Virus record (IMG/VR): IMGVR_UViG_3300029268_000023
Coordinates: 1-52,519 of that record
DNA from: a virus
DNA: 52,519 nucleotides
Direction: 5' to 3' (one strand)
Within the stretch, counting starts at the first letter, position 1, and each line of letters starts with the position of its first letter. Under the pieces are notes generated by a model. That model was not told where the DNA came from. It did no database searches and saw nothing but the letters and a program-made list of their open reading frames with translations. This document shows, one piece after another, positions 1-52,519 of the stretch. Made by a program: the position numbers and the translations under genes.

Positions 1-240
1 TTGATCCCAATATAAACCGAAGCTTTTTAATTTGGCTTCGGTTTCAGCTCTATAACACTCTTTTCTTCCAGTTGTGAGAATGATTTTAGTACCTTCATGT
101 TCCCACTCATCAAACTTTCCTTTAACACCAGGAAGAATATCAGCTGACTTAGTTAGGTCTAATTGAATGCTCATACCCATACCAAAGTTAGTCCATATAG
201 TACCATCTATGTCAACAAAGACAGTTTTAACTCCGTGCAT
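1..240 (-). CDS. HAD-superfamily phosphatase, N-terminal part (runs off window)
   Basis: Eighty codons are visible from an ATG at 240; the gene continues past base 1. The N-terminus VKTVFVDIDGTIW carries the HAD motif I (DxDGT), whose first Asp is the catalytic nucleophile. A later ILTTGRKE resembles motif II (hydrophobic residues then T/S). HAD enzymes of this size are usually small-molecule phosphatases acting on sugar phosphates or nucleotides. A ribosome site (GGGAG) precedes the start, and the stop codon of the transaldolase gene lies just upstream, so the two are co-transcribed. The position at the end of a sugar kinase/nucleotidyltransferase cluster suggests a sugar-phosphate substrate, but this is inference; the C-terminal motifs are outside the window. 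Confidence 0.8.
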   Translation of the reverse strand, partial: MHGVKTVFVDIDGTIWTNFGMGMSIQLDLTKSADILPGVKGKFDEWEHEGTKIILTTGRKECYRAETEAKLKSFGLYWDQ

Positions 241-241
241 G

Positions 242-1159
242 TTAATGACTCCCTGTTGGACGAACTGGAGTAGAAAGTGAATCTCCTTTTTTCCAGGCTT
301 GAGGACCTTCAACAGTTTTCTTCTTTCCAAGCTCTTTCACAAAATCAACATATAAATCATTACCAAGTTGATCCATCTGAACAAAGAAAGCTTCTGATAA
401 ATCAAGCATGTCTTTTGTGACTATAGGAGCTGTATTAGTTGGAGTCATGTAGACATGATCGTCCCATAAAGTGTTAAAGTTCTTAGCACCTACCTCATCA
501 AATATTAAATCAAATACTTTTGTTCCAATAGTTGGAACTGTTCCATATTGACAAGCCCACTTAACACCAGCTACTGTTCTCATAGCACCAGTGATTATTT
601 CTGTCTTTGAGTCTGTGAATTGACGAATGAAATTAATTTGCTCTTTAGCGTCAATACCTTTTTCTTCCATTCTACCAATAATGACACTGATATAACGGGG
701 CTTAAATGTTGCAGCCATTGCAGCTGTTGCACAATCAGCAAGACCAGTAACATTGAAATCAATATTTTGTTTAACTGTCTTGAAAGCTTCTGTTTCAATT
801 TGATTCATTGAGGATAGAACTTTATAGTATGGAGGTAGTTTGCACGCAATCTTTGTACGACCATCACTTGCAGATTGAAACATGTTAACCCACATAGCCA
901 TCTCATGAATATTCATCTTTGAATATGGTGGCTGTACATAAACAACACCTTTACCATCATCTCTAATCTTGGTAATTAAACGACAGAGAGCACTGGTCCG
1001 ATCAAGTGCTTCTTCCATTGTCTTAATATTAACTTTGCCAAATGCTGATGGATTGGTTGTTACTCCCAATACATCCTTCTCATCAACATATCCCCAAAGC
1101 TTTCTCCAAGCGTCAGAAATATAATCTACTGAAGCGGTGTCAAAAAAGAATTGTCCCAT
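242..1159 (-). CDS. talC-like: Transaldolase-like protein (TalC/TalB family)
   Basis: This 305-residue protein has the transaldolase barrel signatures: FFFDTA at the N-terminus (Asp7), GVTTNPSAF with TTNP at 34-37, and KIACKLPP near 103-110 whose Lys107 is the likely Schiff-base lysine. NVTGLADCATAAMAA and ISVIIGRMEEKG match the later conserved strands. Transaldolases move a three-carbon unit between sugar phosphates of the pentose phosphate pathway; phage talC genes are well known in cyanophages. It is longer than the short TalC/FSA proteins (about 220 residues) and nearer to bacterial TalB (about 315). The start ATG is preceded by AGAGG and overlaps the 3' end of an endonuclease gene by 20 bases. 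The exact reaction (transaldolase or fructose-6-phosphate aldolase) cannot be told from sequence alone. Confidence 0.82.
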   Translation of the reverse strand: MGQFFFDTASVDYISDAWRKLWGYVDEKDVLGVTTNPSAFGKVNIKTMEEALDRTSALCRLITKIRDDGKGVVYVQPPYSKMNIHEMAMWVNMFQSASDGRTKIACKLPPYYKVLSSMNQIETEAFKTVKQNIDFNVTGLADCATAAMAATFKPRYISVIIGRMEEKGIDAKEQINFIRQFTDSKTEIITGAMRTVAGVKWACQYGTVPTIGTKVFDLIFDEVGAKNFNTLWDDHVYMTPTNTAPIVTKDMLDLSEAFFVQMDQLGNDLYVDFVKELGKKKTVEGPQAWKKGDSLSTPVRPTGSH

Positions 1160-1907
1160 TATTAACCTCTTTCATTAAAATTGTTTCAATATTTTGATCA
1201 TATTTGATTCTAATTAATTTTATATTTTTACTACAGCAAAACTCATTTTTTATGTTATCTTTGTAACAAGTATCTATATATTCATTTTCTGTTGTTATAT
1301 GTCGACCTCCTACGCCTCTACCAACACCCTCAATAAAATGCTGTATACCATCATATTCTATACAGGTGTCTTTTTCTGTTAAATAAAAGTCAAACTTTAA
1401 CATTTTGTTAGTTTTTGGATTAACACATTCTCTAAATGTTTTCTGTTTTAAGAAATTTATATTGTGTTGCTCTAACCAAACTCTTATAAACGACTCTCCG
1501 GTTGACTCACAGCACTTTGGACAACCTGTTCTGCATGAAGTGTGCATGTCAGGAGCTTGCCAAAAAGCACCATGTTTATAACAAATAATTTGAACTTTGG
1601 TGCTATTGTTTACATACAACACAGTTGAGTAATCATACTTGTTTCCGTGTGCTTGTTTAGCTTTTTTTATAAACTGCTCTAAGGTTGCTGGTTTATTCTG
1701 TGGCCGGTGTTTAACACCACACTTAGGACACCCTTGTTTTACGTTAATATGATTATTTGGTGTTTGGATAAAATCTCCATGTATTGGACATTTTATACAG
1801 ATCTTTGTCATAGCTTTTACGTATACTGTTTTAGAATAATCATATTTATCGTTATGAACAGTTTTAGCTTTTTGAATGAATTCTTCTGTAGTTAATACTT
1901 TGCGCAC
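1140..1907 (-). CDS. Probable homing endonuclease, DUF723-type repeats plus Vsr-like nuclease
   Basis: Two tandem repeats of about 60 residues occur, each with FIxKAKxxHxxKYDYS, a basic/hydrophobic middle and HGxFxQxP...GCPKC ending in a zinc-ribbon-like CPKC (DUF723 type). The C-terminal part has KFDFYLTEKDTCIEYDG then QHF, typical of Vsr/EDxHD-fold nucleases of phage homing endonucleases. A GTG start at 1907 is preferred: it is preceded at six bases by GGAGG, whereas the in-frame ATG at 1922 has no ribosome site. The stop lies 20 bases inside the next gene (transaldolase), a pattern shared with the two other endonucleases of this type in the window. Likely a free-standing selfish endonuclease that cuts a related genome at a nearby site; target unknown. 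Confidence 0.8.
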   Translation of the reverse strand: MRKVLTTEEFIQKAKTVHNDKYDYSKTVYVKAMTKICIKCPIHGDFIQTPNNHINVKQGCPKCGVKHRPQNKPATLEQFIKKAKQAHGNKYDYSTVLYVNNSTKVQIICYKHGAFWQAPDMHTSCRTGCPKCCESTGESFIRVWLEQHNINFLKQKTFRECVNPKTNKMLKFDFYLTEKDTCIEYDGIQHFIEGVGRGVGGRHITTENEYIDTCYKDNIKNEFCCSKNIKLIRIKYDQNIETILMKEVNNGTILF

Positions 1908-1934
1908 AAGATGCCTCCACATAGGATAAAAGTG

Positions 1935-1997
1935 AGAAATAGAAGTAATCTTTGATGTGGCAAAGAAACAGTTGCAACTGCTGTCCTTCTTATTTCT
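1935..1997 (-). other. Structured non-coding element, copy A
   Basis: A 63-base intergenic block matches another at 40248-40306 in sequence and predicted fold. On the minus strand an outer stem (1986-1997 with 1935-1945, one bulge) encloses two hairpins: the perfect palindrome CAGTTGCAACTG (1969-1980) and TCTTTG-CCACAT-CAAAGA. Shared unpaired or loop blocks are GGACAGC, GCCACA and ATTACT. Stems differ between the copies but keep pairing. It lies directly downstream of a late-promoter-like CATAAATA and upstream of the ribosome site of an endonuclease gene. I do not recognise it as a known RNA family. Confidence 0.55.
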
Positions 1998-1999
1998 TC

Positions 2000-2007
2000 T
2001 ATTTATG
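2000..2007 (-). promoter_or_regulatory. Late-type promoter variant CATAAATA
   Basis: On the minus strand the octamer CATAAATA differs by one base from the T4 late consensus TATAAATA. It overlaps the stop codon of the nucleotidyltransferase gene and is about 93 bases upstream of the GTG start of the endonuclease gene. A transcript starting a few bases downstream would begin at the 5' arm of the structured element. The context TAAAACATAAATAG recurs in front of the tail sheath gene. Confidence 0.5.
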
Positions 2008-2767
2008 TTTTAGCAAAGATCGAAACATCCTCTGGAGTACCAAGTGGTATCATTGTCTCTGCTTTATAAGCAAACACTGGAATCTCATTATCTAAATATT
2101 CTTGAAAAACTTGTGACATATAAAACTCACCATTTACAGGATCTTTTGTATTTAGAATTTTTTTAGCTAATTTACGAAACATATTAACTGAGCTAAAATA
2201 GAATACACCAATAATAGGTTTATAACCTTTTGCAAGTGCTGTTGGATCTTTCTCTTTAATATCTTTTACTCTGCCAGTAGCTTCATCTATTTGAGCAAAA
2301 CACCATTTGGAACTATCATCAATTGGTTCAAAATAACATGTTGCAGCAAAAAATTCATGTTTAATTTTTTTGATAAACTCAAAAAAATGCTGTGAAGAGT
2401 GTAAATTATCAGAGTCTAAAAAGAGAATAGGTTTTTCACCAATATATGCTTGAGATGATATTGTTGAATGAGCTGTATCTAAATTGCCTCTTGTAAGATG
2501 GCTGAACATTTTATAATCTGTGAACGGATACAAACTTGACACAAAATTAACAAGGTTATATTGATTATCATGTTCTGTGCGGATAGCGAATGTTATAAAC
2601 TGTTTTTCAAGTTCTTCTCTTGGTAGTGAACTTAATGTCCATTCAAGAATTGTTTTACCTTTTATATTAATTAAAGGCTTTAGAGTTTTATACTCACTAT
2701 TTTCAAATCGAGATCCATTTCCAGCCATCAACACAACAATATCAATATTGTTTTCGAATGGAGTCAT
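2003..2767 (-). CDS. Sugar nucleotidyltransferase (NTP-transferase family)
   Basis: The 254-residue protein opens with the nucleotide-binding signature LMAGNGSRF (13-21) followed by KTLKPLINIKGKTILEW, as in sugar-1-phosphate or phospho-alcohol nucleotidyltransferases. FLDSDN at 117-121 supplies the metal-binding acidic residues. These enzymes join NTP with a phosphorylated sugar (or choline-like) substrate to give an activated NDP or CMP derivative. The gene begins with AAGGAG at good spacing and overlaps the upstream kinase gene by an ATGA junction, so kinase and transferase are probably translated together and act in sequence: phosphorylate, then activate. Nucleotide and sugar cannot be assigned from sequence. 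Confidence 0.82.
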   Translation of the reverse strand: MTPFENNIDIVVLMAGNGSRFENSEYKTLKPLINIKGKTILEWTLSSLPREELEKQFITFAIRTEHDNQYNLVNFVSSLYPFTDYKMFSHLTRGNLDTAHSTISSQAYIGEKPILFLDSDNLHSSQHFFEFIKKIKHEFFAATCYFEPIDDSSKWCFAQIDEATGRVKDIKEKDPTALAKGYKPIIGVFYFSSVNMFRKLAKKILNTKDPVNGEFYMSQVFQEYLDNEIPVFAYKAETMIPLGTPEDVSIFAKT

Positions 2768-3777
2768 TTTATCTCCTTGTAAATGTCGTTAAGAATAGAC
2801 AAACCAGTCATATACATCACTTTTTGACGGTCTAAACTATCATAGTGTCTTGCACACATTCCAACAAAAATAAGACCTTCAATTAACCGAACTCGAGTGA
2901 GATCAAAATCATTAAACTGTTTCTCAAATATTCCTTGAAGAAAATGTTTAGCTAACAAATCACAATCAAATGAGTATAAATATTCTTTTAGTGGAGTTAT
3001 TTCAGTTAATGAAAATTTGTCGTTTATGATAAACTCGTACATGCCTTCAAATGAGTGAAACAGTTTAGCAACGTCATACAAAGGATCTCCGTATACTCCA
3101 CCTAATGAACCAAAACTACCACGAGGATCGATGAACTTAAAGATTGGTTCATTATTATAAGACATTCCACAAAGAATATTTGAGAAGCACATGTCACCAT
3201 GAATAACGTAAAATGGAATATCTCTACAAAGACTTTTTTCAATGTATTCTTTAATATCATTCCAAATAACTTCAAAGTTCAAGCATTTTTTTCCATTTAT
3301 TATTAATTCTTTCTCACTACACAAATTGGAGAAAAATTCAAAATTAGTTTTAAGAGCGTTATACTCTCGTTCTGTTTTATTAACATACATATCTCGAGAA
3401 TATCGGTTAGTGTACGGAGTTTTGCCTTCTTCACAACCATTAAAATCTTCCGTTATCAATTTATAAAGCTTGTGAGCAACACTTTTCCAGAAATCAAGTG
3501 ATATGAAAGACGATTGTGTGTCGTCTATCATAGCCATTCCTAAATTAGGATAAGCATAATATTCCATCATTAGATGATAAGTCTTGCAACCATCTTCTGT
3601 CCAATAATCTATAACTTTTGGAAATAGTGCACTAAGATGACCACAATCTTTTTCTATTTGCTGAAAGTATTCATATTCAAGTTGTAATTTAGAATTAGAA
3701 CTCTTCTTTGTAATTCGATTTGTGTGAAGATCGAACTCAAATGAATTATACGCTCTTGTCACAAGCTTTTGATCCAT
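2764..3777 (-). CDS. Small-molecule kinase of the APH/choline kinase fold
   Basis: A 337-residue protein with the phosphotransferase catalytic loop VIHGDMCFSNIL (His193, Asp195, Asn200) and the metal-binding FIDPRGSFG (Asp217), followed by GDPLYDVAKL, all typical of aminoglycoside/choline/sugar kinases. The N-terminal lobe contains a lysine-rich strand and a MMEY hinge-like segment near 70. It lies between ribB and a nucleotidyltransferase gene, overlapping the latter by four bases. Kinase plus nucleotidyltransferase pairs of this sort occur in bacterial capsule and phosphoramidate or phosphocholine pathways. Here it probably phosphorylates the precursor later activated by the downstream enzyme. 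An aminoglycoside resistance role is unlikely given the context. Confidence 0.75.
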   Translation of the reverse strand: MDQKLVTRAYNSFEFDLHTNRITKKSSNSKLQLEYEYFQQIEKDCGHLSALFPKVIDYWTEDGCKTYHLMMEYYAYPNLGMAMIDDTQSSFISLDFWKSVAHKLYKLITEDFNGCEEGKTPYTNRYSRDMYVNKTEREYNALKTNFEFFSNLCSEKELIINGKKCLNFEVIWNDIKEYIEKSLCRDIPFYVIHGDMCFSNILCGMSYNNEPIFKFIDPRGSFGSLGGVYGDPLYDVAKLFHSFEGMYEFIINDKFSLTEITPLKEYLYSFDCDLLAKHFLQGIFEKQFNDFDLTRVRLIEGLIFVGMCARHYDSLDRQKVMYMTGLSILNDIYKEIK

Positions 3778-4391
3778 TAGTTATATACCTCATTATAAAT
3801 TTCTTCAACTGAAATTATATTAAGATTGAACTTTGCAGCGAGAACTTCAAGATCAGGCATGCGAGACATAGAACCATCTTTATTCATGATTTCAATAATA
3901 ATAGAAATTGGTTGTAAGTCAGCAAGTTTACACACTTCGATTGAAGATTCTGTATGGCCACGTCTTTCAGTAAGAAGTCCTTTTTTTGGTCTTAATCCGA
4001 ACATATGTCCAGGTCTACATAGCTGTTCTGGTTTAGTGTTTTTGTTAAGCAAAAGCTTAACAACTTCAAGACGATCACTGATACTCATACCCGTTGTTGC
4101 ATTATCTCTTGCATCAAAAGAAAGTGTAAATGGTGTTCCAAATGGATCAGTTGGCTTATCAGTCATCATAGGAATCTGTAAGCGATCAAAAATCTCACCA
4201 ACTGCAGGAATACACATCAATCCACCAGCTTCTCTTTTAATAAAAGCAAGATTATCAATTGTAGCCTTTTCTGCAGCTAAAACAAGGTCACCCTCATTCT
4301 CACGATTATAGTCATCAACAATGATAATTGGCTTTCCATTCAATACATCTTCAATAATTCTTGCGACATGAGCGTTCTTAAACTGTTTCAT
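3777..4391 (-). CDS. ribB: 3,4-dihydroxy-2-butanone 4-phosphate synthase
   Basis: The 204-residue sequence covers the whole RibB domain: DDYNRENEGDL (25-36) with the acidic metal/substrate loop, GTPFTLSFDA, RPGHMFGLRP (126-135), RRGHTESS (143-150) and EIMNKDGSMSR (167-177). RibB converts ribulose 5-phosphate to dihydroxybutanone phosphate plus formate, the first step of the carbohydrate branch of riboflavin synthesis. There is no RibA domain and no other riboflavin gene in the window. A good ribosome site (AAAGGAG) precedes the start. Being placed between sugar-activation genes and a transaldolase, it may supply flavin precursors or divert a pentose phosphate to another product. Identification as RibB is firm; its purpose in the phage is inference. 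Confidence 0.92.
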   Translation of the reverse strand: MKQFKNAHVARIIEDVLNGKPIIIVDDYNRENEGDLVLAAEKATIDNLAFIKREAGGLMCIPAVGEIFDRLQIPMMTDKPTDPFGTPFTLSFDARDNATTGMSISDRLEVVKLLLNKNTKPEQLCRPGHMFGLRPKKGLLTERRGHTESSIEVCKLADLQPISIIIEIMNKDGSMSRMPDLEVLAAKFNLNIISVEEIYNEVYN

Positions 4392-4405
4392 TTAAACTCC
4401 TTTGA

Positions 4406-4714
4406 TTAATTATCATTTGTATCTATTATAGCGTGAATTGCATTTATCATACACATACCATCTTTTTGAGGAACAGCACATAAGGCTATATGTGTACGTG
4501 TAAAGTATTCCATATCTTCTAATTCTTTTACATCACTTGAACCAACGAGTCCAATGAGAGCTGATCGAAGTAACTTGATTTTATCTTCTGCTGCACGAAG
4601 CGGATGTTTTTCGCAAACTTTTATGTGATCAGTTAAAACTTGATCTCCAGATGCTGGAGTGTCTTGTGGATATTCATGTCCACAATAAATGCAGGTTAGA
4701 ACTCTTTTTTCCAT
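4406..4714 (-). CDS. Small putative zinc-binding protein
   Basis: This 102-residue protein begins MEKRVLTCIYCGHEYPQ and has a later DHIKVCEKHP, giving a C-x2-C...H-x3-C arrangement likely to bind one zinc. The rest is helical without a recognisable motif. Start is set by AAGGAG. Short proteins with this zinc knuckle are common in large phages and have no assigned role. It lies between ribB and a glycosyltransferase gene in the same transcription direction with short gaps. Confidence 0.7.
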   Translation of the reverse strand: MEKRVLTCIYCGHEYPQDTPASGDQVLTDHIKVCEKHPLRAAEDKIKLLRSALIGLVGSSDVKELEDMEYFTRTHIALCAVPQKDGMCMINAIHAIIDTNDN

Positions 4715-4724
4715 TATACACTCC

Positions 4725-5681
4725 TTAATCTATAAACACCTTTTTAAATTGTTCCATGACAGTTTTGGGATTAAACCGTTCACTATACTTATCGTAGTTT
4801 CGTTGTTTGTTATAGCTATTTAGTAATAGATCAACAAGCTGATTTTCATTGTTGTAGTAGAAACCATCATTAGCTAAAATCCAAATATGAGATCGTTGTT
4901 CAGATCCGTAGTAAGTTATAACTGGTTTATTACAAATGGAGAACTCTGCAACTGCAAGTCCAAAGCTTTCTCCTAACGCTCTTCCATGTAAACAAACATC
5001 ACATGTGTTTATGAACATCCTTTTCTTCAACATGTCAGCTGTACCTCTTAGATATATAATTCGTTCATGTTGAAATGGAAGAGGTCTTGTGTTCAGTAGT
5101 AAGAAGTAGAGGTCCGATCTTTTATCGAGAGCACGCTTAATAGCATTATATACAAATGGAATATCTAACTGATCATATCCACCATGTCGCCCTACAACGA
5201 AAGCGCCTTTAGGAATGTTCAATCTTTCTCTTAAATTCTGATTTGTTTCAGGAAGTTGAACAATATGAGGCACAATCGGTACATTTATTTGTCTTCTTTT
5301 CTGTACGTCCTGAGATAGCCATTCAGATATAACAGCCCATTTATCTCCATGAGGATCTAAATCAAATACACCATGAATTGCTGACTTGGTTGAAAAACTT
5401 ATGTTTGCATCAAATCCACCACTCTTTAGTGAGTAAAACAAATCAGCTGATTGCTGAAAAACAATTTTCTCTATTATTTGATCTTCATTATGGTCATACC
5501 AAATAACTTTAAATCTGTTCTCAAACTTTTCAACAACCAAAGGATCTGTAAAAGAACTATTCTTTCGACACATTATAATAGAATTATGTCCCAATAGTTC
5601 TTCACAATAGTGAGCATAATCGTATATAGCTACTTCTGTGCCTCTATTGCTAAGTTGATTACATTGGAAGAGAATATTCAT
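4725..5681 (-). CDS. Glycosyltransferase, GT-B fold (GT4-like)
   Basis: The 318-residue protein begins MNILFQCNQLSNRGTE, as in GT-B enzymes, and has a C-terminal nucleotide-sugar binding domain: VVGRHGG, then FINTCDVCLHGRALGESFGLAVAEF, which matches the GT4 E-x7-E region with GESFG. It would transfer a sugar from a nucleotide donor to an unknown acceptor. The start codon overlaps the stop of the upstream membrane protein gene (TAATG), pointing to translational coupling. It belongs to a run of sugar-transfer genes from about 4.7 to 12.8 kb. Confidence 0.8.
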   Translation of the reverse strand: MNILFQCNQLSNRGTEVAIYDYAHYCEELLGHNSIIMCRKNSSFTDPLVVEKFENRFKVIWYDHNEDQIIEKIVFQQSADLFYSLKSGGFDANISFSTKSAIHGVFDLDPHGDKWAVISEWLSQDVQKRRQINVPIVPHIVQLPETNQNLRERLNIPKGAFVVGRHGGYDQLDIPFVYNAIKRALDKRSDLYFLLLNTRPLPFQHERIIYLRGTADMLKKRMFINTCDVCLHGRALGESFGLAVAEFSICNKPVITYYGSEQRSHIWILANDGFYYNNENQLVDLLLNSYNKQRNYDKYSERFNPKTVMEQFKKVFID

Positions 5682-5905
5682 TAATATAACTCTTCTTTGA
5701 CATACTTAATAGTCTGTTTAATAGATTTATATATCATAATTAATGCTGGTATGGGTAGAGGTATTAACCAAAATAAAACTTGTTTTCTATTTTCGAAATA
5801 AGTGACAAATAATGCTTCTGAATCTGTTTTAAGAAGAATTGCCACTGTAATAATTTGACACAAATAAATCACACCAACTGTTATTAGTAGAGCCATTATA
5901 ATCAT
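5681..5905 (-). CDS. Small membrane protein, two predicted helices
   Basis: A 74-residue protein with two strongly hydrophobic stretches, about residues 4-25 and 43-60, separated by a charged loop and followed by a basic tail (KSIKQTIKYVKEE). No family is recognised. The ATG at 5905 has AAGGA at suitable spacing and overlaps the stop of the preceding small membrane protein gene (TAATG). The pair lies between an FkbM methyltransferase and a glycosyltransferase, so a role in anchoring or partitioning sugar-modifying enzymes is possible but unproven. Confidence 0.65.
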   Translation of the reverse strand: MIIMALLITVGVIYLCQIITVAILLKTDSEALFVTYFENRKQVLFWLIPLPIPALIMIYKSIKQTIKYVKEELY

Positions 5906-6096
5906 TATAAATCCTTAAAGTTTTCAATCATTTCAGGTATCATTTCAAAAAGTAGCACATATATACAATAGAAAGGAATCATATTTAATAAAAAGTGTTT
6001 CTTACTATTGAATTCGCTTGAATGTAGTCGAGCAAATGTTATTAAATATTGTATAGCTAATAAATGTAACCCTATTATGATGAGAAATACAATCAT
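5905..6096 (-). CDS. Small membrane protein, two predicted helices
   Basis: A 63-residue protein with a hydrophobic helix at about 2-22 and a second at about 36-54. It is similar in size and topology to the next gene, with which it overlaps, but I see no clear sequence identity between them. It overlaps the upstream FkbM methyltransferase gene by four bases, so it is part of the same translation-coupled string. Function unknown. Confidence 0.62.
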   Translation of the reverse strand: MIVFLIIIGLHLLAIQYLITFARLHSSEFNSKKHFLLNMIPFYCIYVLLFEMIPEMIENFKDL

Positions 6097-6722
6097 ATCA
6101 CTTCCTCCTTAACGAATATATCATCAAATTCCAATTTAGTGCAGGAATATCCTTTAGTTTTCATGAAGTTTCTAACTTCATCTGTACCATTGTTATTTTC
6201 AACAGAAAAACAATGGATATATGTGTTATCAAAATCAATTGATTGTAATACACTCATTTCCGCGCCCTCAACATCGATTGAACAATAGTCAACATGATGT
6301 ATGTTTAATTTGTCAGTTAGTTTAGACAGTCTGCAACATTTAACTTCAATAATATTAGATGTTCCACCATACATCTTTAACTCTCTTTCAATTCTATCCT
6401 TATGTGTCTGATCAAAACATTCTACAATTCCACTTAGCATTTCTGTGTAGCCAGATAAACATTGAAAATTAACACTTTGTCGATCATCGTTAAAGATTGC
6501 AGCATTAAGAACTATTTTTCTACCATTTTGCTTTAACTTTTCAAATACATCTGGATTTGGTTCAATGCAAACACCTGTCCAGTTTCTATATTTTTCAAAG
6601 AAGTAAGTATTGTTTCCTGTAATTCCATCGTTACTTCCTATATCTAAAAAGTATCCTCTATATTTACCTTTAAATAAATCATCTATAAATTTATCTTGCC
6701 CTATCTGTGAATAGTATTTCAT
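6093..6722 (-). CDS. FkbM-family methyltransferase
   Basis: The 209-residue protein starts MKYYSQIGQDKFIDDLF, the SQ-x-GQD opening typical of FkbM proteins, followed by the S-adenosylmethionine motif GYFLDIGSNDG and VCIEPNPDVFEKL. DYCSIDVEGAE matches the later D-V-E-G-x-E motif. FkbM-type enzymes O-methylate sugars or small molecules. Start is supported by CAGGAGA; the gene overlaps the fucosyltransferase-like gene upstream (TAATG). It probably caps or modifies a sugar made by the surrounding glycosyltransferases. Confidence 0.85.
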   Translation of the reverse strand: MKYYSQIGQDKFIDDLFKGKYRGYFLDIGSNDGITGNNTYFFEKYRNWTGVCIEPNPDVFEKLKQNGRKIVLNAAIFNDDRQSVNFQCLSGYTEMLSGIVECFDQTHKDRIERELKMYGGTSNIIEVKCCRLSKLTDKLNIHHVDYCSIDVEGAEMSVLQSIDFDNTYIHCFSVENNNGTDEVRNFMKTKGYSCTKLEFDDIFVKEEVI

Positions 6723-7615
6723 TAGTTGAAAATCTCCTGAATTTTAGTATAAATATTGTAATTCTTATAATAAGATAACTTCATTTTTGTTAAAATGTCA
6801 ACTCGTTTTTTATAGTTATCTTTTTCTATAATATTTTGAAGCTGTAATAGGATAGTATCTGAATTAAGGCACAAATCAATATAACAACTATCATCATAAA
6901 TTTTATGAGCATTTGGTGCGCCATAATACACTGGAACGGTGTCGCACAGCAAACAATCAATAAACTTTTCAGTTAAATAGTTGTTCTCAGCTGTATTCTC
7001 GACAGCTATTGAATACTCATAATCGATTAGCCCATCACTTTTGTTATCAAGAGGTCCTTTTATACGCTGGTCGTGTTTATCAGTCCATCCTCTACCGTAT
7101 ATATCAATTGGTAAATCAGACTCTAAAATCTGTTTGGCTAAACGAGCACGAGCTCCATATAAAATGACATTATCGTCTGTTACTTGTCCATTACTAACAA
7201 TAAAACTCATTTTCTTTGTTTTATTAAAAGTATTATTCAGATACTTGTTAATAGGATCTTTGTCCATATGATACAACATCATAGCTGGATGACTCTCAAA
7301 GTTTTCAATAAATGGTGTGTTTCTGTCAAGAAGCCATACATCATGAAAATATACTTTGCTGCAATAAGATCCAATAGTTATATCCCAAGAATTAGACCAA
7401 CTTGGTTCCATTATAAAACCAATCACATTTTCTTTAGCACACTTAATTTGAGCAGGATTGAAACATCTATTGAAAACAATTAAGTAGTCATAGTCATCAT
7501 TATACGTAATGATAAAGTTGGGATTGAAGTTCCCCTCAGTAATATAGTTTCTTATAAAGCGATTGTATATTTCGAAATCAGATGTCCACTGACACACAAC
7601 TTTGAACTTTTTCAC
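6722..7615 (-). CDS. GT10-type glycosyltransferase (fucosyltransferase-like)
   Basis: The C-terminal half contains YSIAVENTAENNYLTEKF followed by DTVPVYYGAPN, the hallmark of family GT10 alpha-1,3/4-fucosyltransferases, and an upstream IDIYGRGW. The reading frame is open further upstream to 7771, but that part is Cys/Trp-rich nonsense overlapping another gene. I set the start at GTG 7615, which has AGAGG upstream and gives 297 residues with a sensible N-terminus (VKKFKVVCQW). It overlaps the preceding 45-residue membrane protein gene by four bases. Likely transfers fucose or a similar deoxysugar; donor not determined. Confidence 0.82.
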   Translation of the reverse strand: MKKFKVVCQWTSDFEIYNRFIRNYITEGNFNPNFIITYNDDYDYLIVFNRCFNPAQIKCAKENVIGFIMEPSWSNSWDITIGSYCSKVYFHDVWLLDRNTPFIENFESHPAMMLYHMDKDPINKYLNNTFNKTKKMSFIVSNGQVTDDNVILYGARARLAKQILESDLPIDIYGRGWTDKHDQRIKGPLDNKSDGLIDYEYSIAVENTAENNYLTEKFIDCLLCDTVPVYYGAPNAHKIYDDSCYIDLCLNSDTILLQLQNIIEKDNYKKRVDILTKMKLSYYKNYNIYTKIQEIFN

Positions 7616-7749
7616 CAATTCAATCCTCTTCCCCAACACGATGCAAACATAAAGCCAACAACAGCAAAAAATAATATTGCAAGTGCTGCAGGAATTCCAA
7701 TCACTAATCCAACTGTCCACATCAGCCAAACAGGAATAATTATAGTCAT
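7612..7749 (-). CDS. Very small membrane protein (45 residues)
   Basis: An ATG at 7749 overlapping the stop of the upstream glycosyltransferase gene (ATGA) opens 45 codons ending in TGA at 7612-7614, itself overlapping the GTG of the GT10 gene. The product starts MTIIIPVWLMW and is one long hydrophobic stretch (about 3-37) ending CWGRGLNW. GAGAGG lies upstream at about ten bases. Interlocking overlaps at both ends and the clear membrane-helix composition argue that it is real. No family recognised. Confidence 0.6.
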   Translation of the reverse strand: MTIIIPVWLMWTVGLVIGIPAALAILFFAVVGFMFASCWGRGLNW

Positions 7750-9329
7750 TTGTACTTATCCTCTCTACCAATTACGTTAACTTGTTCTAATATATACTCA
7801 TCTAACTGTTTACTATTCATAGATGCTATTCTTCCAAGCAATTCACAATTGTTTTTATAGTTTGGGTTATCATGAGGTCCATGTCTTGGATGAGGTAAAT
7901 GCAAACAATTATAAGTGAGCTCAATAATTGAAACACCAGTTTGCTTTACCTTAAAAGATAACGCATCATCTTCTGCTCCCCATCCCTCAAACCCCTCATC
8001 CCACCCACCAATAGCAAGAAAAGTTTCTCTATTGAATAGCACTAAACCAGCTGTTGGACCAACTCCTCTTGCATTTACTCCAACCATATCATCTGTAACA
8101 GCTTTATTCTGTCTAAATCTATTTACGATACTCATATCAACAATATCATGCATACCATTTTTAAATGGATTTACAACACTATAGTTCTGAGCCTCTGCAA
8201 AAGCGTGAACAAATTCTTTCTTTTTCATTATAATATCAGTGTCAGCGAAAGCAAGAATAGGTTTATTTGTTTTTAATGCTGCTACATTAAACGCCCAACT
8301 TCTATTGAATGGCTTTTCATTGAATAAAAATGTTTGTTTGATATTAGGTCTATTAAACGGTAGTTGTAGTCTACTTTGAGTGTCCTGTTCAATTATTTGA
8401 ATCTCAAGATCGCTACCAAAATAATTTTCCAACATTTCAAGTAACATAATCAAATTATCTTTACGCTCTTTAAATTCCTCTTTATAAAGAATAATGTACG
8501 ATACTGTTTGTGCATACTCTTTTACTTCTCTTTCACGTCTTGCTTTCCAAAATTCATTGTTGTATTTAATAGCATTTTCATATGTCATTCTGATCTGAGA
8601 CGTCTTAACTTTCCAACTTTGATACTCTTTATCATCTTGAGTACCAGGATGATTTATAAATGTTGTCTCAACAACTGAAATACTATGTCCTGCATTAACA
8701 GTGTCTCTCATGAGAATAGCATCATCTGGTGCATATACTCCTACAACTTGATAACCATGTATCTTTTTCCATAAATCAACACTAATGAAAAGAGCTCCAC
8801 CAGCTATACCTACTCCATTAGACGGCCATGAAACAACTTCATCGCCAATTGTATGACGTCTATCGAACTTATGAAGCCAATGTGCATTATCACCATGCAT
8901 ATTAATGCCAAACAAACCAAATGGTCTTTTATGTAATGTTTCAACATATGGCACAAGATTGGTGAGTCTATCAATCAAATGAGCGTTTTCTGGATATGTT
9001 TCAAAAACAATGTCTGAATCAAATGTTAAAATATACTTCGTTTCAGGATGAGCTGTTAAATATTGGTTAACTAAATGGTTTACAACATAAGCTTTCCCAA
9101 AATTGTCTTCAAATTTAAAGAATTTACATCTACCTGAGAAATATTTTTTATATAAAGTTAAAATTCTTTGAAGATATTCTGGCTCAGCATATCCACCAAA
9201 CACAAAATCAATATCTTTATAATTATTTGCCTCAAAATATTTAGCAAGAGATGTGATTGAATTAACATTGAAGTCAAACATATCTTTAGTTGGACAAAAT
9301 ATTTGCTGAACAACTACAACTTCACTCAT
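7746..9329 (-). CDS. Two-domain glycosyltransferase (GT-A, C-terminal Gal-T-like)
   Basis: A 527-residue protein with two catalytic-type regions. The N-terminal half has KYILTFDSDIVFE (DxD) and GIAGGALFISVDLW, and closely resembles the separate 300-residue protein at 11118-12020. The C-terminal half has ILAFADTDIIM and GGWDEGFEGWGAEDDALSFKV, the WGxEDD signature of family GT7-type galactosyltransferase C-terminal domains. It may therefore add two sugars in succession. ATG at 9329 is chosen, since AAAGGA lies eight bases upstream; a TTG two codons earlier is less likely. It overlaps the GT-B gene upstream by eight bases. Confidence 0.8.
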   Translation of the reverse strand: MSEVVVVQQIFCPTKDMFDFNVNSITSLAKYFEANNYKDIDFVFGGYAEPEYLQRILTLYKKYFSGRCKFFKFEDNFGKAYVVNHLVNQYLTAHPETKYILTFDSDIVFETYPENAHLIDRLTNLVPYVETLHKRPFGLFGINMHGDNAHWLHKFDRRHTIGDEVVSWPSNGVGIAGGALFISVDLWKKIHGYQVVGVYAPDDAILMRDTVNAGHSISVVETTFINHPGTQDDKEYQSWKVKTSQIRMTYENAIKYNNEFWKARREREVKEYAQTVSYIILYKEEFKERKDNLIMLLEMLENYFGSDLEIQIIEQDTQSRLQLPFNRPNIKQTFLFNEKPFNRSWAFNVAALKTNKPILAFADTDIIMKKKEFVHAFAEAQNYSVVNPFKNGMHDIVDMSIVNRFRQNKAVTDDMVGVNARGVGPTAGLVLFNRETFLAIGGWDEGFEGWGAEDDALSFKVKQTGVSIIELTYNCLHLPHPRHGPHDNPNYKNNCELLGRIASMNSKQLDEYILEQVNVIGREDKYK

Positions 9330-10128
9330 AATCAAGTTCCTTTAGCCAAAGTTTTACAATAACTTCTTTCGGAAGAGACCAAAAACTATCCGATGAAGAA
9401 TTGCCATGAAAATTAGTATTAGTTAGAGCACATTCTCCTTTTATATAAGACCAACTTTCACTTATTGAGCAATGATAAACATCAGTAACCGAATCATAAA
9501 TTTTTTGATGATCGTTTTCATACCCCATAAATTGAACATTATCATTATACTTATATTGTTCAATATACTCTTTAAAATACTGAATATCAGTTATAAGTCC
9601 ATATACCAATACTAATTTACACCCATCATTTAAAGCATTGTTAATTGCAATGTGGGTTTGTTTATTTCTATCAATTGAGCCAATGACTCCTCCAACTTTA
9701 AGTAGCGGTTTTGAATTAGGTTTTATATCTGGTAAAATATTAGGCAATATAAATGATGGGTGGTTAACTTCATGAAAGGATTTTTGTTTTTCAGATACAA
9801 AATGGATCTTATCAAATATTTGATATTTAATCGAATCAACTCTCATTACATCACACTCATGGCAACTATAAATGAGTTTTTTTACTGGCACATCTTCTCT
9901 TATTTTAAATTTATCAAACTTGGATGTAAAATGAGCAATTAGATAATCACTACCATCTGCATTAATTGATACTGTTTTTGATTGTTTAGATCGACATAGT
10001 TGTGTATGATATGAATGTGGACCATAAAAAATAGTGTCATAACCACACTCATTTAGAGCATTAGTTAAATTTGCAAACGCGTGCGTGCTGCCACCAGGTC
10101 CTGACCAACCACTAAATATTTTTATCAT
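9322..10128 (-). CDS. Putative glycosyltransferase, GT-B-like, compact
   Basis: The 268-residue protein opens MIKIFSGWSGPGGSTHAF, a glycine-rich N-terminal loop as in GT-B glycosyltransferases. Its later part (VGGVIGSIDRNKQTHIAI, VLVYGLITD, VQFMGYENDHQKIYDSVTDVYHCSISES) follows the usual C-terminal order of that fold, ending with an SESWS-type motif near the donor site. It is shorter than most GT4 enzymes. The first 17 bases overlap the 3' end of an endonuclease gene and the ribosome site is weak. Acceptor unknown. Confidence 0.68.
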   Translation of the reverse strand: MIKIFSGWSGPGGSTHAFANLTNALNECGYDTIFYGPHSYHTQLCRSKQSKTVSINADGSDYLIAHFTSKFDKFKIREDVPVKKLIYSCHECDVMRVDSIKYQIFDKIHFVSEKQKSFHEVNHPSFILPNILPDIKPNSKPLLKVGGVIGSIDRNKQTHIAINNALNDGCKLVLVYGLITDIQYFKEYIEQYKYNDNVQFMGYENDHQKIYDSVTDVYHCSISESWSYIKGECALTNTNFHGNSSSDSFWSLPKEVIVKLWLKELDYE

Positions 10129-11062
10129 AAATATTTTCTTTCAATATTTGTTCAACTTTTCTTAATTTATAATATGGTATTCGTAACAAGTTTATTTTTC
10201 TACTAACACAATATTTATTTTTGACAGTATCGTGTGCAAAATGATAATCATAATCTTTTTGAGTTATTTGGTGTTTATTTACATGACCACCAATACCTTC
10301 TTTAAAATGCTGCTTTCCATCAAACTCTATAATTAAGTTATATTTCGGTAAATAAAAATCGAAAGGTAATCTTCTATGTGTGCTATTATTAATACAATCA
10401 TTAAAAGTTTTTTGGCATTCATGTTCTATATTATTTTTAGATAACCAATCTTTTATTTTTATTTCACCTTTTGAATTTCTGCATTTAGAACAACCATTTC
10501 CACTTAGATGATTTCGAGGAGATTGTAAAAATATTCCATGTAAAGAACAAATAATTTCAACCTTTACACCACTATTCTTGTAAATAACTTTAGAATAATC
10601 ATATTTGTCACCATGAATATCACGTGCATCTTTTATAAAACTTTCAATTGTTTTAGCATTTCTTCCAAACCGTGTATCATATCCACATTTAGGACATCCA
10701 ACCTTTGATTTTAAAAATCTTCCAGCCGGAATCATTATTTCGCCATGAATAGGACAAACAACTACAATCTTTGAGTTAAAGTTTTTATATTGAACTTTAG
10801 AGTAATCATATTTATTACCATGAATTTCTTTAGCTTTTTGTATGAATTCGTCAGTTGAATTTGAATAAACATTGCTGCACTTTTTACATTTTGATTTTTT
10901 ATATGTATGAGTTGCTGGCATCTGCCAGAACTCACCATGTTCAGGACATATAATACAAACCTTTGTAATGTTATTGATGTATTCAACTTTAGAGTAATCA
11001 TACTTATCACCATGAATTTCTTTAGCTTTTTGTATAAAATCTTCTCGAGTCATTTTAACCAT
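10112..11062 (-). CDS. Probable homing endonuclease, three DUF723-type repeats plus Vsr-like nuclease
   Basis: Three tandem repeats (each FIQKAKEIHGDKYDYSKV-like, ending in a CxxC) span about residues 5-190, followed by a C-terminal nuclease part with PFDFYLPKYNLIIEFDG and QHF, and a final NLLRIPY strand. It is a clear paralogue of the proteins at 1140-1907 and 46748-47758, with one more repeat than the former. AGGAGG is seven bases before the ATG at 11062, and a TATAAATA octamer lies just upstream, so it seems to carry its own late expression signal. The stop lies 17 bases inside the next gene. Probably a free-standing homing endonuclease. Confidence 0.82.
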   Translation of the reverse strand: MVKMTREDFIQKAKEIHGDKYDYSKVEYINNITKVCIICPEHGEFWQMPATHTYKKSKCKKCSNVYSNSTDEFIQKAKEIHGNKYDYSKVQYKNFNSKIVVVCPIHGEIMIPAGRFLKSKVGCPKCGYDTRFGRNAKTIESFIKDARDIHGDKYDYSKVIYKNSGVKVEIICSLHGIFLQSPRNHLSGNGCSKCRNSKGEIKIKDWLSKNNIEHECQKTFNDCINNSTHRRLPFDFYLPKYNLIIEFDGKQHFKEGIGGHVNKHQITQKDYDYHFAHDTVKNKYCVSRKINLLRIPYYKLRKVEQILKENIYDKNI

Positions 11063-11080
11063 ATAAATACCTCCTATTAG

Positions 11081-11088
11081 TATTTATA
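11081..11088 (-). promoter_or_regulatory. T4-type late promoter TATAAATA
   Basis: A perfect TATAAATA on the minus strand, 18 bases before the endonuclease start. The expected transcription start would fall at or next to the ribosome site AGGAGG, so the leader would be very short. It lies between two glycosyltransferase genes and looks like part of the inserted endonuclease cassette. Confidence 0.6.
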
Positions 11089-11117
11089 TTTTCAACATGG
11101 TGGATAACCTGTAGCAT

Positions 11118-12020
11118 TTATGTTTTATTTTGCCCAACATTAACTTCCTTTTCAAATTGATCAATTTTTAACATATGATCATAAACATCAATAGAAACAC
11201 CATAAATTGACTTAGTTATTTCGTTTCGTTTCCATGTTTCATAAGTCCAATTTGGGGCAGTCTTATTAGGATGATTTATATTAACTGTTTGTGCCATTGT
11301 GCAAGTGTATCCTTTTTGCCACATATCATGCTGGAGAAATGCATCATCGCCTGCATATATGCCCATTATTCTGTACCCATTAACTTCTCTCCAAGCCTTA
11401 GCACTAATAAAAAGAGCCCCACCTGCTATACTTGATCCATCATCTTTCCAAACTACTTTTTCTGCACCAACTTGAAGAGAATTATACACTTCGTTTTCTC
11501 CAAATAGATGACAACACCCTAAATCCTGTCCATTAGCTTGATTTAAAGCAGCTAATCCAAATGTAACTTTGTTTTCAGGTACTTTAGAATTCAGCAGCTG
11601 TGATTTTAAATACTTGTGTTCTAAATTCCAAGCTAAACCAATACATCGAGAAAAAATATTAGGTTCCCACAGAGGTATAATTATGTCTGAATCGTATGTT
11701 AGTATCCAATCAGCATCTTTGTCAGCATAATTATCATATAGATAATTTACAACAAAAGCTTTACCATAATTTTTATCAAAGTCAAAAAAGGCAGGTTTAT
11801 TAGCAACAGTCATAATAGCATGTATCCATTTAGATACAATACCTGTGTACTCTTCAGTCGAGCAATATCCCCCGAAAAGTATTTGTAAATGAGGAGGTTG
11901 CTCCTCTACATTTAATCGTTCTAAATATAGTATGAGAGAATTAATCGATTCACACTGTTGTTTAAGCGTTTCTTCATCTATTACGAAAATTGGCTGTATC
12001 AATACAATTTTATTTGACAT
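11118..12020 (-). CDS. Glycosyltransferase, GT-A fold
   Basis: The 300-residue protein has DWILTYDSDIIIP (DxD metal-binding motif), NYGKAFVVNYL, SSIAGGALFISAKAW and GIYAGDDAFLQHD. Each matches, in the same order, a segment of the N-terminal domain of the 527-residue protein at 7746-9329, so the two are paralogues by duplication. It lacks the second, GT7-like domain. It overlaps the upstream glycosyltransferase gene by 11 bases. Likely a nucleotide-sugar dependent transferase; specificity unknown. Confidence 0.8.
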   Translation of the reverse strand: MSNKIVLIQPIFVIDEETLKQQCESINSLILYLERLNVEEQPPHLQILFGGYCSTEEYTGIVSKWIHAIMTVANKPAFFDFDKNYGKAFVVNYLYDNYADKDADWILTYDSDIIIPLWEPNIFSRCIGLAWNLEHKYLKSQLLNSKVPENKVTFGLAALNQANGQDLGCCHLFGENEVYNSLQVGAEKVVWKDDGSSIAGGALFISAKAWREVNGYRIMGIYAGDDAFLQHDMWQKGYTCTMAQTVNINHPNKTAPNWTYETWKRNEITKSIYGVSIDVYDHMLKIDQFEKEVNVGQNKT

Positions 12021-12773
12021 TTAGTTCAAAAGCTCCATCAAGCTCCACTTTTCTAAAACGGGATATTTCTTTTTTATATTTTTCTACTCTATTTCTGGCA
12101 CGATTATCATGCTCATCATCACCAACATTTTTGTACCAGGACATTCCTTCATAATGTTTGAAGCTATTCTCTATCCCTATTAAATTAAATATATTTAGGT
12201 TAGATTTTTTAATATCTTCGTAAAATGTTCCACCAACATCATACATTTCAACATCACTATTTTTATTATTATTGATTGGCACATTTCCGTAGAAACCGGT
12301 GGAATTAGTATCTAATATTCGAGGATCGTTCTTATCATAGAACCGAATATTGAATCTTTGAACATCTTCAATATTAATAAAGCAAAACCATGGATCTATT
12401 CGAGATTTTAGTTTGTAACCGGCTCTACTTGATGTAGCTTTTCCAACTAAAGTTGCATCGTTATTGGCGATATTATCAAAAAATGCATCGTTAATAGGAC
12501 GATTAAAAATAATATCTGAATCAACCAATAGCGCATACTTGGTTGAGCACATGTGAATTGCTTTATCAACTGCTTCAGCATGAGTCATTCCTTTGTTACG
12601 GATGTAGGGCACATTATGTTTTAAGAGTCTGTTCACAGTATCTTCGTCTGTTGAATTCTCCATTAGAATGAGATTGTGAGGACCACATCCATTCATGAGG
12701 ACAAAAGATCGAAGCATTGTTATAGTTCAGATGGTGTGTTATATGAACACGTGATGAGAGTGCAATTTTTCAA
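12010..12773 (-). pseudogene. Glycosyltransferase with a one-base frame break near its start
   Basis: The main open frame (12010-12717) encodes 235 residues with LRSFVLMNGCGPHNLILMEN and YALLVDSDIIF, like short GT-A transferases, but has no ribosome site. Upstream in another frame, a TTG at 12773 with AAAAGGAG eight bases ahead opens 17 codons reading KNCTLITCSYNTPSEL before a TAA at 12720-12722. This is exactly the expected N-terminus of such enzymes (a strand then SYN-P). Adding one base between 12719 and 12727 would join the two parts. I read this as a single gene broken by a one-base deletion or a sequence error. Function otherwise as a sugar transferase. Confidence 0.65.
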
Positions 12774-12800
12774 ATTATAAACTCCTTTTCAAGTAATATC

Positions 12801-12830
12801 AATATAGTATATATAAATTAAAAAAGTCAA
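12801..12830 (-). promoter_or_regulatory. Sigma-70-like promoter candidate
   Basis: On the minus strand TTGACT (12825-12830) and TATATT (12801-12806) are separated by 18 bases, about 28 bases before the TTG start of the disrupted glycosyltransferase. The -35 box lies in the descending arm of the terminator hairpin. If real, the sugar cluster downstream would be transcribed early by host polymerase rather than with the late structural genes. Confidence 0.4.
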
Positions 12831-12852
12831 CTGTTTTTAGGAGTTGACTTTA
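12819..12852 (-). terminator. Rho-independent terminator
   Basis: A perfect 10-bp stem AAAGTCAACT/AGTTGACTTT with a nine-base loop is followed on the minus strand by a T6 run. It lies downstream of the last structural-region gene and separates it from the sugar cluster. Confidence 0.82.
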
Positions 12853-12860
12853 GATAATAC

Positions 12861-12868
12861 TATTTATG
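12861..12868 (-). promoter_or_regulatory. CATAAATA late-promoter variant (uncertain)
   Basis: CATAAATA on the minus strand, six bases after the stop of the 172-residue protein gene and just before the terminator hairpin. A transcript starting here would meet the terminator at once, so its activity is doubtful. Confidence 0.3.
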
Positions 12869-12873
12869 TGTTG

Positions 12874-13392
12874 TTATTTTAAATCTTTTATTTTCTGCTT
12901 AATTCCTTCAATTCTTTTCTCTAAAGATTTTATTTCAGCCTCATACTTGCTTTTTTCTGTTTGGTTAATAGCATCTTTATCATGTACGACGAAATCCTTC
13001 TTCCTATCGTTCCACTTCATCGGAACATCATATTTTTTATTTCCCAAACTACTCACAAGATGTCCTGTATCAGCATCTTTTTTAATATTGTGGTGTTCAG
13101 CTCTATTTAAAATTTTATGACTTGGAGTTGTTGCACCTTTAGTGGTAGGATGGTTTAAAATATCTCCATGGAGTTTATTAACTTTTCCACTATATTCTTT
13201 AAAAGAATTTGTATTGTGGTCCCACTTATAGTTCTTCTTACCATCACTATATAGTCCATGACTGGTATAATTTAATTTCATTTCCTTAACTTTTTTATCT
13301 CGGATCTTTTCACTATCAAGATGTTTCGCAATACTGTCTTCAGTGCTCGCTTCATTGAAGATATTTTCTACTAAATAATCTTTAAATTTCAT
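12874..13392 (-). CDS. Putative internal head protein with capsid-targeting-like leader
   Basis: A 172-residue, very basic and hydrophilic protein beginning MKFKDYLVEN and ending in a coiled-coil-like segment (KYEAEIKSLEKRIEGIKQK). The first nine residues match a leader shared by at least seven proteins of this window (M-x-F/L-K-D/E-Y/F-x-x-E). It resembles the capsid-targeting sequence of T4 internal proteins, which the prohead protease cuts after a Glu. The middle has YKWDHNTNSFKEY and related W/D motifs also seen in the 188-residue protein at 37560-38126 (HSWDKTTKKFIPV). Function unknown; packaging into the head is inference. Confidence 0.62.
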   Translation of the reverse strand: MKFKDYLVENIFNEASTEDSIAKHLDSEKIRDKKVKEMKLNYTSHGLYSDGKKNYKWDHNTNSFKEYSGKVNKLHGDILNHPTTKGATTPSHKILNRAEHHNIKKDADTGHLVSSLGNKKYDVPMKWNDRKKDFVVHDKDAINQTEKSKYEAEIKSLEKRIEGIKQKIKDLK

Positions 13393-13404
13393 TTTGTCTC
13401 CTTT

Positions 13405-13623
13405 TTATATTTTACCTAATCTACTTTTTAAACTTGCTATATATTTAATATGACTCTGCTTGTTGGCAATCTTAGATTGTATTGATACTTTTGCTTCTGG
13501 AGTCTTAGCTGATGTTAACTGTTTAGTCAAGTTGGTTATTGACTCTCTATCTCTCATAATCATCTTATCATACATTTCTGATTTATCAGACATCTGCTCT
13601 TCTAAGTAATCTTTTAAATTCAT
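13405..13623 (-). CDS. Small helical protein with capsid-targeting-like leader
   Basis: A 72-residue protein beginning MNLKDYLEEQM, the same N-terminal pattern as its neighbours. The rest is rich in Lys, Ser and Gln and predicted to form a helix pair (SITNLTKQLTSA...SKIANKQSHIKYIASLKSRL). It overlaps the upstream nucleotidyltransferase-like gene by four bases. No family recognised; likely a small virion-associated or prohead-core protein. Confidence 0.6.
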   Translation of the reverse strand: MNLKDYLEEQMSDKSEMYDKMIMRDRESITNLTKQLTSAKTPEAKVSIQSKIANKQSHIKYIASLKSRLGKI

Positions 13624-14222
13624 TTAATTTTGCTCCTTAACATATCAAATATACTTTTATTATAACCAACCGTCATTTTACTAAATGTTTCAAAATCATT
13701 CTGTTTAATTGCATCTCTTATCTTTGAGGCGGACACATCTTCACCCGTTCTGTGTATTTCTTCAACCTTAATATTTAGATTCAATTTAAGTTTATATCTA
13801 TCTATTTGTTGTTGATATGACTTGACTCTATCTGTACCACAAAATATAGCAATAGGTTCCATGTTCTGTTCTCTTAGTGTTTTTAACATTTCTCCTAAGA
13901 ATGCTGATGGAATTTCATAAATGTTCTTTGTCAAATTCTTAGTTGATGTTTGCAATAGTCTTTTTTGTGTGTTGAAATCAAGAGGATTTTTTTCTTTATT
14001 TAATCCTGTTCCTTCACCCTTCACAATGAAGATAACTGGTTCAGCACTTGGATATTTCTTCTTCATATCTTCAATAATTTTAACATGTGCTATAGATGGA
14101 GGCTGCATTCGTCCAACAAACATAACAACTTTTCTTCCACCTCTTTTAAGTGGAACCTGATCAAGTGTTACTGCTTCTTTTAAAAGAGCCAAACGCTCTG
14201 AATAAAATAAATGAAATCTCAT
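13620..14222 (-). CDS. Nucleotidyltransferase-like protein (NMN adenylyltransferase/cytidylyltransferase fold)
   Basis: The 200-residue protein contains VVMFVGRMQPPSIAHVKII, matching the GRFQPxHxGHxxII signature of nucleotidylyl transferases, but the first His is replaced (SIAH in place of HxGH). The C-terminal VSASKIRDAI matches the ISxTxIR phosphate-binding motif, and FCGTDRVKSY fits the middle. Related enzymes make NAD or CDP-alcohols. The N-terminal 20 residues (MRFHLFYSERLALL) precede the fold and weakly resemble the leader of neighbouring genes. The changed His leaves activity uncertain. It overlaps both neighbours by four bases. Confidence 0.72.
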   Translation of the reverse strand: MRFHLFYSERLALLKEAVTLDQVPLKRGGRKVVMFVGRMQPPSIAHVKIIEDMKKKYPSAEPVIFIVKGEGTGLNKEKNPLDFNTQKRLLQTSTKNLTKNIYEIPSAFLGEMLKTLREQNMEPIAIFCGTDRVKSYQQQIDRYKLKLNLNIKVEEIHRTGEDVSASKIRDAIKQNDFETFSKMTVGYNKSIFDMLRSKIK

Positions 14223-14566
14223 AGTTTAATATATTCTTTAATATATAGTTGAAGGTTCATCAAACAAGATTCTTTAAAAGTCTTGCCTAATATAAGTTCT
14301 CTAACATTTTTGTTCAATCTTTTATGAAATGATTCTTTTTCTTGAGGATTTAGCTGAGTATATGATTTGCGTGCTGCCAACTGTAAAAATATGTTACTTT
14401 GCAGATCTTTTATGAAGTCTGGATCGTTTTGATATTTCTCAGCAAAAGAAGCAAACTTGTGTAAAACCCACTTAGGATCTTTTTCAGCATAAAAATCTAC
14501 CACATCTCCTTTAAAAGAAACATGTGGCATTTCAGTTATTAGTTGACAAAACTCTTTGAATTTCAT
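14219..14566 (-). CDS. Hypothetical protein with leader-like N-terminus
   Basis: A 115-residue helical protein beginning MKFKEFCQLITEMPHVSF. The opening MKFKEF and the later LITE before a small stretch resemble the capsid-targeting-like leaders of nearby genes, although the spacing to the Glu is longer. The rest (WVLHKFASFAEKYQNDPDF, KSYTQLNPQEKESFHKRL) has no recognisable family. It interlocks with both neighbours through four-base overlaps, suggesting one translational unit from 14.8 to 12.9 kb. Confidence 0.58.
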   Translation of the reverse strand: MKFKEFCQLITEMPHVSFKGDVVDFYAEKDPKWVLHKFASFAEKYQNDPDFIKDLQSNIFLQLAARKSYTQLNPQEKESFHKRLNKNVRELILGKTFKESCLMNLQLYIKEYIKL

Positions 14567-14799
14567 TCTTTCCAGACACCTGGCTTAACAGTTTTTAAAT
14601 CTTTTATCATAATGGGAGTAAATGATCCATGACTAACTCCAAAATCAACATACGCATATCCTTTTGTAACTTTCTTCACGTGTCCATATTCAGGAGCAAC
14701 TCCACCAGTCGTTAACTTTCTTCCTGCGTGTGGAGACACAATACGATCGTTTACTCTTACACCTTCGATAATGCATTGAATGTATTCTTTAAGTATCAT
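14563..14799 (-). CDS. Small SH3/KOW-like hypothetical protein
   Basis: The 78-residue protein begins MILKEYIQCIIEG and then reads VRVNDRIVSPHAGRKL and KVTKGYAYVDFG, a beta-rich pattern like small SH3-barrel or KOW proteins that bind nucleic acid or protein. The first 13 residues again resemble the leader family, with a possible cut after IIE. Function unknown. It precedes and overlaps the 115-residue gene. Confidence 0.55.
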   Translation of the reverse strand: MILKEYIQCIIEGVRVNDRIVSPHAGRKLTTGGVAPEYGHVKKVTKGYAYVDFGVSHGSFTPIMIKDLKTVKPGVWKE

Positions 14800-14805
14800 T
14801 TTTTG

Positions 14806-14934
14806 TTATTCTCCGAAATCTAATTCTTTTGGTTCTTCGTTATCTGTATCAAAATATTCAAAACCGGTTGTACCTAATAATTCTTCAAAGTCATCGAGCG
14901 ATCCAGCATCATCGATAGTGTCATTGTTGTCCAT
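14806..14934 (-). CDS. Very small acidic protein (42 residues)
   Basis: An ATG at 14934 preceded by a strong AGGAGG opens 42 codons ending at TAA 14806-14808. The product (MDNNDTIDDAGSLDDFEELLG...) is very acidic, with many Asp/Glu and only one Lys. The start overlaps the stop of the GIY-YIG gene (TAATG). Tight spacing and the strong ribosome site make it credible. It may be a short protein-protein interaction peptide; no family recognised. Confidence 0.58.
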   Translation of the reverse strand: MDNNDTIDDAGSLDDFEELLGTTGFEYFDTDNEEPKELDFGE

Positions 14935-15923
14935 TAAATATCCTCCTTTTTAATTAGCTCAGCTTTACCTAACTTTACCATTTTTATTATTTTCTGTCTA
15001 TATAGGTTTAGCTTTTGGCAGCAATCTTTTATAGTATCATATTTAATGCCATCGATGATAACACCTACTGCTGCAGGATTTTTATCTCCACACATTCCTT
15101 TATGACCAGTTCTTGATTTAACAAATTTCTGAATTGATTCTTTGGAATGAGGACGATCGCCTTTAATAAAACCATTCGGTATAATATCATCTTTATTTAT
15201 AACTTTTTTAACATCTAAATCTTTATTATAAATAATAATTCTACCTTTATACTTACCTATTCTATTTATTGACATTTTGTGTTTGGTATCATCTGATAAT
15301 TTTTTCCCTTTATTAGCAACAGATAATATCATTTTATGTTCTTCAGTTCTTTTTTTCCCTTTATTTCCATTTCCTCTTTTTATTTTCTCTTCATCCGCCC
15401 GTTTTGATGATCCATATATATTTTCATAAGTTTTACCTTTATATAAACGGCTCATATATTCTTTGTGTTCTTTAGTTTTAGGTTTTCCACCAATAACAAA
15501 CCCGATTGGAATATTTTCAGTTTTATTAATACGTTTTTCTACATTTATTTCTTTATTGTATATTGCAATTTGACCTGTTCTTAATAAACTTTGGTGTTTA
15601 CAAATCTCTTTTTTATTAGGATGGTTTGATATTAAATCTCCGCCAGTTCCACCTTTGTCAATATTATATCCAATTTTTTGATCACAAGCGTTTAACTTAT
15701 CTATCCAATAAATTTCTCGTTCATTTACATTGTTATCTTCACAAGCTTCTAATGTTTCACGTTTAAAATTTTCAGCTCCATATTTTTTAATAGATCTTTT
15801 TAAATATAGACCTGATCCTAAATATCCATCTTCAGAAGACGTATAGTGTTGACCTACATAAATTTTGTTATTCACTATATTAGTAGTTTTATAAATTATA
15901 GGTTTATTATTTAATTCAATCAT
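14934..15923 (-). CDS. GIY-YIG homing endonuclease
   Basis: The 329-residue protein has a variant GIY-YIG core near its N-terminus (IIYKTTNIVNNKIYVGQH), then YLKRSIKKYGAENF and an NEREIYWI segment with the catalytic-type Glu, as in phage Seg proteins. The rest contains repeated KGKK/T-x-EHK blocks and RTGHKGMCGDKNPAA, NUMOD3-like DNA-binding repeats. The gene overlaps regA by four bases and the small acidic gene by its stop, so it was inserted seamlessly between regA and its former neighbour. Function: site-specific DNA cleavage leading to its own spread. Confidence 0.85.
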   Translation of the reverse strand: MIELNNKPIIYKTTNIVNNKIYVGQHYTSSEDGYLGSGLYLKRSIKKYGAENFKRETLEACEDNNVNEREIYWIDKLNACDQKIGYNIDKGGTGGDLISNHPNKKEICKHQSLLRTGQIAIYNKEINVEKRINKTENIPIGFVIGGKPKTKEHKEYMSRLYKGKTYENIYGSSKRADEEKIKRGNGNKGKKRTEEHKMILSVANKGKKLSDDTKHKMSINRIGKYKGRIIIYNKDLDVKKVINKDDIIPNGFIKGDRPHSKESIQKFVKSRTGHKGMCGDKNPAAVGVIIDGIKYDTIKDCCQKLNLYRQKIIKMVKLGKAELIKKEDI

Positions 15924-16309
15924 ATATTATAACTACTGTAAATTTGTTGTATATTAAACTTATTACATATAGTCCAGTTTTTCTTTTCTTCATAAGGAAG
16001 GACGAACACTCTTTTATTGTATGGTGTTATATCTTCAATATCTAAGTCAATAAGCTTCCAGTTGTATAGACAAAACGCAATTGAATTACGTCTCATTAAA
16101 TCTTCTTCAGAAATATTATTATAGCTTTTTTCTCGTGTCAAAGTAAACAGCTGTTTAAAGTGAACAAGAAAATAACAATCGTTATTTCTCCACAAATAGC
16201 AACTTGGGTAAATTATCTTTTCTTTTAAATTACCAACACCTATTCGAGTTAAGCTCTCAATTATAATTTTATCATCAACCAGTAAACTTATTTCTAATAT
16301 ATCTATCAT
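15920..16309 (-). CDS. regA: Translational repressor RegA
   Basis: The 129 residues align with T4 RegA (122 residues) along most of their length: ESLTRIGVGNLKEKIIYPSC, YFLVHFKQLF, EDLMRRNSIAFCLYNWKLI and the late WTICNKFNI. RegA binds ribosome sites of early phage mRNAs and blocks their translation. In T4 it lies among replication genes; here it is between a tail gene and a GIY-YIG endonuclease, far from any replication gene in view. A TATAAATA octamer upstream suggests late expression. AAAAGGAG precedes the ATG. Identification is good; which mRNAs it controls here is unknown. Confidence 0.85.
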   Translation of the reverse strand: MIDILEISLLVDDKIIIESLTRIGVGNLKEKIIYPSCYLWRNNDCYFLVHFKQLFTLTREKSYNNISEEDLMRRNSIAFCLYNWKLIDLDIEDITPYNKRVFVLPYEEKKNWTICNKFNIQQIYSSYNI

Positions 16310-16333
16310 AATAACTCCTTTTCAATTCAATAA

Positions 16334-16341
16334 TATTTATA
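16334..16341 (-). promoter_or_regulatory. T4-type late promoter TATAAATA
   Basis: TATAAATA on the minus strand, about 25 bases before the regA start and directly after the stop of the tube-like gene at 16343. The leader between them holds AAAAGGAG and little else. Confidence 0.6.
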
Positions 16342-16342
16342 T

Positions 16343-16861
16343 TTAACAATTAAAAATGGTCTGACGCTCAAATAATACTTCTTCATAGCTAAAGTTACAG
16401 GTCATTACCAATTCATCATCAACACCACTATCAAGAGATAGTGAGCTCAAATTCATTAGAAAACATTCAGTGAAATGCAACATAGCAACAGATCTACTCT
16501 GATTATCAAGTGTGTGTAGAGTTATGCGCTTTATTGTTTCATGATGAATCTGCTCTTCATCTAACTCTTGTCCATAACGTAATCTCTGCAGCCACTCAAA
16601 CAAATACAAATAATTCTCCATATTCTCAGAAATCTTTATATCTATCTGGAACTGTGTTAAATTATCATTAATACGAGAAATAGGGTGACGTACACGTGCA
16701 CCCTTAAATTCTGAGTAAAGTTCTTGTATGTTATAGTCTGGAATAGTAATGCTTTTAATATAATGTTCCAAGTATTTAAGATCATCAACCTTATCTACAG
16801 TTGGAACATTTGAAAATGTTACTTTCCATCTACTATTATGAAACGTGTTTGGGTATGACAT
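16343..16861 (-). CDS. Tail-tube-fold protein (gp19-like paralogue)
   Basis: The 172-residue protein has the layout of T4 gp19-type tube proteins: an N-terminal strand (SRWKVTFSNVP), a middle ISRINDNLTQFQIDIKIS, then a C-terminal SLSLDSGVDDELVMTCNFSYEEVLF equivalent to the conserved D-x-N-E-x-V-x-x-x-V-x-F-x-Y-D strands of tube proteins. It is far from the main tube genes, at the end of the fibre cluster. It may be a baseplate or tail-end adaptor with a tube fold. Assignment by pattern; identity to gp19 is low. Confidence 0.55.
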   Translation of the reverse strand: MSYPNTFHNSRWKVTFSNVPTVDKVDDLKYLEHYIKSITIPDYNIQELYSEFKGARVRHPISRINDNLTQFQIDIKISENMENYLYLFEWLQRLRYGQELDEEQIHHETIKRITLHTLDNQSRSVAMLHFTECFLMNLSSLSLDSGVDDELVMTCNFSYEEVLFERQTIFNC

Positions 16862-16871
16862 TATTTATTCC

Positions 16872-19319
16872 TTAAGCAAGATATCCTCTATAAGTACCTT
16901 CAATGAAAATTGTATATTTACTTCCACCTACTAAAGTGAAGGCTTCATCAGGATCTTTAAATCTAATCCATATACTATTAGTGAAACCAGAAAAACTATT
17001 ATCCCAATATAAAACTTCTATGGGTAATTTATCAGCAGCATCACTATAAAATTTATATGATATTCCAACTGGCCAACGATCACCATCTGTTCTTCGCATT
17101 ACTGCAGTGCAGGTTCCAATTGGTAAACAAGATCTATCAGAATATGGATTAGCATATATGTATGGCAGTTTATATGAATGAGATGTTGGATAAGTATCAA
17201 ATATATCTCTAATCAATATACCACCAGTTCCATAACTACCTCCAGCTGCTGTTATATCAACTATCATTGAAAAGTATACCATTGAATTACCCACTACTGT
17301 GTAGAAATGTTCCATTTCTACTTTTCCAATTGATTGTGTTATAGTAGGTCCAATATTTGTTATTCTACTGGTAAAATCACCTGCGTCTGTACTATCATTG
17401 AATTGAATCAGATCATAACTTCTAACAAATCCATAATCTCCTGATGTTGGGGCGTCTTGCCAAGTTTGTCTAAAAGTAGCTTCACCATTGACAATAAGAG
17501 TGTTAAAATTTGCATCTTCAGCATAAACAGCATTATATCGTAGATTTGATCTTCCTAAATTACCTTCACCATTTTCACTTGGCATAATACCAATTTTATC
17601 AGTCAGACTAATATCGTTTGCACTAATATTACCAGCTGCATCAAAGTAATTATTAGCAAGAGCATTAACATAAATCGTATTGTACCATTTAGTTTGTGAT
17701 CCAATATCGTAGGAAGCAGGCTTAAGAGGCAATATATCTCCAGCATGCCAGATATAACCATTTGGTGCAGGTAAATATATACTTCCATTTACATCTGTGT
17801 CCAAAAAATCAGATGTATCAATAATTGTTCCTGCATAAGATGGATCAAGCAACGACCATGGTACAGCTCCAATGGATGAAGCTGATGTCGTGCGCGAAAT
17901 AAGCTCTGAGTTTCTACCATTTGTACTACGCACACCTGGAAAGATAAAAACGTCATAAGAAAAACTTCCAAACATGCTATTTCTGATAATTAAATTCGAT
18001 TGTACTTTAGCAAGGTTTCCATTCAAAAATGAATCTTTAGGAGCTGTACTTGAGCTTATAACTTTTATGTCTCCATATCTAACCTCTATTCCACTTACAG
18101 ACAGACTCGTGCCAGAAACAGATGAGTTCCAACCTTCACCAAGAAAAATATTATCTTTAAAATAACCAGTATTCCACTTACTGTTCATACTTCCAATGTT
18201 ATGAAGACCATCTTCACCTGTCATCAACCCCATATTTAAAAACGTTAATAGAGGGTCAACAGCTTGACTTCCACTTAGTGAAATTTCAGCTGCACCTGTA
18301 TCTGTAACTTTAAAGGACATTCTATATTTAGTTGTAGGGTCTGCACCATTATCATAATGTTGAAGAGCAAGTTGAGGCATATTCTGCTCTGTTGTTTCAG
18401 TGCCATCAACAAATGTTGTTGTAGATATTAATGTTTTAGCTACTCCAACATCGTCTGTGGTTGTGTATTTTGTAACATAAACACTATCATGTGTTAGCAT
18501 GCCACCATCTTCAGATCTCTTTGTCCAATAATCAGCTTCAGATCCATATAGAATGGTTGCAAAGTCAGCAGCTATAGTTGATAATTGAATTTGAAACTCA
18601 ACCAACACCTCAGCTAAACCTCCACCATTAACGTTTGATTTAATTTGGGTTTGTGGAATTATAACTTCGGAGAATAGAAATGGATCTCCTACCTCTTCAT
18701 AGTTGGCATCTAAATAAACAGCATATAGACCAATTTTATTAAATTTATATACTCCAACATTATCTGTAACCTTCACAACAAAGCTTGCATTGCCAGCACT
18801 TGTTCCACCAGTAGATGAATATGTAACAGTTGTGAATAACTTATTCTTTGCAAATGTTGTATCATTTATACCAACAACACCATTACTATCATATACTCCC
18901 CAAACAGTGTCTGTTCCAGAAGGTGAAATAAATGCAGTACCTGAAATATGAGGACTTAAAGGAACACTGTTAAACAGGTTAATTGGCTGAAGAACTCTTT
19001 GCTTTCCAAAATTGTAAATGTCAGGTGGACCAGCAGCAAATCCCATATCTCCAGCTGACACAATGAAATCTTGAGTTGTTGCTAATGAATATATACCAAC
19101 TTTATTCCAGATAATCTCACCAGTTGGTAAAGTATCAGCTTCTGGATTAAGAGTTGAGATGTCATTCTCATCAAAATTTTCATCGGTTGGATCAATAGCA
19201 GGATTAATTCTGTAATCATAAACAGGAATAAAATATCTGCATGATATCAACGTTCCTTGTTCAGTTGCCTGTGATACTGCTGACAATCCTAATTGTGTTA
19301 TAGCTGCGAAATTTGACAT
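16872..19319 (-). CDS. Large tail fibre/baseplate-associated fibre protein
   Basis: An 815-residue protein rich in Ser, Thr, Gly, Asn and short beta repeats. The N-terminus (LISCRYFIPVYDYRINP) is followed by several immunoglobulin-like stretches. The second half has recurring IGSxxxxWxxxY units (IGSMNSKWNTGYF, IGSQTKWYNTIYV, LGRSNLRYNAVYA), a repeat typical of T4-like tail fibres. The last about 150 residues (SDRSCLPIGTCTAVMRR, YTIFIEG) look like a globular tip. It starts with CAGGAG and follows the gpI-like gene by 18 bases. Probably a receptor-binding or whisker-like virion protein. Confidence 0.75.
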   Translation of the reverse strand: MSNFAAITQLGLSAVSQATEQGTLISCRYFIPVYDYRINPAIDPTDENFDENDISTLNPEADTLPTGEIIWNKVGIYSLATTQDFIVSAGDMGFAAGPPDIYNFGKQRVLQPINLFNSVPLSPHISGTAFISPSGTDTVWGVYDSNGVVGINDTTFAKNKLFTTVTYSSTGGTSAGNASFVVKVTDNVGVYKFNKIGLYAVYLDANYEEVGDPFLFSEVIIPQTQIKSNVNGGGLAEVLVEFQIQLSTIAADFATILYGSEADYWTKRSEDGGMLTHDSVYVTKYTTTDDVGVAKTLISTTTFVDGTETTEQNMPQLALQHYDNGADPTTKYRMSFKVTDTGAAEISLSGSQAVDPLLTFLNMGLMTGEDGLHNIGSMNSKWNTGYFKDNIFLGEGWNSSVSGTSLSVSGIEVRYGDIKVISSSTAPKDSFLNGNLAKVQSNLIIRNSMFGSFSYDVFIFPGVRSTNGRNSELISRTTSASSIGAVPWSLLDPSYAGTIIDTSDFLDTDVNGSIYLPAPNGYIWHAGDILPLKPASYDIGSQTKWYNTIYVNALANNYFDAAGNISANDISLTDKIGIMPSENGEGNLGRSNLRYNAVYAEDANFNTLIVNGEATFRQTWQDAPTSGDYGFVRSYDLIQFNDSTDAGDFTSRITNIGPTITQSIGKVEMEHFYTVVGNSMVYFSMIVDITAAGGSYGTGGILIRDIFDTYPTSHSYKLPYIYANPYSDRSCLPIGTCTAVMRRTDGDRWPVGISYKFYSDAADKLPIEVLYWDNSFSGFTNSIWIRFKDPDEAFTLVGGSKYTIFIEGTYRGYLA

Positions 19320-19337
19320 GTATAATCTCCTGTTATT

Positions 19338-20285
19338 TTAATTCCAATAATCGGCAGGCGTATCTGATATTAACGATAAACTACCTCGACAACGTGATAA
19401 TGGTACCATGTAAAGAGGTGTTGTTGCAAGAAAGTAACCATGCACACCCTCAAACACAGTATTTATAGGTCTAACTGATTCAATAGCTTTTATTATGCTT
19501 TGTTGCTGATTTACATCAAATGAATAGTTAGTTCTACTTTTATTTATATTAAATAAGACTGCCATATGAGGAGTCGGAAAGTAGCTGTCCGGAATTTCAC
19601 TTAAATCTTCAGTCAGCTGGTTAACATTAGTGTTCCAACTTATGTTAGAGTGTTTCCAATTATTCTCATAATCATCTGTGTAATAATTAACTATATCTGC
19701 AACAAGACCAAAAGAAAACAGCATTACTTTCACAGCATTTGTGGTAGTTTTTATTTTATACCAGTGGGGTAAATTGCTAACCATGAAACGTAAATATTTC
19801 TTTCTAACATTCTCATAACATACACCATCATTTTCAAATGTTCCCAACTCACCTCTATTAACATCTATATCATATCCTAAATATGAAGCAAAATGCTGGA
19901 GGAAATCTAAGTCTATTAAATCAGGATCATGTGTCTCTGTTAATCTATATACTTTTTCTAAAATAGATATTCTTGGGTCAGCTGATGCTGAGAGAAGCGA
20001 GTTGCTATGAGAGTCAATATTGATCATATCAGCACTTAGAGAAGTAGTTCCTCCATATGCTGAGACTACAGTAGCACTTGTTTGAATATATCCTTCAGTA
20101 CCAGAGTACATTTCGTTTAGATAACCTTCAAAAAACTGAGTAAAATCAAAAATATCACTTTGTTCTTTAAGATATGTTGGAAGAAACTCTGTTAAGTTAA
20201 TTAATCTATTTCCACCATAACGTATAGGATCTCTATTACCACAGATTGTAATATAATTAGATTTTACTTTATTTGTTTCACTCAT
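19338..20285 (-). CDS. Baseplate protein with phage tail protein I-like region
   Basis: The 315-residue sequence contains LEKVYRLTETHDPDLIDLDFLQHFASYLGYDI followed by a basic YLRFMVSNLPHWYKIKTTTNAVKVMLFSFG, which resembles the P2 gpI-type segment that is also embedded in T4 gp7. Such proteins sit on the baseplate wedge and link it to fibres. It lies between two giant fibre genes, in line with this role. I cannot tell whether it replaces gp7; a full-length gp7 is not seen in the window. Confidence 0.6.
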   Translation of the reverse strand: MSETNKVKSNYITICGNRDPIRYGGNRLINLTEFLPTYLKEQSDIFDFTQFFEGYLNEMYSGTEGYIQTSATVVSAYGGTTSLSADMINIDSHSNSLLSASADPRISILEKVYRLTETHDPDLIDLDFLQHFASYLGYDIDVNRGELGTFENDGVCYENVRKKYLRFMVSNLPHWYKIKTTTNAVKVMLFSFGLVADIVNYYTDDYENNWKHSNISWNTNVNQLTEDLSEIPDSYFPTPHMAVLFNINKSRTNYSFDVNQQQSIIKAIESVRPINTVFEGVHGYFLATTPLYMVPLSRCRGSLSLISDTPADYWN

Positions 20286-20294
20286 TTTAACCTC

Positions 20295-22499
20295 TTATAT
20301 GGAATCGAATACAACTGTGCATCTAATAGAGAATGTTTGATCAGCAACACCATTAAACACATGTGATATTGTTGGACCAGTTGACACCTCATATACTCCT
20401 GGATAATTATCATAATCAAAATACCAATGATACTCTACAACTCTATATTTAGAAGTTACAACATTAGCTGTAAAATCAACTAACAGAGGAGTGAATCCAG
20501 CTCGTGGTGTTCCTGTAAAATCTACTTCAATATCATTGATTAATGTTATTGCAGGAACTCGAGGAAATAGATTTAACCAAGCACCAGCTGGAATAGTTGT
20601 CAGATCAACTACAACAGCACCAGGACTTCCAAAATTAAAAGCTCCTGCTGTTAGTCTTGATGAGTTCCAGAAACCAGTGTTATATCCACTTGTTTGCCAA
20701 ACTGAAGATCTGGTTGCACTTGTCAGAGGAAGGTTATAGTAATAATAATTTAATTTAGAATATCCTTCAGATAGTTGTATTTCATCATATGTTGGAAAAT
20801 TTTCTGTTGGTACAAAATCAAATACACATCCACTAACTATAACATTTCCACTTGTTTGAGTTGCTGACACAGCTTGCAAAATCGTACTTTGAGACTCTGT
20901 GAAAACACAATTGTCAAAGAAAATAGTGCCATAATTTGCATCCAAATCATATATAATGCTTTTAGCAAAATAACAATCTCTAAAGTTAACAATATTATTT
21001 TTATGATACGATATAGTTTCACCAACATATTCTGTAAATTGACCATCTGCACTTATAAAAGAACAGCCAAGGAAATCTATAGTCCACTGTTTCTGTGACG
21101 TTGATGTGATATTTTCATAGAAAATATTATTTCTAAAAATATATGAACCTGAGACAGGTGATATTGATATGTCTCCTTCAGAACCACCTCCTGTCTCGAC
21201 AGCTGGATCTAATATAATACCATTTTCAACAACACATACACTAAAAGCTGATAATGATAATTTAGGATCACTTTCTACATTTGATAGTCCAAACATAACA
21301 CATGATGCTGGATTATCTGCTGAAAGCTGCCATGGTTCTCCTGTTACCCAAGGAGATATTGTGCAACCATATTTTGTTTGAAACTCAACCCCGTAAGTGG
21401 TATTACCTTGTCCCTTTACATAATATACATCATTAGATTGTTGTGTTACACCAGCATGTGCAGATAATCCAGTTATAGTTGATAATTCTGGACTACCAAA
21501 TTGAGTATACTGATCAAGTTGATTTATTGTTAATGGGTTAGCAGATGTTCCTGTTCCTGACGTAGTAGTGCTACAATCAACAAACAGGAATGGATCATAC
21601 TCATAACAACTAACTCCATCATTACCAACTGCAGCATAAATTCTATTATTTTTATAACATAAATCATAACCATGAGTTATAAAATCTTGATATACTTTTG
21701 TAAAAGTAGTGCCATCATATGTTATTCCAAGCACATCATTATTTGTTCCAGTAACCCATAAAACTCTACCATCACCAACTGCTGCTAAATCATTGACAAG
21801 CATACCAGGACTATCATATGTTGCGGCACATGTTAATGTTGATCCATTAAACGTGTATAAATCTACTCCTGTAGAAGCTTTTGATCCATATATGTACCTT
21901 TTATCGCTTCTGAAATCTTTAAAATCATATTCATCAATTGACACATCATTTAATGAGTATGCTATAGCTGATGTAACTAAGTTGAAATCAGCACCATCAA
22001 ATGTGGTTACTATTAGTCCCCAACCTGTAGCCAAAAATATATTCCCGTCTTGAGCCACTTTAATTGTTTCATGAGATCCATATACAGCTGATGTAACATA
22101 TATTAGATTATATAATGGTGGATCAAATGAATAAGCTTTAACATATCCACTTCCTCCAACGAAAACATAATTATCTTTTCCACCAACACAGTTAACACTG
22201 TCTGCTGATGTGCCAATAGCAAGATTGTCTATGAACGTGAAACTTGATCCATCAAAAGTTAAAACCATAACTCCAAAATGATCTATAGGAACTATTAGGT
22301 GAGTTCCATTACTCCACATTCTTCTGATACTATAAGGTAAAGTTGTATCAAATGAGTCCAGATGTGTTAAAACACCACTATCATCACTAAAAGCATGGAC
22401 AATTCCATCTACAGTTCCACCATAAACATACGTACCATCATGATATATTACTCTGAAATCTCCAACTGGATCGACATTAGAATGTTTCTTAAACTCCAT
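20295..22499 (-). CDS. Giant adhesin: beta-propeller, beta-helix and PKD-like domains
   Basis: A 734-residue protein with three regions. Residues about 1-305 hold repeats of about 45 residues of the kind DxTYVYGGTVDGIVHAF, GTHLIVPIDHFGVMVLTFDGSSFTFID and DNYVFVGGSGYVKAYSFD, a beta-propeller pattern. Residues about 330-600 have parallel beta-helix features (NNIFYENIT, FLGCSFISADG, FRDCYFAKS, FDNCVFTES, VSGCVFDF). The C-terminus (FTPLLVDFTAN...EYHWYFDYD...PTISHVFNG) is a PKD-like domain. No catalytic motif is seen. Most likely a virion surface adhesin binding host polysaccharide or protein. It starts where the glycosyltransferase gene ends (TAATG). Confidence 0.7.
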   Translation of the reverse strand: MEFKKHSNVDPVGDFRVIYHDGTYVYGGTVDGIVHAFSDDSGVLTHLDSFDTTLPYSIRRMWSNGTHLIVPIDHFGVMVLTFDGSSFTFIDNLAIGTSADSVNCVGGKDNYVFVGGSGYVKAYSFDPPLYNLIYVTSAVYGSHETIKVAQDGNIFLATGWGLIVTTFDGADFNLVTSAIAYSLNDVSIDEYDFKDFRSDKRYIYGSKASTGVDLYTFNGSTLTCAATYDSPGMLVNDLAAVGDGRVLWVTGTNNDVLGITYDGTTFTKVYQDFITHGYDLCYKNNRIYAAVGNDGVSCYEYDPFLFVDCSTTTSGTGTSANPLTINQLDQYTQFGSPELSTITGLSAHAGVTQQSNDVYYVKGQGNTTYGVEFQTKYGCTISPWVTGEPWQLSADNPASCVMFGLSNVESDPKLSLSAFSVCVVENGIILDPAVETGGGSEGDISISPVSGSYIFRNNIFYENITSTSQKQWTIDFLGCSFISADGQFTEYVGETISYHKNNIVNFRDCYFAKSIIYDLDANYGTIFFDNCVFTESQSTILQAVSATQTSGNVIVSGCVFDFVPTENFPTYDEIQLSEGYSKLNYYYYNLPLTSATRSSVWQTSGYNTGFWNSSRLTAGAFNFGSPGAVVVDLTTIPAGAWLNLFPRVPAITLINDIEVDFTGTPRAGFTPLLVDFTANVVTSKYRVVEYHWYFDYDNYPGVYEVSTGPTISHVFNGVADQTFSIRCTVVFDSI

Positions 22500-23119
22500 T
22501 ATATACCTCTATTACTCCAATTTAAATGTATGTATCCGGATGTAATCGGAATAATTTGTTTTCTATAAATCTTTTTATTGAATGCTGCGAAAGCCCAATC
22601 TTTTGGAAAAATATCTAAGCTGTTGTGTAGCTTATCTCGAACTGCTAAATATTTATTAATAGTGTTTATTAAGAATTCTTTGAAGAAATTAGTGTTACTT
22701 CCGTTATACATTATATTGCAATCAATGAACGGATGAGAGTATATTCCAAAATGAACACAATCTTCAAAAGTAAGTGACTTTTCTAATTTAATATCAGTGT
22801 CACAATAAAGCGTTTCTGCAACAGTTGATAAAAAGTGATATCGGATTACATCGGATTGAGCCCAAAAAAACTTTTTATTTTTTGGGATATAATTCCAAAC
22901 ACATTCTATGTTTGTGTCTTTAAGCATGTCTCTAATATAAGTGTTTACATTAATTATCTTAATGTTCTTTCCTTTTAAAAAAGAAAATTCCTTAGTCCAC
23001 TTTGGAGAAGTTATCAAAAAGTATTTGTCATCTTTATGAACACAATCAACAACAGACTTCATACATTCAATTAACTCTTCACCTGGTTCTTCACCTATCC
23101 ATATTTGTACATAGTTCAT
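22499..23119 (-). CDS. Glycosyltransferase (GT32-like, DxD)
   Basis: The 206-residue protein has WAQSDVIRYHFLSTVAETLYCDTDIKLEKSL, matching the sugar-binding DxD region of GT32/OCH1-type transferases (SDxxRxxxL...YxDxDI). A C-terminal YIHLNWSNRG resembles the usual end. It lies between the baseplate wedge gene 6 and the giant adhesin gene, overlapping the latter, so it is expressed with the virion genes. The location suggests it glycosylates a tail protein, which is inference. Confidence 0.75.
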   Translation of the reverse strand: MNYVQIWIGEEPGEELIECMKSVVDCVHKDDKYFLITSPKWTKEFSFLKGKNIKIINVNTYIRDMLKDTNIECVWNYIPKNKKFFWAQSDVIRYHFLSTVAETLYCDTDIKLEKSLTFEDCVHFGIYSHPFIDCNIMYNGSNTNFFKEFLINTINKYLAVRDKLHNSLDIFPKDWAFAAFNKKIYRKQIIPITSGYIHLNWSNRGI

Positions 23120-23121
23120 AT

Positions 23122-25926
23122 TTAACTCTTGTATAAAACATTAGTGTTAATTGTTACTCTAACTATTTCATTACCCATTGAATATCCACCTCGAACATAT
23201 GATGTGACTTCTTGTCCACTGATTGTTAGAGTTTCATGCTCTCGTGCAATGTTACCATGACTATCAAGCATGTTGAATTTAATTATATACATTAAATCTT
23301 TGTGCATATCATTCATTAATGAATAAAAGTTAGCTGTCTTTGTAAACAATATACCATTTATAGTAACAATGTTTGCAGTGTTGATGGAGTCAACAATATT
23401 TTTTACCAGCTCTGTATAAAAAACTCTCTCATTAATTTTATTAGACCAATTTAGATAATCAGCATACACATATGTATACGGGTCGAAAGTAGTTGATAAT
23501 GTGTTGATTGATCTATAATCTGTTCCAAACACTCTGTATTTATTCATAAAGTTAGTAATAGCTGTAGTTATTATTGACCCAACAGCTAATTTGTCATTTA
23601 ATGTAACTAATTGGGCATATCTTTCATGAGTTCCATTAAGTAAATTAACAGTATTTAACCAACTTGTTTGACCGTATGGTAAAGCATCAACAGATGGTTC
23701 TATTCTAACATCAGTATACAGAACATTTGGAATATCATCTATAAGTTGCACTATATTAGATTTATATACATCTAAATTAAAATCAGCATTATCATCAAAC
23801 CACAAATATATTCTATCATTTATTTGACTCTGTATAGAATCTCTGTTTGCAAGCTGTTTGATGTATACATTTCCTGTTAATTTAAAGTCTTGTATGATTG
23901 GTGAAATATAAACATTCTTAACAGTTAACTGAGATCTCTGATTAAGGTCAGCTACAACATCGTCTATTTTTGTGCTATAAGCAAAACCAGTATTAGAGAA
24001 AATTGTATTCTGAACTGTTCCTTGACTTAATCCAATAACGTTATTTGAATTTGGATTAAAGTACATTAAACTTGCAGAATCATGTACAGCTGATACAGCA
24101 TTTTCAGCATCTCCAAAGATTTTGAATTTGAATTTATTTTGCTCTAAAATAACATCAACACTATCCCAAAGTCCCAAATTAATAAAAGAAGTCTCAATTC
24201 CAGTAATTAAATCAGCATATGAAGAATAAGCTGATGTGTAGTTACTGAAAGCAGATACCTGAGTAGTAACCAATGTATTTTTATTAAAGTTAACAAGTCC
24301 TATTGACAACTGTGAAAGTCTTGCTTTAAAAGTGTTATAATCTGTCGTTGAAATACCAGACCAAACTGTTGTTAAATCTTGTCCAACGATTGTTGTATAT
24401 TCTGATGCAGAAGATATAGTTGATAATTCTTGTTGAAATTTAATTTGCTCAACTGTATTTTGATTAACGAACACAGTCATGTAGTTCTGAGATGGCATTT
24501 GAAATTCATTATAGTCAGAATCCAATACAACATCAGTCATATCTGTTTTTACAGATGATGCTCCTTCAATAACATTATACATAGATGCAACACAGCTGAA
24601 TAAAACGACATTGAATAATTTCTTAACAGCCGGAACATCTATAGCAGACGTAAATGTGCGCATGTTAAGAATCTCTTCTTGTTCTCCCCAAGCTATAGCA
24701 TTATTAACATTAATAGGTGATGTTAATGATTCAATAAATGTGATATAATCTCTTTTTGTGACAAGGCGATCGAGAGAGTAAAATATACCTGGAGCGTTAA
24801 CTTTGATTGATTCATTGCTTTCAATATCAGCACCACCAATAATATTTGATAGCAATTCAAACTCTACATTAATTCCATAATTATTAACTGTATCAATAAC
24901 ATCAACAGTTTGACCTATTACACCAACCTCATTAGCAACTGAGCCAAGTGTCGATAAATACTGCACAAAAATATTATTGTTTGCAGTAACTGCACCCTTT
25001 AAACCTTTGGCAACATACTTATCATCACCAAATTTAAGCTCTATTCCACCATCAGTAGCCGTTCTTATTAAGCATATCTTCTGAGATACCGCTACATCTG
25101 AATTAAAATCATAGAAATTAACAAACTCTTGAGTTAGAAGAGATCGTCTATCAACATTATATAAATTGGTATCTTCAAAAGCAGCACCTGGAGTCGATCC
25201 AATACCAACTTTCGTAACAGCTCCTGTAACATAATCTTTTGATCCATAGATATTACTAAAAGATGGGTCACTTAATCTATATGTTTGAAATATAGCATTG
25301 TGTTGATCATTTCCAACACTTGCAAATTTAGCATATTTTATTTCACCCTGAATTAACTCAATTTTTGAACTATCAGCATTAATGATCAGTTCTTTTTCAT
25401 ATGCTGGTCCTTGAGCTATATCAGATGCTGATAAAGTATAACTAAATAAATTCTTTAGGATAAAACTTTTACCACTTACTTCAAATCGAGTATATTGAGG
25501 AATTTGAACTTTAATCAAACCATCAGCTACATCTTGAGCGGTAAATCCATTACCAGCATAAGTTATATCACCTGTAATTTTAACTTTCATAGTAGTATTG
25601 GCAGGAACTGGACGCTGAATATCATATGCCAAGTTGCGTGATAAAGCAATAACAGAACTTTGTAGTTGTGCAGAGTCAAAGAAACTTTCTTCTGCTCTAC
25701 GCTCTAACAAATAATTTACTAAATCAGCCGTTCCAGCAAACATTTCTAACATTAACTGAGCTATAGCAGATTCTCTAAAATTATCAAAATTTCTATCTTG
25801 TGATAATCTATTATTAATAGCGTCAACTATATCTTTGTATGTTAGTCCAGTGTAATTTAAAAAATTAGTTGTACTCAACAACTTATTTCGTAAAAGTTCT
25901 GCTGCTATTTCAGTTTGTGAAGCCAT
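23122..25926 (-). CDS. 6: Baseplate wedge protein gp6
   Basis: The 934-residue protein begins with the gp6-type opening in which a small helical region (LTYKDIVDAINNRLSQDRNFDNF) leads into LMLEMFAGTADLVNYLLERRAEESFF and NLAYDIQRPVPA. These are the conserved features of T4 gp6 and related baseplate J-like proteins. T4 gp6 is 660 residues, so this version has an extra 270 or so, mainly in the middle. Gp6 dimers form the inner ring that joins wedges around the hub and triggers sheath contraction. It follows gp25 by 15 bases with GAGAGG before the ATG, as in the usual 25-6 order. Confidence 0.88.
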   Translation of the reverse strand: MASQTEIAAELLRNKLLSTTNFLNYTGLTYKDIVDAINNRLSQDRNFDNFRESAIAQLMLEMFAGTADLVNYLLERRAEESFFDSAQLQSSVIALSRNLAYDIQRPVPANTTMKVKITGDITYAGNGFTAQDVADGLIKVQIPQYTRFEVSGKSFILKNLFSYTLSASDIAQGPAYEKELIINADSSKIELIQGEIKYAKFASVGNDQHNAIFQTYRLSDPSFSNIYGSKDYVTGAVTKVGIGSTPGAAFEDTNLYNVDRRSLLTQEFVNFYDFNSDVAVSQKICLIRTATDGGIELKFGDDKYVAKGLKGAVTANNNIFVQYLSTLGSVANEVGVIGQTVDVIDTVNNYGINVEFELLSNIIGGADIESNESIKVNAPGIFYSLDRLVTKRDYITFIESLTSPINVNNAIAWGEQEEILNMRTFTSAIDVPAVKKLFNVVLFSCVASMYNVIEGASSVKTDMTDVVLDSDYNEFQMPSQNYMTVFVNQNTVEQIKFQQELSTISSASEYTTIVGQDLTTVWSGISTTDYNTFKARLSQLSIGLVNFNKNTLVTTQVSAFSNYTSAYSSYADLITGIETSFINLGLWDSVDVILEQNKFKFKIFGDAENAVSAVHDSASLMYFNPNSNNVIGLSQGTVQNTIFSNTGFAYSTKIDDVVADLNQRSQLTVKNVYISPIIQDFKLTGNVYIKQLANRDSIQSQINDRIYLWFDDNADFNLDVYKSNIVQLIDDIPNVLYTDVRIEPSVDALPYGQTSWLNTVNLLNGTHERYAQLVTLNDKLAVGSIITTAITNFMNKYRVFGTDYRSINTLSTTFDPYTYVYADYLNWSNKINERVFYTELVKNIVDSINTANIVTINGILFTKTANFYSLMNDMHKDLMYIIKFNMLDSHGNIAREHETLTISGQEVTSYVRGGYSMGNEIVRVTINTNVLYKS

Positions 25927-25941
25927 TTAAATTCCTCTCAA

Positions 25942-26331
25942 TTATATAAAAATCTTTTTCTGCCAAATCGATGATTTTCCGCTACGTTTTATAATATACG
26001 GTATAACCAGTGTTATAGAATTATCATCCGTTTTATTGATAACTCTCATGTCAGCCTCAATTAATCTAACTCTATCTTCCCATCTTTTAATAGCAGCTGC
26101 AACTCCATTAAGAAGATTTTCGCCGTCATTTGGAGTCATTGTTTCAAACAACTTGCCCCAAACAGGAGATCCAAATGGTAAATTAAAAAGTCTTTCTCCA
26201 AAATAGGTTGCAACAATCATTTCAATGCTTTGCTTGACAGCATCTTCATCCCACACCTCACCTTTAGATATAATATTTTTTGATATATCATAGGCCCAGT
26301 GTTCAGAATATTCTTTAGGTAGGATTGGCAT
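25942..26331 (-). CDS. 25: Baseplate wedge protein gp25
   Basis: A 129-residue protein with the gpW/gp25 signature: VKQSIEMIVATYFGERLFNLPFGSPVWGKLFE, where GERxxxPxFGS is diagnostic, followed by IKRWEDRVRL. Gp25 sits at the inner baseplate, touching gp6 and the first sheath ring, and nucleates sheath polymerisation. Length equals T4 gp25 (132). The gene has a late promoter about 65 bases upstream but only a weak ribosome site. Confidence 0.92.
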   Translation of the reverse strand: MPILPKEYSEHWAYDISKNIISKGEVWDEDAVKQSIEMIVATYFGERLFNLPFGSPVWGKLFETMTPNDGENLLNGVAAAIKRWEDRVRLIEADMRVINKTDDNSITLVIPYIIKRSGKSSIWQKKIFI

Positions 26332-26363
26332 TTTTAATTATTCTTTTTGTAGTTGAAATTAAA

Positions 26364-26402
26364 CATGAATATTTAGGGAGACTAATAGTTCATGAATATT
26401 TA
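26364..26402. repeat. 12-base direct repeat before gene 25
   Basis: CATGAATATTTA occurs at 26364-26375 and 26391-26402, 27 bases apart. The second copy contains the late promoter octamer; the first is a degenerate copy that lacks the last base. The rest of the 116-base gap between gene 25 and the 141-residue gene holds nothing else I can support. Confidence 0.5.
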
Positions 26403-26404
26403 TA
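26397..26404 (-). promoter_or_regulatory. T4-type late promoter TATAAATA
   Basis: TATAAATA on the minus strand in a true intergenic gap, 66 bases before the gene 25 start. It probably drives the 25-6-adhesin block. Confidence 0.7.
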
Positions 26405-26447
26405 ATTCAACTTAAATAGAAAGGAGTTCTTTCGAACCCCAATCATA

Positions 26448-26873
26448 TTACTCAAGTTCTTCGGCGGTAGGTTCAAAAATAAGAGGATAAAGCTGATCGA
26501 AATTGGCTGCTGATACCTCATCAGGAATCATATTCAACTTTATTCCATACATCTCGATCTCCAATTCCTCTGAAAGAAACTGTTCAGCTTCTTCTCTTTC
26601 ATTCTTATACTTTTCCTCAACCTGTCTAAATTTTTCAATATCGGTTACATAACCTTTATCATTTACAAGCTTTTCATCAATAAGTTCTTGACGATAATTC
26701 TTTAGCTTTTCAGTGACAACATCATTAATATCTTTGATCTCTTCTGTCAAAACACGCTTATTTCTGCTTAGGAAATAAGAAAAAGCCATTGGATATTTTT
26801 CTCCACTACCAACAAGAGAGGCAATTGTGTTACCGATAGAGACGATTTCGTTTTTAGTTAGTTTAACTTTCAT
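26448..26873 (-). CDS. Hypothetical helical protein (DUF1617-like pattern)
   Basis: The 141-residue protein is mostly helical and charged: EIVSIGNTIASLVGSGEKYPMAFSYFLSRNKRVLTEEIKDI, then a long Glu/Lys segment (FRQVEEKYKNEREEAEQFL) and a short IKLNMIPDEV. The outline resembles DUF1617-type phage proteins of unknown role found near tail genes. AAAAGGAG precedes the ATG. It is separated from gene 25 by a late promoter, so it may end the upstream transcription unit. Confidence 0.55.
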   Translation of the reverse strand: MKVKLTKNEIVSIGNTIASLVGSGEKYPMAFSYFLSRNKRVLTEEIKDINDVVTEKLKNYRQELIDEKLVNDKGYVTDIEKFRQVEEKYKNEREEAEQFLSEELEIEMYGIKLNMIPDEVSAANFDQLYPLIFEPTAEELE

Positions 26874-26915
26874 GTGATTAACTCCTTTTCAATTGTTTTT
26901 GATTTCAATTCATTA

Positions 26916-26923
26916 TATTTATT
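26916..26923 (-). promoter_or_regulatory. Late-type promoter variant AATAAATA
   Basis: AATAAATA on the minus strand, overlapping the stop codon of the 109-residue gene and 43 bases before the start of the 141-residue gene. One base differs from the consensus, so activity is uncertain. Confidence 0.35.
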
Positions 26924-27251
26924 ATTCATTTGCATCAGCAGCTGATGTAAAACCAGACAATGTTTTAATCCATTCATAAATCTGAGTTTTTTCATTTACT
27001 GCACTTGTATCATAATTTACAATACATGGACCATTTTCTACAGGAATTAGTCCATTTGCAAATCTGTAAATAGGATTAAATGTTTCGAACGGTGTTTTAC
27101 CATTCTTATAAGCGTTTCTACTTTTATATACACTAACAGTTGCATCAGCGTTATTTCCTCTTACAACATGTTGTGTAATTACGAAATAAGCGTTTGCTAT
27201 TTCATCACCCTCTTCATTAGATGGTGGTAGATATGACATCTTTAAAGCCAT
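26922..27251 (-). CDS. Hypothetical phage structural-region protein
   Basis: A 109-residue, probably beta-rich protein (NAYFVITQHVVRGNNADATVSVYKSRNAY) ending IYEWIKTLSGFTSAADANE. Small proteins with a late Y-x-x-L-K-T-x-x-x-F-x-x-A-x-D ending are frequent near fibre genes of T4-like phages and have no known role; it may be a fibre-associated or chaperone protein. It lies downstream of a glycosyltransferase gene by 11 bases. Confidence 0.55.
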   Translation of the reverse strand: MALKMSYLPPSNEEGDEIANAYFVITQHVVRGNNADATVSVYKSRNAYKNGKTPFETFNPIYRFANGLIPVENGPCIVNYDTSAVNEKTQIYEWIKTLSGFTSAADANE

Positions 27252-27262
27252 AATAATTCTCC

Positions 27263-28042
27263 TTATTTAGGCGGTTTACTATTTAAAATCTTTTTTATAT
27301 CTATTACTGACACTACTTGATCTAAGTGATGATTCACCACACAATCACAATCAACCAGTAAATCATAACCATGTTTCTTTGCATTCATACAGAAGTATAT
27401 ATCTTCATGAATTTTCAAAGTTGATGGATCACCATTCTCATTCATAAAATTAACTGTTTCAACACTGAACCACTCATATTTACATTTTTCAAAAACACTT
27501 CTATGAATCTTACAAAACCCCATTCCATGCCAATCAACTTTTCTTATACCTTTGTTATTCTGTGTAAGCCATTTAGAAATAACACCTTTGAAATTGGACT
27601 TGAAATAACCAGCACAATAATTTTTCTTAGGGTTGGCTCTCTCAGCATACGCACCACTTAAAATAGGAGCTGTATTATTTAGTAACTGTATAATGTGAGC
27701 ATATGTAAAACTGGTGTCACTATCTATAAACCAATAATAATCATAATCTTCTGGCAGTTTTTGTTTTATTGCTTGAGATTTATGTAAATTGATGCAAGCA
27801 TTTCTACCTTCATCTATAAACGTACATCTTACTCGTCTCCACTCAAATATAAAATCATCTGTCTCATAAACTGTTTTCGGCTGATAGTATTTATATTGTT
27901 GATAAGATAGTCTTGATAATTCATCGAAACTTTTTTCTATTGGCAACAGACTATTCCAGTTTCGATGAATGTTTCCATCTAAATCAATATACCACTCATT
28001 ATAAAATACTGTGCAGAACAAAATCTTTGGCTTCTTTATCAC
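27263..28042 (-). CDS. Glycosyltransferase, GT-A fold (GT2-like)
   Basis: The 259-residue protein starts at GTG 28042, with GAGG eight bases ahead, and opens KPKILFCTVFYNEWY. YDYYWFIDSDTSF carries the DxD metal motif, and later GMGFCKIHRSVF and HEDIYFCMNAKKHGYDL match the acceptor-side ED motif of GT2-type enzymes. It lies directly downstream of a giant fibre gene and has its own late promoter. As with the GT32-like gene, expression with the tail genes points to virion glycosylation. Confidence 0.8.
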   Translation of the reverse strand: MIKKPKILFCTVFYNEWYIDLDGNIHRNWNSLLPIEKSFDELSRLSYQQYKYYQPKTVYETDDFIFEWRRVRCTFIDEGRNACINLHKSQAIKQKLPEDYDYYWFIDSDTSFTYAHIIQLLNNTAPILSGAYAERANPKKNYCAGYFKSNFKGVISKWLTQNNKGIRKVDWHGMGFCKIHRSVFEKCKYEWFSVETVNFMNENGDPSTLKIHEDIYFCMNAKKHGYDLLVDCDCVVNHHLDQVVSVIDIKKILNSKPPK

Positions 28043-28078
28043 AATAAACCTCTTTTCAATAATATTTCAATGCAATCA

Positions 28079-28086
28079 TATTTATA
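28079..28086 (-). promoter_or_regulatory. T4-type late promoter TATAAATA
   Basis: TATAAATA on the minus strand in the gap after the 686-residue fibre gene, 37 bases before the GTG of the glycosyltransferase gene. Confidence 0.68.
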
Positions 28087-28094
28087 TTTTATAA

Positions 28095-30155
28095 TTATGC
28101 TGCAACATACGTGCCAAAAACCGTAATGTGTCTATTGTTAGCATCGTTTTGATGATTTCCTGTTAAATCTGTACCATATGATTCAAGCTTAATGTATCCT
28201 GTTGATGCTGTACGAACCACAACAGGGTAATATGTTGTACCATTTCTAACAGTTCCTGCACCAATAGCTGAATTATTATCAGCTATGTTAGCAATAGGAT
28301 TTATAGGTAAATTGATATTAATAACACCAGTTCCACTTCCTGCTGTTCCTCCAGTTGTATTTAATAGATTGATCCAGAAATGTACTATATTACCAACTCT
28401 TTTATATTTTGATGATGATATAGTATATGATGGATCTGTACCTGCTGGAACATCAGCTGTCACCGACCATGTAGTATAAGCAACAGTGTAAATATCAGTT
28501 ACAACTTGTGTGTTCGTGTTTAGCTTAATAATTCCAACACCTGCTGTAGTTAGCTCAATATCTCCAGCAGATCCAGCTTCAATCAAAATATTTCCACTAT
28601 TTCCAGTTAATAGTTTTAATGTGTTCGTTAAATATCCTCTAACAAAGAATGTACTTGCTCCTGAATCATAATATATTTGACCCGCTTGACTGGCTGTTCC
28701 AAAATTCATTAGAGCAGCTGCTGGAATGTTTATATCTCCAACATTTGTAATAGTAAATCGTTCAACCATCGTGCCTGATCCACCAGCTGTTCCAGAAACC
28801 ATTGACTGGAATGTAAGAGTTCCATTATAAACACGGAGTGAAGCGGCTGGACCATTAACTATATAGTCCCAGTTTGTAGTGTAACGTGCATTAGAATTAA
28901 CATATATATCTGTTGTAGCTGTTCCTGCCATTATATCAGTTTGTCCAAACTCAATAGCTTTATACCCAACATTCCATGATCCTGGTGCTTTTCCAACTCC
29001 GATATTGCCAGATAGTATAACAGCATTACCAGCTGATTCAAATATAATACTGTTACTAATATGTCCAAGCGTATCTGTAAATTTTGTTAAGTAATTTGCA
29101 GTACCAGTTCCATGATTGTGTCCAGACAGTGATAAATCTGATGCATGTAAACCATCAAGTTTGTCAGCATTTAAATTAGTAACTAATGTATCACTCAAAA
29201 CAGTTAGTGGGGATGTTCCGGCTGCTATAGTGCTTCCAAATCGAGCGGCACTAATATTGAACGCTCCTGCTTCCCAATTTGCTGTAAGTTGTTTAGAACC
29301 ATCTCTTCTTATATATTGAATATGATCATCAGCTGACAAATTAGTTAAGTTAGAGTGGTTGTGAAAGTGACCATCATCTTTAACATACAAATTACCATCA
29401 CCACTAACAGCAAGTGAATTAGTATCATATAACAAGATTATTGTTTTATCTGCAGATAAACTTCCTCCTCCAGATAGTGGAGCGGTCGTGAAGATATCTC
29501 TTTCACTGAAAGCTGATGTTATAGCAGTATTCGTATAACTATTTGCAGCTGCTAATGAGCTTGCTGATGATAGCGATATTTTGTTATTTAAAAAATCAAG
29601 AGCTTCAGTTACATTATCACTAACAACAATAGTTGATGCATTTGTTATTTGAGAACTATTATAGTCACCAGATACAGCTATAACTATTCCTTGTCTACCA
29701 AAAATACTAACAACAGCACCACTTATTGTACTTGAGCCAGCACTAATATTAACATTTCTCCACATATTATCAATAGCGTTAAACACTAATGATTGACCAT
29801 CTTGTGCATTAATAATTTCAACATCTGCTAAATCATCTAATGTTGCACTTGTCTGCAACATATTAATAACAGCACTTGTTATACCATCAAGAATTAGTGA
29901 TAGTGTTGGCTGGTTATCAATATTTTGTTCATATCCACCTAAAACAGTTATATCACCATTAATACCTTGAGCAGTATCAACAGTGTAAATTCTTTGATAT
30001 GGAGCAGCACTTGTTTCAATATTAGGAGCAATAGCAGATATATCAAGACCAGTAAGAGCAAACACACGATGAGGTGGCATTGATTCAAAATTGAATCCAT
30101 ATTGCGTTGTTAGGTAATTAATAACATCTTGCTTCACTGCATCATGATTAAGCAT
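28095..30155 (-). CDS. Large tail fibre protein
   Basis: A 686-residue Ser/Thr/Ala-rich protein. The N-terminus (HDAVKQDVINYLTTQYGFNFESMPPHRVFALTG) probably docks to the baseplate. The middle has the fibre motif HFHNHSNLTNLSADDHIQYIRRDGSKQLTANWEAGAFNIS and LDGLHASDLSLSGHNHG, known from many phage fibres, with collagen- or coil-like spacing. The last about 120 residues read as a beta-rich tip (IINLPINPIANIADNNSAIG, KLESYGTDLTGN). No enzymatic motif seen. It follows the spike gene 5 homologue and would be a receptor-binding candidate. Confidence 0.78.
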   Translation of the reverse strand: MLNHDAVKQDVINYLTTQYGFNFESMPPHRVFALTGLDISAIAPNIETSAAPYQRIYTVDTAQGINGDITVLGGYEQNIDNQPTLSLILDGITSAVINMLQTSATLDDLADVEIINAQDGQSLVFNAIDNMWRNVNISAGSSTISGAVVSIFGRQGIVIAVSGDYNSSQITNASTIVVSDNVTEALDFLNNKISLSSASSLAAANSYTNTAITSAFSERDIFTTAPLSGGGSLSADKTIILLYDTNSLAVSGDGNLYVKDDGHFHNHSNLTNLSADDHIQYIRRDGSKQLTANWEAGAFNISAARFGSTIAAGTSPLTVLSDTLVTNLNADKLDGLHASDLSLSGHNHGTGTANYLTKFTDTLGHISNSIIFESAGNAVILSGNIGVGKAPGSWNVGYKAIEFGQTDIMAGTATTDIYVNSNARYTTNWDYIVNGPAASLRVYNGTLTFQSMVSGTAGGSGTMVERFTITNVGDINIPAAALMNFGTASQAGQIYYDSGASTFFVRGYLTNTLKLLTGNSGNILIEAGSAGDIELTTAGVGIIKLNTNTQVVTDIYTVAYTTWSVTADVPAGTDPSYTISSSKYKRVGNIVHFWINLLNTTGGTAGSGTGVININLPINPIANIADNNSAIGAGTVRNGTTYYPVVVRTASTGYIKLESYGTDLTGNHQNDANNRHITVFGTYVAA

Positions 30156-30167
30156 GTAAACTCTCCA

Positions 30168-30905
30168 TTATGGTACTTTGACTGCGAATCCAGGAATCTT
30201 TGTTAGAATCGAAAGTGGTGCGCCTGTGATAGGACAAACTTGTAAATCTGGACAATATAGTTGAGCCTTTTGTCCACCAATATTTATACTTCCAACCGGT
30301 CCTTGTGTTATATTTATAGTTCCTTGAGGATCTATCTCAACAGATGCCTGACTTGTTGTCTGTGTCATTTTAATATAGTTGTCAACTTTAGTGTCACTAT
30401 GTCCTTTAATTTCAACATCAACATTTCCAAGACGATCAATTGTTAGTTGAGTTCCACTATTGTGAATAAATGTTAATAACTTTGAACGTCTATTCATCTG
30501 TAGAATATCACCTTCATCAGTTTTAAACAAAATCATTGTGTCTGGATAATCTGTATTACGCTCTTCTGGTAAGTTATTATTATCAAGCGCTTTTGTTGAG
30601 TAGTGTGGAGAATAAATATCACCTCTATCAAAATGTACATTGACAAATGTATCTATAGGAGGAACAATAAATGATCCTGCTTTACCTCCAACAAAACCAA
30701 ATTCTGGAATTGCCCAAGGTAAATCTTCATCTGCAACTGAATCATTGAATATACCATATACTCTAATTTTACAACGTCCTAATTTTGCAGGATCATTATT
30801 ATCAACAATTTTACCTTCATAATAGTGATAGTACTGCTCATTCAACTGACGTTCAAGAAACTTCTTAAGAAGTTCTGCAATATCATCATTCAATTGCTCA
30901 CGCAT
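30168..30905 (-). CDS. 5: Baseplate spike protein gp5-like (OB-fold, no lysozyme domain)
   Basis: The 245-residue protein has the gp5/gpV N-terminal OB-fold: YYEGKIVDNNDPAKLGRCKIRVYGIFND, then LPWAIPEFGFVGGKAGSFIVPPIDTFVNVHFDRGD. The C-terminal part (LTIDRLGNVDVEIKG, SVEIDPQGTINITQGPVGSINIGG) is a beta-helix-like spike of short repeats. T4 gp5 (575 residues) has a lysozyme domain between these parts; it is absent here, and a peptidase domain occurs in the tape measure protein instead. It starts at the stop of the gp27-like gene. Confidence 0.85.
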   Translation of the reverse strand: MREQLNDDIAELLKKFLERQLNEQYYHYYEGKIVDNNDPAKLGRCKIRVYGIFNDSVADEDLPWAIPEFGFVGGKAGSFIVPPIDTFVNVHFDRGDIYSPHYSTKALDNNNLPEERNTDYPDTMILFKTDEGDILQMNRRSKLLTFIHNSGTQLTIDRLGNVDVEIKGHSDTKVDNYIKMTQTTSQASVEIDPQGTINITQGPVGSINIGGQKAQLYCPDLQVCPITGAPLSILTKIPGFAVKVP

Positions 30906-32104
30906 TATGTTGCTCCATATTCCGGTCTATTTGTTCCTGGTCTATGTAATGATAACTGTTTTCTATAAATGTTGCTTTTAGAAATATTATGAATTATTCC
31001 TCCAACAATATATTCTCCAGAGTAAACTTCATTAATATTATCTTCTAATAACGAGGGAACAATTAAGTTAACTTTGTCAAATAATTTTACAGACTTGCTT
31101 GCATTGATATTGATCATCAGCGATTGGTTAAAGAACCCCCATTTTATATGATCATTTAACACAAGTGCTTCATAATATTTATTAAATACGTTCTTCTGTC
31201 TAATCTTAGTAAACAAAAATCCATAGTTTATTTGATCAATTATTTGTCCTTGATCACTTCTCAATGCATCATTTACAAAAGATGGACCTCGTGAAGATAT
31301 AATCTGTTTTTTATTCTGCATTGAATCAAAATCTATATAATTCAACTCAATTGCATTAGCATGTGTTTTGTTAGCATATCCTTCAATATTCTTCACATCA
31401 TATGAATTATACCATATAGTGTTATTATCTTCTTCACTTAAAATATTTTCACTATATTTCTGAAGATTTAGTTTAGCTGTTATATTATCCGATTTATTTG
31501 TCTCAAGAACTAATGACTTGTAATTTAATTTACCATTTGTTGATGCGTAACAAAACATGGTATCGTTTGATCTATAAGCTCTTTTGATAATATGTTGAAT
31601 CATTTGAAGATTGGTTTGATTAATCTGTAACCAAGTCATTGAATCATTAGTGGACATATTTTCAGATGACTCAAACTGCAAGCCCATTTCTGATGAAATT
31701 GATCTTACAACATCAATTGATGTTGATCCTCTATACGCTTTATTGTATACAGGAAAAAATGTATTGGTTGTTTTTAATAAACCAGTTAACATTATATTAG
31801 TTATTTTATTACTAACTGTATCAATAGTATGATCTTGTTTAATAAACTCTATTTCTAATAGTTCAGTATCATTAATATCTCTGCCAATAATTAAATGAAT
31901 AATTGTGTTATCTTTGATAACAGCTGCTTCTGATAAAACACCATCATCCATAATGATTAATTCTATACGTGGCAGAATATCAAATATCCATTCACGTATA
32001 GTACATGAAATAATATTCTGAGGGTTAAGTTCTATATCGTTTACATATATCTTACAATAGAAATTTTGACGCTGGGACAAATCAGCTTGTTGATTTATAG
32101 TCAT
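30905..32104 (-). CDS. 27: Baseplate hub protein gp27-like
   Basis: The 399-residue protein begins with a beta strand region, YCKIYVNDIELNPQNIISCTIREWIFDILPRIELIIMDDG, and continues with GSTSIDVVRSISSEMGLQFES and a C-terminal EYIVGGIIHNISKSN-YRKQLSLHRPG, the order seen in gp27/gpD-type hub proteins. T4 gp27 is 391 residues. It forms the trimeric hub on which gp5 sits. It overlaps the gp5-like gene by one base, the order 53-27-5 being compatible with a compact hub operon. Confidence 0.82.
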   Translation of the reverse strand: MTINQQADLSQRQNFYCKIYVNDIELNPQNIISCTIREWIFDILPRIELIIMDDGVLSEAAVIKDNTIIHLIIGRDINDTELLEIEFIKQDHTIDTVSNKITNIMLTGLLKTTNTFFPVYNKAYRGSTSIDVVRSISSEMGLQFESSENMSTNDSMTWLQINQTNLQMIQHIIKRAYRSNDTMFCYASTNGKLNYKSLVLETNKSDNITAKLNLQKYSENILSEEDNNTIWYNSYDVKNIEGYANKTHANAIELNYIDFDSMQNKKQIISSRGPSFVNDALRSDQGQIIDQINYGFLFTKIRQKNVFNKYYEALVLNDHIKWGFFNQSLMININASKSVKLFDKVNLIVPSLLEDNINEVYSGEYIVGGIIHNISKSNIYRKQLSLHRPGTNRPEYGAT

Positions 32105-32116
32105 TTTTGTTACCTA

Positions 32117-32449
32117 TTAAGATATAGATCGTTGTTTTGATCTAACATTTAGATAAAATAAATCTATATCACTTTTTGCAGGAATACTAATTATTTGGCC
32201 TATATTTAAATCATTCCATATATCATCAATTTTATTAAACTTCATTAATATCCACCAATATTCATCAGACCCATAAAACTTAAATGATAATATATCAGGA
32301 CGTTGTAAATCATCACGTTTAATAGCATAATATGTTATTTCAGAAGTCACTTTAAATAAAGTGTTAAAATAATTATTAGCTAAATCAGGTTCACTTATAC
32401 CATTAACTGTATTTGATGGAAAAAAATTTAATCTATTAAGACGTGCCAT
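32117..32449 (-). CDS. 53: Baseplate wedge protein gp53-like
   Basis: A 110-residue protein with ITYYAIKRDDLQRPDILSFKFYGSDEYWWILMKFNKIDD, the gp53 signature (YY-x-hydrophobic, RPDxxSxKxYGxxxYxW, N) and a C-terminal LysM-like NIGQIISIPAKSDI. T4 gp53 is 196 residues, so this is a short form. It stabilises wedge assembly around gp6 and gp25. It overlaps the upstream gp48/54-like gene by one base. Confidence 0.85.
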   Translation of the reverse strand: MARLNRLNFFPSNTVNGISEPDLANNYFNTLFKVTSEITYYAIKRDDLQRPDILSFKFYGSDEYWWILMKFNKIDDIWNDLNIGQIISIPAKSDIDLFYLNVRSKQRSIS

Positions 32450-33333
32450 TATTGATTCACCACCCTTTTTCCACCAGATTTGGTTCCAAAAGACATATTA
32501 TCAATACCACCTCTTGTTAAAACCATAGCTTCACGAGATGATAAAGTTAAGCTTACATCCATAAATAAAGGTCCATCTGTTGTCATTTTATCAGACATAT
32601 CAAAACTAACACTTTCAATAACCATATCATCATGTTTAAACCAGTTACCAATTTGCACAGAAACAGGAGATGGAGATTCTGTTAAATTTAAGCTTCCTTC
32701 GCCAAGTTCACTTAAACTGTGTTGAAAATTGTCTGATAAATCACCTCCAACACTTTCTCCTAATGCACCTGTGGCAACTTTCCTAAAAGCTTCGCCACCA
32801 TATTTAATAATCATAGCTGCAATTGAATCAGGACTTTTATCTTTTATATCGTTTAAAAAATCCGCAATTTTAATATTTCTATGGGATCTTGGAAGAACAG
32901 ATGTCATTAACGCTAAAAATTGAGCCCATACTTCACCAGTGTTTTCCCAGTCTAAAACTCTAAATTCTGGTTGGATTGATAAATATCCTCCGCCACCTTT
33001 ATAGAACTTTTTTGTAACTAATCCAGCGGCTGTAAGACTGGTGCCACCTGTTCTTGCTAAGGCTGATCCACCCTTTTGAATGGCATTTAATATTGGATTA
33101 TTTCCCATGAGGTCAGATACCATTGAATCGAGTCCTAAAGTAGACCACTCAGCTGCTACATTGAAATTAATATTGTTCTTTAGTATTCCGACAATTTCAA
33201 TATCTGGCGTCTCTGTAAAAGCTCTACCTCCAGTTGGAGCAATTCTAATAGAATATGGTCCATCAACAGATGCATTAAAATATGTTTCATCATTGAACAA
33301 GTTATTGAAATCTATTTGGTTTAGAAAAGCCAT
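32449..33333 (-). CDS. Baseplate tube-initiator candidate (gp48/gp54-like)
   Basis: The 294-residue protein lies between the tape measure gene and gene 53, where T4-like phages have 48 or 54. Its C-terminal part (VQIGNWFKHDDMVIESVSFDMSDKMTTDGPLFMDVSLTLSSREAMV) resembles the tube-like strand pattern of such baseplate cap proteins, and the centre (LSIQPEFRVLDWENTGEVWAQFLALMTSVLP) is well-ordered. Assignment rests on position and pattern; only one such protein is seen where T4 has two. Confidence 0.6.
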   Translation of the reverse strand: MAFLNQIDFNNLFNDETYFNASVDGPYSIRIAPTGGRAFTETPDIEIVGILKNNINFNVAAEWSTLGLDSMVSDLMGNNPILNAIQKGGSALARTGGTSLTAAGLVTKKFYKGGGGYLSIQPEFRVLDWENTGEVWAQFLALMTSVLPRSHRNIKIADFLNDIKDKSPDSIAAMIIKYGGEAFRKVATGALGESVGGDLSDNFQHSLSELGEGSLNLTESPSPVSVQIGNWFKHDDMVIESVSFDMSDKMTTDGPLFMDVSLTLSSREAMVLTRGGIDNMSFGTKSGGKRVVNQ

Positions 33334-33334
33334 T

Positions 33335-35254
33335 TTATCCTCTTCCGTTTATCTGCACAGCAGATCTTTGATCAATTGATGTTTGATATTTCTTAGCAGC
33401 TAACATCTGACCTTCTACAATTCTATTTATAGTATTATCATCCAAAGACACAATTGTTACACCACTTGATGTTGTTTGAATCTTATTCTTAGGCAAATTC
33501 TTATTGTTAGCTTCATTAGAATTCTTAACAACAACTGGATCACCAATTTGACTCTTTTCTTCAACCATAGGGAAAGCGCCGGACTTCACATCAGCTCTAT
33601 TAACTCCAATTGGTTCAATATGCCAAGGTTCTTTTGTAGTCATTGGTTGATGAAATCCCCACTTTTTCATTAATCCAGAAGAAGCCATTTCATTAGCTTC
33701 ACGAGAATTAATGTCAAGAGCATATCCAAAGTTGTGAAGAGATCTACCTGGAGGAGCTGCATATCCAGCAGGACTTTCAGCAAACAATTTCTTTTGTGCT
33801 TCTATTGATCTAAAAGCTGAGTTAACCTGAACTGTTTTACCAGTTTGTTGATTATATTCATTAGCCATACCTTGAAAATTATTCATTACTGATGGTTGTA
33901 CACCTGATAAATCTACACCAGGTTGAGCTTTAAAACTATTAGATAATATAGTTCCAAGTTCAGATGCAGTTGATTTAATTCCAGTTGCTATGTTGGATAC
34001 TTTTGAAGCTGTTGGTTTTAATACTTTATCTGTAGCAAATTTAGTAGCACCTTTTATTCCACTTATTACAGCCTTTGTACCTTTTCCAACAAGATCTGCA
34101 CCTTTTTTAACAATTGGACTTTCAGATACAGCTTTTACCCATCCAACAACACTAAGCAACCATTGTCCAGATCCAGGGACCAATCTATCTAAGTTAGCTG
34201 CCATACTTTCAGCAGCTTCAAGAGGGTTGGTAAACGCTCCACCTATAGCTTTTGCTATTCCAATAAATGGACCAATAACTGGAATCTTTTCTAAATCAGC
34301 ATCTGTCTTCTTTGCAGCAGCTTTTATCGTTCCACCTGCTTCTTTTTTAGTAGCCATTTTAATGTCTCTAAAAAGAAGTAAAGCATCAATGCCCATACTA
34401 ACAACTGTACCTATACCAGGAAATATTGATGCTACACCAGAAGCTATTTCTCCAAGCCCTCCAACAATATCACCTTCACGAAATCTTTGAATACCAAACA
34501 ACAGTCCAATAATAGCACCAACACCAGGAATCTTTTTAAGAAGTGTTGCTGCACCTTTGCCAGCTAATTTTCCAGCACCTTTAGCTAAAGCTTTTGGAGC
34601 CAGTTTAGGACCTATACCTCCTAAAAGAGCTTTAAGAGGATCCATTAAGAATGAGTGAAATATTTCTGAGAAACCACCTTTTATACCAAGAACTTTAATA
34701 AATCTAACAGCGGTGTTAATACCTTTTAACCCACCTCGAGTTATATCAGCTCCTATTTTAATAAAACCTTTAATACCCTTTGCTACTTGTCCCCCGAAAG
34801 TGAATAATTCATTAACCATTTTGATAGGATTATATTTAAGTAACCCTTTAGCAAGTGAGCTTAGAAAACTTACTTTACCAGTTAATAAAAATCCAACAAG
34901 ACCACCAATAGCCATTAATGATTTTAGTCCACCAAATAAACTGGTACCTTTATCTTTTAACCACTTTTTAGTATTTTCTGCAGTTTGACTGGTGTTTTTA
35001 TCAATCTTCTTCAACATCTTCTCAGTAGCATCTGTTTTAGCAGATAGAAATTCATCTTTCTTTTTAGGAGCGGCTACTGTTCTCTTATATTGGTCTTCAG
35101 CTTTTTGCAGCTTTAAGAACGTAGTTAGCTCTTTAAGGCGGAGGTTGTTTTCCTTAAGAGCGTCCGTACGTTCTTTCTCTTTAGCTTTTCTAACTACATC
35201 GCTGTCAGCGCCATAAAGAGATTCCATTGTTGCTTTTGACATTCCTGTTGCCAT
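33335..35254 (-). CDS. 29: Tape measure protein with C-terminal M15-type peptidase
   Basis: The 639-residue protein begins with a charged helical segment, continues with glycine-rich hydrophobic helices (LMAIGGLVGFLLTGK, KKIPGVGAIIGLLFGI, IASGVASIFPGIGTVV), typical of tape measures, and has a D-Ala-D-Ala carboxypeptidase-like domain at about 470-550: AFRSIEAQKKLF, SLHNFGYALDIN and EPWHIEP, giving zinc ligands His507, Asp514 and His545. T4 gp29 (590 residues) has no such domain. It sets tail length and would be delivered on infection, when the peptidase could cut cell-wall cross-links. The gene begins right after the +1-frame chaperone extension. Confidence 0.85.
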   Translation of the reverse strand: MATGMSKATMESLYGADSDVVRKAKEKERTDALKENNLRLKELTTFLKLQKAEDQYKRTVAAPKKKDEFLSAKTDATEKMLKKIDKNTSQTAENTKKWLKDKGTSLFGGLKSLMAIGGLVGFLLTGKVSFLSSLAKGLLKYNPIKMVNELFTFGGQVAKGIKGFIKIGADITRGGLKGINTAVRFIKVLGIKGGFSEIFHSFLMDPLKALLGGIGPKLAPKALAKGAGKLAGKGAATLLKKIPGVGAIIGLLFGIQRFREGDIVGGLGEIASGVASIFPGIGTVVSMGIDALLLFRDIKMATKKEAGGTIKAAAKKTDADLEKIPVIGPFIGIAKAIGGAFTNPLEAAESMAANLDRLVPGSGQWLLSVVGWVKAVSESPIVKKGADLVGKGTKAVISGIKGATKFATDKVLKPTASKVSNIATGIKSTASELGTILSNSFKAQPGVDLSGVQPSVMNNFQGMANEYNQQTGKTVQVNSAFRSIEAQKKLFAESPAGYAAPPGRSLHNFGYALDINSREANEMASSGLMKKWGFHQPMTTKEPWHIEPIGVNRADVKSGAFPMVEEKSQIGDPVVVKNSNEANNKNLPKNKIQTTSSGVTIVSLDDNTINRIVEGQMLAAKKYQTSIDQRSAVQINGRG

Positions 35255-35257
35255 TTA

Positions 35258-35434
35258 TTAAGTACCTCCAAAAAATAATTTATCAGGTGAAGCATTTGGT
35301 TGTTTACGTTCAGAATCTTTTTCTTTAGATAAACGCTCATATTGCCACACAAACTCAAAAAACTCTACATCATCAAAAATAAACGGCGAACAGTGAAAGT
35401 AGTATCCCATATTAAAAGCAATTTCAAGGACATC
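35258..35434 (-). CDS. Overlapping +1-frame extension of the tail assembly chaperone-like gene
   Basis: Fifty-eight codons (35434 to the TAA at 35258-35260) stay open in the +1 frame relative to the upstream gene. They continue open upstream through its last codons and have no start codon with a ribosome site; the only in-frame ATG is nine codons in. The product (DVLEIAFNMGYYFHCSPFIFDDVEFFEF...) looks like real protein with a charged tail. Position between a chaperone-like gene and the tape measure gene is the classic place for programmed frameshifting. CTTCCCGAA just before the overlap could allow a +1 slip from CCC to CCG. Confidence 0.6.
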   Translation of the reverse strand, partial: DVLEIAFNMGYYFHCSPFIFDDVEFFEFVWQYERLSKEKDSERKQPNASPDKLFFGGT

Positions 35435-36254
35435 ACTTAATTTTATATTCGGGAAGAAAGAATTCTTCTCGAAACGATATCGCCGTCAGGCTGTCACCTC
35501 CGCATTTCTCACATTTAACCTTTAGAACATTTGTAACACCACAATCATATTGTTTGATATAACTTACAATGTAAGCATAGTTCTGAGGGCCAACTTTGTC
35601 AGAAATTACATAATTATATCTATCAAGTAAACTTTCTTCTTTTCCATTAATAGAGTTAATCATTAATGCAACACTGAGAATTTCATCATCTATTTCTTTG
35701 AGAATGTTCTCATAAGATATCTTGAACTTAGTTGCATACTGCTCTTCTGCTACAGTTAGTAAATGAATTGTTAACTCATCTCCATTTGGAATGGAGAAAG
35801 TCATTTGATCATCTGACCAATCATCTGGCAAATAAGTAACATCTAAATTATTTAGTGTAAAATTGAATTCACCCTTTTCTTTGCAATGTTGACATTCAAA
35901 GTCAATTAGGAATCCGTTTTCACGATATGTGTTTGCTCTTAACCAAAAGATTAAAAACAATTTGTCAGCAATCAATAGATCATCAACATTTATACCAGTA
36001 ATTGATCTTTTAATAACATCGTTAACAACATAGTTTGCGTTAACATCTGTCATTGAGGATAGTTTCTTAACTTCAACTACTTTGAGAGGTCTTCCAAATA
36101 ACTTTGTGCCATCTGGATACATTTTTCCTCTACTTGGTAATCCTTCAATCTCCCATACATTAGGCTCTTTGATTTCTTGAGCTTTAATTGCAGGTTTCTT
36201 AACTGACGACTTCTTTTCAACAACACTTTCATCCACTTCTTCCATTCGTGGCAT
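35433..36254 (-). CDS. 26: Baseplate hub/tail assembly protein gp26-like, zinc-binding
   Basis: The 273-residue protein has the T4 baseplate (gp26/gp51-type) features: EIEGLPSRGKMYPDGTKLFGRPL, then FLIFWLRANTYRENGFLIDFECQHCKEKGEFNFTLNNLD and a C-terminal VKCEKCGGDSL. The two CxxC pairs probably bind one zinc. The N-terminal 35 residues are charged and disordered. In T4 these small proteins catalyse hub assembly; here the position right before the tape measure fits a tail assembly chaperone role. The stop overlaps an open +1 frame, see next feature in transcription order. Confidence 0.78.
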   Translation of the reverse strand: MPRMEEVDESVVEKKSSVKKPAIKAQEIKEPNVWEIEGLPSRGKMYPDGTKLFGRPLKVVEVKKLSSMTDVNANYVVNDVIKRSITGINVDDLLIADKLFLIFWLRANTYRENGFLIDFECQHCKEKGEFNFTLNNLDVTYLPDDWSDDQMTFSIPNGDELTIHLLTVAEEQYATKFKISYENILKEIDDEILSVALMINSINGKEESLLDRYNYVISDKVGPQNYAYIVSYIKQYDCGVTNVLKVKCEKCGGDSLTAISFREEFFLPEYKIK

Positions 36255-36276
36255 ATTAACCTCCTTTTAAATAAAC

Positions 36277-36519
36277 TTAACTTATTGCAGATTTTTTCTT
36301 AAACATGTCAACCAGTTTCTTCAAACCAGCTTGACCGCTATCATGTGAAATCATTTTCTCAATCTCACTTTTATAGTATTTAGCATCATCTGTGCTAATA
36401 AACTTATCAGCTTGTTCCATTGATTTGGCAGCCTGATCAAGATGCATAATAGCTTGTTGTAAAAATGGTACAGCTTTTTTATAATCTGTAGCCTCTTTAA
36501 TATAATCATGAAAACTCAT
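36277..36519 (-). CDS. Small helical protein with capsid-targeting-like leader
   Basis: An 80-residue protein beginning MSFHDYIKEATDY, the leader pattern followed by Glu-Ala as in T4 internal protein cut sites. The rest is helical (VPFLQQAIMHLDQAAKSMEQADKFI). It lies upstream of the gp26-like gene, in a run with the 123-residue gene of the same type. Function unknown; possible prohead-packaged protein. Confidence 0.6.
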   Translation of the reverse strand: MSFHDYIKEATDYKKAVPFLQQAIMHLDQAAKSMEQADKFISTDDAKYYKSEIEKMISHDSGQAGLKKLVDMFKKKSAIS

Positions 36520-36532
36520 TTTATACTCCTAA

Positions 36533-36904
36533 TTAAAATTTACTACCCCACTTACCTTTCCATTCTTCTTCATCACCATGTTTATTTACATAACTATATA
36601 CTTTGCGATGAATTCCCATAACAGTGTTGTAAATATTATCCAACTCAATAAATTCTTTAAAACTCATTTTCTTATTCAATCGTTTCTGCTCTCTTACATA
36701 TCGATTATATAAATTATTCATAACATCATTTGTAAGAGTGTTTTTTATTGCTACCTGAACTAATTTTTTTGGAGCATTCTTTGAAAACCATCTACCTTTA
36801 TCAGTATCCATATCATTAAATATACTGTTTAGTTCTTGAACGATAATTTTTCTATATCCAGCCATATTTTCTTGGCCTTCATTTATAAAATCTTTAAACC
36901 TCAT
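36533..36904 (-). CDS. Small helical protein with capsid-targeting-like leader
   Basis: A 123-residue basic protein beginning MRFKDFINEGQEN. The leader is nearly identical to that of the 21-codon frame at 38123-38188 (MRFKDFINES), which implies recent common descent or strong selection. A second, internal copy-like segment MSFKEFIELDN occurs at about residues 80-90. The rest is helical and Lys/Arg/Asn-rich. No family recognised. It starts one base after the preceding tube-like gene ends. Confidence 0.62.
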   Translation of the reverse strand: MRFKDFINEGQENMAGYRKIIVQELNSIFNDMDTDKGRWFSKNAPKKLVQVAIKNTLTNDVMNNLYNRYVREQKRLNKKMSFKEFIELDNIYNTVMGIHRKVYSYVNKHGDEEEWKGKWGSKF

Positions 36905-36905
36905 T

Positions 36906-37550
36906 TTATACTCCTAACATAGCAGTTTTTAATTGATTTCGTACAGTTGAAGTTGTTAACAACTCTGGTATAGCTTTAATTGGTAAAAATTTCATATAAT
37001 CGGCACAGAAAGTTATATCATATCTAACAGCTTCTTTAGACGAATAGTCCAAAGTAATATCAGATGCATTTTGAAAGAATACATTTTTATATAGCCAGTT
37101 CTGAATAGTAATACCACTTTCATCTTCAGTCTGAATTAACATAAAATCTATTCTATTAACTTTTTGACTTCTATACGTACCACCAGACTCTCTATCTATA
37201 ATCTTTCTCTGTAGCCAATTAATAAAGTATGCGATTGTTCCAGAACTATCTTCCTCAAACGTAACAGTGATATCAAAACCATTAAAATCGTTCATTACTG
37301 GAAATGTTTTGGCTAATGGACCATATTTAATAACATCTTTACCAAAAGGATATTGAGGCAATGTTACACTAATAATGTGCCATGGTTTAATTATAGGCAT
37401 TGGTCCTATCTCATCTTCAAGTGCAACCTTTTCAGGAGTTGGATTGTCCCAAAATTCAACAAAGAATCTATGAGAGTGCTGTATTGATTTGACAGCATCA
37501 ATACCACTATAATATGATTGCAAAAATGTTGAATTAACTAATGGTGGCAT
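36906..37550 (-). CDS. Tail-tube-fold protein (gp19-like paralogue)
   Basis: The 214-residue protein has SHRFFVEFWDNPTP, HIISVTLPQYPFG, GFDITVTFEEDSSGTIAYFINWLQRKI and FFQNASDITLDYSSKEAVRYDITFCADYM, the strand order of tube proteins including the closing D-Y-x-x-x-E-x-V-x-Y-x-x-x-F. It differs enough from the two tandem tube genes to suggest another place in the tail, such as the tube end or baseplate junction. It follows the 188-residue gene by nine bases. Confidence 0.6.
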   Translation of the reverse strand: MPPLVNSTFLQSYYSGIDAVKSIQHSHRFFVEFWDNPTPEKVALEDEIGPMPIIKPWHIISVTLPQYPFGKDVIKYGPLAKTFPVMNDFNGFDITVTFEEDSSGTIAYFINWLQRKIIDRESGGTYRSQKVNRIDFMLIQTEDESGITIQNWLYKNVFFQNASDITLDYSSKEAVRYDITFCADYMKFLPIKAIPELLTTSTVRNQLKTAMLGV

Positions 37551-37559
37551 AAAATACCT

Positions 37560-38126
37560 TTATTCTAAGTCTATAATTTTATCAAATATTTTAGATAGTT
37601 TGTTTGCTTGAGAATGACCATCAAATAAGCTTATATTACGCATAACCCAATCAGAAATTTTCTTATATTCTTCTTTTTCAAACATATCAGCTACTTTTTC
37701 AGCTTGTGAGTGACCGTCTATCATATCGATGTTATCCATAAGCCAATCAGCTACTTGTTGATAAAGTTTTTGTAAATCTTTATTCTTATCTCCACCAGCA
37801 TCTTTTTTTACTGGTATAAACTTTTTAGTTGTTTTATCCCAAGAATGCGGAGTTTGTTCCTCCATACCACCAATTCTACCAGATCTAATAATTTGTCCAC
37901 TTTTATGAACATGAATGTTTTGATCATATAATTTTTTAGCTTTTTCTTCATCACTCATATTCATACCCTTAACTTCTGGATGAGCCATTGACTTTTTAAA
38001 GCTTTCGGTCCAATGAGGGTTTAAAACAAATTTATGGTCATATTTATGCCATTCAAAAGCTTTATGAGTGCCTTTTTGATAATAGATAGATCCTTTATAT
38101 GGTGTAACAATGAGATATAAATTCAT
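37560..38126 (-). CDS. Hypothetical basic protein, perhaps joined to a leader by frameshift
   Basis: The 188-residue frame starts MNLYLIVTPYKGSIYYQ and contains HKSGQIIRSGRIGG, HSWDKTTKKFIPVKKD, and two copies of a helical repeat: VADWLMDNIDMIDGHSQAEKVADMF and ISDWVMRNISLFDGHSQANKLSKIF. Its ATG overlaps the stop of a 21-codon frame (38123-38188) encoding a capsid-targeting-like leader, and has only a poor ribosome site. A -1 shift on the A6 run at the junction would fuse them. Function unknown; a head-packaged protein is possible if fused. Confidence 0.62.
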   Translation of the reverse strand: MNLYLIVTPYKGSIYYQKGTHKAFEWHKYDHKFVLNPHWTESFKKSMAHPEVKGMNMSDEEKAKKLYDQNIHVHKSGQIIRSGRIGGMEEQTPHSWDKTTKKFIPVKKDAGGDKNKDLQKLYQQVADWLMDNIDMIDGHSQAEKVADMFEKEEYKKISDWVMRNISLFDGHSQANKLSKIFDKIIDLE

Positions 38127-38188
38127 TTTTTCATCTCATCTTCTCTCTTACTTTTAATTGACTCATTAATAAAATCTTTAAATCTCAT
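38123..38188 (-). CDS. 21-codon leader frame with capsid-targeting-like sequence
   Basis: An ATG at 38188 with AAAGGAG seven bases ahead opens MRFKDFINESIKSKREDEMKK then TGA. The last codons are ATG AAA AAA TGA; sliding back one base on the A6 run continues as ATG AAT TTA into the 188-residue protein. The strong ribosome site and the leader match with the next-but-one gene show that translation really starts here. It is either a coupled leader peptide, the N-terminus of a frameshifted protein, or a sequence error in the A run. Confidence 0.62.
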   Translation of the reverse strand: MRFKDFINESIKSKREDEMKK

Positions 38189-38201
38189 TTTTTATCTCCT
38201 T

Positions 38202-38753
38202 TTACACAACTTGATAATAATCATAGGTAAATTCAACTGAAAATTTCACTGATTCGTTACTGTTATAATCCAAAGACACTTCACTTAGGTTTGTTGGATA
38301 AGCATTTCTGAATCTTATAGCGCTATCCATCTCACTACCGTTATATTTATATAACTTTAACCATACATCTACAGCGTATTGCTTTTTGATAATAAAACTG
38401 CTTAAAGTTGCAGTCGGACTATATGGATCTGAACTACAAATAGATTGCATCCAGTTAGTAATTGTCTTATAAACCTTTTGATCTTCTCGCTCTTCTAAAG
38501 TAATACTTATTTTATTATCAAAAGATTGAGTAATAGGGAAAAGTTGTTTTTGACCATAGAAATAAGTTTCATATAAGTCAATTGTTCTTCCAGGTATAGC
38601 TATACTTTTGCATGCCATTATAATTTCATCAAATGTTAATTGTGAGGCTAACTGTGGAAGTTGAGGTATCCAAAATTGCCATAAAAAATTTCTTTGGATA
38701 TCAGCTTGATTCTTACCACGACCTTCTATAGTAAAATTATTTCCAGCTGGCAT
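38202..38753 (-). CDS. Tail tube protein gp19 paralogue
   Basis: A 183-residue protein similar along its length to the next protein upstream (38818-39378): both open with NFTIE-R-x-(6)-DIQR, have a SIPGRT loop and FGxKQLFP/FMGTKQVFP, and end with YPTNLSEVSLDYNSNESVKFSVEFTYDYY. That ending is the tube signature. Tandem duplication of gene 19 is thus evident. It is preceded by a strong hairpin and a late promoter, so it can be expressed separately. It may form a special tube segment or an alternative tube. Confidence 0.78.
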   Translation of the reverse strand: MPAGNNFTIEGRGKNQADIQRNFLWQFWIPQLPQLASQLTFDEIIMACKSIAIPGRTIDLYETYFYGQKQLFPITQSFDNKISITLEEREDQKVYKTITNWMQSICSSDPYSPTATLSSFIIKKQYAVDVWLKLYKYNGSEMDSAIRFRNAYPTNLSEVSLDYNSNESVKFSVEFTYDYYQVV

Positions 38754-38774
38754 TTATTGTTCCTTAGTGAGAAG

Positions 38775-38805
38775 AAATACAGGGAAAAGAACTCTCCCTG
38801 TATTT
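38775..38805 (-). terminator. Strong hairpin between the two tube genes
   Basis: An 11-bp perfect stem AAATACAGGGA/TCCCTGTATTT with a nine-base loop follows the main tube gene. On the minus strand it is trailed by CTTCTC, a weak U-tract, so it may be a leaky terminator or an mRNA end-stabiliser. Confidence 0.6.
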
Positions 38806-38808
38806 ATA
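38801..38808 (-). promoter_or_regulatory. T4-type late promoter TATAAATA, overlapping a hairpin arm
   Basis: TATAAATA on the minus strand shares five bases with the proximal arm of the hairpin at 38775-38805. It lies about 48 bases before the start of the second tube gene. Confidence 0.62.
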
Positions 38809-38817
38809 TTAAGCAGA

Positions 38818-39378
38818 TTATTGAGCGTCGAACAGAGTCCAAAGATCGTATTTGAAAGTTACACTATATTTGATACTCTCGTTACCATCATATGTTAGAG
38901 CTACGTCAGCTATATCTGATGGATACATGTTATAGAAGCGAACCCATTTCTCAGTTGGAGCTTGTCGTCCAAACTTATACATTTTTAGAAAACCATCTGT
39001 GACCATTCCAGCTCTTTTTCTTTCAGCCTCAGATGAGCCCGCAAATTCAGCTTCTGGATCTGGATTAAAGATTTTATTCTTCCAAGCATATAACGCTTTA
39101 AAGATATATTGATCTTCTGAGTCTTCGAATGTTACTTCTAAAGTATTTGAAAAATTTTCTTTTCCTGGAAATACCTGCTTTGTACCCATGAATACAGATT
39201 CTATGTGTTCATTAGTTCTTCCAGGAATGCTACATGTACGAGCACGAATAAGCAATCCCTCTTCAGATGCAATAGGAACAATATCAGCAATTCTTGGGAA
39301 CGATACTTCGAATAACCAAGAACGCTGTATATCTTGAATTGCACGCGCTCTATTTTCTATCGTAAAATTTGCGGCCAT
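38818..39378 (-). CDS. 19: Tail tube protein gp19
   Basis: The 186-residue protein has the gp19 pattern: ENRARAIQDIQRSWLFEVSFP, ARTCSIPGRTNEHIESVFMGTKQVFPG, FSNTLEVTFEDSEDQYIFKALYAWKNKI and YPSDIADVALTYDGNESIKYSVTFKYDLW. T4 gp19 is 163 residues. It is the first tube gene after the sheath gene, separated only by a GIY-YIG gene, so I take it as the main tube subunit. It stacks as hexamer rings round the tape measure. Confidence 0.88.
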   Translation of the reverse strand: MAANFTIENRARAIQDIQRSWLFEVSFPRIADIVPIASEEGLLIRARTCSIPGRTNEHIESVFMGTKQVFPGKENFSNTLEVTFEDSEDQYIFKALYAWKNKIFNPDPEAEFAGSSEAERKRAGMVTDGFLKMYKFGRQAPTEKWVRFYNMYPSDIADVALTYDGNESIKYSVTFKYDLWTLFDAQ

Positions 39379-39391
39379 ATTTTAATCCTCC

Positions 39392-40219
39392 TTAAGGTTT
39401 TGAAAATCTTTCGATTATCCAATTTTTATACTGTATACTATAACTCTTTTTATTGCTAAATGTAACTCTTATCATTTTGTAATTCAACTCTGGTTTGTCT
39501 AAGCAAAACTTTTTAATATCTGTTACATTATTGTATTCTATACTATTATTTATAAACCTATAAATAAATTTTGAATTATTGTTATTTGTACCAGATCCAG
39601 CAATTAATCTTTTATTTTTGTATTCATCACCTTGCTGTCTTGCTTTAGACATTTCACTTAATTTTCTTCTAATCTCATCTGGGTTAGAGTGTTTACATAT
39701 TTCATCAAGAGTTTTGCCTTTATGATCTGACACTTTACCTTTACGGGAAGAATTATCTCTTAATTTTTGTTTATGGTCTTCTGTTAATTTTCTACCAGTT
39801 AACGTATCACTTATTTTCTTTTTGATTTCTTCTGATGTTTTATGACCTATCATTCTTATTGATCGCTCATGGCGTTCTTTTTCAGATATCACTCTTTTGA
39901 ACCCACATACTCCTTCACCACCATCCGTCATATTCAATAAATTTCCAGTTTTATTAACTCTTTTACCATACTTCTTTATTAAACATTTTTCTAATATAAA
40001 TGCATCTTCTTCTGTTAGATGTTTTACCACAAATATTGTTTGAGGGTTCTCTTTATATTGATCAATATACTTTTTAACCCAGTTTAAAAAATATGTTCTT
40101 TTCTTTGATGAAAAAGCACTTGATAGATGATCTAAATATCTTCTTCCTTTTCCCTTTCCAACATACACAACTTTATCATTTATATCAAGATATGCATAAA
40201 CATAGAATTTTCTTTCCAT
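39392..40219 (-). CDS. GIY-YIG homing endonuclease
   Basis: The 275-residue protein opens FYVYAYLDINDKVVYVGKGKGRRYLDH, a GIY-YIG variant, followed by AFILEKCLIKKYGK with the metal-binding-type Glu. The centre holds NUMOD3-like repeats (IGHKTSEEIKKKISDTLTGRKLTEDHKQKL, RKGKVSDHKGKT), and the C-terminus a helix-turn-helix-like YRFINNSIEYNNVTDIKKFC. GGAGG precedes the ATG. It separates genes 18 and 19, which are adjacent in T4. A structured element lies between it and gene 18. Confidence 0.87.
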   Translation of the reverse strand: MERKFYVYAYLDINDKVVYVGKGKGRRYLDHLSSAFSSKKRTYFLNWVKKYIDQYKENPQTIFVVKHLTEEDAFILEKCLIKKYGKRVNKTGNLLNMTDGGEGVCGFKRVISEKERHERSIRMIGHKTSEEIKKKISDTLTGRKLTEDHKQKLRDNSSRKGKVSDHKGKTLDEICKHSNPDEIRRKLSEMSKARQQGDEYKNKRLIAGSGTNNNNSKFIYRFINNSIEYNNVTDIKKFCLDKPELNYKMIRVTFSNKKSYSIQYKNWIIERFSKP

Positions 40220-40247
40220 TTAATACCTCCACAAAGGTTGATAAGTT

Positions 40248-40306
40248 AAAAAGAGTAATTCTTGTTGTGGCAAGAAAACGGTTTCGAACCCGCTGTCCTC
40301 TTTTAT
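40248..40306 (-). other. Structured non-coding element, copy B
   Basis: Second copy of the element at 1935-1997, in the 95-base gap between the tail sheath gene and the GIY-YIG gene. On the minus strand an outer stem AAAAGAG/CTCTTTT encloses a hairpin built on GGTTCGAAACC (within 40279-40292) and a second, TTCTTG-CCACAA-CAAGAA (40259-40276). It shares GGACAGC, GCCACA and ATTACT with copy A; stems change in both arms. The downstream GTGGAGG ribosome site of the endonuclease gene is also shared. Confidence 0.55.
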
Positions 40307-40314
40307 CTTTTTAA

Positions 40315-42060
40315 TTAAGCTACAGTTGTAGTGACTCCTGTACGAGTAACTATTGTGTTAAGCTGTATGAATTCACTGACCCTCACCGGTTGGCAGTAAA
40401 CGTTAATAACCATCTGATTACTATCTATAATCTGAGATGTGTTATTTGTTGAGTCGACAACAACTTCGTATGCAGTTAATCCACCCTCAGACTGTACAGT
40501 TGCAAGAAAACTATCTATGTTTGACCAAACACGAAGACGGTTTCTTTCAGTGTTTGTTATGTCAAGAACATATGGTTGTAAAGCAGCTTCAATAGATGTT
40601 TCAATGAAAAGCAGCAATCTGCGTACATTGATTCTATCAAGTGCTGACTTCTTTAGCTGAGCTGTTTTCTGACCCCAAATTACATGTCCAACACCACGTA
40701 CGAAACGTGAAGTGTTGATGTTTACATCATACAACTGCCCAATTTGAGCAAAAGAGAATATAACATTCTGATCAAGAGCTGGTCCAATAACACCTCTTGC
40801 ATAACCAGCAGGAGCGTCCCATACGTTAGCTACATTATCTGTTCTTGCCATTGCAGCAGCACCATATATACATTTTGGAACATATATCTTACGATCATTG
40901 TATTGGTCATAAATGTAATCCCAACCAGCATATAAAGCAACATATGATGGATTAACATATCCATAAATTTCAGCTGCTTTTACTTGATCTACTGTCAATG
41001 CTGTTCTTGCACCAGTCTGACAGACAGCAACACAATCTTTTCTAAACTCAGCTACTTCAGCAGCCTTTTTCTTAACTGCAGTATCATATGTAGGAACAAT
41101 CAAGATATCTACATCTAAATCTTCCTTACTTTTCATAAGATCATAACCAGCTGTTGATGTTAAACCAGTATTCTCATTTGCTGCTGCACCACCTTGCAAT
41201 TTCTCAAAATTAAACTTACGGTTAATACCATTAATATCAACTGATGGTACAAGAGCAAGGTTAAAAATACTCATAGCTGATGGAACTTTCACATATATGT
41301 ATTGTGAGTTTCCGTTTACAACTTCTTCTATTTGTAACGAGTTGCCATCTTGATCTGTTTGCTGATTAACAGTACCATAGAAAGTCTCTACAGGAGTGTA
41401 TCCAGATAGAGCTGTTTGCTCACTTGTAGTCCATACTTCTTTTGATGTCTTTGTATAAACATTCAATTTGAATACTCTCTCCGCATTATCCATGTCATCT
41501 ACAGCTGAAGAATAATCATCAAAACTATATCTCCAATCGCAAGCAGATGAATACCACTCAATACCAACAGCAACATTATGAGCATCAGTACCAGGACCTG
41601 TAGCACCAATTAATAAAACATCTGATGCAGCAAAAGAGAAATCTTCCAAAGCAGCAATAGAATTAGTTTTATCAAGAGATGTAGGAGCAATGTTAGCAGA
41701 AATGCTACTTGAATATGTTCCTGTTCCGCTTGTAGTGTAAACAGCATTAGCATATCTATCTAATGTATCAGCTATTCTCATAACATTCAATGAGTTTGAA
41801 TACTTTAAGAATTCAAGTGCAGCATATGATGCAAATCCATACTCAGGAGTTTTTCTGTCTGTTGCAGCACCTGATGTGAATATAGGTTGTCCAAATGTAT
41901 CAATGAAACTTTTATCATCTGCTATTTCAACAAATCTGTTAACTGGACCATTCTTAGAGCGTACAATTATAGCGCCCACAGAGGTTCCAGCTGGTGTTGT
42001 AATCTCAGACTGATCTACTTCCTTTAGGTACACACCAGGAGTTGAATATTTTTGTGGCAT
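40315..42060 (-). CDS. 18: Tail sheath protein gp18
   Basis: The 581-residue protein starts STPGVYLKEVDQSEITTPAGTSVGAIIVRSKNGPVN, the conserved sheath opening (PGVYxxExD), has YVALYAGWDYIYDQYNDRKIYVPKCIYGAAAMARTD, and ends with NVRRLLLFIETSIEAALQPYVLDI and the DSNQMVINVYCQPVRVSEFIQLNTIV strand of sheath subunits. T4 gp18 is 659 residues; the loss is in the outer domain. It forms the contractile sheath around the gp19 tube. GGAGG precedes the ATG, and a CATAAATA promoter lies 50 bases upstream. Confidence 0.95.
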   Translation of the reverse strand: MPQKYSTPGVYLKEVDQSEITTPAGTSVGAIIVRSKNGPVNRFVEIADDKSFIDTFGQPIFTSGAATDRKTPEYGFASYAALEFLKYSNSLNVMRIADTLDRYANAVYTTSGTGTYSSSISANIAPTSLDKTNSIAALEDFSFAASDVLLIGATGPGTDAHNVAVGIEWYSSACDWRYSFDDYSSAVDDMDNAERVFKLNVYTKTSKEVWTTSEQTALSGYTPVETFYGTVNQQTDQDGNSLQIEEVVNGNSQYIYVKVPSAMSIFNLALVPSVDINGINRKFNFEKLQGGAAANENTGLTSTAGYDLMKSKEDLDVDILIVPTYDTAVKKKAAEVAEFRKDCVAVCQTGARTALTVDQVKAAEIYGYVNPSYVALYAGWDYIYDQYNDRKIYVPKCIYGAAAMARTDNVANVWDAPAGYARGVIGPALDQNVIFSFAQIGQLYDVNINTSRFVRGVGHVIWGQKTAQLKKSALDRINVRRLLLFIETSIEAALQPYVLDITNTERNRLRVWSNIDSFLATVQSEGGLTAYEVVVDSTNNTSQIIDSNQMVINVYCQPVRVSEFIQLNTIVTRTGVTTTVA

Positions 42061-42110
42061 TACTTACCTCCAATTTTAATAAATAATTATTTACAGTTCT
42101 TCTCTTAAAC

Positions 42111-42118
42111 TATTTATG
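42111..42118 (-). promoter_or_regulatory. Late-type promoter variant CATAAATA
   Basis: CATAAATA on the minus strand in the 77-base gap between the terminase C-terminal gene and gene 18. Its flanks (CTAAAACATAAATAG) match those of the site at 2000-2007. Sheath protein is needed in large amounts late, so a promoter is expected here. Confidence 0.55.
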
Positions 42119-42137
42119 TTTTAGAGGTGGGCAATTA

Positions 42138-43808
42138 CTAAAAGTAGAAATCTTCTTCGGTAGCTGGCATGCCATTATCGATGATAGTTATGCCTACACT
42201 ATTGTCTTCCTCTTCTTCTTGTTCTGGTCGACTTAGTGAAAATTCTCTATTGATCTTTTTAGCTGCAAGACGTTTGCCATCAAAATATGGTGTTGATATA
42301 AAATAAACAGCCCATAGTAAAGATGTTACTAAGTCATCATGATCTTCTGGACTACTGGCATTATATACTCCAGGTGTTTTTTCTTCATAAACACTTAATT
42401 GGTAAACTGTACGTCTATGATTAAGTTTCAGCATGCGATTTTCAACATACTTTTTAAGAAGCATGCATCCTTCAATTTTATTTTTTCGAGTTGCACGAAT
42501 ACCAATTCCTTTTTTATCACAATTAACAATATTTTCGCTTTCATGATCATACCATATACAATTAGCAACAACAGTTCCAACATTATTATTTTCAAGCATC
42601 AACATACCATCGTTATAATACTCTGACATTGTTATGCACACCTTAGCAAAACTAAAGGGATCTATGAGATTACTGTGATAAACAGCAACCTGTTCTAAAT
42701 CAATTTCATTTCTAATTCTGATTACATTTACAACACTTTCATCATTTCCTGTACCCTCAGCTGAGTCAACACCTAATATATAAAACGCTCCAGGTACTGG
42801 TTCAGCAAATATTTCTAACAATCCTTCATACTTAGTTATAACAGGTTCAATTGGATCTAATGCCTCTAACACTTCACTATCAATTAATGTATTACTTGAT
42901 CCAATAAACTTACAATCAAACTCCTGATTAAAAGCAATCTGTCCAACGTCCTCTACTACTCGTTTTTTGAAATTAGGATCCTGTTTATATGTTGGAACAT
43001 CTTGCCAGCGTATCTTTACAGGATAAAAGCTATTCTTGTCTTTTTTCGCATTATCCCACATTGTATAGAAGTGATTTAATCCCTGAGGAGTTGATATTAT
43101 AACAACCTTAGATGATTGTCCTGATATAATAGTTGGGTATACAGATCTCATGAACTCATCAGCAACATTGTTTGGGACGAATGCAAACTCATCTAAATAT
43201 AATATGTTGTATGTTTGTCCACGAACTGCAGATGATCCTGTTGCAGCTGCAATAATACGTGTTCCATTTGAAAGCTGAATTGTTTTTGCATTCCAACCAC
43301 CATCTTTAATACCAACCTGCATCCAATGAGGTAAGTTTTCATATACCATTTTTACACGTCTTAAAATATCAAGAGCAGTTGATTCTTTGTTAGCAAGAAT
43401 AGCGATGTTTTGATCTTTATTAAATATAGCATGAAATATTAGATATATAGCACTTATTGTTGTATTATGAGATAATATACTATTTGTGTAATAAGTGTGA
43501 TTAGTTGAATTAACCGACAAATCATACATGTTTTCAAATCGATCAGTCTCCTCAACCATATTGACCGATAATAGGCCAACTTTTGTTCTAATTAACTGTC
43601 CTACTTGCAAATCCTTTATAAAAACTTCGTTATAAAACTCATCAATTAAAATGTGGTTATCTGCACCCTCTAATTCAAAAGGTCCTACTTGTATTTTCCA
43701 TACTTTATATTCAATTGTTTTATTAGAATGAGATATGTCTTCCCAACCAGTATCAGTTTCAACTTCCCATTCATCAACTTCAAATGTTTCTATAAATTTT
43801 TTATCCAT
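42138..43808 (-). CDS. 17: Split intein C-part fused to large terminase gp17 C-part
   Basis: A 556-residue protein. Residues 1-115 are a C-terminal intein fragment carrying the block B His (LEGADNHILID, His52), IKDLQVGQLI, and the terminal YDLSVNSTNHTYYTNSILSHN, ending in the splice Asn115. Residue Thr116 begins the extein (TTISAIYLIF), the rest of the Walker A motif. Then follow Walker B YLDEFAF, LGVDSAEGTGND and HDDLVTS of the nuclease. Splicing to the upstream half would give a 526-residue gp17 (T4: 610). The ATG overlaps the endonuclease gene by eight bases and has a weak ribosome site, so it is probably translated by coupling. Confidence 0.9.
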   Translation of the reverse strand: MDKKFIETFEVDEWEVETDTGWEDISHSNKTIEYKVWKIQVGPFELEGADNHILIDEFYNEVFIKDLQVGQLIRTKVGLLSVNMVEETDRFENMYDLSVNSTNHTYYTNSILSHNTTISAIYLIFHAIFNKDQNIAILANKESTALDILRRVKMVYENLPHWMQVGIKDGGWNAKTIQLSNGTRIIAAATGSSAVRGQTYNILYLDEFAFVPNNVADEFMRSVYPTIISGQSSKVVIISTPQGLNHFYTMWDNAKKDKNSFYPVKIRWQDVPTYKQDPNFKKRVVEDVGQIAFNQEFDCKFIGSSNTLIDSEVLEALDPIEPVITKYEGLLEIFAEPVPGAFYILGVDSAEGTGNDESVVNVIRIRNEIDLEQVAVYHSNLIDPFSFAKVCITMSEYYNDGMLMLENNNVGTVVANCIWYDHESENIVNCDKKGIGIRATRKNKIEGCMLLKKYVENRMLKLNHRRTVYQLSVYEEKTPGVYNASSPEDHDDLVTSLLWAVYFISTPYFDGKRLAAKKINREFSLSRPEQEEEEDNSVGITIIDNGMPATEEDFYF

Positions 43809-44808
43809 ATAAAAATTCTCTACACTTATCTATAACTTGTTGTTTGTTTTCTTTCCATTCACTTTCCCAAATAACCAATACAATATAACCTAACCGCCCG
43901 GCATAATTTATTTTTTTACTGTCGGATTCCCATATATCATGTGCGTATTTATGCTTTCTTTTGTGGTAATGATATTTGTCATATTTATTAGGGTTACAAT
44001 GCCAGTAATCTCCATTATACTCTATAATTTTCTTTTCATTGTATAGATCATACGCATAATTAAGAGGACAATCATCTCGTTTAAGTATTAATTGACTATA
44101 ACACTGCAGCTTTTCTTTTAATTCTCTTTCAGCGATTGAAACACTTATACCATTATATCTGCTGGCAAAAGAAATCTTCTTTTTATTAATTTCTTGTTTC
44201 TCTTCAAATGATTTAGAATTAAGTTTGTCTTGCCACTTCTGTTGACGCTCAGCAAACTTTTTAACACCTAACTCTTCACCATACTTAGCAATGCATTTTT
44301 CTTTGCTAAATGTTTGTTGACGCTTATGTACTTTTTGTTTAGCTTCTTCTTCAGTAAATCCTTTATCAAGCCAATACTTTACATGCATGGGAGAAAGTTT
44401 CTTGCCAGTATTATATAACTCTTTATTTACTTCTCCACCAACCTTTGCACGTTTCTCATATTTATTGTGCCAAAGAACATTACATTTAGTGTTGTGGCAA
44501 AACGATTTATACCCATTTTGTAGATTGTTGAATTCTAATTCTTTTCCACACCATTTACAAGATTTCTCTTTTTTACCAACAGTGTCTAATAAATATTTAA
44601 TATAATATTGTTCATGTGTGATTGTATCAGAGTGTGATCGAGTTAAATGAGAACTCAAACGATTATAACTTTCAAATTGTTCTCCACATATTTGACAAAC
44701 ATATTCGCATTTATATTGATCAACATGATCTTTTAGTTTATGTTTTCTTAACTGACCAGCATAAAAACCTTTTCCACAAAATTCACAAATTCTTTTTTCA
44801 ATTGTCAT
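43801..44808 (-). CDS. Zinc-finger Vsr-like homing endonuclease between terminase halves
   Basis: The start is taken at ATG 44808, with AAGGAG seven bases ahead, giving 335 residues; an earlier ATG at 44832 lacks a site. The N-terminus has two C2H2-like fingers (CEFCGKGF...H...H and CQICGEQF...H...H) and a CKWCGKEL...CHNTKC ribbon. The C-terminus has KIIEYNGDYWHCNP and DSKKINYAGRLGYIVLVIWESEW, the EDxHD/Vsr-fold nuclease of the family known from split-intein 'fractured' genes. It likely cuts intein-less terminase genes and so spreads the whole arrangement. A TATAAATA promoter lies just upstream. Confidence 0.85.
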   Translation of the reverse strand: MTIEKRICEFCGKGFYAGQLRKHKLKDHVDQYKCEYVCQICGEQFESYNRLSSHLTRSHSDTITHEQYYIKYLLDTVGKKEKSCKWCGKELEFNNLQNGYKSFCHNTKCNVLWHNKYEKRAKVGGEVNKELYNTGKKLSPMHVKYWLDKGFTEEEAKQKVHKRQQTFSKEKCIAKYGEELGVKKFAERQQKWQDKLNSKSFEEKQEINKKKISFASRYNGISVSIAERELKEKLQCYSQLILKRDDCPLNYAYDLYNEKKIIEYNGDYWHCNPNKYDKYHYHKRKHKYAHDIWESDSKKINYAGRLGYIVLVIWESEWKENKQQVIDKCREFLYG

Positions 44809-44835
44809 TAAATACTCCTTTTTATTGTTCATGAG

Positions 44836-44843
44836 TATTTATA
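44836..44843 (-). promoter_or_regulatory. T4-type late promoter TATAAATA
   Basis: TATAAATA on the minus strand. The stop codon TAA of the terminase N-part is inside the octamer (ATA TAA ATA). It lies 28 bases before the endonuclease ATG and can drive both the endonuclease and the terminase C-part. Confidence 0.68.
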
Positions 44844-45216
44844 TTTTAACTGGTTTTTCCTTACTGTCTTTTTGTAAAGAATGAAATTCTTCCAATGTAA
44901 TTTCTTTAACATCACCTGTTTTCTTATTTCTTATTTTTATCATTGTATCTTTAGTACAACATTTACCACACTGACGAGGAGCAAGAACTACTAAATTTCT
45001 TTTATTTTTAGGGGGTTTTAAGTAAGCTTTAAGCATTCTTTTTTGGAACTCCCAAAGCTTAATAAGCTGTTTTCCATGGTCAATTGTTACAATATGACAG
45101 TAGTGTTCAGCAAAATATATAATGTCTGCCATACATCTGATAAGCTCAGATTGCATCTGTTTGGTATACTCAACCTTTTCATGATCACCACGTAAATTAG
45201 GATTACCACTATACAT
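44839..45216 (-). CDS. 17: Large terminase gp17 N-part fused to split intein N-part
   Basis: The 125-residue protein contains gp17 residues 1-85 (FAEHYCHIVTIDHGKQLIKLWEFQKRML, then LVVLAPRQCGK), and stops being terminase-like in the middle of the Walker A motif. Residues 86-125 begin with Cys86 and read CCTKDTMIKIRNKKTGDVKE, an intein block A with Asp at position 5. The intein part is only 40 residues, so the split lies between blocks A and B, as in the atypically split AceL-TerL intein. Joined to the downstream half the Walker A reads APRQCGKTT. The start overlaps the stop of gene 16 by one base. Confidence 0.9.
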   Translation of the reverse strand: MYSGNPNLRGDHEKVEYTKQMQSELIRCMADIIYFAEHYCHIVTIDHGKQLIKLWEFQKRMLKAYLKPPKNKRNLVVLAPRQCGKCCTKDTMIKIRNKKTGDVKEITLEEFHSLQKDSKEKPVKI

Positions 45217-45728
45217 TATTCATCATCCTCATCTTTCACTTCATATTCAACATCAATTGAGTTAATTTCTGACTCTTTACGAGCTTTTATAAGCTGTTCC
45301 AACATATCAGCACCAGTCATTGTGATATTAACTGTTGTTTGTTGTGTCTGAGGTGTTAGTTTAAACATTTCAAGGTCAGCTATAACTTTATTTAATTCTC
45401 TTAATTCTCTTAACTGATCTGTTACAGAATTTGATAACTTGGAGTATGCTTCAAACATACTGGCACGTGTGCCTTGTTTAAGAGATTCTTTTAATATCTC
45501 CATAACTTCACGTGTGTCACTTATCAACATGTGAAGTTCGCCCATTAAATATGTTTGGTCTTTTAGTACAATCTCTGTGGGTTGTTGTGCTACTTGTATA
45601 AGGTCGTTTTTCCGCTCACTAATTTTTGCAAGTTTATTTTCAATATTTTGTACTGTAGCTGAAGTATCAGTAACAAAGGAAGCACCAAACTTCTCACTAA
45701 TCTTTTCAAATTGTTCAACATGTTCCAT
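45216..45728 (-). CDS. 16: Small terminase gp16
   Basis: A 170-residue, largely helical protein. DQTYLMGELHMLISDTREVMEILKESLKQGTRASMFEAYSKLSNSVTDQLRELRELNK corresponds to the central helices of T4 gp16 (164 residues), and a C-terminal VNITMTGADMLEQLIKARKE to its end. Gp16 forms rings that bind concatemeric DNA and regulate gp17. It lies directly before gene 17, as in T4. Confidence 0.82.
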   Translation of the reverse strand: MEHVEQFEKISEKFGASFVTDTSATVQNIENKLAKISERKNDLIQVAQQPTEIVLKDQTYLMGELHMLISDTREVMEILKESLKQGTRASMFEAYSKLSNSVTDQLRELRELNKVIADLEMFKLTPQTQQTTVNITMTGADMLEQLIKARKESEINSIDVEYEVKDEDDE

Positions 45729-45744
45729 AAACTCCTCTCTTTCA

Positions 45745-45752
45745 TATTTATA
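45745..45752 (-). promoter_or_regulatory. T4-type late promoter TATAAATA
   Basis: TATAAATA on the minus strand, overlapping the stop of gene 15 (TTA TAA ATA) and 17 bases before the gene 16 start, where GAGGAG provides the ribosome site. Confidence 0.62.
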
Positions 45753-46557
45753 ACATATATCCTGCTGAGGTTACACCATTAGTCCAATAAACTTCAGTAT
45801 TAGCATCATATCCACTTGTGCTCCAACCACTTACAGGAATGGCGCTTGTAGAATTAAATCCACTTGTATCATAACCAATAGTAAAGATATTATTTTGTCC
45901 AATGAAATATTGAGATTTAATAACCTTAACAATTTTAGCAGCTGTAACAGGTTTATACATCCAACCTTCAACAACAAGTTCTATTGTTCCATTAATCTCT
46001 CGAGTTTGTGTCTCATCTAAATCATCTGTAAATTCTGTTGACACTCCAGCCATTGTAACAGGTAAGTCTCTTTCAATGTTAAGAAAAGAAAACTCTTTTA
46101 CTCTTAACATATTTTTCGGAGCAAAGTAAGGAAGAATCAGTTCCATAAGTTGAGAGAAATCTTCCATGTATTCTGTCTTAATGTTTAATGTAAAATGATA
46201 GTCCCAAGGAGTTGGTTGAAAATCTTCAAATAATGTGTTATCTCCAACTCCAGCAATATTTACATATTCACCAAGCCAGTTTCTTGTTTCCTCAATAGAT
46301 CGTGCTCTATCTGCAGCAAATGTTAATCCATTCATAACAAGTGCTATTCTTGGAAGTTTAACAAAGTATTTATGTCCACTTTCCTGCTCTTTTCGAAACT
46401 GGTATGCTTTTTCCATTGGACCAAAAGAAATGGGAACCTCAATAGATTTAACAACATTACCACTTGTGTCATATCGATAAATGGTAAAATCATTAAACAT
46501 ATCCAGTAAAGCTACTGTAATGTTCCAAGTTGTTTTTGGGTAATAATATGGAAGCAT
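45748..46557 (-). CDS. 15: Tail sheath stabiliser gp15
   Basis: The 269-residue protein aligns with T4 gp15 (272): TVALLDMFNDFTIYRYD, VPISFGPMEKAYQF, LPRIALVMNGLTF, QPTPWDYHFTLNIKTEYMEDFSQLMELILPYFAP and the late INGTIELVVEGWMYKPV. Gp15 forms the hexameric cap that ends the tail tube and sheath and joins the neck. The last 40 residues (GYDTSGFNSTSAIPVSGWSTSGYDAN) are a Ser/Gly/Tyr-rich extension not seen in T4. Confidence 0.88.
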   Translation of the reverse strand: MLPYYYPKTTWNITVALLDMFNDFTIYRYDTSGNVVKSIEVPISFGPMEKAYQFRKEQESGHKYFVKLPRIALVMNGLTFAADRARSIEETRNWLGEYVNIAGVGDNTLFEDFQPTPWDYHFTLNIKTEYMEDFSQLMELILPYFAPKNMLRVKEFSFLNIERDLPVTMAGVSTEFTDDLDETQTREINGTIELVVEGWMYKPVTAAKIVKVIKSQYFIGQNNIFTIGYDTSGFNSTSAIPVSGWSTSGYDANTEVYWTNGVTSAGYML

Positions 46558-46568
46558 GTTAATACCTT

Positions 46569-46751
46569 TTAAACAGCAGAGGCACTAAGTGCAATAGTTG
46601 CTGTAGATGCTGTTTTTGGATTAAAATTAACAATTGTTGTTTGTAGTATATTAGCTGAGTCAATATAACTAACTAATATAGTATTGTTTCCTGTTGGTGT
46701 AATATCAACTATCGTGACACTTTCACCATTCATAATAGCTGTAACATTCAT
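46569..46751 (-). CDS. Small hypothetical protein
   Basis: A 60-residue, probably beta-rich protein (AIMNGESVTIVDITPTGNNTILVSYID...TTIVNFNPKTASTATIALS). AAGGA precedes the ATG by seven bases and the start overlaps the stop of the endonuclease gene by four bases. The position between neck and tail completion genes suggests a virion protein. No family recognised. Confidence 0.6.
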   Translation of the reverse strand: MNVTAIMNGESVTIVDITPTGNNTILVSYIDSANILQTTIVNFNPKTASTATIALSASAV

Positions 46752-47758
46752 TTTTTATCCTTTGTAAGGAGTTTGAGGTAGTTGTCTATGATATTATCAA
46801 TTTGATCAATATTTATATAGGGTATTCTAAGAATATTTATATTATTGTTTAAACAGTACTGGTTTTTCATGATATCTTTTCTTTGTATATCTTTAAACTG
46901 ATTCAGTAATTCTTCGTTAGATAACCTACCACGTGAATAATCTACAGGTCTAAAATGTTGCTCTCCATCAAACTCTATACATAAATTATGATCAGGTAGA
47001 TAAAAGTCAAATTTTAATGATGATTTATCTTTTAAACCAATAAATCTTTTTTGTTCTTTAAATTTAATTCTATTATTCATGAGGTAAATATTAATTATCT
47101 CTTCACCTTTTGATCTATTACATTTAGGACAACCATTACCATTTAAATGGTCTCCTGCTTTTTGTGTATATTCACCATGATTAGGACAAATTATTGTTAC
47201 ATTTTTATAGTATCCATCATAATTAGTTTTAGAATAGTTATATTTATCATTGTGAATTATATTAACTTTTTCTATAAAAATTTTTGTATTGTATTTATGG
47301 ACTTTTTTAATAACCTTAATCTTTTTTGGCTTTCTTTGTTTATCACCTCTTAGGATGCTTGCGCATTTAAAGCAACCAAAACCTCTTTGATGAGTTGTTG
47401 GCAGTTGTTCAAATATTCCATGAGTAGGACATATTATCTTTACTTTTTCTGAGGCATTTTTCCAATCAACTAAAGAATAGTCATATTTATCACCATGATG
47501 TTTTTTGGATCTTTTTAAGAATTCTTCTAATGTACCAGTTAAACTGTTTTTAGTTCTTTCATAACCACATTTAGGACAACCTCTTTGATGGATTGTGTGG
47601 TCTTTAGGTGATATTTCGAAAGTGTGATTATGTTTAATGCAAATAATTTTAACTTTGGATCGAAAGTTTACATATTCAACCAAAGAATAGTCATATTTGT
47701 CACTATGTATTTTAACAGCTTTTTCAATAAAATCTTCTTTTGTTTGCTTTATAGCCAT
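46748..47758 (-). CDS. Probable homing endonuclease, three DUF723-type repeats plus Vsr-like nuclease
   Basis: The 336-residue protein has three repeats, opening FIEKAVKIHSDKYDYSLVEY, FLKRSKKHHGDKYDYSLVDW and FIEKVNIIHNDKYNYSKTNY, each ending in a CxKC, and a C-terminal KFDFYLPDHNLCIEFDGEQHF nuclease followed by NINILRIPYI. It is a paralogue of the proteins at 1140 and 10112. AAAAGGAG precedes the ATG. It splits the neck gene 13 from the tail completion genes and may have displaced gene 14, which I do not see. Confidence 0.82.
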   Translation of the reverse strand: MAIKQTKEDFIEKAVKIHSDKYDYSLVEYVNFRSKVKIICIKHNHTFEISPKDHTIHQRGCPKCGYERTKNSLTGTLEEFLKRSKKHHGDKYDYSLVDWKNASEKVKIICPTHGIFEQLPTTHQRGFGCFKCASILRGDKQRKPKKIKVIKKVHKYNTKIFIEKVNIIHNDKYNYSKTNYDGYYKNVTIICPNHGEYTQKAGDHLNGNGCPKCNRSKGEEIINIYLMNNRIKFKEQKRFIGLKDKSSLKFDFYLPDHNLCIEFDGEQHFRPVDYSRGRLSNEELLNQFKDIQRKDIMKNQYCLNNNINILRIPYINIDQIDNIIDNYLKLLTKDKK

Positions 47759-47787
47759 AATAATTACTCCTTTTTAATTCCTAAGAG

Positions 47788-47795
47788 TATTTATT
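47788..47795 (-). promoter_or_regulatory. Late-type promoter variant AATAAATA
   Basis: AATAAATACTC on the minus strand, 30 bases before the endonuclease ATG, in the same layout as the TATAAATACTC site before the terminase endonuclease. The remaining part of the 79-base gap holds nothing else I can support. Confidence 0.45.
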
Positions 47796-47837
47796 ATTTC
47801 ATCGAATTTAATCCCCATCTATTATAACATGTTGATA

Positions 47838-48596
47838 TTAGTCAATATAGAAATCCACTGGTTCTGATTCTTGTCTTATTAGGTCCATTACATACTTCTC
47901 TTCTTCTTTACCTTCTTGTTGTAGCATATTTCCATTAATAGTGGACCCACCTGGCATATTGACATTATATTTAGAAAGTATCCAACCAAGTCTAATTTTT
48001 GTTCGAGCTACTGCTAACTTTTTTACAAGAGAATTATTAATTAAGAATTCAAACTTTTCTCTACGATACACTGTTAATAATCCAGTTGCGTCTGATTGAG
48101 GAGTTGGATAAACTCTAAGCTCTTCTCTACCAGCTAAATAATTAGCAGTATATTCTTTTGCAAAATGCCTTTTAACTTCTTCAAGATACATCATAGCATT
48201 ATCATAATCTGAAATTTCTAAACCAACAGATCCTACATTATATCCCATCTGATTAGACATAGGACCACTTCCAGGACCTCCACCACGTTCTTGTAGTAAA
48301 ATGTGTTCAGGTGAAAATATTTGATTTATACCATATATACCTGTTGGGAAAAACACTTCTATAACATCTGCAATATCCATTCCTGATAATGAGTAGGCGC
48401 TTGTGTTTGCAAGACATGGAAACACAACATAATCTAAATAAGCACCTTCTCCATAATTGTATCTTTGAAAATCTTGCACAACATCATCTATAATAATGTC
48501 AATTTGTGAGTCTGAAATTTCAACATTTATTACAGGAGCTCCAAGCTCATATTTTATATAGTCTCTAAAATCAGCCTTGTTGTATAAAGTTGACAT
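47838..48596 (-). CDS. 13: Neck protein gp13
   Basis: The 252-residue protein matches T4 gp13 (309) at both ends: FRDYIKYELGAPVINVEISDSQIDIIIDDVVQDFQRYNYGEG near the start, and NMPGGSTINGNMLQQEGKEEEKYVMDLI near the end. The middle is shorter. Gp13 and gp14 form the head-tail neck below the portal. Gp14 is not recognisable nearby. Confidence 0.85.
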   Translation of the reverse strand: MSTLYNKADFRDYIKYELGAPVINVEISDSQIDIIIDDVVQDFQRYNYGEGAYLDYVVFPCLANTSAYSLSGMDIADVIEVFFPTGIYGINQIFSPEHILLQERGGGPGSGPMSNQMGYNVGSVGLEISDYDNAMMYLEEVKRHFAKEYTANYLAGREELRVYPTPQSDATGLLTVYRREKFEFLINNSLVKKLAVARTKIRLGWILSKYNVNMPGGSTINGNMLQQEGKEEEKYVMDLIRQESEPVDFYID

Positions 48597-48599
48597 TTA

Positions 48600-48974
48600 T
48601 TAATCCTTTTTTGACTTTTTAGTCGATGAAATCTTACTTTTTATATTCTTTGCAATTTTTTTACCAGATAGTGGTTTCACAACCGGTTCATCTGACTTTT
48701 TTATTTCATTGAATACATTTTCGTCTAACATTTTTGGCTCTATTTCTTCTGCAATAATACTGTCTAAATCAATTTCAATAACTGTTGCTTTATACTGTCT
48801 ATTAATAACAACAGGTGCTGGAGGAGGAGAATCACTCATCTGAATAGGCTTAAGAAATTCTTTATACTTTCTTGCTAACTGCTCGTGTAAAATATACTGT
48901 TTACCATCCGATGGAATAATTTTATGTATTTCAGGTATCGGAAGAGGTTTTCCAGAAATATTAACTACAATCAT
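48600..48974 (-). CDS. Hypothetical protein downstream of capsid gene
   Basis: A 124-residue protein opening MIVVNISGKPLPIPEIHKIIPSDGKQYILHEQLARKYKEFL, a small beta-rich domain, then a proline-rich linker (SDSPPPAPVV) and a strongly basic tail (KKIAKNIKSKISSTKKSKKD). It has its own late promoter and follows the capsid gene terminator, three bases from gene 13. It may be a capsid decoration or connector accessory; I do not recognise the family. Confidence 0.6.
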   Translation of the reverse strand: MIVVNISGKPLPIPEIHKIIPSDGKQYILHEQLARKYKEFLKPIQMSDSPPPAPVVINRQYKATVIEIDLDSIIAEEIEPKMLDENVFNEIKKSDEPVVKPLSGKKIAKNIKSKISSTKKSKKD

Positions 48975-49008
48975 ATCAACTCCTTGTTAAATTAACTCTG
49001 TTCAGTAT

Positions 49009-49016
49009 TATTTATA
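49009..49016 (-). promoter_or_regulatory. T4-type late promoter TATAAATA
   Basis: TATAAATA on the minus strand, just after the capsid gene terminator and 35 bases before the 124-residue gene (ribosome site AAGGAG). It restarts transcription for the neck and packaging genes. Confidence 0.72.
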
Positions 49017-49021
49017 ATTCG

Positions 49022-49059
49022 ATATAAAATAAAAAAGGAGTGAATTTCTCCACTCCTTT
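49022..49059 (-). terminator. Rho-independent terminator after major capsid gene
   Basis: A 9-bp perfect stem (AAAGGAGTG/CACTCCTTT, 49034-49042 and 49051-49059) with an eight-base loop, followed on the minus strand by TTTTTTATTTTAT. It lies 26 bases past the gene 23 stop. Confidence 0.9.
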
Positions 49060-49085
49060 ATATTAACTAACTGTGGGGTTAGTTA

Positions 49086-50369
49086 TTAGATTGCACCAGC
49101 AATAACCTGATTGACATTGCTGTAGTTAATCTGACGATAGTAACGTCCAGCATTCAATAGGGTTGTTGTAATAGCGTAACGTGACATTACACCAATACGT
49201 GGGCTGAAATCATTAGGATCGACTGCACGGTTCATAACACCAGTGATATATGGGCTATAGATAATACCAGCATCGCTGATACCAGAACCCTTGAAACCAA
49301 CAAGTGCATACTCAGAACCACCAAGAGCATACTGATCACGATATACTGCCAATGTGCCATTCAATCTTCCGATCTCTGCCATTCCAGCAAGCGAATCAAC
49401 ATCAGTTGCAATACCAGTGAAAGCTGGACGAGCAGACTGAAGAGCGGTTGCGATTCCAGGAGACACAACAACAAAGTTACCAGCACCACGACGGGTCTTG
49501 ATAGAAATCTTTTCTGCTGCGTAAATGATTGAAGTTACAATGGAAGCAATCTTTTCTTGACTCCAACGACCGTCAACATAAGTTGTACCAGAAGTAGCAG
49601 CAAGATCAAGACTTGTAGCTGTTTCACCACCGTTAGATGTATCGACAGCAGCTTGCTTCATTGAATATAGAAGCTCACGGTCCAATTCTGCAATAACTTC
49701 ATACTGAAGAATGTTTACAATCTCACGCTCGATATCAAGATTGTGCATTGCACGAATATCTTGAGCAGTTTCAAGGGAGAAAGAAGCAGCTAACTTACGA
49801 GTAAGAGCTGTAATTGTTTTCTGATCGATCTTAACCTGCAACTGTGGGTATGCACCAGTTGGACTAATCTGCCAATTTTCTGCAGTGGCTGCTGCGGCAC
49901 CAGTACCAGTATCTGCTGTAGCAGAGGTACCAGATGTACTACCAGTGAAACCAGAATACTGAGGAACCATATCCCATGCGGCTTCGTTCAAGCTATCCTT
50001 GTAGTAAACACGAAGAGCGTAAGCAAGACCTACTGGAGTATTCATAGCCTGTACACCAACACACTTGTTAGCAAACAAAGCTGGGAAAGTACGACGAACA
50101 AGAGCAAGCGAAACTGGCTTAAACTGATAAGCTGCAGCGTTTGGTGTGCCATCGATAGATCCACCAACTGTACCTAAGCCGTTGGAGAAAGCACCAGTAT
50201 CTTCTCCTAAAATATTTCCGTGGAAGTCTTTTGTTGCCTGGTTCTCAAGCAACTGAGCCATATTCTCTTGTCCTTCGCGGCTCTTAATATCAGCAATGGA
50301 AATTGGACCAAGTTCTGCGTCACTCCATTTTTCTATAAGCTGATCAATGTATTTTGGGTCTTTTCTCAT
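49086..50369 (-). CDS. 23: Major capsid protein gp23
   Basis: The 427-residue protein opens with a gp23-type propeptide: KYIDQLIEKWSDAEL and NMAQLLENQATKDF. A prohead protease site is likely at ILGE56-D57 (consensus hydrophobic-x-Glu), which would leave about 371 residues. The body has ALRVYYKDS, AASFSLETAQDIRAMHNLDIEREIVNILQYEVIAELDRELL and the C-terminal ISPRIGVMSRYAITTTLLN-like end of T4 gp23. T4 gp23 is 521 residues, so this is a short version, as in marine T4-like phages. AGGAGG precedes the ATG; a late promoter lies upstream and a terminator downstream. Confidence 0.95.
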   Translation of the reverse strand: MRKDPKYIDQLIEKWSDAELGPISIADIKSREGQENMAQLLENQATKDFHGNILGEDTGAFSNGLGTVGGSIDGTPNAAAYQFKPVSLALVRRTFPALFANKCVGVQAMNTPVGLAYALRVYYKDSLNEAAWDMVPQYSGFTGSTSGTSATADTGTGAAAATAENWQISPTGAYPQLQVKIDQKTITALTRKLAASFSLETAQDIRAMHNLDIEREIVNILQYEVIAELDRELLYSMKQAAVDTSNGGETATSLDLAATSGTTYVDGRWSQEKIASIVTSIIYAAEKISIKTRRGAGNFVVVSPGIATALQSARPAFTGIATDVDSLAGMAEIGRLNGTLAVYRDQYALGGSEYALVGFKGSGISDAGIIYSPYITGVMNRAVDPNDFSPRIGVMSRYAITTTLLNAGRYYRQINYSNVNQVIAGAI

Positions 50370-50402
50370 ATTGTCCTCCTTATTTGTTTAGACATCTAAT
50401 AA

Positions 50403-50410
50403 TATTTATA
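50403..50410 (-). promoter_or_regulatory. T4-type late promoter TATAAATA
   Basis: TATAAATA on the minus strand between genes 22 and 23, 34 bases before the capsid protein ATG. Confidence 0.78.
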
Positions 50411-50422
50411 TTTCTACCTATT

Positions 50423-50941
50423 TTACAGATATCGGGCTGCTGCCTTACTTATTGAGAATTCTGCGTTTTCATTAATCTTTGGCTTTGTCTCAACAATACC
50501 ATCATCTTCAGTTATGATTTCTGCATGACCTGCGTCATCAGTATCACTAACTTTGTTCTCTTCGCTGATAACAATATCAATGAAGTTATCAATCTTCTTA
50601 TTGATTTCATCAATTGAAGAATTTTCAAACATCATGAATACACGTTTCTGCTGATCTTCTGAAAGTCCTTCAACCTTCTCATCAAGTAGTGCACCTTTTT
50701 CGTGCTGGCTAACTTTCTCATTAAGTTCCATCTTCTCAGCAATAAGTTGAGAAGCTTGTTCCTCAAGAGCCTTAATCTTTTCGACAGACTCTTTAACAAT
50801 CTTAGATCCTTCAGTATCAATAGCAATGTGACTCTCTTCGAAAACTTTCTTAATACCTTCTACAACTGGTAGAAGAGTTTCATTAATAGCAATCTTTAGA
50901 AGAGCTTCTTCTGAAATCTTTTCAGAAATTTCACTTTCCAA
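50423..50941 (-). CDS. 22: Scaffold protein gp22, C-terminal part (different frame from N-part)
   Basis: This frame has no ATG near its beginning; the first possible start is a TTG at 50941 without a ribosome site. Read back it is open to about 50970 and gives SSLIENLDAFLESEISEKISEEALL, which is just what follows in gp22 proteins. The rest is a Glu/Lys-rich helical scaffold (VEGIKKVFEESHIAID, VEKIKALEEQASQLIAEKMEL) ending FSISKAAARYL. One added A in the AAA at about 50971-50973 would fuse it to the N-part for 260 residues (T4 gp22: 269). The IxE/LxE sites expected for protease digestion are present. Confidence 0.72.
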   Translation of the reverse strand: MESEISEKISEEALLKIAINETLLPVVEGIKKVFEESHIAIDTEGSKIVKESVEKIKALEEQASQLIAEKMELNEKVSQHEKGALLDEKVEGLSEDQQKRVFMMFENSSIDEINKKIDNFIDIVISEENKVSDTDDAGHAEIITEDDGIVETKPKINENAEFSISKAAARYL

Positions 50942-50961
50942 AAAGGCATCAAGATTTTCTA

Positions 50962-51204
50962 TTAGTGAGCTTTAAGAGCTTCCATATCAGCTTTCTTTGA
51001 CTCTTCAAGCTTTACCTTTTCTTCTTGTACACGCTGTTCAACATACTCTTCAGCAAGCTTTTCCAACTCGGTTGTTTTTTCCTCAACAACCAAATCTATT
51101 TTTGTCTGTGCAGCCTCATTGATTTTATTTTCAATAGCGGCCTGAAGAGCTATTAAATCAGCAGCTTCCATAATACCTTCTAATTTTTTAAGAATATCCT
51201 TCAT
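50962..51204 (-). CDS. 22: Scaffold protein gp22, N-terminal part
   Basis: Eighty residues from an ATG with AAAGGAGG: MKDILKKLEGIMEAADLIALQ, then a Glu/Lys-rich coiled coil (VEEKTTELEKLAEEYVEQRVQEEKVKLEESKKADMEALKAH) typical of the first third of gp22. It stops at a TAA where a -1 frame continues the gp22 pattern. Gp22 forms the prohead core that guides gp23 assembly and is cut up by gp21. A scaffold of only 80 residues would be unusual. Confidence 0.75.
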   Translation of the reverse strand: MKDILKKLEGIMEAADLIALQAAIENKINEAAQTKIDLVVEEKTTELEKLAEEYVEQRVQEEKVKLEESKKADMEALKAH

Positions 51205-51233
51205 GTTTCCTCCTTTAACGAGTTATTTAAAAG

Positions 51234-51241
51234 TATTTATA
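51234..51241 (-). promoter_or_regulatory. T4-type late promoter TATAAATA
   Basis: TATAAATA on the minus strand in the gap between genes 21 and 22, 30 bases before the gene 22 ATG. Confidence 0.75.
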
Positions 51242-51254
51242 TTTTATGACCATT

Positions 51255-51896
51255 TTAATGTATAGCTTCAATAAATTCAAGCATATATTGTAAAACGACT
51301 TTTGAATTGTATTTCTTATCAACTTGTTCTTTCAATCTATTGACAGCATACTCAACATACTTGCTACCCTCAATAATGAACTCTTTGTTCTCTAATATAC
51401 CATTTACGAAAGCATCTGGTGCAGAAGGATCTGCTACGATATCAACTGTGACCATATTATAGTCATCATTAACACGCTCACCATTAAGAGATCCAACACC
51501 TCTTGAAGATACACCAAGTAAACATCCCTCTTTAACTAATACTTGAGCTATTTTACCAGATGGAGTGTCAATCAACTTTGCAACACCAATCCAACTGTTA
51601 CTTCCATCTGAATCCAATGACTCTATAATGTGAGATACTCTATCAAGGTTGATAGATGGTGTTGGTGGATGATCCAATTCTCCGAATGCTCTTTTACGCA
51701 ATATTTTTTCATTATTAAACTTGCTCACCTCTCGCTCGAGAATAGGATGGGCATATCTACGTCCGTTTCTATTCTTTACTTCTGCTTGAAGAAATGGACC
51801 TTTAATACGGTATATTTTTTCATGATTTTCATTCTGCTCTGTCAATATTTCACAATCGTGAAAATCAATAAACTCCGTAATTAGTTTTAAAGACAT
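51255..51896 (-). CDS. 21: Prohead core protease gp21
   Basis: ATG 51896 is chosen (213 residues): AAGGAGA lies eight bases upstream; an upstream in-frame start at 51935 overlaps the previous gene. The protein has IKGPFLQAEVKNRNGRRYAHPILEREV, then FGELDHPPTPSINLDRVSHII with the catalytic His, and LGVSSRGVGSL with the catalytic Ser, the T4 gp21/S77 protease pattern. It cleaves gp22, gp23 propeptide and internal proteins after hydrophobic-x-Glu. Confidence 0.93.
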   Translation of the reverse strand: MSLKLITEFIDFHDCEILTEQNENHEKIYRIKGPFLQAEVKNRNGRRYAHPILEREVSKFNNEKILRKRAFGELDHPPTPSINLDRVSHIIESLDSDGSNSWIGVAKLIDTPSGKIAQVLVKEGCLLGVSSRGVGSLNGERVNDDYNMVTVDIVADPSAPDAFVNGILENKEFIIEGSKYVEYAVNRLKEQVDKKYNSKVVLQYMLEFIEAIH

Positions 51897-51912
51897 GTTA
51901 GTCTCCTTTTGG

Positions 51913-52194
51913 TTATTCTCCTGCACCAGTATCATCTGTCACAGTGCTTTGAGAATCATCGTTCTCTTGATTTGTGTCAGGTGTATCTTCTGGTGGAGTA
52001 TTGTCGTCAGTTTCTATTGTTTCTGGTTCGTCTTCAACTGGTGGAACATACTCAACACCGTTCACTTTAGCAATAACTTCAGCTTTTTTAGCTGCAACTC
52101 TATCCATAATTTTCTTATTAACTACTTTTTCAAGATTATTTTTTAAATCAACATATTCTTTATTCTGTAGTGTATCAATTAATGTGTCAGACAT
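51913..52194 (-). CDS. Prohead core protein gp67/gp68-like
   Basis: A 93-residue acidic protein between portal and protease genes, where T4 has 67 and 68. It begins MSDTLIDTLQNKEYVDLKNNLEKVVNKKIMDRVAAKKAEVIAKVNG, a helical segment seen in other T4-like core proteins of this position, and ends in a Glu/Asp/Thr-rich tail. T4 gp67 (80 residues) is also very acidic and is cut by gp21. Assigned by position, composition and weak pattern. Confidence 0.68.
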   Translation of the reverse strand: MSDTLIDTLQNKEYVDLKNNLEKVVNKKIMDRVAAKKAEVIAKVNGVEYVPPVEDEPETIETDDNTPPEDTPDTNQENDDSQSTVTDDTGAGE

Positions 52195-52234
52195 AATAAA
52201 CCTCCTAATTTAATTTATCAACTATTCATATTTC

Positions 52235-52242
52235 TATTTATA
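52235..52242 (-). promoter_or_regulatory. T4-type late promoter TATAAATA
   Basis: TATAAATA on the minus strand between the portal gene stop and the core protein gene start (41 bases), which has AGGAGG. Confidence 0.72.
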
Positions 52243-52256
52243 ATACTATTCATAAT

Positions 52257-52519
52257 TTAAAATTGCATATCTGTTTCGGCTGGTTGTTCAGCTGCTGAGT
52301 TTGGCTCTCCTGATGGTTCTCCACCAGCATCTGGCTGAGCTTCTCCACCAGTTTGATCTGGAGTAGGAGCTGCCGCTTCCTGAGCAGCTTGTTCTTCTTT
52401 AGCTTTCTTATCAGCATCTTCTTTAGCTTTCTTCTTTTCTTTTTCTAACAATGCGTCATTTTCAGCATATTCATCATCAGGCATCTTAAAGTATTTCTTA
52501 ACAACAAACTCTTTTGAGA
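52257..52519 (-). CDS. 20: Portal protein gp20, C-terminal end (runs off window)
   Basis: The frame enters open from the right edge (SKEFVVKKYFKMPDDEYAEND) and ends at TAA 52257-52259. The entry sequence, with a charged strand then DDE and a helical Lys/Glu stretch (LLEKEKKKAKEDADKKAKEE), fits the C-terminus of T4-like portals. It then has a long Ala/Pro/Gly/Glu-rich tail (TPDQTGGEAQPDAGGEPSGE). Position directly before the core and protease genes supports gp20. The ATG inside this stretch is not the gene start. Most of the gene is outside the window. Confidence 0.72.
   Translation of the reverse strand, partial: SKEFVVKKYFKMPDDEYAENDALLEKEKKKAKEDADKKAKEEQAAQEAAAPTPDQTGGEAQPDAGGEPSGEPNSAAEQPAETDMQF

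Follow-up and report, generated by a model that had tools for sequence, protein, structure and literature searches.

Immediately before its tape measure gene, the 52,519-nucleotide stretch of viral DNA analysed here, referred to as the window, carries a gp26-like gene whose stop codon is crossed by an open +1 reading frame, which raises the question of whether ribosomes change frame at this point to make a longer protein and, if so, at which codon. A preliminary description of the sequence had proposed a frameshifted gp26-like protein of about 330 residues, a proposal that comparison with relatives strongly supports. The gene very probably encodes the tail assembly chaperone of a contractile-tailed phage of the T4 superfamily, in which a minority +1 slip would make a long form of 331 residues.

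The probable chaperone gene and its overlapping +1 frame

The locus comprises the following features:

35433-36254, minus strand: TAC-N, the gp26-like short form of the tail assembly chaperone, 273 aa (Pfam, PHROG, AlphaFold2 and structural matches)
35258-35455, minus strand: TAC-C, the +1-frame extension (FPNIKLSDVLEIAFNMGYYFHCSPFIFDDVEFFEFVWQYERLSKEKDSERKQPNASPDKLFFGGT*), which would run for 65 codons from the slip onwards (extension profile and predicted helices)
33335-35254, minus strand: tape measure protein, 639 aa, with a VanY-like peptidase domain (Pfam and PHROG)

The 0-frame gene ends in ...REEFFLPEYKIK* at a TGA (35435-35433, minus strand). The open stretch of the +1 frame starts 50 nt before this TGA and closes with a TAA at 35260-35258, and thus continues for 58 codons beyond the end of the gp26-like gene and stops 3 nt ahead of the tape measure ATG at 35254, just as the preliminary description had it. 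The only start codons within the +1 ORF are an ATG at 35410 and a later GTG, and the earlier statement that none is provided with a ribosome site also holds, no SD-like motif having been found upstream of either. A fusion made through the slip site favoured below would have 331 residues. The −1 frame opens for only 22 codons past the stop, with almost no overlap. An overlapping extension of 40–95 codons, in either shifted frame, was also present in 7 of 245 control genes (other genes of the same loci), so that such an overlap is uncommon but not decisive by itself; the decisive evidence comes from comparison.

TAC-N matches Pfam PF12322 (T4_baseplate; E 2.5e-8, above the gathering score) and phrog_150 (baseplate hub; 1.3e-11). 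The ordered part of its AlphaFold2 model (pLDDT 89.8) closes with a short helix, residues 263-266, at Glu-Phe-Phe, and the 0-frame tail past this helix is of lower confidence. The structural neighbours of the model among viral models are gp26-like baseplate proteins of phages, and a search against the PDB returned no match. A second, in-frame long paralogue was sought, and the 52.5 kb record, which may be a fragment, gave one chaperone-family match only. The tape measure protein was recognised by Pfam VanY (E 1.7e-9) and by phrog_16823, tail length tape measure (1.7e-10); its VanY-type D-Ala-D-Ala carboxypeptidase domain, near residues 452-522, is likely a cell-wall-opening activity.

Two other observations concern the tail genes of the window, again on the minus strand. 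The genes for the tail sheath and tail tube are separated by a GIY-YIG endonuclease-like ORF (39392-40219; LEM-3_GIY-YIG, E 7.7e-8), which is probably a homing endonuclease. Two similar, adjoining tail-tube-like genes (38202-38753 and 38818-39378), one of which matches Phage_T4_gp19 just under the cut-off, suggest a duplication of the tube gene.

Shifted-frame and two-gene layouts among relatives

Five very distant relatives were recovered by tblastn, from Thermus phage phiLo, Listeria phage LIS04, Streptococcus phage GXN1, Xanthomonas phage phiXF1 and one uncultured virus, and all five have a +1 ORF across the stop, running towards the tape measure gene where that gene was identified. The set was widened via Bacillus SP-15, Pseudomonas QdP_Psa3, Rhizobium RHph_N46, Xanthomonas PhiXhv-12 and Erwinia Ep032, and by two IMG/VR scans, to a total of 121 gene records in 59 clusters at 60% identity. 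A +1 extension is present in 39 of these clusters and a −1 extension in 12, the rest being tandem paralogues; 14 clusters had been labelled −1, and two were dropped as artefacts, locus L074 being a long paralogue and L112 a frame error. The −1 loci include the cyanophages P-SSM2 and ACG-2014j as well as Melnitz, phiM7, OLIVR5, RHph_I46, YB07 and ZPAH1. In the relatives, the end of the extension lies near the following long ORF, commonly no more than 60 nt away. The TAC-N tree calls for three changes of direction, and strongly supported branches require at least two of them. When viral contigs were scanned with TAC-N or the sheath of the window itself, no close relative emerged; scans with phiXF1 or PhiXhv-12 sequence alone found no relative, and the neighbours of the tape measure in Erwinia phage Y3 gave no match.

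The −1 loci of P-SSM2, OLIVR5, phiM7 and RHph_I46 contain mini-genes that carry the annotation ‘gp51’ or ‘baseplate hub assembly catalyst’ and are probably the −1 frameshift extension of gp26, not independent genes.

A third layout consists of a short and a long in-frame paralogue in tandem before the tape measure, as in PaBG (gp073/gp072), NCTB (211/210) and the loci L064-L066, L071-L074, L081 and L084-L089, and the two-gene solution of T4 genes 26 and 51 appears to have arisen several times. The preliminary description was right that T4 does not frameshift: its short form, gp26, and its long form, gp51, are products of separate paralogous genes, both of which match PF12322, the match of gp51 ending at residue 201 of 249 and leaving a C-terminal extension.

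Identity of the extension

A profile of the extension was built from 38 other +1 extensions, with the window excluded, and compared with every stop-to-stop ORF of 25 aa or more in the window, 951 in all. The +1 ORF was the top match (E 3e-6, the runner-up reaching 1.5), and it came first again with a profile of +1 and −1 extensions combined (E 2.5e-7, next 0.33) and with one made of IMG/VR extensions only (E 0.0019). Pfam and PHROGs did not recognise the window extension itself, for which AlphaFold2 predicts two helices (pLDDT 80). Substitutions in the extension between close relatives number 103, 36 and 215 at the first, second and third codon positions of the +1 frame (nine non-independent pairs), which is, as judged from these counts, the pattern of a translated frame under purifying selection.

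The in-frame fusions of relatives, which the preliminary description had named as a control, provide the natural one. The extension profile matches the C-termini of the in-frame long paralogues of tandem pairs in six IMG/VR lineages (E 1e-14 to 1e-22) and that of PaBG at about 1e-4, and gave no match to the short paralogues of these pairs. For T4 gp51 the likeness is only suggestive (hmmsearch E 0.0065; hhalign with its C-terminus E 0.0086, probability 4.7%). As the C-termini of in-frame paralogues mostly match the profile, the extension can therefore be identified as the C-terminal (TAC-C) domain, one that belongs at the C-terminus of the chaperone, and a fusion of ~331 residues is the best explanation of the overlap.

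The probable slip site

Three codons in or near the overlap require consideration:

35456-35462, minus strand: TTC TTT C, the likeliest +1 slip site, homologous to the conserved Phe-Phe that ends TAC-N
35451-35453, minus strand: CCC (of CCC_GAA), the slip codon first proposed, present in the window and kept as a rival
35472-35474, minus strand: TTT (of TTT_CGA), an alternative slip codon in the overlap, of influenza PA-X type, not at the homologous position

At the conserved Phe-Phe position, counted by hand at the second Phe or at a single Phe in the same place, TTT followed by C or T is found in 35 of the 39 +1 clusters: TTT then C in 27, of which 21 are TTT CGN, and TTT TGG in 8. The clusters outside this pattern are LIS04 (TTT TTT A), L047 and L055 (both AAT CCC AGT) and LR756500, which is unclear. 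Where there are two Phe codons, the second is TTT in all 32 +1 clusters, where local codon use would predict 20.9 (joint p about 1e-7), and the first is TTT in 24 of 32, near expectation. Phe-Phe is preceded by a T in 10 of 11 −1 loci, giving T TTT TTN, compared with 1 of 32 +1 loci, the sole case being L044 (Fisher p 6e-8). The window reads GAA TTC TTT C, without the NNT TTT TTN heptamer of the −1 relatives, and therefore falls in the +1 class; at the A site it has CTT and not the commonest CGN. A search for a stimulatory RNA hairpin gave no significant result (z −1.4). A −2 shift, which would enter the same frame as +1, was ruled out, TTC TTT C sites being unable to re-pair at −2. Within the +1 class, a subgroup of viral contigs (L047, L049, L053 and L055) is without TTT_C and has AAT CCC AGT instead, which suggests a CCC_A slip site, i.e. 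a switch of the slippery codon.

Alternative explanations

The same frameshifted chaperone could be made by slippage at CCC_GAA (35453-35451) or at the upstream TTT_CGA (35474-35472), which lie 6 nt downstream and 15 nt upstream of TTT_C; both are +1-compatible and inside the overlap. For the CCC there is the stretch TTTCTTCCCGA, which is common to the window, PhiXhv-12 and Ep032, and the CCC_AGT of L047 and L055 where TTT_C is absent. Against this, CCC_G occurs in only 3 of the 39 clusters, compared with the 35 that have TTT_C or TTT_T at the homologous position, and the upstream TTT is off the Phe-Phe position altogether. We consider slippage at either of these codons unlikely, and the slip probably occurs at TTT_C (35459-35456), a codon assigned by its position. 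The expectation of a conserved slip site in the overlap of relatives was thus borne out, but for TTT_C/TTT_T and not for the CCC to CCG slip originally suggested.

The remaining alternatives dispense with a ribosomal frameshift. It is very improbable that the extension is a separate small gene of 50 aa starting at the ATG at 35410: an in-frame ATG is indeed present, and such ORFs have been annotated in P-SSM2, phiM7, OLIVR5 and Melnitz, as ‘baseplate hub assembly catalyst’ or hypothetical protein, but the window ATG has no SD-like motif ahead of it and falls within the conserved domain, many relatives lack an SD-preceded start before the domain, and the in-frame long paralogues have this domain fused to TAC-N. 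The possibility that one long gene was broken in two by a sequencing error or an inactivating indel draws on the window being a single contig with no close relative, and is scarcely credible when dozens of independent loci are split at this same point, isolate genomes of the +1 and of the −1 kind among them. Similarly, there is next to no likelihood that the long form arises by transcriptional and not ribosomal slippage; T6 runs in some relatives could also favour polymerase slippage, but the window site, TTCTTTCTTCCC, has no run longer than three, and TTC TTT C sites are also found in phiXF1, QdP_Psa3, GXN1 and others.

Proposed mechanism

Under ribosomal slippage at TTT_C, we infer that most ribosomes would stop at the TGA at 35435-35433 and release the short form (TAC-N), and that a minority would slip +1 near the end of the gene and read on to 35258, producing the 331-residue long form, TAC-NC. 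The P-site tRNA-Phe would move from UUU to UUC at 35459-35456 while the A-site codon is slow. By analogy with lambda gpG/gpGT, the short and long forms may coat the tape measure protein, the product of the next gene, and recruit tail tube subunits; the lambda and P1 literature suggests a chaperone function of this kind, with tape measure binding, tube recruitment and absence from virions.

Comparison with known systems

Chaperone frameshifts of the classical kind, which Xu, Hendrix and Duda are reported to have treated in 2004, are mostly −1. Like the window, lambda has a two-frame gene directly upstream of the tape measure and a short and a minor long form, gpG/gpGT, which coat the tape measure and recruit the tube protein (PMC5009743); lambda-type frameshifts differ in being mostly −1, and the likeness to the window drawn here is one of layout. 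The tail chaperone of the haloarchaeal myovirus HSTV-2 very likely uses a +1 shift (PMC5009743) and shares with the window a +1 direction in a myovirus tail chaperone, but belongs to a different virus lineage. A +1 shift at UCC UUU CGU produces PA-X of influenza A, for which a P-site tRNA-Phe slip from UUU to UUC has been proposed (PMC8310308). The same slip is proposed here, and 21 of the 39 clusters have TTT CGN, the window itself having TTT CTT; PA-X differs in belonging to a eukaryotic virus and in being an unrelated protein.

Considering the T4-like phages, gp26/gp51 and the −1 relatives have in common with the window the PF12322 family and a C-terminal extension at the domain end, and the frameshifting T4-like phages also place the gene before the tape measure. 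The cyanophage-type relatives differ in shifting −1 at NNT TTT TTN, mostly U UUU UUC/UUU, where the window would shift +1 at UUU_C, and T4 differs in having two genes. Vladimirov, Gautam and Davidson (2022, Virology 566:9-15) reportedly found frameshifting to be conserved in several T4-like groups, with T4 using genes 26 and 51. In papers that cite this work, some T4-like phages are said to possess a short gene and a long one in place of a frameshift (Vladimirov et al. 2022, as cited in PMC10885494), and poly-T −1 signals are noted in T4-like chaperones (Vladimirov et al. 2022, as cited in PMC12846349).

Frameshifted chaperones, those of T4-like phages included, are thus already published; a search of the literature, in which Vladimirov et al. 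2022 was covered through citing papers, found no description of a +1 UUU_Y class at these codons, and the widespread UUU_Y variant at the codons of the −1 shift is possibly new. On balance, the comparisons favour a model in which a +1 UUU_Y slip by tRNA-Phe (often at UUU CGN) operates in a large T4-superfamily and P1-like branch, including the essential pmgB of P1, at the same two Phe codons as the cyanophage-type −1 shift. The direction would depend on the wobble base ahead of Phe-Phe, a T giving −1 and any other base +1, together with TTT as the second Phe codon, and would have switched at least twice.

Phage P1 pmgB

PmgB of P1 is essential, and its gene lies just before the tape measure gene sit; it has been described as lacking any relative of known function, and a role as tape measure chaperone has been proposed by position only (PMC9024508). 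The TAC-N profile finds P1 PmgB (AF234172) with E 9e-7. The site in pmgB is CCC TTT CGG, the +1 ORF thereafter ends 12 nt before sit, and this extension matches the TAC-C profile with E 2e-4. Both the codon and the +1 ORF are kept in Cronobacter phage JK004 (CAG TTT CGG) and Escherichia phage D6 (CCC TTT CTC). P1 PmgB therefore has the gp26 family, the TTT_C codon and a +1 ORF reaching the tape measure in common with the window, and differs in a 33-codon 0-frame tail after the site. No report of a frameshift in P1 pmgB was found in the literature, and from these likenesses we predict that a +1 frameshift probably occurs there.

Implications

Programmed frameshifting of tail assembly chaperones would be extended by this locus to a deep, uncultured T4-like lineage. 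Because the arrangement recurs in dozens of distant phages, probably P1 among them, it is real and widespread and not a fundamentally new trick. The comparison points to a possible natural family that uses the same pair of codons for +1 or −1 frameshifting according to one neighbouring base, with a direction that is testable by comparison, and pmgB of P1 (CCC UUU CGG) offers a concrete +1 prediction in a classic phage. It would also account for unexplained ‘hypothetical’ or ‘gp51’ mini-genes beside tape measures, whose annotation may be corrected accordingly. Finally, the two-gene solutions in T4, in PaBG- and NCTB-like phages and in several uncultured lineages suggest a repeated swap of recoding for gene duplication.

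What the first reader, a model, noticed from the sequence alone, without database searches (positions are those of the whole stretch)
42138..45216. Large terminase gene fractured by an atypically split intein with a homing endonuclease gene between the halves
Seen: the gp17 N-part stops being terminase-like after APRQCGK (residue 85) and goes on with a Cys-initiated intein block A (40 residues). The second gene starts with 115 residues ending in SILSHN and resumes with TTISAIY. Joining them restores GKTT of Walker A. Between them is an endonuclease gene with EYNGDYWH and zinc fingers, with its own late promoter and ribosome site. Known: fractured genes with split inteins and Vsr-like endonucleases were described from metagenomes (Dassa and colleagues, 2009), and the AceL-TerL intein is an atypically split terminase intein. 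Inference: this is a new member, with N/C intein lengths of 40/115 and the split between blocks A and B, so packaging depends on trans-splicing.
Basis: partly seen in the sequence, partly recalled or inferred. Interest (0 to 1): 0.9.

Follow-up and report, generated by a model that had tools for sequence, protein, structure and literature searches.

The report
Phage packaging-motor gene split by intein
In this T4-like phage the gene for the DNA-packaging motor is cut into two genes that must be rejoined as protein by a split intein, with a self-spreading DNA-cutting gene sitting between them; this is a real new example of an arrangement already known from metagenomes, and we find it to be common.

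Summary
gp17 (large terminase, TerL) is encoded as an N-half (85 extein residues + 40-residue IntN), an endonuclease gene, and a C-half (115-residue IntC + 441 extein residues). Joining the exteins restores a 526-residue TerL with its Walker A motif. All splicing residues are present (Cys1, block-B His, His-Asn at the end, Thr+1). IntC matches solved inteins, and a contiguous relative (59% identical to the window's IntC) models as a HINT intein whose floppy loop is the break point. The endonuclease has N-terminal zinc fingers and an EDxHD/Vsr-like catalytic domain like I-Bth0305I. The interpretation (trans-splicing plus homing) is well supported, but the kind is known: GOS-TerL is 37/115, AceL-TerL 25/104. 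A capped search gave 57 distinct fractured TerL loci, including cultured phages: one without the endonuclease; another has its halves about 79 kb apart. The window differs from AceL/GOS in having Thr+1 at Walker A. The more surprising lead lies in relatives: in at least four lineages the endonuclease is hidden in another reading frame of an unbroken, stop-free TerL-intein gene, suggesting a route by which fractured genes arise.

The parts
44962..45216 (-). N-extein of gp17 (TerL residues 1-85, ending APRQCGK)
   Evidence: phrog_5989 3.9e-20; aligns with the intein-less TerL of L007 and Cr30
44842..44961 (-). IntN, 40 residues, Cys1; stop codon at 44839-44841
   Evidence: 31-32 residue matches to contiguous TerL inteins L100 (48%) and L092/L099 (44%), E 3e-8 to 4e-9 in a small database
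44836..44843 (-). TATAAATA, T4-type late promoter element, overlapping the N-half stop codon
   Evidence: 27 in window against 10.9 expected, 0 of 100 shuffles reach it; also near the N/HEG junction in 8 of the 44 other fractured loci. Function inferred
44815..44820 (-). Shine-Dalgarno AAGGAG, 6 nt before ATG 44808
   Evidence: sequence
43801..44808 (-). Homing endonuclease gene (335 aa from the likely start; 343 aa from ATG 44832): N-terminal zinc fingers, C-terminal EDxHD/Vsr-like nuclease domain
   Evidence: Foldseek: I-Bth0305I catalytic domain 3r3p prob 0.99, target TM 0.67 (E 0.089), and C2H2 zinc-finger proteins prob up to 1.00 (E 0.016 or worse); invariant D254, I262, E263, H270 in 17 relatives
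43464..43808 (-). IntC, 115 residues (block B ADNH, block F, SILSHN); its ATG overlaps the HEG stop by 8 nt
   Evidence: 59% identical over 115 residues to the contiguous intein of L100; VidaL, gp41-1, Cat hits
42138..43463 (-). C-extein of gp17 (441 aa): rest of Walker A, Walker B LDEFAF, RNase H-like nuclease domain
   Evidence: PF03237 and PF17289; T4 Gp17 structures 3ezk, 3cpe matched by the family profile
45216..45728 (-). neighbour: gp16-like small terminase
   Evidence: phrog_445, 0.0024, weak; position
45748..46557 (-). neighbour: gp15 tail sheath stabiliser
   Evidence: PF16724 3.2e-38
40315..42060 (-). neighbour: gp18 tail sheath
   Evidence: phrog_23 1.7e-70

Best explanation
A T4-like phage carries a split intein in gp17 at the Walker A motif (GK|TT). 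The intein is broken after its first alpha-helix (the S2 site), so TerL is made as two polypeptides. IntN and IntC associate, fold into a HINT intein and splice the exteins into one 526-residue terminase; neither half alone has a complete Walker A motif. The gene between the halves is a separate EDxHD/Vsr-like homing endonuclease, probably made late from its own TATAAATA promoter, that cuts intein-less gp17 and so spreads the whole insert by repair in co-infections. Shown here: anatomy, homology of both halves to inteins, all splicing residues, one TerL in the record, precise fit to an intein-less allele, nuclease fold. Inferred: splicing, late expression, cleavage and homing.
For: Gene anatomy and a 526-aa joined TerL that aligns end to end with intein-less TerL (RQCGK|TTISAIY against RQSGK|STISAIY in L007) and keeps Walker B and the nuclease acidic residues. 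IntC and IntN align to the two ends of contiguous inteins in the same TerL site: L100 59% and 48%; Klebsiella phage Magnus, annotated intein, 35% and 28%. The L100 intein models at pLDDT 93.8; best PDB match VidaL, E 4.6e-11; the only soft stretch (about residues 31-40) is where the window is split, after helix 23-31. 57 distinct fractured TerL loci; Cys1 in all those read, Thr or Ser at +1 in nearly all. Cultured phages have it: Delftia phage PhiW-14 (no HEG); Vibrio phage vB_VmeM-32 with halves about 79 kb apart. One terminase match in the record. HEG fold. In relatives, HEG-bearing segments 98% identical lie in inteins whose IntC is only 81% identical, as expected of homing.
Against: No protein data. 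The record is a 52.5 kb fragment, so a second TerL elsewhere is not excluded. The usual block-B Thr is Ala here (ADNH), as at the aligned position of VidaL (CAFNH). Late promoter, endonuclease activity and target are inferred; the HEG Foldseek E-value is weak (0.089).
Confidence: 0.93

Rival explanations
1. The two polypeptides work as a non-covalent two-piece terminase without splicing, as reported for a phage ribonucleotide reductase interrupted by a homing endonuclease gene.
For: Such a case exists (mentioned in PMC10448857).
Against: Both halves end in conserved intein parts with all splicing residues; the break lies inside Walker A between K and T; contiguous spliceable inteins sit at the same site in relatives.
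Confidence: 0.03
2. The insert is an RNA intron or an assembly or sequencing artefact.
For: Terminase genes of other phages do carry introns (ICP1, PMC10448857).
Against: No intron family in Rfam over 41000-46500; the flanking extensions are inteins; the layout recurs in dozens of contigs and in isolates.
Confidence: 0.01
3. Splicing works, but the endonuclease no longer homes: a resident remnant or a gene with another role.
For: 11 of 57 fractured loci lack a detected HEG, so the split intein persists without it; a relative stands alone beside an intein-less TerL in Cr30.
Against: The window gene is intact with family-invariant residues.
Confidence: 0.2
4. The phage lineage is defective and gp17 is broken.
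For: None beyond the split itself.
Against: All three frames are open, catalytic residues are kept, and neighbouring late genes are intact.
Confidence: 0.02

Closest known systems
GOS-TerL and AceL-TerL atypically split inteins (and the Cat consensus)
   Same: TerL host gene, break after helix 1 (S2 site; PMC13014065), short IntN and long IntC (GOS 37/115, AceL 25/104; PMC11766414); Cat structure 6dsl matches
   Different: Those have Cys+1 (GOS Ser1); here Cys1/Thr+1 at the Walker A GK|TT site. From my own recollection AceL sits in EFE|CEF, a second TerL site seen in relatives here
Fractured genes with split inteins and Vsr/EDxHD homing endonucleases (Dassa and colleagues 2009)
   Same: Essential phage gene in two parts, free-standing endonuclease gene of the same nuclease class between them
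   Different: Paper not held here; comparison rests on my own knowledge and later citations
VidaL intein (6vgv)
   Same: Best sequence and fold match; atypical early split; no Thr in block B
   Different: VidaL is split earlier, at S1, with a 16-aa IntN
Contiguous TerL inteins of Ackermannviridae (Klebsiella phage Magnus, Salmonella phage Maynard)
   Same: Same insertion site in gp17 and homologous intein
   Different: One polypeptide, no endonuclease, cis-splicing
ShiLan-type hidden HNH endonucleases in phage methylases (PMC11855218)
   Same: Precedent for the out-of-frame hidden endonuclease found in relatives of this locus
   Different: ShiLan inserts are neither inteins nor introns and carry HNH, not EDxHD, nucleases

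Membership tests
Split intein (trans-splicing) | N- and C-parts on separate ORFs, each fused to a part of one host protein | tested here: met
Split intein (trans-splicing) | Cys/Ser1, block-B His, terminal His-Asn, +1 Cys/Ser/Thr | tested here: met
   Cys1, H52, H114-N115, Thr+1; H52, H114 and N115 invariant in 15 relatives
Split intein (trans-splicing) | HINT fold | tested here: met
   Model of L100, the contiguous intein 59% identical to the window IntC; the joined window pair itself could not be folded under the tool rules
Split intein (trans-splicing) | Spliced product | not testable with these tools
   needs protein experiment
Atypically split (S2) TerL intein of the AceL/GOS type | Break after the first alpha-helix | tested here: met
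   Helix 23-31 and loop 31-40 in the L100 model; window IntN ends at residue 40; S2 definition from PMC13014065
AceL/GOS-TerL allele (same insertion site) | Cys at +1 / same TerL site | tested here: not met
   Thr+1 here, Cys+1 in AceL and GOS; so same kind, not the same allele
Fractured gene (Dassa type) | Independent homing endonuclease gene between the halves | tested here: met
   46 of 83 relatives
EDxHD/Vsr-like homing endonuclease | Catalytic-domain fold of I-Bth0305I and conserved acidic/His residues | tested here: met
   3r3p prob 0.99, target TM 0.67, E 0.089; invariant D254, E263, H270
EDxHD/Vsr-like homing endonuclease | Cleaves the intein-less allele | not testable with these tools
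   needs enzyme assay

The most novel reading that the evidence does not exclude
Fractured TerL genes like this one are one phase of a cycle. The EDxHD endonuclease is first carried out of frame inside a contiguous, stop-free TerL intein (a hidden HEG). Stops arising in the host frame then turn the intein into a split one with a free-standing endonuclease. Later loss of the endonuclease leaves a bare split intein or, by internal deletion, a mini-intein. The hidden state exists in at least four relative lineages and one exact deletion derivative is seen; that the window itself passed through it is not shown, and its reading-frame arrangement differs.
Probability: 0.3. Interest if true: 0.65.

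Novelty: new member of a known kind. Interest (0 to 1): 0.42.

Why it matters
The locus adds a Thr+1, Walker A-site split intein to the short-IntN inteins used for protein labelling. It also indicates that the packaging motor of many uncultured T4-like phages is assembled by trans-splicing. The family around it holds, at one insertion site, empty alleles, mini-inteins, hidden-endonuclease inteins, fractured genes with and without an endonuclease, halves far apart and genes broken twice. That makes the open question of how split inteins arise testable by comparison and in two isolates, PhiW-14 and VmeM-32.

Tried and rejected
Rfam scan for introns at the locus: nothing relevant. A genome-contig scan for the C-int/TerL junction: no confirmed relative. 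Checked whether the window HEG is hidden in an open TerL frame: no; N-half and HEG share a frame broken by one TAA, and the HEG +2 frame has 54 stops. Vibrio phage Va1 as an isolate with a hidden HEG: rejected; there the HEG is fused in frame ahead of an IntC at a different TerL site. Pfam Intein_splicing matches IntC only weakly (0.36, below cut-off); NCBIfam intein_Cterm passes its cut-off (17.8 against 15.6 bits). Dassa 2009 and Bachmann 2015 are not in the library. Proportions of states come from a search that kept the 80 best of at least 514 matches and are not population frequencies.

Full report
What is there. On the minus strand the window reads gp15 (45748-46557), gp16-like small terminase (45216-45728), N-half of gp17 (44839-45216), endonuclease gene (43801-44832), C-half of gp17 (42138-43808), gp18 (40315-42060). 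The N-half is 85 terminase residues ending APRQCGK plus 40 residues CCTKD...PVKI. The C-half is 115 residues ending SILSHN plus 441 terminase residues starting TTISAIY. Removing 40 + 115 residues gives a 526-residue TerL that aligns throughout with intein-less TerL of an IMG/VR phage (L007, RQSGK|STISAIY) and of Caulobacter phage Cr30, with Walker A, Walker B (LDEFAF) and the nuclease motifs intact. The record holds one terminase match, but it is a 52.5 kb fragment.

The intein. IntC alone matches VidaL (1.7e-5) and gp41-1 (0.028); the family profile matches VidaL 3.9e-13, gp41-1 9.3e-10 and Cat 5e-9. Against contiguous inteins at the same TerL site the two halves fall on the two ends: L100 48% over 31 residues for IntN and 59% over 115 for IntC, L111 48% and 44%, Magnus 28% and 35%. 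Cys1, block-B His (ADNH), His-Asn and Thr+1 are present; H52, S113, H114 and N115 are invariant in the 15-row alignment. AlphaFold2 of the L100 intein gives pLDDT 93.8, with one soft loop at about residues 31-40 just after helix 23-31; Foldseek gives VidaL 4.6e-11 and many other inteins. The window's break falls in that loop. Breaks after the first helix (S2) are what AceL and GOS TerL have, per PMC13014065. PMC11766414 lists GOS-TerL 37/115 (Ser1, Cys+1) and AceL-TerL 25/104 (Cys1, Cys+1). So 40/115 is ordinary for the type, while Thr+1 at Walker A shows a different insertion site.

The endonuclease. The likely start is ATG 44808: AAGGAG lies 6 nt before it, while ATG 44832 lies 3 nt after TATAAATA. 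TATAAATA is enriched in the window (27 against 10.9 expected; 21 on the gene strand), which fits T4-type late promoters. The element at 44836-44843 overlaps the N-half stop and lies upstream of both the endonuclease and the C-half, so it could drive both (inference). The model (pLDDT 74; above 90 over most of the C-terminal domain) matches zinc-finger proteins (E 0.016 or worse) and the I-Bth0305I catalytic domain (prob 0.99, target TM 0.67, E 0.089). Invariant residues in 17 relatives include D254, I262, E263 and H270. This is the EDxHD/Vsr-like class.

Relatives. From scans of IMG/VR and named phages, 83 distinct TerL-intein loci were classified: 46 fractured with an endonuclease gene between, 11 fractured without one detected, 10 contiguous without, 4 contiguous with an endonuclease in another frame, 12 cut off. 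IntN is 31-78 residues (median 37), IntC mostly 113-147 (median 123). On a tree the window lies in a 15-row clade (96/91) that mixes fractured loci with and without the endonuclease and one contiguous intein (L100), its most identical row (57%). The states therefore appear to change often. In cultured phages, Delftia phage PhiW-14 has N-half and C-half adjacent with no endonuclease. Vibrio phage vB_VmeM-32 has its N-half (IntN 34 residues) beside gp16 near record position 80 kb and its C-half beside gp18 at 1.1 kb, where trans-splicing would be obligatory.

Hidden endonucleases. In L018; L126/L127; L109, L130, L140, L184-L186; and L187, TerL and intein form one open frame through the whole endonuclease, which is read in the +1 frame. 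Over 279-304 codons that frame has no stop, whereas synonymous recoding of the same endonuclease gives about 15-35 on average and never fewer than 5 in 3000 trials per case; the fractured relatives tested have 39-69 in that frame. Between L109 and L130, 24 of 31 differences fall at third positions of the endonuclease codons while the TerL frame changes freely apart from stops (2 synonymous, 26 not). L111 is L109 with the endonuclease body removed in frame, the end of it still present: a mini-intein by deletion. L130 and L140 share the endonuclease segment at 98% but their IntC at 81%, a recent transfer ending at the endonuclease's 3' side. In fractured loci with an endonuclease the two halves share a frame in 25 of 45 (1/3 expected; p = 0.002, loci not independent). 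A hidden HNH in a phage methylase insert that is neither intein nor intron is published (PMC11855218). I found no report of one inside an intein, from a limited search.

Verdict. The locus is a new member of a known kind; its interest lies mainly in being one of a large set that shows all stages of intein fracture at one site. Splicing, late expression and homing remain inferences.

Noticed in passing
L018 3235-6222; L126 3756-5972; L130 3789-6755; L109 412-3345; L187 3607-6477: EDxHD/Vsr-like endonuclease encoded in the +1 frame inside a single stop-free TerL-intein ORF (hidden HEG); stop-free status far beyond synonymous-codon expectation.
   Followed up: partly
L111 2773-3324 against L109 679-1944: Mini-intein that is an exact in-frame internal deletion of the hidden-HEG intein, with the HEG 3' end still present.
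   Followed up: partly
L130 and L140 4086-5351: HEG segments 98% identical while the adjoining IntC is 81% identical: recent transfer with a sharp boundary.
   Followed up: partly
KU160494.1 (Vibrio phage vB_VmeM-32) 79947-80624 and 1102-3216 (L096, L088): Cultured phage with TerL halves about 79 kb apart, gp16 beside one and gp18 beside the other; a second, contiguous intein sits near Walker B.
   Followed up: partly
L097 1-1382: VmeM-32 UvsX also appears fractured, with a SegG-like gene between a RecA-like part and a Hint C-terminal part.
   Followed up: no
GQ357915.1 (Delftia phage PhiW-14), L095 964-3243: Fractured TerL with split intein and no endonuclease; the N-half is unannotated in the record.
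   Followed up: partly
L101, L119, L134, L139, L159: TerL broken twice: middle piece begins with IntC (Walker A site) and ends with an IntN; the next piece has IntC at the EFE|CEF-type site. Three polypeptides, two split inteins.
   Followed up: partly
L190 (Vibrio phage Va1) 1149-4566: TerL broken at the EFE|CEF-type site with the endonuclease fused in frame ahead of IntC.
   Followed up: partly
L010, L011, L015: The same endonuclease class between very short IntN (about 15-27 residues) and IntC in other genes: apparent replicative helicase and clamp-loader ATPase.
   Followed up: no
L012 3019-6269: Related split intein inserted two residues earlier in TerL (RQ|CGK instead of GK|T).
   Followed up: no
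L090 2842-3864: Cr30 carries a related endonuclease gene just upstream of an intact intein-less TerL.
   Followed up: no
window 46748-47758 and 39392-40219: Two further homing-endonuclease-like genes (DUF723/DUF4379 type, phrog_559; and phrog_314) near the packaging and sheath genes.
   Followed up: partly
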